Positions 1 through 23,044 of a stretch of 23,044 nucleotides of DNA are shown one piece after another. Where the stretch lies: IMG/VR virus record IMGVR_UViG_3300006738_000094, positions 1 through 23,044 of that record; one strand, given 5' to 3'. The notes under the pieces were generated by a model. It was not told the DNA's origin, made no database searches, and saw only the letters and a list, made by a program, of their open reading frames with translations. Position 1 is the first letter of the stretch, and each line of letters starts with the position of its first letter. The translations under genes were made by a program, and so were the position numbers. This DNA comes from a virus.

Positions 1-2220
1 ACTTGTTCTTGTACTACCATCTTGAAACCTTCGTATATAATATTTATATGAACCACTCCCGTAACTTGTCGGATACCAATATCCGTATGAATCACCTGGT
101 TCTACTAAAAATCCTGGTTTTACTTGTAAATCGTGTTCACCTATAAGAGCGTCTCCACCTCTATCAACGTTATATGTAGTAGTAAATGCATCTCCATTAA
201 ATCCTAATACATTATTATTTAACTGTATTCTAAAATCTTCTCCTGTAAATGCTTCACTTGTTCCTGCTAATGCTCCGCCATCGTATCCTTGTGCTCTTTG
301 ATAAACTCCCATTGAACCACTTGTTTGAGGTTGACCAAATGAACTTGCAGTATGATATAAATAAGTATACGTTGCCAATGTAGAACGGCTTGATGCTCTA
401 TTTCTTCCTCGTACACCAACTGTAAATGTAGAATCACTAACTCCAGATTGATTTATGTTTTCTCCAGTACCACCACTTAGTGTATATAATGCTTTATGAT
501 TATAAACATCCGTTCTATATGGAACTGTAGAAGTTGCCCTTACTGTCGCTGAAGAACCTGACCCATCATAAACCGCGGCCGCTGTTTGAATTGTTCCACC
601 ACTTGTACTCAAATCATCAATTATCGAACCCGCAACTGAACCTACACCAACTGAACCTATTGTATCATCTGCTAATGTTGATGATGCCGCATATAATGGA
701 TCAAATAATCCGTGAACTGACGCACTTAATTGATAAGTAGCTCCGATTAAATATGGTGCACCACTTAAACTTCTACTTGTTGCAGTTAAATAACTTTGAG
801 TTACTGCTGTTATACCTAAACTATTACTTCCAATATCACTTTCTATTTGATCAATTGGTGCCCAAAATCTATTTTTATCTGTTCCATTTTTAAAAGTATA
901 ATCTGATTGTGAACCGGTAACTATACCTACTTTTGAATCATGAAAATTATAATAACCACTTGCGGAAACACTTGTAAAATCTGTAGCTCCAGCTTTATAT
1001 GTTCTTGTCAGAGAACCACTTAATGTTGTACCAGCAACATCTGCAAATTTACCATCTTGATATGCCGCCGGTATAACTGCCGGCTGTGAAGTATTAATTT
1101 TTGCTAATGTTAATCCATTTGATGTACCAAATGTACTTATGGATAAATCTAATACAGATTGTGTAGTAAATGTATTTGAAGTAGCACTTGGTGTAGAAAT
1201 ACTACCTGTATCACTAAATGAGTGTGTTGTATGTACTCTAACTTTAAATTCAGTTTCAGCACCACTTGATAATCCACCCAAACCAAATAATTCACTATCA
1301 ACTGATGAACTTACAGTTCCAGTACCTGTTGAATTAGAATCAAAGTCTACATAATAAGTTGGACCATTATCGTGATATACAGAAATACCACTAAAAATAG
1401 TTGTCCCATCAGCCACCCATTGTTTAGTAACCAAGTATTTCAATGTAGCATTAGTACTATCATAACTTTGAGGTAAATATCCATCACAACTATCAGTACT
1501 ACCTAAATTATTTTCATTTGTATCTATACTACCATAAGTTAAAGTATTAGGTGACGCGTCTGCTACATCTAAAGAATGACTTAAAACACCTGACATAAAT
1601 CTTAATATTTCAGATACATGAGTAGTATTATCAAAATTATTAAAATAACTACCTCCTAAACTTACTCCCCATGGATTAGAAGTCGGATACCCATTCTGAA
1701 CATTATTAGTATAAATTGCGGTTGAACCAGTAAACAAACTTGTTGCTGTAATTGAACCTGATACTCCCATACTTCCAGTAATTTCATGTGCGTTATCAGA
1801 TTTTAATCTTAGTTTTACATTAGAATCAGTCTCACCATCTATTCTAAAAAGTATACTACTATCAGAACCATCAGCATCAATATCCGCAGACATTGTAAGG
1901 TGAGTATTTTTAGTATTAATATCACCTGCAGGTATCCAAGCTGACCCATCGAAAAGTTTTAACAGCCCATCAGTTGTATTAAAATACATCATTCCTTCTT
2001 CAGTTGCCCCTAATCCAGTAGGATCAGCTGAGGCTGATGGTAACAACATACCTGCTTTCGGTCCCATTAATACTGTTAATGATGCAGAAGGATGAGCAGT
2101 AGCAGAACCGGAATATGTACCGATAACTACTTGGTCACTAAGTAGTGTTTGGTTCGACCCTGAAAGAGTGAATGAACCTGTAAAATTAGGATCTAATTGC
2201 TTGCTGTCTATCAACGCCAT
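1..2220 (-). CDS. Large fibre-like virion structural protein (3' end beyond window)
   Basis: The minus-strand frame from ATG at 2220 stays open for 740 codons to the window edge; I read triplets over much of it, including the last 1,000 bases, and met no stop. The protein begins MALIDSKQLDPNFTGSFTLS and is rich in Ser, Gly, Thr and Asn, with almost no Cys. Residues 76-92 (GMMYFNTTDGLLKLFDG) match a segment common near the N-terminus of phage tail-fibre proteins. Around residues 150-165 is a GSMGVSGSITATSLFTGS-like stretch, related to the repeats of the two proteins encoded upstream. The composition fits a beta-rich trimeric fibre or other adsorption structure on the virion. Its start lies inside the end of the upstream zinc-ribbon gene (35-base overlap). 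Fibre type and length are unknown because the C-terminus is missing. Confidence 0.85.
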   Translation of the reverse strand, partial: MALIDSKQLDPNFTGSFTLSGSNQTLLSDQVVIGTYSGSATAHPSASLTVLMGPKAGMLLPSASADPTGLGATEEGMMYFNTTDGLLKLFDGSAWIPAGDINTKNTHLTMSADIDADGSDSSILFRIDGETDSNVKLRLKSDNAHEITGSMGVSGSITATSLFTGSTAIYTNNVQNGYPTSNPWGVSLGGSYFNNFDNTTHVSEILRFMSGVLSHSLDVADASPNTLTYGSIDTNENNLGSTDSCDGYLPQSYDSTNATLKYLVTKQWVADGTTIFSGISVYHDNGPTYYVDFDSNSTGTGTVSSSVDSELFGLGGLSSGAETEFKVRVHTTHSFSDTGSISTPSATSNTFTTQSVLDLSISTFGTSNGLTLAKINTSQPAVIPAAYQDGKFADVAGTTLSGSLTRTYKAGATDFTSVSASGYYNFHDSKVGIVTGSQSDYTFKNGTDKNRFWAPIDQIESDIGSNSLGITAVTQSYLTATSRSLSGAPYLIGATYQLSASVHGLFDPLYAASSTLADDTIGSVGVGSVAGSIIDDLSTSGGTIQTAAAVYDGSGSSATVRATSTVPYRTDVYNHKALYTLSGGTGENINQSGVSDSTFTVGVRGRNRASSRSTLATYTYLYHTASSFGQPQTSGSMGVYQRAQGYDGGALAGTSEAFTGEDFRIQLNNNVLGFNGDAFTTTYNVDRGGDALIGEHDLQVKPGFLVEPGDSYGYWYPTSYGSGSYKYYIRRFQDGSTRTS

Positions 2221-2518
2221 ATTCTATCTCTTCTTTTTTTCTATTTTCCCACCATACTGTTATAGATTGTGAAATTTTCTTTCTATGTTCAACCGTTTTA
2301 GGTTTTTTCATCTTTTCAATAGTTTCCAATGTAAGTTTTCTATCCATTTGTGCACACGATTTACATACAGAATTGTTACCTACTGCTCTGTCAAAACTAT
2401 CCTTTCTTGTATAGGTTAACATCCTACCACAATCTGGACAGGGTCTATTTTTGCGGTTCTTCCAGCTACGCTTCCGCATTTCTTCTTCTTGTTTCCCACC
2501 CTCTTTTTGCACTTTCAC
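2186..2518 (-). CDS. Small zinc-ribbon protein with NUMOD3-like segment
   Basis: A 110-residue basic protein. Two CxxC pairs (Cys27/Cys30 in CPDCG and Cys52/Cys55 in CKSC) suggest one zinc-binding unit. Residues about 68-88 (EKMKKPKTVEHRKKISQSI) resemble the NUMOD3 DNA-binding repeat found beside GIY-YIG and HNH homing endonuclease domains. No catalytic HNH or GIY-YIG core is visible, so it may be a degraded or catalytically dead homing-endonuclease relative or a small DNA-binding regulator. The start is uncertain: GTG at 2518 gives 110 residues; ATG at 2479 (MRKRSWKN) would give 97, and neither has a well-spaced Shine-Dalgarno. It sits between two fibre-type genes and its end overlaps the next gene's start by 35 bases, which is unusual for this module. 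Confidence 0.6.
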   Translation of the reverse strand: MKVQKEGGKQEEEMRKRSWKNRKNRPCPDCGRMLTYTRKDSFDRAVGNNSVCKSCAQMDRKLTLETIEKMKKPKTVEHRKKISQSITVWWENRKKEEIEYGVDRQQAIRS

Positions 2519-2545
2519 TTAACACTTTGTGCATTTTAGGTGTGT

Positions 2546-2553
2546 TATTTATT
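2546..2553 (-). promoter_or_regulatory. T4-late-promoter-like octamer upstream of the zinc-ribbon gene
   Basis: The minus strand reads AATAAATA, one mismatch from the T4 late -10 element TATAAATA, about 28 bases before the GTG at 2518. Orientation agrees with transcription of the downstream genes. AT-richness makes chance matches common. Confidence 0.35.
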
Positions 2554-2574
2554 GCTTTGTATATTCTCATACTA

Positions 2575-2582
2575 ATAAATAT
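2575..2582. promoter_or_regulatory. Recurrent intergenic AT motif (site 1 of 6)
   Basis: The + strand reads ATAAATAT in the gap between the 276-residue protein gene and the zinc-ribbon gene, about 57 bases upstream of the latter. The same octamer occurs in five other gaps. It looks like a T4 late -10 element, but on the strand opposite to the genes. Confidence 0.4.
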
Positions 2583-2608
2583 CAAACAATGGTAAAAGAA
2601 AAGTTGGC

Positions 2609-3439
2609 CTATGAATTAAATTTCCCAAAAGCTACTATTTCATCACCGCCTTCTAAATTATATCCAATAGTATCATTATCAACTTTTAATAAAAATAATG
2701 AACTACTTTGTTCAACAGTTAACGAATCATGTTCCATCATCATACCATTTAGAAAAAACATAAAATCTTCTTCAGAAGTACTTGTAAATCCACTGGGAGC
2801 TGATGCTGTTGCTGTAGTAAAACTTGCTGTACTAACACTTACAAAACTACCTGTATGTGCAAAACTTTTTCTATGATATGTTTGAAAATCACTTGTGTTA
2901 TCATCTGCATAATTTTTAACTGCATTTTCTGTAACTACAGTTACAGTACCTTCATCTGCTAAAGTAGTATCATTTGAAATTTCAGGTATTTCATTATCAT
3001 TTAAAGTTATTGAACCTGTTGCTGATAAACTTCCAGTAAAAACTTGTTCATCATCTATAGTATCACCAAATCGTGTAGAACCACTCTCGAATAAAGTAAG
3101 TGATTGTGTTAATTCACTTTCTATTTTTTCTGCAGTTAAAATACCACCAATTGTTAAAGTATCTGAAAGAGTTAAATTTTCTGTAATACTTAAATCTCCG
3201 GTTTGAGTAAACGAACCGGTTATCATATCATTATTTAATTTTAGAGTTCCATTATCTATTATTAAAGGATTAGCTGTTACTTGATTAAATTGGACTTCTG
3301 AACCGGAGCCCACAGCTTGACCTATTGAAAAGTTTACATCTGTTCTTGATTCTACAAATAATTCAACGTCTGCTTGATCAATTGTAAAACCTGTCCCATT
3401 TTTGAAGATGATTGGGTTTTTAAGTTTATAAATCGGCAC
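2609..3439 (-). CDS. Fibre/whisker-like structural protein, paralogue of the gp15-fusion C-terminal domain
   Basis: A 276-residue beta-rich protein that aligns over nearly its whole length with the C-terminal half (about residues 290-561) of the protein encoded just upstream. Shared landmarks are SIGQ near residue 38, TIGGI.TAE at 96-104, GSTRFGDTIDD at 120-130, FTGSL, a TASAPSG segment at 211-217, FFLNG...MEHD at 228-238, LLKVDNDTIGY at 250-260, and the terminal GKFNS. The FGDTxDD/FTGSL repeat is typical of marine myovirus fibre-like proteins. The start is GTG at 3439, supported by AGGAG about 9 bases upstream (AGGAGATTTAAGG). It lies 11 bases after the gp15-like gene and probably is co-transcribed with it. 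Likely a neck, collar or fibre component; exact position in the virion is inferred. Confidence 0.83.
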   Translation of the reverse strand: MPIYKLKNPIIFKNGTGFTIDQADVELFVESRTDVNFSIGQAVGSGSEVQFNQVTANPLIIDNGTLKLNNDMITGSFTQTGDLSITENLTLSDTLTIGGILTAEKIESELTQSLTLFESGSTRFGDTIDDEQVFTGSLSATGSITLNDNEIPEISNDTTLADEGTVTVVTENAVKNYADDNTSDFQTYHRKSFAHTGSFVSVSTASFTTATASAPSGFTSTSEEDFMFFLNGMMMEHDSLTVEQSSSLFLLKVDNDTIGYNLEGGDEIVAFGKFNS

Positions 3440-3450
3440 CCTTAAATCTC

Positions 3451-5136
3451 CTATGAATTAAATTTGCCTATCGCCAATATCTCATCATCACTTTCTAAAT
3501 CATATCCTATACTATCATTATCTACTTTTAATAAAAGTGTAGAACTTGCCTGTTGGATTGTAATTGCGTCATGTTCCATATATTGTCCATTGATAAAAAA
3601 TACAAAATCATTTTCAGTCGTAGAAGTCATACCACTCGGTGCTGAAGCTGTTACAGCTGTAAAACTAGCAGTAGATGGTACTGTAATTGAACTTGTATTT
3701 TTTACAAATTGTTTTCTTAAATAAGTTTGCTGTGTAGATGTCGCATCATCTACATAATTTTTAACTGCATTTTCTGTAACTAAAGCTGATGCATCACTGT
3801 CTGCTAAAGTAGTATCATTTGATATATTTGTTACAGAATAGTTGTTCACACCTAATGAACCGGTGATTAATAAACTACCTGTAAAATTATGGGTATCATC
3901 AAGTGTATCACCAAATTGTGTAGAACCACTTGCATATATTATTGAACCACTAACAAATTCTGTATGAAATTCTTGTGCAGTTACTATACCACCTATTGTA
4001 GCATTACCATCTATAGTCAAATCACCAGTAGTAGTTACTGAACCTGTTATATTTATATCACCAGTAATACTACCACCATCATATGTTACACTATCTAATA
4101 CAAGTGAACTTGCAGATACTTGAGCGAATGTTACATTAGCTGTTGTAGCTACATCCTGTCCAATAGATATTTCTTGTTCTAAACGAGCCGCACCCTCAAA
4201 TAGAATACCATCTCTTGATAATGTTACTCCTGTACCTGCGTTAAGTACTAAAGGATATGTTAAAGTTACTCCTAGAAAATCACTTGGTGTCCCTGTTCCA
4301 ATTGTATCAACACCATCTTCTAATTCTTGTAAAAATTGTCCTGTTTTACCAGCTTGCTTAGTTACTTTAACATCAGTTTCCATTCCAAAAATAACTTTTT
4401 TTGGTGTTAAAAATTTCTGTGTTGTTGAACGATGGTCAAAATTACTTTCTGGTAACAAATATCCTCTTAAAGTAACTGAAAAAGTAGTTCTAACTAATCT
4501 TTCAACATCTGCAACTTCTGTAGCATCGGTAAAATTATCTATACTACTTCTAAATCTTAATTTATCAGGGTCACCCCAATAAGCTCCATCTGAATATATA
4601 ATCCTCTCAACAATTTTATTCATTTGTTCAATGTATGTTGTCCAAACAATAAAATCATAACTTAAAGTTACATAATCAGGAAAAGCTACATTATAATATT
4701 CTCTTTGTGGTAACAATCCTATTTGAGTTGAAAAGTTATCATAACGATTTACATCTGAAAATTTCTTTTCAAAGGTATAAAATAAATGAGGATCATTAGC
4801 GTCTAACTTATCTTGTGGAACCAGTTCATCTTTTTCAATAGATGTTCTACGATACGCGATAACTGGAGTTATAATTTGTCTCTTTTTATCTTTCATAAAA
4901 CCATCACGTTGAATTGATTTCCAACGTTCAGGTGATGCGTACATTAGTGGAACTTTTACATTCTCACCATTATCTAATACTGATGGTTTTATAACTTTTT
5001 CAAAATAAAACATAATTGCACTATCCATATCCATTAAAGTAACAGATGGATTTTTTACGTCATCATTTGAACGCGAATATAAATATCCTCGATTTAAAAC
5101 TCTTTGTTTTCTTGGTAAAGGTTTATTTGCAGGCAT
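3451..5136 (-). CDS. gp15: gp15-like tail terminator fused to a fibre-like C-terminal domain
   Basis: 561 residues, about twice the length of T4 gp15 (272 residues). Residues about 30-255 resemble T4 gp15, the protein that caps the tail sheath and tube and joins tail to head: I aligned VPLMYAS (62-68) with T4 VPITYAS, the YDFIVWTTYIEQMNKIVERI block (160-179) with T4 YELSIFTRYEDDMFQIVEQI, and the TTFSVTLRGYLLPE end (217-230) with T4 SLTFEVNGWMYPP. Residues about 290-561 form a beta-rich fibre-like region with GSTQFGDTLDD (404-414), FTGSL (418-422) and the FFINGQYMEHD (513-523)/GKFNS ending, paralogous to the next gene. ATG at 5136 overlaps the previous stop as TAATG, suggesting translational coupling. 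The gp15 assignment is by remembered similarity, not by a search. Confidence 0.88.
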   Translation of the reverse strand: MPANKPLPRKQRVLNRGYLYSRSNDDVKNPSVTLMDMDSAIMFYFEKVIKPSVLDNGENVKVPLMYASPERWKSIQRDGFMKDKKRQIITPVIAYRRTSIEKDELVPQDKLDANDPHLFYTFEKKFSDVNRYDNFSTQIGLLPQREYYNVAFPDYVTLSYDFIVWTTYIEQMNKIVERIIYSDGAYWGDPDKLRFRSSIDNFTDATEVADVERLVRTTFSVTLRGYLLPESNFDHRSTTQKFLTPKKVIFGMETDVKVTKQAGKTGQFLQELEDGVDTIGTGTPSDFLGVTLTYPLVLNAGTGVTLSRDGILFEGAARLEQEISIGQDVATTANVTFAQVSASSLVLDSVTYDGGSITGDINITGSVTTTGDLTIDGNATIGGIVTAQEFHTEFVSGSIIYASGSTQFGDTLDDTHNFTGSLLITGSLGVNNYSVTNISNDTTLADSDASALVTENAVKNYVDDATSTQQTYLRKQFVKNTSSITVPSTASFTAVTASAPSGMTSTTENDFVFFINGQYMEHDAITIQQASSTLLLKVDNDSIGYDLESDDEILAIGKFNS

Positions 5137-5621
5137 TAAATACTCCGTACTCTTTCAATATTTAAATGAGATATTCTTACTAAGAATGCATTACATACAA
5201 CTGAATGGTTGTAGTCAGTTTGTCCACCAACTAATTGATTTTCACTTATAGAAGAAATTTCCCAATATCCACTATTCCAATCAATTATATCACCTATTTC
5301 AACAACATAACCCATATCAACTAAAGTTTGTCTTATAAATGAAAACAATCCTGTTTGTGCTAAATCTGGTCCAAACTCATCTGTAGTTGTAATTTGGTCA
5401 TCTGATGCAATTAAACATGATACTTGAACACCTGGATTATATACTTTACCATCTGCTGTTTCACCGTACATATTGACTTCTGTATCATAAGCTGATATTT
5501 TATAAATAATTACTGGTTGATATATAATACCGTCTTTACCAGCGCTCACATCTCCTACGAGCTCCTGGTTAAACTTTTTTATAGTATCTATGTCTTTTTG
5601 TGGATAAAAGCGACTTGGCAT
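5136..5621 (-). CDS. gp14: Neck protein, gp14-like
   Basis: 161 residues, between the gp13-like and gp15-like genes, exactly where T4-like phages place gene 14. The N-terminus (MPSRFYPQKDIDTIKKFNQELV) and the mid-protein pattern (YKISAYDTEVNMYGE; DLAQTGLFSFIRQTLVDMGY; EIGDIIDWNSGYWEI) resemble short gp14-like head-completion proteins of marine T4-like phages. T4 gp14 itself is longer (256 residues). It should join gp13 in closing the DNA-filled head and making the docking site for the tail. ATG at 5621 lies 4 bases after the gp13-like stop. The assignment rests mainly on position; a different small neck or head-completion protein is possible. Confidence 0.75.
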   Translation of the reverse strand: MPSRFYPQKDIDTIKKFNQELVGDVSAGKDGIIYQPVIIYKISAYDTEVNMYGETADGKVYNPGVQVSCLIASDDQITTTDEFGPDLAQTGLFSFIRQTLVDMGYVVEIGDIIDWNSGYWEISSISENQLVGGQTDYNHSVVCNAFLVRISHLNIERVRSI

Positions 5622-5625
5622 TTTG

Positions 5626-6777
5626 TTACCCTACATAAATTGGATATGGAACTTTTTGTAATTTCTCTTGTAAAAATTCAGCCTCATCTTTATCAGCTTC
5701 TAACAATGCTCGTCTACTTGTTTGTTCTAACATTTCTCTTAATTGAGTTGTTAAAGCTTCTTTTTCAGCGGCTGCTTCACCTCTTAAGGTATCTCCATCT
5801 AATGAAGTTTCAGCATTTGGAATGGGAATAGCTCCATATTTAGAACGAACCATCCCAAGTAATTCTTTTGTAAGAGCTAATCCATACTTTCGAATCCATT
5901 GTTTACCAACATCATTAATAAATTGATATTCCATATTATCATAAGGAACATTTGAAAAATCTGACACTACATCTGCAGAACCACTATATTCAGTAATTAA
6001 TGGATTATCTCTTTCTGAAATATCTACATAATCAAAGTATAGTGTTCTATTTTCAGTAGGATCTGGAAATACTCTTAATTTATTATTTACAAGTGTAAAA
6101 GTATATGCTGATTTTCTAATAGTATCATTCAATTCAATTGCTTGAACTCTTAACAAATCTTCAAATATTGGCATCAAAGTAAAAGATACTGCTGGAGAAT
6201 AACCCCCAAAACCAAATCCTTCAACTAAATTTATTGTACCATATCCAGTTGTAGCATATGGATCAAAAAATCTTTGCATTGCGGGAGTAGATTCATAATA
6301 AACTCTTTTAACTTCTATAGCTCCACTTCCACTTTTATCAGTAAAAAGTGTATCTAAATTATATTCTTGTGAACCACTTACTACATTTATTGATCCTTTT
6401 TTCCAATCTACATCACCACCTACACCTGCTTCTGTACCATATTGTTTAGATAAAAATACAGTTCTACCCATTGTAGGTGTAACTCTTTTATGAGTAACAT
6501 TTGACCCTGTTGCCTGTCCTGTAAGATGTAATAAATTATCTTTAATATTAAACTGATTAACTTGAGCAGAGTATTCTGTAACTGATTCTTCAAAACATGC
6601 GTAAAATGAACCAGATTGTAACTCAACTGACATAATTGGATAACCTAACCTACGTGATGCCCAATCTGCGAATTTATCAGCTGATGATGTAAATTCATTA
6701 TCTGAATCATATAATCCCCAAGGAGTATCACCTGATGAAAATGAACTACTACCAGCCCATATTGGTTCCTGTGCCAT
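5626..6777 (-). CDS. gp13: Neck protein, gp13-like
   Basis: 383 residues; T4 gp13 is 309. The segment ADWASRRLGYPIMSVELQSG near residues 37-56 and the C-terminal LALTKELLGMVRSKYGAIPIP with the following charged helix (AAEKEALTTQLREMLEQ) are features I associate with gp13-type neck proteins of marine T4-like phages. In T4, gp13 and gp14 form the neck that seals the head after packaging. The gene is the first after the gp23 terminator. ATG at 6777 has AGGAG 6 bases upstream (AGGAGAATAATATG). An AT motif at 6812-6819 and an AATAAATG at 6799-6806 (minus) lie in the leader, so a promoter here probably restarts transcription for the neck-tail genes. Confidence 0.8.
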   Translation of the reverse strand: MAQEPIWAGSSSFSSGDTPWGLYDSDNEFTSSADKFADWASRRLGYPIMSVELQSGSFYACFEESVTEYSAQVNQFNIKDNLLHLTGQATGSNVTHKRVTPTMGRTVFLSKQYGTEAGVGGDVDWKKGSINVVSGSQEYNLDTLFTDKSGSGAIEVKRVYYESTPAMQRFFDPYATTGYGTINLVEGFGFGGYSPAVSFTLMPIFEDLLRVQAIELNDTIRKSAYTFTLVNNKLRVFPDPTENRTLYFDYVDISERDNPLITEYSGSADVVSDFSNVPYDNMEYQFINDVGKQWIRKYGLALTKELLGMVRSKYGAIPIPNAETSLDGDTLRGEAAAEKEALTTQLREMLEQTSRRALLEADKDEAEFLQEKLQKVPYPIYVG

Positions 6778-6798
6778 ATTATTCTCCTAAATTAAATA

Positions 6799-6806
6799 CA
6801 TTTATT
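6799..6806 (-). promoter_or_regulatory. Weak late-promoter-like octamer upstream of gp13
   Basis: The minus strand reads AATAAATG (two mismatches from TATAAATA) 22 bases before the gp13-like ATG. It lies just downstream of motif site 2; either or both could serve as the -10 element. Confidence 0.25.
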
Positions 6807-6811
6807 CATTA

Positions 6812-6819
6812 ATAAATAT
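6812..6819. promoter_or_regulatory. Recurrent intergenic AT motif (site 2 of 6)
   Basis: ATAAATAT on the + strand, 35-42 bases upstream of the gp13-like start and just downstream (in gene direction) of the gp23 terminator, the expected place for a new promoter. Minus-strand context is CTTTATATTTATTAATGA. Confidence 0.45.
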
Positions 6820-6836
6820 AAAGAACTACAAGAAAC

Positions 6837-6868
6837 AAAAAAAGGGTGAGTATAAACCCACCCTTTTT
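6837..6868 (-). terminator. Rho-independent terminator after gp23
   Basis: The minus strand has GGGTG (6863-6859), a 10-base loop, CACCC (6848-6844) and a run of seven T (6843-6837). The flanking A5/T5 extends the stem, so it can also work in the other direction. It lies about 40 bases after the gp23 stop and separates the capsid unit from the neck unit. Confidence 0.88.
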
Positions 6869-6907
6869 ATTTAGTTGTACCCTAAGTACAGCCTATATTG
6901 CTAACTA

Positions 6908-8560
6908 TTAAACATAGTTTACATCAGCAACAATGACTTTACCATAGAATTCCGGACGCACGATTTTCTTCGCGTATCTGGTCATCACACCCTTACGAGG
7001 TGTGAAGTTCTTAGGATCATACACCAATGGTGTCATGATAAGAGGTACATACGGTGCATATACAGCACCAGTTTCGAGGAAATTACTTCCACGGAAACCA
7101 ACAAGAATCACATTCTCAAATTGATATGGGTTCTTGTAAACTGTATAGCGATTGTTCAACATACCGGCTTTCTGTACGCCCATTGCGTAAGACTTAGTTG
7201 TTGCGTCTCCATCTGCAGATGTTGCATATCCAGGAATAGATTCGAGGACTGTAGCTGTTTCAGGTGAAACAACCATCCAGTTAGCACCACCACGGAGTGT
7301 CTTCTGATGAATCGCATTACTTACACTTTGGATTTTGTTTCCAAGAGTCTGGAACCACTCACCTTTAGTGTATGCATTAGATGCACCTGAAGATTCTACA
7401 AAGTTTGTATTGGCTGAATTATATTCATAGCCAACTCTTGCAGACCAACGTTCTGTCTTAGCTGCTGCGTTCAATCGAAGCATATCAAGTATTTCAAGAT
7501 CAATTTCCATCGAAACATACTCACTCAATAGTGAAGTAAGTTCTGCTTCAGCGTCAACACTATGATAAGCGTTAAGGTCTTGAGCTAACTCAGGAGTCCA
7601 AACTGCTTTCAGTTTACGTGTTTTTGCTACTATTGGAATAGATCGCATTGAAATATCAATCTCAGGTATACCAACATCAGTTTCAGGGTTTGAAGTCAAA
7701 CCACTGGATGCTTCAAAGTCACCACGTGTTACATCAGTCGGCGCTTTATGATAGCGTACTGAAACTGTAGCGACTGGTGTCGCTGAGCCTTCATCAACAA
7801 TAAATCTCACATGAGATAAAGAAGTATCAGAAGGTGATACTTGAGTTCCACCTGCTTTTGAACCAGATATAGTTTTAGTATATGCTGGATAGTAAGCTGT
7901 AAAAGCTTCTGAACCTGTTGGTTCCCAAGCTCTTGCGCCTTCATAATCAGGGTTGCTAAAATTAGCTTTCGGTATATCATATCTTTTCAAGCTACTTGCT
8001 GCTATTGACGCGGACAATGAAGGTTCAAAGTCTACATCAGACCAATTAGCTGAGCTAGATATAATAGTTGCTACTGCACCTGTTACTGATTCGTTGATTG
8101 AATATCCAAATGCACCTGCTCCGTAGAGACCCGCTGTAGGATCACTATCAGAACCAGAAGTTACACCGAATACCTGCTCACCGGCGGTTACGCCAGGTTG
8201 AGCTGTACCGTATTTGAAATCAAGATAGAAAATCAGACCGGAAGGAAGATTCATCGGTTGAACAGAAACGAATTCCTGTGCTGCCAATTCACCAAAGATT
8301 TTACGAACCAATGGTAATGCGACGCCAGACCATTCTTCAGAATTAGATGATGTACCTGTAGAACTTGCTTCATCAATCAATTGACGAGCTTGGTTCTCAA
8401 GTAAACATGCCATTCCTTGAACTCTCTGTTCTTCGTCTATACCTTCCAACAATCCTGTCGGTTCCCATTTCTTGACCAAACCACGGGTTTCTTCCATGCG
8501 CTGACGATACGGATTGAATCCGTCCATCAACTTTTCAATTGTACCAAGATTTTTAGACAT
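6908..8560 (-). CDS. gp23: Major capsid protein, gp23-like
   Basis: 550 residues, close to T4 gp23 (521). The N-terminal region ends in QARQLIDEASSTGTSS: cleavage after Glu64 (I-D-E|A) would match maturation of T4 gp23 after Glu65 by gp21. Downstream features include VALPLVRKIFGELAAQEFVSVQPM (about 80-103), which is highly conserved in gp23 proteins, and a C-terminal region with GFRGSNFLETGAVYAPYVPLIMTPLVYDP-type HK97-fold sequence. It forms the hexamers of the head. ATG at 8560 has GGAG 7 bases upstream, the gene follows gp22 closely, and it ends before a strong terminator. The gene is visibly richer in G+C than its neighbours. Confidence 0.97.
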   Translation of the reverse strand: MSKNLGTIEKLMDGFNPYRQRMEETRGLVKKWEPTGLLEGIDEEQRVQGMACLLENQARQLIDEASSTGTSSNSEEWSGVALPLVRKIFGELAAQEFVSVQPMNLPSGLIFYLDFKYGTAQPGVTAGEQVFGVTSGSDSDPTAGLYGAGAFGYSINESVTGAVATIISSSANWSDVDFEPSLSASIAASSLKRYDIPKANFSNPDYEGARAWEPTGSEAFTAYYPAYTKTISGSKAGGTQVSPSDTSLSHVRFIVDEGSATPVATVSVRYHKAPTDVTRGDFEASSGLTSNPETDVGIPEIDISMRSIPIVAKTRKLKAVWTPELAQDLNAYHSVDAEAELTSLLSEYVSMEIDLEILDMLRLNAAAKTERWSARVGYEYNSANTNFVESSGASNAYTKGEWFQTLGNKIQSVSNAIHQKTLRGGANWMVVSPETATVLESIPGYATSADGDATTKSYAMGVQKAGMLNNRYTVYKNPYQFENVILVGFRGSNFLETGAVYAPYVPLIMTPLVYDPKNFTPRKGVMTRYAKKIVRPEFYGKVIVADVNYV

Positions 8561-8580
8561 TATATTTCTCCAAAAAATTA

Positions 8581-9732
8581 TTAAAGAATACCCGCTAGCT
8601 TCTTAAAGCGGTCTCTCAATTCTGATCCTTCAGCAATTACTTCCTGTTTTTCAGATTTTGTAGAGGCTACTGCTTTAGATGCTGAGCCTTTAGTTTCTTT
8701 AATCTCTGTTTTATGTTTCTTCGTACCAAAAGATTCAGCCAATGTGGAATAAACCAATTTGACTTCACGAAGGTTATAAGCTCTATCAAAATTCTCCACA
8801 ACTTTCATTTTCTGTTCATTGGTTAGACCAAACGAACGGAAAAGTTTATTTGTGAAAAGTAGTTTTGCATTGAGCAAGTTAACTTCATTCAATTTAGTAC
8901 GTAAGTATTTAACGACATTGCGATGCTCGTCAAGTTCAGCCTGAAGACTTTCGACCTTATCTTTTTCTTCTTCATCAACTTCCTCTTCAGAAAGGGCTTT
9001 AATGACTTCTTCGAGATCAATTTCTTCTTCGACTTCTTCATCAGATTCGCTAACATCTTCGTCAGTTTTTTCAACTGATTCATGATGTTTAGCTTTATCT
9101 TTTGAACCTGTAGCTGAAGATTGGTCTGATTCGCCTTTATGATTATCGCCTTTACCGACTCCTGAAGATTTGTCAACTTCTTCGTCAACATCTTCTTCTT
9201 CATCTTCTTCGGCGTCTTCATCTTCTTGTTCAGACACTTCACTATCTACCGGTTCGTTGTCTTCTGAAACTTCATCATCTTCAAGTTCACGAAGTACTGC
9301 TTCAAGGTCAAGATCATCGGATTCTTCCATTTCCTCTTCCTCTTCTTCAGCTTCTTCATCATCTTGTTCAGACACGACTGGTGCATATTTAACACCATCA
9401 ATCTCAACTACACCTTCCATATCCATCTCTTCTTCATCTTCATCTTCCATTTCGTCGGCTTGTTCTTCGACATCCATTTCATCTTCAGATTCATCATCAG
9501 CTGGATCTTCTTCTTCGTAAGTCATTCCTTCTTCAGGAGCTTCCTCTTCCTCTTCATCATCTTCCATTTCGTCTTCTTGTTCATCAACTTCAATTTCAGA
9601 TTGAATTTTCTTAGAAAGCATAGACTGTAGGCGTGGTGTAAAAGCTTCTTCTAATGCTATTTTAGCATTTTCAAGAGCTGTTTCACGAACTGCTTTGGCA
9701 TCTGCAATGGCTTCTTTTAAAAGATCATCCAT
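8581..9732 (-). CDS. gp22: Prohead core scaffold, gp22-like, with very long acidic insert
   Basis: 383 residues against 269 for T4 gp22. Residues 1-45 form a helix (MDDLLKEAIADAKAVRETAL), about 46-260 are dominated by Asp/Glu/Ser runs, and the C-terminal 120 residues carry the conserved gp22-type helix with LNEVNLLNAKLLFTNKLFRS and NFDRAYNLREVKLVYSTLAE. The protein fills the prohead and is cut to peptides by gp21; L-K-E|A at residues 5-8 and I-A-E|G near the C-terminus fit gp21 cleavage. It lies directly upstream of gp23 as in T4. ATG at 9732 has GGAG 8 bases upstream. The acidic insert may adjust core volume or charge. The antisense strand of the acidic part gives long Ser-rich frames that are artefacts. 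Confidence 0.93.
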   Translation of the reverse strand: MDDLLKEAIADAKAVRETALENAKIALEEAFTPRLQSMLSKKIQSEIEVDEQEDEMEDDEEEEEAPEEGMTYEEEDPADDESEDEMDVEEQADEMEDEDEEEMDMEGVVEIDGVKYAPVVSEQDDEEAEEEEEEMEESDDLDLEAVLRELEDDEVSEDNEPVDSEVSEQEDEDAEEDEEEDVDEEVDKSSGVGKGDNHKGESDQSSATGSKDKAKHHESVEKTDEDVSESDEEVEEEIDLEEVIKALSEEEVDEEEKDKVESLQAELDEHRNVVKYLRTKLNEVNLLNAKLLFTNKLFRSFGLTNEQKMKVVENFDRAYNLREVKLVYSTLAESFGTKKHKTEIKETKGSASKAVASTKSEKQEVIAEGSELRDRFKKLAGIL

Positions 9733-9799
9733 TACTTTTCTCCATACTTAGTAATTAATATAGTTATTGGGAACTATAATGTGATTAACACTTTAGATT

Positions 9800-9830
9800 A
9801 CACTACATGATGGTTGAAAAACCGTAGTGT
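9800..9830. other. Bulged hairpin in the gp22-gp23 leader
   Basis: On the + strand ACACTAC (9800-9806) pairs with GTAGTGT (9824-9830), and GGTT-GAAA-AACC (9812-9823) forms an inner stem with a GNRA-type loop; ATGAT (9807-9811) is bulged. On the minus (mRNA) strand the loop is TTTC and there is no T-run after the stem. It could stabilise the leader or act in an antisense RNA; function unknown. Confidence 0.45.
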
Positions 9831-9842
9831 ATTTTTGTATAT

Positions 9843-9850
9843 ATAAATAT
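9843..9850. promoter_or_regulatory. Recurrent intergenic AT motif (site 3 of 6)
   Basis: ATAAATAT (TATAAATA at 9842-9849) on the + strand, about 111 bases upstream of gp22, between the bS21 terminator and the leader hairpin. This is the longest leader of the six sites and serves the most abundant virion proteins. Confidence 0.45.
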
Positions 9851-9859
9851 ATAACAATC

Positions 9860-9890
9860 AAAAAAACATTCAATAATCGAACGCTTTTTT
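9860..9890 (-). terminator. Probable terminator overlapping the bS21 stop
   Basis: The minus strand reads AAAAAAG-CGTTC, loop GATTATT, GAATG-TTTTTTT. The core stem uses G-U pairs that exist only in the minus-strand RNA, so it fits transcription from bS21. The stem overlaps the last codons of bS21 and ends in seven T just after the TGA. Confidence 0.55.
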
Positions 9891-10055
9891 ACTTCTAAGT
9901 CTCGCTTTTGCCCGTTTCTCGCGTCTTATTTCTGATGGTTTTCTATAAAACTCACGTTCTTTTAAAGTTAACATCAATTTAGTTTCTTTGACTTGTTTTT
10001 TTAAAACATTTAATGCTTTATCTATATTATTTTTATGAACCTTTATATATATCAA
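9870..10055 (-). CDS. rpsU: Ribosomal protein bS21
   Basis: 61 residues. It matches bS21, a small-subunit protein that in bacteria lies near the mRNA exit and aids initiation: MIYIKVHKNNIDKALNVLKK resembles the N-terminus of E. coli S21 ([20 protein letters not shown]), and REFYRKPSEIRREKRAKARL (positions 34-53) matches the signature REFYEKPTTERKRAKA. It has the usual basic C-terminus but is shorter than the E. coli protein (71). The start codon is TTG at 10055, chosen because AGAGG lies 6 bases upstream and because it gives the family N-terminus. It lies 9 bases after the core-like gene and ends in a probable terminator. bS21 genes are known in some pelagiphages and uncultured marine phages. 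It may bias host ribosomes toward phage mRNA. Confidence 0.88.
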   Translation of the reverse strand: MIYIKVHKNNIDKALNVLKKQVKETKLMLTLKEREFYRKPSEIRREKRAKARLRSKKAFDY

Positions 10056-10064
10056 TTAAAACCT

Positions 10065-10739
10065 CTAATCAGACTCAGTATCACCCTTCCAATTAGCATC
10101 TATATAATTATAAAACTCTTTTTTCTTGTCATCAGGTAACTTATCTGGTTCTGAAACTCCAAATTTCTTTAAGGCAGCCCTAAAAAACTTTTCATATTCA
10201 GCCTTATCACCTTCTACTTCTTTTACTTCAGCATTATCTTCATCATCAACTTCATCACCGTGTCTATAAGATTTTGTTTCACCTATTTCATAATATCTAC
10301 CAAGAATGTTACCCATATCTTCATATAATGCACCCATTCTTTCTTGAAGTGATTTAGCTTCAGATGCTATTTTACTAAAATTATTAGAAAGTCCAGTTAA
10401 TTCTTTCATATTACGATTAACTGTAATTTTATCAAACCAATCCTCTGTTTCTTGAAGAGTATGAGAATGAGCTTGTTTTGCAATCCAACTAAGTTTTTCT
10501 GCAATCTGATTAATATTAGATTTACCAAATATATTTTTACTTAAAGAATTAAAATTAGAAATTTCATTAGTTAATCCTTTTATATCAACTTTTTCTTCTT
10601 CTACGTCACCATACTTTTCTTTTACGATTTTAGATAAACTAATATCGTTATGAAATGGTGTTTTTGATACAACACCTCCCAACATAGTACCGGAAAAGTT
10701 TTCTTCTAATAAATCTTTTAGTTTTATTTTTTTAGACAT
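10065..10739 (-). CDS. Coiled-coil core-like protein with gp21-type leader site
   Basis: 224 residues, not assigned to a named family. The N-terminus MSKKIKLKDLLEENFSG carries L-E-E|N at residues 11-13, a gp21-type site. The middle (about 60-150) is helical. The C-terminus is acidic, then FFRAALKKFGVSEPDKLPDD and KKKEFYNYIDANWKGD, a charged ending I associate with prohead-core-type proteins of marine myoviruses. It lies between the decoration-like gene and bS21, upstream of gp22, so a role inside the prohead is likely. ATG at 10739 has GAGG 7 bases upstream, and a T4-late-type octamer lies 21 bases upstream. Scaffold, internal or core-shell roles cannot be separated from sequence. Confidence 0.75.
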   Translation of the reverse strand: MSKKIKLKDLLEENFSGTMLGGVVSKTPFHNDISLSKIVKEKYGDVEEEKVDIKGLTNEISNFNSLSKNIFGKSNINQIAEKLSWIAKQAHSHTLQETEDWFDKITVNRNMKELTGLSNNFSKIASEAKSLQERMGALYEDMGNILGRYYEIGETKSYRHGDEVDDEDNAEVKEVEGDKAEYEKFFRAALKKFGVSEPDKLPDDKKKEFYNYIDANWKGDTESD

Positions 10740-10759
10740 AATATGTCCTCAGCTAAATG

Positions 10760-10767
10760 TATTTATT
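10760..10767 (-). promoter_or_regulatory. T4-late-promoter-like octamer upstream of the coiled-coil core-like gene
   Basis: The minus strand reads AATAAATA within TAATAAATAC, 21 bases before the ATG at 10739 and overlapping the stop of the previous gene. It is one mismatch from TATAAATA and is in the expected orientation and position. Confidence 0.4.
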
Positions 10768-11260
10768 AAGGTGTAAAAACTGGTGTATCATTCAAAGAAC
10801 CGGGTGCTGTCATGTACCACTCTGTACCATCAGTACAAATATCAAGTGTTTCACCGATAACTACATTTGCTAATGTCATACCTGCTTGACTATCACCTTT
10901 TGTTATTGCTGTAGCTCCGTCTGATGTATCATTAGATGAATCAAGGAACCAACCATTAAGTAAAGATGTACCAGCGGAACTTGATATAACATGATCATGT
11001 GCGGTTGTACTAACAACTTTAAAGTTTAATCCCGATGCTACAACTGGTAATGTTATTGTTCTGGCTCCACCGCCAGCAAAAACAGTACCACCTGATTGAT
11101 CGGCGGTTAATGTTACATCACCACCTGAACCATCAATGACTTCTTTATCTCTAATATTGTCAACTAACAAGTCCATGTTTTTACCAAGATTGTTTCCCCC
11201 ATCATAGCTGACTACTTCGGAAAGCGCCCCTTTTAATGAGTTTCTTGTTACTGCTGCCAT
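10766..11260 (-). CDS. Small beta-rich decoration-like virion protein
   Basis: 164 residues, rich in Gly, Thr, Val and Ser, with predicted beta content and no catalytic motif. The segment GGTVFAGGGARTITLPVVAS (about 57-76) followed by GLNFKVVSTTAHDHVI resembles small surface or spike proteins of marine phages, where a single-layer beta-fold is followed by a C-terminal domain ending in TEWYMTAPG. It lies at the end of the gp21-downstream gene run but has its own Shine-Dalgarno (AGGAG 7 bases before ATG 11260) and upstream AT motif, so it is probably a separate, highly expressed unit. It could be a head decoration protein (the role of Soc or Hoc in T4), but this is inferred. Confidence 0.75.
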   Translation of the reverse strand: MAAVTRNSLKGALSEVVSYDGGNNLGKNMDLLVDNIRDKEVIDGSGGDVTLTADQSGGTVFAGGGARTITLPVVASGLNFKVVSTTAHDHVISSSAGTSLLNGWFLDSSNDTSDGATAITKGDSQAGMTLANVVIGETLDICTDGTEWYMTAPGSLNDTPVFTP

Positions 11261-11303
11261 TGTTAATCTCCTAATCTATAATAGATATTTTGTGTTTTCA
11301 TAT

Positions 11304-11311
11304 ATAAATAT
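11304..11311. promoter_or_regulatory. Recurrent intergenic AT motif (site 4 of 6)
   Basis: ATAAATAT (TATAAATA at 11303-11310) on the + strand, 44-51 bases upstream of the decoration-like gene; minus-strand context CTTATATTTATATATGA. It marks the border between the coupled gene run and the next unit. Confidence 0.45.
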
Positions 11312-11337
11312 AAGTTATCTAAATTTTTCGTTATAAA

Positions 11338-11769
11338 CTATCTTAATCTACTTCTTTTAGAGTATCTTCTAAATCCGTCTCTTACTTTAGTCCACAGCTG
11401 TTGTATAAATTCATCTTCACCATAATGAGTTCTTTTAGTTGGACCTGTTTGTATACCTCTTGCCAAGTCCATAGCATCATATTTTCCACCTTTTACTCCA
11501 TCCATCATAGTTTTAATAACTTGTTGAGATGCTTTACCTAAATAGTTTGACATTACTGTTATATCTTTATCTACTTGTATTTTTGCTTCTGGTGAACTAA
11601 ATTTCATTCCTGTAAATGACACTTCATCTACTTCAGTTTTAAATACTGATTTACTTGTAAAAAAATCATATGCATCAACATTATTAGCTATAACATCTGT
11701 TGCTTCTCTCGGTGGTTGAGCAAAAGTACTTTCAATCATTAATTTTTTATATATTGATTTTTTACTCAT
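11338..11769 (-). CDS. Putative capsid-internal protein, 143 residues
   Basis: No recognised family. The N-terminus is MSKKSIYKKLMIESTFAQPP; M-I-E|S at 11-13 is close to, but not exactly, the gp21 consensus. A second motif, TEVDEVSFTG (about 45-54), closely resembles AVNEVSFSS in the 587-residue protein of the same run, which suggests a shared module or processing signal. The C-terminus is strongly basic (RDGFRRYSKRSRLR), compatible with DNA contact inside the head. ATG at 11769 overlaps the previous TGA (ATGA), so it is translationally coupled and last in the run. Function unknown. Confidence 0.7.
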   Translation of the reverse strand: MSKKSIYKKLMIESTFAQPPREATDVIANNVDAYDFFTSKSVFKTEVDEVSFTGMKFSSPEAKIQVDKDITVMSNYLGKASQQVIKTMMDGVKGGKYDAMDLARGIQTGPTKRTHYGEDEFIQQLWTKVRDGFRRYSKRSRLR

Positions 11770-12005
11770 TTCATCTTCGTTAATACTTTTATTAAAGTAT
11801 CAACCATTTTAATAGTGGCTGGTGCACTTCTATACATTTTTTCTGCCCATTTAGCTGAATGTTTTGAATGTTTTCTAATTGCGGCTCCTAAAATACCAAG
11901 TCTATATTCTAATTCTTCCCCCAATTCATCTGGTTCCATATAAGGAGCTTCTTTAAGAAGTTCTTCTCTAATCATTTTTTTAAGTTGTGTTGTAGTTATT
12001 TTCAT
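11766..12005 (-). CDS. Putative capsid-internal protein with KITTTQLKKMIREEL leader, 79 residues
   Basis: The N-terminus MKITTTQLKKMIREELLKEAPYMEP is a short amphipathic leader of a type that recurs in small marine myovirus proteins; L-K-E|A at residues 17-19 is a good gp21-type site, leaving a mature piece of about 60 residues. The rest is a basic helical segment (AAIRKHSKHSAKWAEKMYRS). The leader shares the pattern (I/V)-I-R-x-E-L with the 149-residue protein between portal and protease. Start and stop overlap both neighbours (TAATG, ATGA). No function is assigned; a role as small internal or core protein is inferred from leader and position. Confidence 0.7.
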   Translation of the reverse strand: MKITTTQLKKMIREELLKEAPYMEPDELGEELEYRLGILGAAIRKHSKHSAKWAEKMYRSAPATIKMVDTLIKVLTKMK

Positions 12006-12391
12006 TAAAATGCCTTATGTATATCATCCATATTACTATATACTCTTTCTGCTCCCGCGAACAATTTTTTATCCAATTTATCTCGAACTTTTGTTAAATC
12101 ATGCATATCTCTAAGATAATCATGTAATGTCATTAAAGCTTTATAAGATGTAACTAATGGTGAATTCTTACCAAGAAAGTCACTGGCTAACATATGTCTA
12201 GCCGCATTATGATTATTAGTATTTGTCATTCGTGTAATATACCCAATAGTTTTAGAATCTAACTCTTTCTTTTCAGTTAACGTTCTACCAGTATGTTTCT
12301 CCATTGTATCTTTTAAAGTAGGCAGTGGTTCTCCAAACTTTCTATCAAATGCGAATTTACTTTCTTTTATAATTTCTTTTAACTTAATCAT
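12005..12391 (-). CDS. Putative capsid-internal protein sharing the FGEPLPTLK leader, 128 residues
   Basis: The first 35 residues (MIKLKEIIKES, then FDRKFGEPLPTLKDTMEKH) are shared with the 119-residue protein encoded downstream of gp21, while the remainder differs. I-K-E|S at 8-10 and L-T-E|K at 38-40 fit gp21 cleavage. The C-terminal 85 residues are helical (ITRMTNTNNHNAARHMLASD; LMTLHDYLRDMHDLTKVRDK) and have no recognised domain. The ATG overlaps the stop of the 587-residue gene (ATGA). The pattern of a common leader on different bodies is like T4 internal proteins, which share a capsid-targeting sequence; here it is an inference. Confidence 0.75.
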   Translation of the reverse strand: MIKLKEIIKESKFAFDRKFGEPLPTLKDTMEKHTGRTLTEKKELDSKTIGYITRMTNTNNHNAARHMLASDFLGKNSPLVTSYKALMTLHDYLRDMHDLTKVRDKLDKKLFAGAERVYSNMDDIHKAF

Positions 12392-14151
12392 TTCATCACC
12401 CTATAAGCTAGCTTAACCATTTTTGGTAGAGGCATTTTATCCATTTGTCTTTGTAAATTAGGATGCTCTTTATAAGCATCATATATTTTTACTATAAAGT
12501 TTGCTGTAGTTAAATCTAATCCCTTTTCGTGTTGTTTATTTTTAACAACTCTTTTTGCCACGTCAATAGCAGTTTCTTTTGCTTCATCTACGGATTCAGT
12601 TCTAACATACTTATCTTTACTAAAGTCTGCTTTAAATGGAACTCCCTTCATAGTACCAACAGTAACCTTTAATAAATCTATTACTTGTTTTTTTGACATA
12701 CCACTAACTATTTTAAGAGCTTTAACCATAAAATTTACATTACCTTCAAATCTTAATTTTTTTCTTTTATCAAATACTGCCCACCACAATCCACCACTCT
12801 TTTTAATTGTTCCTGTTTCTTTAGCTTCATTTACAACTTCATTAATATGTGGTTTTGGATATTTTACAAATCTTCTACCAAAACCAGAAATATATGGTTG
12901 GTCATTAACTGTAATTCTATATTCTGCCCAACCTTCTTGTTTCTTTAGTTGTTCTGCTTTTTTAAGGATAGCCATAGTCATTTTTTTAAATGTTTTTTTA
13001 CCTTGATTAGAACTCATAGTCAAAGAAGCCTTTTTATATTTTCTATCTTTAGAATGTTTAAGATATTCTATACCATAAATATTTGCGGGTTCTCCTCGAC
13101 CATACCCTTCCTTTTTACGAGCTGCATTAATTCTATCTTGTAAAGCGTTCATTCTATCTTTTGCTTTATTACCGACATCTTTCCAATGATCTGCTTTTTT
13201 AACATCATCTCCTGAATATTTTCTCATCATTTCATAGGCGTGTCTAATTTTAGTTGTTTCTTTATTCATTTGATTACGTATTTTAGAAATATCTACTTCA
13301 TTTACAGATTCCTTTTTAAACTTTCTCTCATAATCATCTGAATCATCCATACCTTTACTTAATTTTTTATCTTTATCTTCTGGTTCATCGTCTTTCTTTT
13401 CAGGATCATATTCAAAATCAGGTTTTTCAGAATGTTTATACCCATCTTTATCTTCTTTACCTTTTACAGCGAAAGTAGATTCAACTGTTTTCTTCTTAGC
13501 TAACTCTTTAGCAACCTTTACAACTTCTTTAAAACTTTTAGACCATCCCATTTCTTTCATATGAACTGCTAATTGACCAAGTACATGACCATAACCTATT
13601 CCTGTACCTTTATGTTTACTCGCCCAATGTTTAATTCTTCCTGCTAATTCAGCATCATCCATATCTTCGTGCAAAGCTTTTTCTATAGATTCTTTTATAT
13701 CTTTAGTACCTGTTAACTTATAACCTAATACTTCTGCGTTTTCTTGTCTCGCCTTTTCAAATTTTTGTCTAGCTTTACCTTTCAACTCACCACCAAATCC
13801 TTCTTTAACATCTGATTCTAATTTAGCTTTTCTTTTGATTAATTCTTTTGCAATCATTCTAAAAGTTAATGCAGCTGAACCAGATAATTTCTCATCTGCC
13901 ATTTGTTTATATTGTTTTACTAATTTTTTTGTTGGAACTGAAGAAAAACTAACTTCATTTACAGCTTCACTTTTAACTTTTTTAGGAAGGCCTTTATGTT
14001 TAGTAGAAGCAAAATCTTTAGCCGACTTCTTCTTCATAGATTTGGCAACTTTCTTAACTTTACCAGATACTTTTGAAGGTTTAACAGTACCTTTTTGTAG
14101 GCCGTGAACCATTCCCATAAATTTTTGTTGTGCTTTGGAGACAGCTGGCAT
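12388..14151 (-). CDS. Modular 587-residue putative core protein with DUF3008-like N-terminus and repeated cleavage-like motifs
   Basis: Residues 1-60 (MPAVSKAQQKFMGMVHGLQK ... KDFASTKHKGLPKKV) resemble the DUF3008 family, small basic proteins of unknown function. The rest is Lys-rich and modular. A motif E-[S/A]-V-[N/D]-E recurs at 62-66, 281-285 and 519-523, with I-N-E-V-V-N-E at 436-442; each is followed by V or A. These may be linkers cut by gp21, with A-L-H-E (159-162) and V-K-E (115-117) as further candidates. The pieces would be about 66, 219, 157, 81 and 64 residues. One piece (453-510) contains a compact WWAVFDKRKKLRFEG domain. The gene is the largest of the coupled run (TAATG with the 114-residue gene before it, ATGA with the 128-residue gene after it). 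A polyprotein-like internal protein is inferred. Confidence 0.78.
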   Translation of the reverse strand: MPAVSKAQQKFMGMVHGLQKGTVKPSKVSGKVKKVAKSMKKKSAKDFASTKHKGLPKKVKSEAVNEVSFSSVPTKKLVKQYKQMADEKLSGSAALTFRMIAKELIKRKAKLESDVKEGFGGELKGKARQKFEKARQENAEVLGYKLTGTKDIKESIEKALHEDMDDAELAGRIKHWASKHKGTGIGYGHVLGQLAVHMKEMGWSKSFKEVVKVAKELAKKKTVESTFAVKGKEDKDGYKHSEKPDFEYDPEKKDDEPEDKDKKLSKGMDDSDDYERKFKKESVNEVDISKIRNQMNKETTKIRHAYEMMRKYSGDDVKKADHWKDVGNKAKDRMNALQDRINAARKKEGYGRGEPANIYGIEYLKHSKDRKYKKASLTMSSNQGKKTFKKMTMAILKKAEQLKKQEGWAEYRITVNDQPYISGFGRRFVKYPKPHINEVVNEAKETGTIKKSGGLWWAVFDKRKKLRFEGNVNFMVKALKIVSGMSKKQVIDLLKVTVGTMKGVPFKADFSKDKYVRTESVDEAKETAIDVAKRVVKNKQHEKGLDLTTANFIVKIYDAYKEHPNLQRQMDKMPLPKMVKLAYRVMK

Positions 14152-14495
14152 TAGTTTGTCCTAGGACCATCTTTTTTACGCCACTTTTCATAAATCTTAT
14201 TATATGTTTTCCACATATCATCTAATTGTTTTGAGATACCTTCAACTTGTTTACCAATTTTCAACATACCTTTATTATATTCATCAGTCATTTTACGAAA
14301 ATTATTATAGTCATTCCAACCATATTGATCTGACTCTGTATATCCCCAGTCCCACATACCATTATTTTCTAATTGTTTAAATGCGTCATGTAAACTTTTT
14401 TGAACTGTAAGTGGGTCAGAACCACCTTGTACTTTTACAGCTTCATTGAGTCTCCACTCACGCCAACGATACATCATATTTTTATATTTCGACAT
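14151..14495 (-). CDS. Putative capsid-internal protein, 114 residues, with LNE|A leader
   Basis: No family recognised. The N-terminus MSKYKNMMYRWREWRLNEAVKVQGG ends in L-N-E|A at residues 16-18, a good gp21-type site, so a basic, aromatic leader of 18 residues could be removed. The mature part has a Trp/Tyr-rich patch (NNGMWDWGYTESDQYGWNDY, about 45-64) and a helical, amphipathic C-terminal half (IGKQVEGISKQLDDMWKTYN). The gene starts 1 base after the 90-residue gene's stop and its own stop overlaps the ATG of the 587-residue gene (TAATG). Function unknown; co-packaging inside the head is inferred. Confidence 0.68.
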   Translation of the reverse strand: MSKYKNMMYRWREWRLNEAVKVQGGSDPLTVQKSLHDAFKQLENNGMWDWGYTESDQYGWNDYNNFRKMTDEYNKGMLKIGKQVEGISKQLDDMWKTYNKIYEKWRKKDGPRTN

Positions 14496-14496
14496 T

Positions 14497-14769
14497 TTAT
14501 TCTCCTGAATGGGCGAGGTCTGTTTCTAAAAAAGCTTTTAAAACTCCACGTTTATACAATAGAGCAAGTGCTTTACCTGATTCTCCTTTTTTCACGTGAG
14601 TGTTAACATCACCTACAAATCTTTTAATATTCTGTTGAAGTTGTTTTCTTGTCATTACACCATAACCAGGTATTTGTACTTTTGCGTCTAAAGGAGTTTC
14701 AACTCCTTTTTGAGGTTTAGTAACTTTAGCCTCTTTCATATTTTTAAGTAATGACTTTAAACTTATCAT
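14497..14769 (-). CDS. Putative capsid-internal protein, 90 residues
   Basis: No family recognised. The leader MISLKSLLKNMKEAKVTKPQ is similar to MIKLKNLLKE of the previous gene; M-K-E|A at 11-13 may be the cleavage site, though P3 is Met instead of Leu/Ile. The body is basic with two short helices (TRKQLQQNIKRFVGDVNTHV; GKALALLYKRGVLKAFLETD). ATG at 14769 follows the preceding stop with no gap, and the next gene starts 1 base after its stop. Function unknown. Confidence 0.68.
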   Translation of the reverse strand: MISLKSLLKNMKEAKVTKPQKGVETPLDAKVQIPGYGVMTRKQLQQNIKRFVGDVNTHVKKGESGKALALLYKRGVLKAFLETDLAHSGE

Positions 14770-15129
14770 TTATTTTGCCTTCTTTATAAGAGACATAGCA
14801 TCTCTCATAAAAGCTGTTACGTGTTTCTTATATGAATCTTTTAGGGGTTTTTGTAATTTAAAATTAACTGTATCTGCTTGAAATCGTTGTTCTAAATCAT
14901 ACATTACCTTACGAAGTTTACCTTCAACAGTTCCTAACTTATGTCCCAGTTTTTTAACTTTAACTACATCTTTTACATCTTCTGTTACAGATTCACAACT
15001 ACAAGAGGTTGTTCCACCACAACCACAATCATTATGTTTTTCCATAATACCTTTTAATGTTGGTAATGGTTCACCAAACGCTCTATCCCATACAGCCCCT
15101 TCTTTCAATAAATTTTTTAATTTAATCAT
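14770..15129 (-). CDS. Putative capsid-internal protein with FGEPLPTLK leader and cysteine cluster, 119 residues
   Basis: First gene after gp21. The leader MIKLKNLLKEGAVWDRAFGE continues PLPTLKGIMEKH and is shared with the 128-residue protein of the same run. L-K-E|G at 8-10 is a gp21-type site; V-T-E|D at 48-50 is a weaker one. Between them is a cysteine cluster, Cys35-x-Cys37 and Cys43-x-Cys45 (CGCGGTTSCSC), which could bind zinc or another metal, or form disulphides. The C-terminal 60 residues are a basic helix pair. No enzyme family recognised. It starts 13 bases after the gp21 stop and is directly followed by the 90-residue gene. Confidence 0.72.
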   Translation of the reverse strand: MIKLKNLLKEGAVWDRAFGEPLPTLKGIMEKHNDCGCGGTTSCSCESVTEDVKDVVKVKKLGHKLGTVEGKLRKVMYDLEQRFQADTVNFKLQKPLKDSYKKHVTAFMRDAMSLIKKAK

Positions 15130-15142
15130 AAGTTTTCTCTCG

Positions 15143-15757
15143 TTAACCTCTCATTATATCATTAATAATAGATTCTGCTTTACAATATACTCCACACGTT
15201 CTACCACTAACAGGTTCAATTCCTTCATTCATGGGATGCATAAATGCTCCGTGTGTTGATGGATTAGAAACAAAGTCAAATGCTATCAATTCAAAATCAG
15301 GTTGTACTTGTGTAGTTTGTGCGCCATCTTCAGCTTCACCAATAGTTTCTACTGAACCCATACCTCGTGAACTAATACCAAGTTTAATTCCTGATTTAAA
15401 TAATTCTTTTAAAATATTACCTGCAGGTGTTCCTAAAACTTCTACTTTACCTAATAGATTATCACCTTCCCAATGCATATCTTTTATATTATGAGAAACA
15501 TTCTGTAAATTCACTACAGACGACTCTGGATGATCTAATTCACCCATAGCTCTACTTTCTGCTATAAACTCTTTTGCATATTTTGTAGCTTCTCGTTCTA
15601 AAATTTCTTTCGGATATATTCTACCATTTTGATTTTCTGCTTCTGCTCTTTGTAAAACTCCGCGTACAATCAATTTTCCATCATTTTTTTTCATGGATTC
15701 AGTAATTTGTTCCTGTCTTACCTCAAATGGTAAGTAATCTACTATAAGTTGTCTCAT
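15143..15757 (-). CDS. gp21: Prohead core protease, gp21-like
   Basis: 204 residues (T4 gp21: 212). Serine protease of the herpesvirus-assemblin-like fold (MEROPS S78/U9-type phage prohead proteases). Seen: NGRIYPKEILERE (44-56), AMGELDHPESSVV (70-82) with the likely catalytic His76, and KLGISSRGMGSV (125-136) with the likely catalytic serine at 129-130; DFVSNPSTHGAFM (161-173) is also a family feature. It cleaves scaffold, major capsid protein and internal proteins after [L/I]-x-E inside the prohead. I-T-E|S at 18-20 could be an autocleavage site. ATG at 15757 has AGGTG 6 bases upstream. It lies between the small core genes and the leader-bearing gene run. Confidence 0.95.
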   Translation of the reverse strand: MRQLIVDYLPFEVRQEQITESMKKNDGKLIVRGVLQRAEAENQNGRIYPKEILEREATKYAKEFIAESRAMGELDHPESSVVNLQNVSHNIKDMHWEGDNLLGKVEVLGTPAGNILKELFKSGIKLGISSRGMGSVETIGEAEDGAQTTQVQPDFELIAFDFVSNPSTHGAFMHPMNEGIEPVSGRTCGVYCKAESIINDIMRG

Positions 15758-15765
15758 AATTACAC

Positions 15766-15969
15766 CTAACTCCGTGTTCTAATAATCTCGTCTTTTAAAG
15801 TCTCTAATTTTCGTATCCACTTATCTATAAATTTAATTGTTTCAACTTTATTAGGTTCTTGACCTTTTATTTTAGTCTCTTCAATTAACCAGCGGCGTTT
15901 TAAATTAGATAGACTTAAAAGCTTTCCCAAAAAATTAAGTCCATCCTCATTCCAAGATGGCTTGTTCAT
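15766..15969 (-). CDS. Small helical protein upstream of the protease
   Basis: 67 residues, not recognised. It is helical and charged (GLNFLGKLLSLSNLKRRWLI; IKFIDKWIRKLETLKDEIIR), in the interval that in T4 holds genes 67 and 68 (prohead core, 80 and 141 residues). It could be a positional counterpart of gp67, but it is basic, whereas T4 gp67 is acidic. There is no clear Shine-Dalgarno; it starts 8 bases after the preceding stop and is probably expressed by coupling. The gene is real rather than a shadow because it fits the packed gene order and strand. Confidence 0.6.
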   Translation of the reverse strand: MNKPSWNEDGLNFLGKLLSLSNLKRRWLIEETKIKGQEPNKVETIKFIDKWIRKLETLKDEIIRTRS

Positions 15970-15977
15970 AATAAAGA

Positions 15978-16427
15978 TTAATAAAGTTGACCGACTTTAT
16001 TTGCTAACTTTACTAATCTCTCACTAATTTTTCTCATCGCTTTATGTGTATTCTTCCAATATGATCTCGAATCAACACCCATCTCATTCTTTAATCTTAC
16101 ATTCATCTTTGTCAATTTATCAATTTCTGCAAGATGGTCTCGAATCTCTCTCATAGAATACCCAATTTTTTGTTTTGCTGTTAGAGTTTCATCATTTCTG
16201 TAATCGTGGTATTTACCTTCATTTACTTTACTATATCCAGTAGAATTAGTTGCTATCTTATTTTCTTTTTCTTTATCTTTTTTCTTTTTTCCCTGGAATG
16301 CATAAGGTGTTTTAGGTGGACCTTCTCCACCATCAATTGCACCTGTTACAGAAGCTTCGTGTAATTTTAACTCCTGCCTGATAACTTCTCTAATAAATTT
16401 TCTTAAAAGTTCAACTTTTGTGGACAT
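15978..16427 (-). CDS. Putative prohead core protein (gene 68 position) with LHE|A leader
   Basis: 149 residues. I chose ATG at 16427 rather than the upstream in-frame ATG at 16451: AAGGAG lies 7 bases before 16427 (AAGGAGCTTGAAAATG), and the longer form would overlap the upstream gene more. The leader MSTKVELLRKFIREVIRQEL-KLHE ends in L-H-E|A at 22-24, a gp21-type site, followed by ASVTGAIDGGEGPPKTPYAF, a segment I associate with a conserved small marine myovirus protein. The C-terminal 80 residues are helical. T4 gp68 (141 residues) holds the same place and has a core role, so a core function is likely but not shown. Confidence 0.72.
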   Translation of the reverse strand: MSTKVELLRKFIREVIRQELKLHEASVTGAIDGGEGPPKTPYAFQGKKKKDKEKENKIATNSTGYSKVNEGKYHDYRNDETLTAKQKIGYSMREIRDHLAEIDKLTKMNVRLKNEMGVDSRSYWKNTHKAMRKISERLVKLANKVGQLY

Positions 16428-17280
16428 TTTCAAGCTCCTTGACAAGTTCATAATATCTCATTAAAGTTAAAACCTGTTTTTCATTAACAAGTTTACCTCT
16501 TGTTAAATTACTTATCTGATTAATCGCTTCGGTTAATTTTATTTTAGTAACTTGATCAGTTACTTTTGGTAAATTAACTTTTAATTCTGTTTCAAGCTTT
16601 TGTGCTTCTTCATCAACAAAGTCACGTAAAGAATTTGTATTACTAACATTATTAATATAATTTTTTAATAGATTTTTTTGTGCTTCATTTAATGTCTTGT
16701 ATTTTTGATTAAATTTATCTACAAGAATTTCGTACGCCAGTAACCTTAAATCTTTATCTGATTTATTATATTCTTTTAAAACTTTTTCTTTAGCTTCTTT
16801 AGAACTAACTTTCTTACTTGTAATATGTTCTAAAATAGTAAATTTAGAATCTATAACAGCTTCTGGATTAAAAATTATAGGAGTACTTTCAACTAAAAAT
16901 ATATTATATACTGAAGCTAATAGTCTATAGTTAGTAATACGGCCGTTAAAAAAATCACTTGCGTTATAATTTTCTTTTATTTCTTTGATTAAGTTATATT
17001 TTTCACGACGAAGTTTAGAATTACTTAATCTCTGTCTTGATTCTAAGACAGCATCAAGTAATTGACTTGCTCTATTCTCAGATTCGTAATGTTTTTCTAA
17101 AAGTAAACGGTATAATTGGAGTTCTTTTCCAAGTTCACTATTTTCATTAAAGTATTTTTTTACTATCTTTACTGATTTTGTACTTTTACCGGCCAATACG
17201 TCTGCCGTTATCTGTCTTGTTAATAATTCAAAAAGAATACCTGTATTCTTTATCTTTGAATGTTTTAGTTTTCGAGCCAT
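16411..17280 (-). CDS. Conserved helical protein between portal and protease
   Basis: 289 residues, mostly helical and Lys/Glu-rich, family not named. The N-terminus MARKLKHSKIKNTGILFELLTRQITADVLAG is well structured and looks conserved; coiled-coil-like helices follow (RASQLLDAVLESRQRLSNSK; ELVKELENVHKS at the end). It lies after the portal gene and before the small core-type gene, where T4 has gp67. A role in prohead core or portal-core assembly is an inference from position. Start ATG 17280 has GGAG 9 bases upstream, and motif site 5 lies 35-42 bases upstream, so it probably opens a new transcript. Its end overlaps the next gene by 17 bases. Confidence 0.7.
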   Translation of the reverse strand: MARKLKHSKIKNTGILFELLTRQITADVLAGKSTKSVKIVKKYFNENSELGKELQLYRLLLEKHYESENRASQLLDAVLESRQRLSNSKLRREKYNLIKEIKENYNASDFFNGRITNYRLLASVYNIFLVESTPIIFNPEAVIDSKFTILEHITSKKVSSKEAKEKVLKEYNKSDKDLRLLAYEILVDKFNQKYKTLNEAQKNLLKNYINNVSNTNSLRDFVDEEAQKLETELKVNLPKVTDQVTKIKLTEAINQISNLTRGKLVNEKQVLTLMRYYELVKELENVHKS

Positions 17281-17314
17281 TATCCATTACTCCACTGTTT
17301 ATAGTACGTCATAA

Positions 17315-17322
17315 ATAAATAT
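17315..17322. promoter_or_regulatory. Recurrent intergenic AT motif (site 5 of 6)
   Basis: ATAAATAT on the + strand in the gap after the portal gene, 35-42 bases before the next ATG, the same distance as at site 2. Minus-strand context CTTTATATTTATTTATGA. A minus-strand TATAAACA at 17303-17296 is a weaker alternative. Confidence 0.45.
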
Positions 17323-17337
17323 AAAGTTACACAATAA

Positions 17338-19188
17338 TTAGTCAGTTGATATATCGTCATTTAAAGAACTTACCTCATTCTTATACTCTTCTTCAACTTC
17401 TGATGCTTCATTTATTATTTTTTTCTCATATTTACCAAAATTCATTGATTTTTTTAGTTTATCATAGTGTGCTAATGCTAAAGGTTTTCCATATTTACGT
17501 GAACTACTACCGCCTTTTTTCATATCGTGAGCTCCCAATGGGTCTCTACCTCTTGCACCACTATCTTTTCCATATTTACCACCTTCTTTCGGTCGTCCTG
17601 CACCGTCCCAACCTCCAGGTGGTGAACCACCTTCAGGACCCAAATCATTTAATTCATGACCTGTTCTACCCATTGCTAAATCAGATGGTGATCCTACTGA
17701 TTGTCCACTTTCTGCTGGGTCATTACCTTCAGTCTCAATTTGATCTCTTCTATATTTAGTTCTGTAATCTAAAACCTTCTGTTTATCCATTTCTACAATT
17801 TCTTCTTCTGTAAATCCATAAATATTTTTATAAACCCATTCTGATGAAACGATACCGTTACTAATCATATCTGTAGCTAAAGAAGTTTTCTTGTCCCATA
17901 ATTCAAGTTTTTCTTCTTCATAAATAGTAGATGGATTCGTTAATTCTAATTCAAAATTAACTAAATCTGCGTCTGTATATCCTTGTGCGTACAAATGAAC
18001 TATAGCTATCTTTGTTAATTCAGATAAAGTTATTCGTTGAACTCTTTCAATAGTACGAGCAAATCTAACATCCTCTGCTGCTAATGTTGCTTTTGAACCT
18101 ACTTCCTCTTCATATCCAAGAAATGCTTTAGGAATACGAAGTGAAGATAATAATTTATTTTTCAAATATTCAATGTCTTCTGTTGCTTCATAAGTTAATC
18201 CAGGTAGTGAATCTATACTTGTTCCACTATCACCACCACGAACTGGTAAGAAGAAATCTTCAGTAATATTTTGCATGTTATATTTTAAATTGTAATCACC
18301 TGTTCCTTCTTCTACAACTGGAGCCTTTTTCATTTTATTTACAATTTTTTGCATATAGTTATCAACTTCTGCAGGTGGAATATTACCAATATCAATTTTA
18401 AAAATTCTTTTTTCAGGTGCTCTCATAATTCTATGAATTAACATAGCGTCTTCCATAAGAGTTAACTGTTTCCAAATTTTACGACCACCTTCAACTTGTG
18501 ATTTACCGTATGGGAGATAATTAGAATCAGATAGTAATCTAAAATGAGCTACTTCATAATTTTCTAACTCTTCTCTCGTACTTGACTGTTCAGATTTATA
18601 TCTATGTTGAGATGTCATAGCTTCTATTAAAAATTTAACATACTCAGGATTTTCTGGATCCAGTCCTTCTAATCTTGACACATCATAAACTGATAATGGG
18701 ACTACATTAGTAATACCATATTTTTCATCAATTTCTAATTTTAAAAAGAAATCACCATATTTACACATATTACGAACCCAAGGCCAAAGATTAAATTCAA
18801 TGTTAATAATATCATAAAATAAATTATGTAATATTTCTTTAATTTGATTGTTATCTGTTTTAATTTCTAAAACTTCTCCATACTCAGATTTCATTGTAGA
18901 CTCATCTGCGTAAATATCAAGTGCAGAAGAAATAATTGCGTCATTATCCATTGATTCATAATCTTTAAACAAATTCAACCTCATTGACTTCGTTAACATC
19001 GAATCTGAATAACCACTCAAACCTGATCCTGTGAATATTTTTTGATATCTATCAATAAGATTGCTTCTTGCTGTAGATTGTGTTCGACTCGTATCGGCAA
19101 CTTTTAAACGTTTACCTCCTACATTTCTAACAATTACATTTGTTGAAAATAGTCTTCGTAATCTACTTCTTAATGTTGTATCAGCCAT
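17338..19188 (-). CDS. gp20: Portal vertex protein, gp20-like
   Basis: 616 residues (T4 gp20: 524). It forms the dodecameric portal through which DNA enters and to which the neck binds. Typical features: DNDAIISSALDIYADESTMK (81-100), the KYGDFFLKLEID block (143-154), RAPEKRIFKIDIGNIPP (256-272), DFFLPVRGGDSGTSIDSLPG (311-330) and the helix SLRIPKAFLGYEEE (349-362). The length excess is mainly a Gly/Pro-rich tail from about residue 495, ending in a charged helix with I-N-E|A at 592-595, a gp21-type site 22 residues from the C-terminus. ATG at 19188 has AGAGG 5 bases upstream and is 10 bases after the terminase stop. Genes 18 and 19, which lie between 17 and 20 in T4, are absent here. Confidence 0.96.
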   Translation of the reverse strand: MADTTLRSRLRRLFSTNVIVRNVGGKRLKVADTSRTQSTARSNLIDRYQKIFTGSGLSGYSDSMLTKSMRLNLFKDYESMDNDAIISSALDIYADESTMKSEYGEVLEIKTDNNQIKEILHNLFYDIINIEFNLWPWVRNMCKYGDFFLKLEIDEKYGITNVVPLSVYDVSRLEGLDPENPEYVKFLIEAMTSQHRYKSEQSSTREELENYEVAHFRLLSDSNYLPYGKSQVEGGRKIWKQLTLMEDAMLIHRIMRAPEKRIFKIDIGNIPPAEVDNYMQKIVNKMKKAPVVEEGTGDYNLKYNMQNITEDFFLPVRGGDSGTSIDSLPGLTYEATEDIEYLKNKLLSSLRIPKAFLGYEEEVGSKATLAAEDVRFARTIERVQRITLSELTKIAIVHLYAQGYTDADLVNFELELTNPSTIYEEEKLELWDKKTSLATDMISNGIVSSEWVYKNIYGFTEEEIVEMDKQKVLDYRTKYRRDQIETEGNDPAESGQSVGSPSDLAMGRTGHELNDLGPEGGSPPGGWDGAGRPKEGGKYGKDSGARGRDPLGAHDMKKGGSSSRKYGKPLALAHYDKLKKSMNFGKYEKKIINEASEVEEEYKNEVSSLNDDISTD

Positions 19189-19198
19189 TTTTACCTCT

Positions 19199-20782
19199 TT
19201 AGTTTATTAACCATTCTAACGATTCTTGTTCTTTATTTACATCCATAACCCAAGAATCATTTTGATTATCCATTGGTGTATAAGCGCCTTGATTTGAATT
19301 AATACCGCTTACAGCTTTCTTTTGTAATTCAATACCTTCAGCTCGTAATCTAAGAGCAGTTTCTCTAATCCACAAACCCATTGCATAAGACATAACTAAA
19401 TCATCGTTATAGCCTCTCATAGCTTCTGCTCTATTACCATTATAAATAAATACAAATAATTCATCAATAAGTCTCTGTGAATGTACTATTGATAACTTCT
19501 CTCTAAAAAATTCTTCTAATTTAGCTATAACTAACGGTCTTGTTTTCTGTGTTAAAGTAAATCCTGGTATTATTTGTTTTTCCATTCTATTAATTTTATT
19601 ATTTATTTGTTTATGTGTATCCACATATCGTAAATCTTTTGACATATAAAATAAATTCTCATATTCTCTGTCAATTACTTGTTGTATAGCAGCCCAACCA
19701 ATATTATTATTTTCAATTACTAACAATGCATTGTTATATTCTATTGCCATATTTACTAATAAGTTACCATAATCTCTTGTACTTAAACGACCTTTATATT
19801 CTGCTACTTGTTCTACGCTTTCTAATTCAAGTATATGAAATGCCGAATAATCTGTTGCATCTCCTCTACTAACATCTGCACATATTATATAATCTTTTGT
19901 ATAATTAGCTGGTTCCCATATCCATACATTACTATCAATACCCCGTTTTTCAACTGGGTCTTTAATTTGTGTAGTTCTGTATTCTTCTAAAATAAGACCG
20001 TCAATTACTGATTGTCCAGAAGTGATAAAATCACAATCACATTCTTGAGCCGCTAATGTAGGACCTAATAATTTATCTTGTTCATCTCTCCACTCTTGAT
20101 CTCTATCAGGATGTAATGTCCAATGTAATCTTGCAAAATTAAAATCATTCAATCCGTCTTCAGCCTCTACCCAAGTTTTATGAAACCAATTTCCAACACC
20201 ATTTGGTGTAGATAATGTAATACATTGACCACCTGTAGAAAGTGTCTGTGACGCTGCAGCCCATATTGTATCAATCTTATCAATAAATGCCGCTTCATCT
20301 AATACTAATAAAGATAATGCTTCTGAACGAGCGCTGTCTTCACCACTTGAAACTGCTTTTATTTGAGAACCATTTTTATACCTTAATGACAACTTATTAT
20401 CTTCAACACATCTTTGTTTTAACCAACTTGGTAGATTAGCATGCATCACTCTAACTTTTGTTACTAAATTTTTGGCAACCTCTTGTTTAGTAGCAATTAC
20501 TAATATATTTTTATCTTGATGAAATGTCATCATCCAAAGCGAATAACCTGCTGTAATAGTTGACATACCCAACTGTCTTGCTTTCAATACAATATTAAAG
20601 CGGTGTTGTACTAAATCTTCAACTACTTTTTCTTGAAAATGATATAAATGAAAAGGTATCTTTCCCTGTATTGGGTGTTGAATTACACAATACTTTTTCA
20701 TAAAATAAACAGGATCTGAAGCGCACTTTATGTACTCCTGTTTAATTACATCTTTTATCTGTCCTTTGGAATTACGTTCCAT
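19199..20782 (-). CDS. gp17: Large terminase subunit, gp17-like
   Basis: 527 residues (T4 gp17: 610). The ATPase domain has a Walker A region KARQLGMST (67-75), Walker B LLVLDEAAF (158-166) and coupling motif STPNG (191-195). The nuclease domain has ICADVSRGDATDYSAF (300-315) with the likely metal ligand Asp303, VIENNNIG (355-362) with Glu357, and YNDDLVMSYAM (458-468) with Asp460/461. It is the packaging motor and headful nuclease that docks on the portal encoded next. There is no Shine-Dalgarno before ATG 20782; the previous stop lies 1 base upstream (TAATATG), so translation is probably coupled to the small upstream gene. No recognisable gp16 precedes it; see the zinc-ribbon gene. Confidence 0.97.
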   Translation of the reverse strand: MERNSKGQIKDVIKQEYIKCASDPVYFMKKYCVIQHPIQGKIPFHLYHFQEKVVEDLVQHRFNIVLKARQLGMSTITAGYSLWMMTFHQDKNILVIATKQEVAKNLVTKVRVMHANLPSWLKQRCVEDNKLSLRYKNGSQIKAVSSGEDSARSEALSLLVLDEAAFIDKIDTIWAAASQTLSTGGQCITLSTPNGVGNWFHKTWVEAEDGLNDFNFARLHWTLHPDRDQEWRDEQDKLLGPTLAAQECDCDFITSGQSVIDGLILEEYRTTQIKDPVEKRGIDSNVWIWEPANYTKDYIICADVSRGDATDYSAFHILELESVEQVAEYKGRLSTRDYGNLLVNMAIEYNNALLVIENNNIGWAAIQQVIDREYENLFYMSKDLRYVDTHKQINNKINRMEKQIIPGFTLTQKTRPLVIAKLEEFFREKLSIVHSQRLIDELFVFIYNGNRAEAMRGYNDDLVMSYAMGLWIRETALRLRAEGIELQKKAVSGINSNQGAYTPMDNQNDSWVMDVNKEQESLEWLIN

Positions 20783-20783
20783 A

Positions 20784-21113
20784 TTAATATACTACGTGTA
20801 CAATTCCACCACTACCACTTACTTGTTTTACACCAATTTCATATAATGTTTTTAATGTAAAAGCTGAAGCGTCAACCGCGTCACCATCAACAGGTGTAAT
20901 AAACATTTCACCTGCAGCTGCCTCTTGTACTATAAATCCACTTGAACCTGCCAATGAAGCAGTGTACCACGTTGAACCAGATGTTTGACTTTTAATTCTA
21001 CTAAACTTAGCGTCATCTGATATAGTAGCCGCTTTATGACTTGATACATCAGTTTTACCGTGCGATCCTCGTGAAATCGTAGAACCGTATGCATCAGTTG
21101 TTATATTTGCCAT
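20784..21113 (-). CDS. Small beta-rich structural-type protein upstream of terminase
   Basis: 109 residues, rich in Ser, Thr, Gly and Ala, no Cys. MANITTDAYGSTISRGSHGK, then SGSTWYTASLAGSSGFIVQE (about 45-64) and a C-terminal IGVKQVSGSGGIVHVVY give a beta-sandwich-like profile. Such composition suits a virion surface or decoration protein rather than a small terminase, which would be helical. It has the best Shine-Dalgarno of its neighbourhood (GGGAG 7 bases before ATG 21113) and motif site 6 upstream, so it is likely well expressed. Terminase starts 1 base after its stop, so the gene may also set the translation rate of terminase. Function unknown. Confidence 0.7.
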   Translation of the reverse strand: MANITTDAYGSTISRGSHGKTDVSSHKAATISDDAKFSRIKSQTSGSTWYTASLAGSSGFIVQEAAAGEMFITPVDGDAVDASAFTLKTLYEIGVKQVSGSGGIVHVVY

Positions 21114-21148
21114 TTAATTTCTCCCAAATAATTAATATTCATGTATAT

Positions 21149-21156
21149 ATAAATAT
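21149..21156. promoter_or_regulatory. Recurrent intergenic AT motif (site 6 of 6)
   Basis: ATAAATAT (TATAAATA at 21148-21155) on the + strand, 36-43 bases before the 109-residue gene and 2 bases from the end of the zinc-ribbon gene. Minus-strand context GAATATTTATATATAC. Confidence 0.45.
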
Positions 21157-21157
21157 T

Positions 21158-21706
21158 CTATGTTAAAGAATCCTCTACTTTTTGTAAATGTTTTAAAGCC
21201 TCATCCGCCTGTTTTTTAAGTTGTTTAAAGTTACCTTCCCAGTTTTCTTTATCAACTGTATATCCATCTGCAGCTACCTGATTATAAAATGTCGGTATTT
21301 CTTGTTTTTTAAACTCTTTAAGTTTTTCTATTTCATCTCTTATCCATGATAACTTATTTTGCTTTACTTTTTCTTGTTCCCACTCATTATATGTACCGTC
21401 AATTCTCATTTTATTTTCTACTTTTATTTGACAATCAAAACAATGTTGATATAAATACCACATTTTTTCATCTAATTGTCTTTTCATTACTTTTTTACAT
21501 TCTGAACAGAACCAAGGCATCCTAGCTTCTTTAGTCACTTCTAATTTTTCATCAACTCTTTTTTGTTCTATTTCTTTTTCTTTCTGTAATTTCTTCTTAA
21601 ATTCTAAATCTTCTTGTGGAACAAAAATTCTCTTTTCAGGTGTTTCTCCCCTTAAAATAGACTGCATCGCCTTATTTTGTCGTACTCTTTCTCTATATCC
21701 TGACAT
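21158..21706 (-). CDS. Zinc-ribbon coiled-coil protein near terminase
   Basis: 182 residues. Residues 1-60 are basic and helical (MSGYRERVRQNKAMQSILRG, then a charged coiled coil). Cys67/Cys70 (CSEC) and Cys89/Cys92 (CFDC) form a four-cysteine zinc site; a second helical region follows (RDEIEKLKEFKKQ; QADEALKHLQKVED). It lies one gene upstream of gp17, where T4 has the small terminase gp16 overlapping gene 17. T4 gp16 is 164 residues and helical but has no such zinc ribbon, so equivalence is only a suggestion. ATG at 21706 is 2 bases after the previous stop (TAGTTATG). It could also be a DNA-binding packaging or transcription factor. Confidence 0.72.
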   Translation of the reverse strand: MSGYRERVRQNKAMQSILRGETPEKRIFVPQEDLEFKKKLQKEKEIEQKRVDEKLEVTKEARMPWFCSECKKVMKRQLDEKMWYLYQHCFDCQIKVENKMRIDGTYNEWEQEKVKQNKLSWIRDEIEKLKEFKKQEIPTFYNQVAADGYTVDKENWEGNFKQLKKQADEALKHLQKVEDSLT

Positions 21707-21708
21707 AA

Positions 21709-23019
21709 CTAAAAATTTAATAAACCTACAATCTGATTTACAGGTGCAAAAGCTCCTGTAAACTTGTAAGTATTACCTTTATATTTAAACACTATACCTT
21801 CTGATGGTACAACTGATGATAATCCACCTATTTTTTCTAATTTACTTAACTGTTGTTTTAAAGTTTCTATCTTTTTAATATCACCACCACTTTTTACTGT
21901 TTTAATTGCATTAATTACATCTTTTCTTATTTTTTGCACTGCAGTCTTAGGTGATGCTGCTAAATAACCACTTATATTCTTTAATATCTCTGCACCCACA
22001 TCAAAAAACAATACTTCAAACGGTTTCATATTCTGTTTTACCCATTTTTGATGATCGTTTTTATCAAATGCAAGTGCCCAATTTAAAAATTCTTTATTCT
22101 TTATATCTTTTTTCATCATTTGTACTTTATACGATTTATCAAGGAAAGCCCATCTTTTAGTCAAATTAACTAAAACTCTATTTGATATTTTATACTTATG
22201 TTGTTTTGACGCATTAAAGATAAATTCTTCCCAAAATGACTGATGATATTTAGATAATGTATCATTGTCTTTTAATTTGTATTGATTTTGTAACTTCTTT
22301 AATTTATTTAAATAAACTTTTTTCTTTTTCCCAAAATCTTGTACTTTAGGTACTTCTAAAAAGTGTGGTTTACCTATCGCATAATGTTTTTGTACATGCT
22401 GATTAACCTGTTTAATCATTCCCGCTAACATACGAGCTGAATCTTTAGCTTGTCCTATCGCAGTACCACTTTCATTATATTCCAATGTCCCATGAAATAC
22501 TATTTGAGCTTTATCATAATCTATTACATTAGCAGATGCTGGATATATAACTTCAAGATTCATCCATCTTTTACCGTTACCAAAAACTTTTTCTTTTTGT
22601 TTATCTGACAATGAACTTATAGATTTATTTAAATCTTTCATTGCAAAAACAAAAGCATCTTTAATATCACCTCTACCTGCAAATTTAGAGGCGACACCTT
22701 TAATATCCATTGCTGTTGAACCGAAATTCTTTAACTGACCTTTGTTTCGTGCTGTAACTAACTTTCCTTTTACCCAAGAAACCATTAGATTCTGACCATC
22801 AAGTTTCTCAGTAACATTATCTTCACGACTAAGCTGACCACCGAGTCCTATAATAACTATGTTCTTTAAATCTGAAAATGTAAGATTTTTGTCATCAAAG
22901 GGATGATTCATATGTCCATATGCTCCGCCCATTAATAATAACTCCTTTCCGTTATACGGTTTATTTGTAACTAATAGATTTACATATTCTGTTAAATCTA
23001 ATTTTTCTTTCATTGACAT
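21709..23019 (-). CDS. Polynucleotide-ligase-like nucleotidyltransferase (start may lie beyond window)
   Basis: 436 residues from ATG 23019. Nucleotidyltransferase motifs appear in order: motif I EKLDGQN (71-77, likely adenylated Lys72), motif Ia ARNKG (90-94), motif III-like MNLEVIYP (153-160), motif IIIa-like IVFHGTLE (173-180), motif IV EGIVFKY (408-414) and motif V-like YKFTG (418-422). This is the order of ATP-dependent DNA/RNA ligases and capping enzymes. Between IIIa and IV is an unusually long, basic, helical stretch of more than 200 residues. Before motif I is YGHMNHPFDDKNLTFSDLK (34-52). No Shine-Dalgarno precedes ATG 23019, and the frame remains open upstream to the window edge (ENDAYDKK before Met1), so the true start may be outside. 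L-T-E at 9-11 could be a gp21-type site. Activity is not proven. Confidence 0.8.
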   Translation of the reverse strand: MSMKEKLDLTEYVNLLVTNKPYNGKELLLMGGAYGHMNHPFDDKNLTFSDLKNIVIIGLGGQLSREDNVTEKLDGQNLMVSWVKGKLVTARNKGQLKNFGSTAMDIKGVASKFAGRGDIKDAFVFAMKDLNKSISSLSDKQKEKVFGNGKRWMNLEVIYPASANVIDYDKAQIVFHGTLEYNESGTAIGQAKDSARMLAGMIKQVNQHVQKHYAIGKPHFLEVPKVQDFGKKKKVYLNKLKKLQNQYKLKDNDTLSKYHQSFWEEFIFNASKQHKYKISNRVLVNLTKRWAFLDKSYKVQMMKKDIKNKEFLNWALAFDKNDHQKWVKQNMKPFEVLFFDVGAEILKNISGYLAASPKTAVQKIRKDVINAIKTVKSGGDIKKIETLKQQLSKLEKIGGLSSVVPSEGIVFKYKGNTYKFTGAFAPVNQIVGLLNF

Positions 23020-23044
23020 CTTTTTATCATATGCGTCATTCTTC

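Follow-up and report, generated by a model that had tools for sequence, protein, structure and literature searches.

Next to the gene of a gp21-type prohead protease, an uncultured virus (IMG/VR record IMGVR_UViG_3300006738_000094) carries a run of seven coupled genes that is likely to be a gp21-linked, recombining, capsid-targeted head-cargo locus of a marine T4-like phage. We interpret this locus as a T4-like capsid-targeting system in an expanded, marine form. The capsid-targeting reading is based on the leader geometry, the preference for Glu at position 10, the constant leader on changing bodies, the apparent recombination of leaders with bodies and the conserved cleavage site of the major capsid protein. 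The window referred to below is the whole stretch of DNA that was analysed, i.e., positions 1 to 23,044 of the record (23,044 nucleotides, G+C content of 32%).

Genomic setting of the gene run

On the minus strand, the genes follow each other in the order terminase, portal (gp20), three genes for proteins of 289, 157 and 67 aa, gp21 protease, the seven coupled genes, two genes for proteins of 164 and 224 aa, ribosomal protein S21, a gp22-like scaffold candidate, gp23 and further genes (Table 1). Seven tightly coupled genes after gp21 had been claimed in a preliminary description of this DNA, and the coordinates agree with it: the run encodes proteins of 119, 90, 114, 587, 128, 79 and 143 aa, with successive gaps of 0, +1, −1 (TAATG), −4 (ATGA), −1 (TAATG) and −4 (ATGA) bases, 13 bases to gp21 and 77 bases to the next gene. 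All seven products are basic (pI 9.3–10.0) and their neighbours are acidic (gp21, pI 5.1; 164 aa, pI 4.2; 224 aa, pI 5.1).

The identity claimed for gp21 is backed by both profile searches (Table 1), and the PF03420 match (100.5 bits, cut-off 27) spans residues 27–176 and covers the catalytic domain; EQITE/S at the N-terminus of this protein is a possible autocleavage site. The closest cultured relative of the protease is that of Microcystis phage Mel-JY01 (61%), followed by that of Flavobacterium phage immuto (52%). In T4, gp23 loses 65 residues and gp24 loses 10 residues on maturation (PMC9958956), and IDE64/A in the major capsid protein of the window aligns with the T4 gp23 cleavage site LTE65/A, the cleavage Glu being invariant in eight sequences (alignment A6). 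The scaffold candidate (MDDLLKEA) and the 157- and 224-aa proteins, none of them encoded by the seven genes, also have leader-like N-termini. The 157-aa and 224-aa products are probably prohead core proteins, and Pfam and PHROG searches with the 383-aa scaffold candidate gave no Pfam match and no confident PHROG match.

Three side observations concern other genes of the window and of one relative. Ribosomal protein S21 (PF01165, E=3e-13) is encoded by the 61-aa gene (9870–10055, minus strand) that separates the scaffold candidate from the 224-aa gene, and in Mel-JY01 an annotated S21 likewise lies between the protease and capsid genes. A 444-aa protein at 21709–23043 (minus strand), cut by the end of the window, has a weak RNA_ligase match (E=0.009). 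In one related locus (L072:14181-15582), the major capsid gene is followed by two ORFs with Hint/intein-like starts (AGTLITMENGD...), the second of which weakly matches Intein_splicing (E=0.007).

Table 1. Features of the window and the evidence attached to them; a slash marks a candidate cleavage position.
Feature	Position	Strand	Remarks
gp23-like major capsid protein	6908..8560	-	PHROG_138 E=1e-71
gp22-like acidic scaffold candidate, 383 aa, MDDLLKEAIADA	8581..9732	-	between gp21 and gp23; acidic composition
224-aa conserved protein, downstream island edge	10065..10739	-	leader KIKLKDLLEE/N
143-aa cargo or core candidate	11338..11769	-	leader MSKKSIYKKLMIE/S
79-aa cargo candidate	11766..12005	-	19-residue leader ending LLKE/A
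128-aa cargo candidate	12005..12391	-	leader MIKLKEIIKE, FGEPLPTL cassette, site LTE40/KKEL, helical folded body 41-128
N-terminal region of 128-aa protein, residues 1-40, removal predicted	12272..12391	-	modelled with low confidence; Glu40 kept in all 11 aligned sequences
FAFDRKFGEPLPTLKDTMEKH cassette of 128-aa protein	12293..12355	-	between leader and body; missing from 8/11 aligned members
587-aa multidomain protein starting with DUF3008	12388..14151	-	PF11450 E=5.8e-7; S-SCSM1 homologue annotated as virion protein
ESVDE/A linker, 587-aa protein	12583..12597	-	possible inner cleavage site
ESVNE/V linker, 587-aa protein	13297..13311	-	possible inner cleavage site
EAVNE/V linker after DUF3008	13954..13968	-	possible inner cleavage site
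DUF3008 domain, residues 3-59 of 587-aa protein	13975..14145	-	PF11450, 30 bits vs cut-off 24
114-aa cargo candidate	14151..14495	-	Trp-rich basic leader YKNMMYRWREWRLNE/A, conserved except for the exact Glu
90-aa cargo candidate	14497..14769	-	leader MISLKSLLKNMKE/A; P3 Met, not L/I
119-aa cargo candidate	14770..15129	-	leader MIKLKNLLKE/G, FGEPLPTL cassette, Cys-rich CGCGG..CSC stretch, basic body
WDRAFGEPLPTLKGIMEKH cassette of 119-aa protein	15034..15090	-	common to 128-aa protein and several unrelated bodies
10-residue leader of 119-aa protein	15100..15129	-	hydrophobic 4, 7, 8; Glu10; geometry of T4 IPII/IPIII and gp24
gp21-type prohead core protease, 204 aa, Peptidase_S77	15143..15757	-	PF03420 E=1e-28; PHROG_207 (head maturation protease) 2e-54
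157-aa conserved protein upstream of gp21	15978..16451	-	N-terminus ends QELKLHE/ASVTG; relatives QELEE/ASVTG

Leaders and candidate cleavage sites in the window

T4-type propeptides have 10–19 residues and are cleaved after L/I-x-E, and in T4 IPIII residues 4 and 7 govern targeting and residues 8 and 10 processing (PMC9026906). The leaders first claimed for the small proteins are present as quoted, with [L/I]-x-E in the 119-, 128-, 114- and 79-aa proteins, while those of the 90-aa (MKE) and 143-aa (MIE) proteins fall outside this pattern. The position of the candidate site sets propeptide lengths of 10 (119 aa), 13 (90 and 143 aa), 18 (114 aa) and 19 (79 aa) residues, and the geometry of hydrophobic residues 4, 7 and 8 with Glu10 occurs within the window only in the 119- and 128-aa proteins. 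The six small bodies gave no significant Pfam or PHROG match and none to T4 IPI, IPII or IPIII.

Conservation across homologues, which had been named as a check on the sites, was found for the 128-aa protein, largely for the 119-aa protein and, with Met at P3, for the 90-aa protein, and failed for the 114-aa protein at the position first given. The [LI]-x-E site is mostly conserved in the 119-aa family, whose body also occurs with other N-termini in relatives, and MKE is conserved among the 90-aa homologues that retain the leader. Homologues of the 114-aa protein show LSD, LDK and LDA at the original site, and most of them have another [LIV]-x-E within ~10 residues downstream. The single homologue of the 79-aa gene has no Glu at the site, and MIE of the 143-aa protein (P3 Met) is replaced by INE, LNE or MTE in relatives. 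Because the sites of the 90-, 114- and 79-aa genes are thus not strict or not conserved, gp21 might act on only the 119-aa, 128-aa and perhaps 143-aa products, with the other three genes as mere operon partners; we regard this restriction as rather unlikely, since basic, conserved leader regions are found in both the 90- and the 114-aa families and most 114-aa homologues have [LIV]-x-E slightly further downstream.

The 128-aa protein gives the clearest boundary between a leader region and a body. In an alignment of 11 family members (alignment A3), the FGEPLPTL cassette separates leader and body in three, including that of the window, and is missing from the other eight, whereas the Glu immediately before the body (Glu40 in the window) is kept in all 11 with or without the cassette and is followed by KKEL in most; Glu10 is likewise invariant in this family. 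In the AlphaFold2 model, residues 1–40 are of poor confidence and the confident part begins at residue 41; a fold search with the body gave no match. The boundary is therefore predicted at Glu40 rather than at Glu10, so that the mature protein would begin with KKELDSK and not after IIKE.

In the 119-aa family, a Cys-rich stretch of the CxCGGxCC type directly follows the FGEPLPTL cassette in many homologues (in the window within 14770–15129) and is a possible metal site. A tblastn search with the leader and FGEPLP cassette against cultured phages gave no match. With the 143-aa body, cultured phages gave only weak matches within ribonucleotide reductase genes, which were judged to be due to chance.

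The 587-aa protein has no leader of the small-gene type and starts with DUF3008 instead. Linkers of the ESVNE/EAVNE type recur between the apparent domains of long island proteins with DUF3008 (the island being the interval between gp21 and the scaffold gene), with 44 copies compared to 6.8 in shuffles; they are left as a possible set of gp21 sites because the reversed motif scores 33 and V is not a T4 P3 residue.

Leader statistics in related viral contigs

Among the dereplicated island proteins from the relatives and the window, 46 of 83 have a basic N-terminus ending in [LI]-x-E; the figure is 13 of 62 for the remaining proteins encoded at these loci (Fisher p=3e-5) and 10.7 ± 3.1 when the island N-termini are shuffled. 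The background of this loose rule amounts to about 12–21% of genes, so that single sites prove little, and in Synechococcus phage S-SCSM1 it hardly separates virion proteins (8/47) from others (27/223); the loose rule was rejected as a stand-alone predictor on both grounds.

The T4 geometry (hydrophobic residues 4, 7 and 8 with Glu10) is more selective. In eight long contigs of the clade to which the window belongs, it occurs at the start of 20 of 329 genes compared to 13 of 4870 internal sequence windows (23x, p=2e-16), and the N-terminus is of the MIKL or MNKL type in all 20. Scanning of viral contigs with a DNA pattern for MIKLK-[NDEK]-hh-x-E gave at least 101 distinct matches; 94 of the 101 listed for MIKLK-x-hh-x-E lie at gene starts, compared to 32/66 for the version with Asp10 and 22/66 for that with Lys10, a contrast that is conservative because some of the Asp and Lys matches are real leaders in which the Glu comes later.

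These counts bear on two other explanations of the leaders. One holds that the leader is a generic amphipathic N-terminus, connected with membrane or other sorting or with the context of translation start, and that [L/I]-x-E is incidental. The occurrence of the loose motif in 12–21% of unrelated genes would fit this explanation, as would a 125-kb contig with three leader genes on which no S77 protease was found; we nevertheless consider it quite improbable in view of the preference for Glu10 over Asp10 and Lys10, the length and spacing that match T4 propeptides and the Glu40 kept at the body boundary of the 128-aa protein despite insertion of the cassette. The other explanation, a chance pattern read into basic N-termini from a short motif and from examples picked by the reader, is contradicted by the enrichment tests and the unbiased scan of the collection and is hardly credible. 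Co-occurrence with an S77 protease was weakly informative at best because the records are fragments: it was seen for 12/23 of a wider leader set and 11/23 of imperfect, contaminated controls, and for 10/11 compared to 2/6 in records above 100 kb, a grouping chosen afterwards.

Exchange of leaders and bodies

Behind the MIKLK leader, blastp clustering of the matches listed gave at least 78 body families without detectable mutual similarity. The description of the bodies of the seven genes as different from each other needs amending for the 119- and 128-aa proteins, which have a common second cassette, (W/F)DR-x-FGEPLPTLK-x-x-MEKH. A set of 74 leader proteins is constant only at M1, I2, K3, K5 and E10, and nearly so at L4; the search pattern itself fixes most of these positions, and the point of the set is therefore the lack of body similarity. 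Single leader-bearing members match models for NUDIX, RNase_T exonuclease, HD and cell wall hydrolase proteins, and further ones match models for an AAA/zeta-toxin-like kinase and a putative metallopeptidase. In one family of relatives (alignment A4), identity is 0.93 in the leader compared to 0.37 in the body; this family has no Pfam or PHROG match, and the top Foldseek matches of its model, which include proteins of the ADP-ribosyltransferase (ART) fold (PARP14/PARP10 and tRNA 2'-phosphotransferase), are non-significant (E about 0.5–1.6). A further group of genes with MIKLK leaders lies a long way upstream of the terminase in another record (L091:1890-8348) and contains this family together with a NUDIX protein that may have a zincin domain.

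Loci encoding relatives of the protease were retrieved, 80 in all, and the whole gp21-to-scaffold interval was available in 18 analysed records including the window, where it holds ~2 to ~10 genes in differing combinations. These genes represent roughly 28 credible body families, an approximate count because one cluster (F0) is chained and several singletons are spurious frames. Recurring leader types in the island are MIKLKxILxE, the WKDWRL type, MKILESYKKIAKSMLTE, MSKKSIYKxLMxE and MISLKSLxKxMKE, and DUF3008 starts the large proteins. The 143-aa body carries MIKLKDLLGE/S in place of MSKKSIYKKLMIE/S in one relative (L188), and proteins with MIKLKN leaders in another (L113) match the gp53–gp62 family of Agrobacterium phage Atu_ph07 (E 2e-22 and 4e-15), which stands under another leader there. 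As judged from these comparisons, leaders and bodies recombine.

The same comparisons are relevant to the possibility that the small proteins are structural prohead core parts, like T4 gp67, gp68 and gp22, that undergo the same targeting and trimming and have a role in head assembly or in condensing DNA rather than in taking over the host. The genes lie inside the head cluster, the 224-aa, 157-aa and scaffold neighbours are widespread with similar N-termini, many relatives have the 143- and 119-aa bodies at comparable positions, the 128-aa body has no fold match and all products are basic. Against a purely structural role, the number of island genes ranges from 2 to about 10 among the relatives, most families are confined to a few loci and the same leader stands on recognisable enzymes in other phages. 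We hold the structural alternative to be a real possibility, though not the expected one, and some of the cargo candidates may be core parts and not effectors.

Proposed mechanism and significance

In the capsid-targeting reading, the short basic amphipathic leader of each small protein would bind the prohead core during assembly, and the protease from the adjacent gene would cut after the Glu of [L/I/M]-x-E. The basic mature body would thereby be freed in the maturing head, remain with the packaged DNA and exit with it at infection; T4 IPI–III and Alt leave the head with the DNA in this way. The leader would be the constant part, with bodies swapped between phages and leaders swapped between bodies. 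The earlier proposal of co-packaged cargo thus keeps the T4-type targeting leader and the variable locus beside gp21 in its favour, while the individual sites on which it drew are only partly upheld.

The analogy with T4 makes it plausible that the bodies act as effectors against the host or its defences; this is the most speculative part of the proposal. T4 IPI, IPII and IPIII have all now been assigned as inhibitors of different GmrSD restriction enzymes (PMC12373910), and injected head proteins are therefore a proven source of counter-defence.

A literature search found no description of MIKLK leaders. We lean slightly towards the view that a large group of uncultured T4-like phages, marine and other, uses MIKLK-[NDEK]-hh-x-E as a general, portable tag for head loading, which marks a large class of virion-delivered proteins, most of them unnamed. 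If so, the head-loaded class would span at least 78 body families, including NUDIX proteins, zeta-like kinases, HD hydrolases, exonucleases and possible ADP-ribosyltransferases, and the reading of leaders in genomes would expose injected effectors that are invisible to sequence homology. As a marine counterpart of the T4 leader, a 10-residue tag would list candidate injected proteins of uncultured phages with no need for their bodies and would provide simple predicted N-termini for mass spectrometry. The leaders would also be a ready source of short natural tags with which proteins could be loaded into phage heads.

Comparison with known systems

The closest likeness is with the T4 internal proteins. 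The leaders MIKLKNLLKE/ and MIKLKEIIKE/ resemble that of T4 IPII/IPIII (MKTYQEFIAE/) in having 10 residues, hydrophobic positions 4, 7 and 8 and Glu10, and the locus resembles T4 IPI–III and Alt in its N-terminal propeptides of 10–19 residues, basic bodies, conserved leader on divergent bodies and gp21 in the same genome. It differs from them in the position of the genes between gp21 and gp22 (those of T4 are at separate loci), in many more body families and in the extra FGEPLPTL cassette; no body homology was found, and packaging and injection are predicted for the proteins here. The propeptide of the T4 vertex protein gp24 (MAKINELLRE/S) nearly matches MIKLKNLLKE as well, but it belongs to a shell protein and not to cargo.

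T-even internal proteins have only the leader in common (PMC3012670), and their ip loci were recognised by the signal sequence, according to the account of Repoila (1994) cited in PMC12373910. The leader of the window would likewise serve as a tag by which otherwise unrelated candidate internal proteins are recognised, although the T-even loci comprise about ten families in coliphages, compared to the at least 78 body families in environmental viral contigs found here.

Over its first 60 residues, the 587-aa protein is 63% identical to the DUF3008 (PF11450) protein of S-SCSM1, which consists of the 69-aa domain alone, whereas the protein in the window adds about 500 residues with ESVNE linkers. 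Both the DUF3008 protein and an NMNAT starting with MKSFLQFLKE/A are annotated as virion proteins in S-SCSM1, a genome with published virion mass spectrometry, which counts in favour of the capsid-targeting reading.

The jumbo phage Atu_ph07 encodes ten tandem paralogues (gp53–gp62) with a common 8-residue leader, M[KR]WxQL[TNI]E (gp53: MKWNDLNE), and divergent bodies; many products of the surrounding gene cluster were detected in virions by mass spectrometry, namely 29 from CDS 31–76, counted over the whole cluster (PMC6102473). This body family is also found behind MIKLK leaders (L113), but the Atu_ph07 proteins have another leader sequence, belong to another phage group and have no homology to the seven bodies of the window. 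The paralogues (L469:21484-31507), whose bodies are about 25% identical, contain a YRGM/YRGI motif and appear ART-like by eye with no Pfam match, and gp53 additionally carries a fused zeta-like P-loop kinase.

Leader-tagged internal proteins as such are thus already known from T-even phages (PMC3012670); what is new here is the breadth of the body families, the position next to gp21, the extra cassette and the swapping of leaders.
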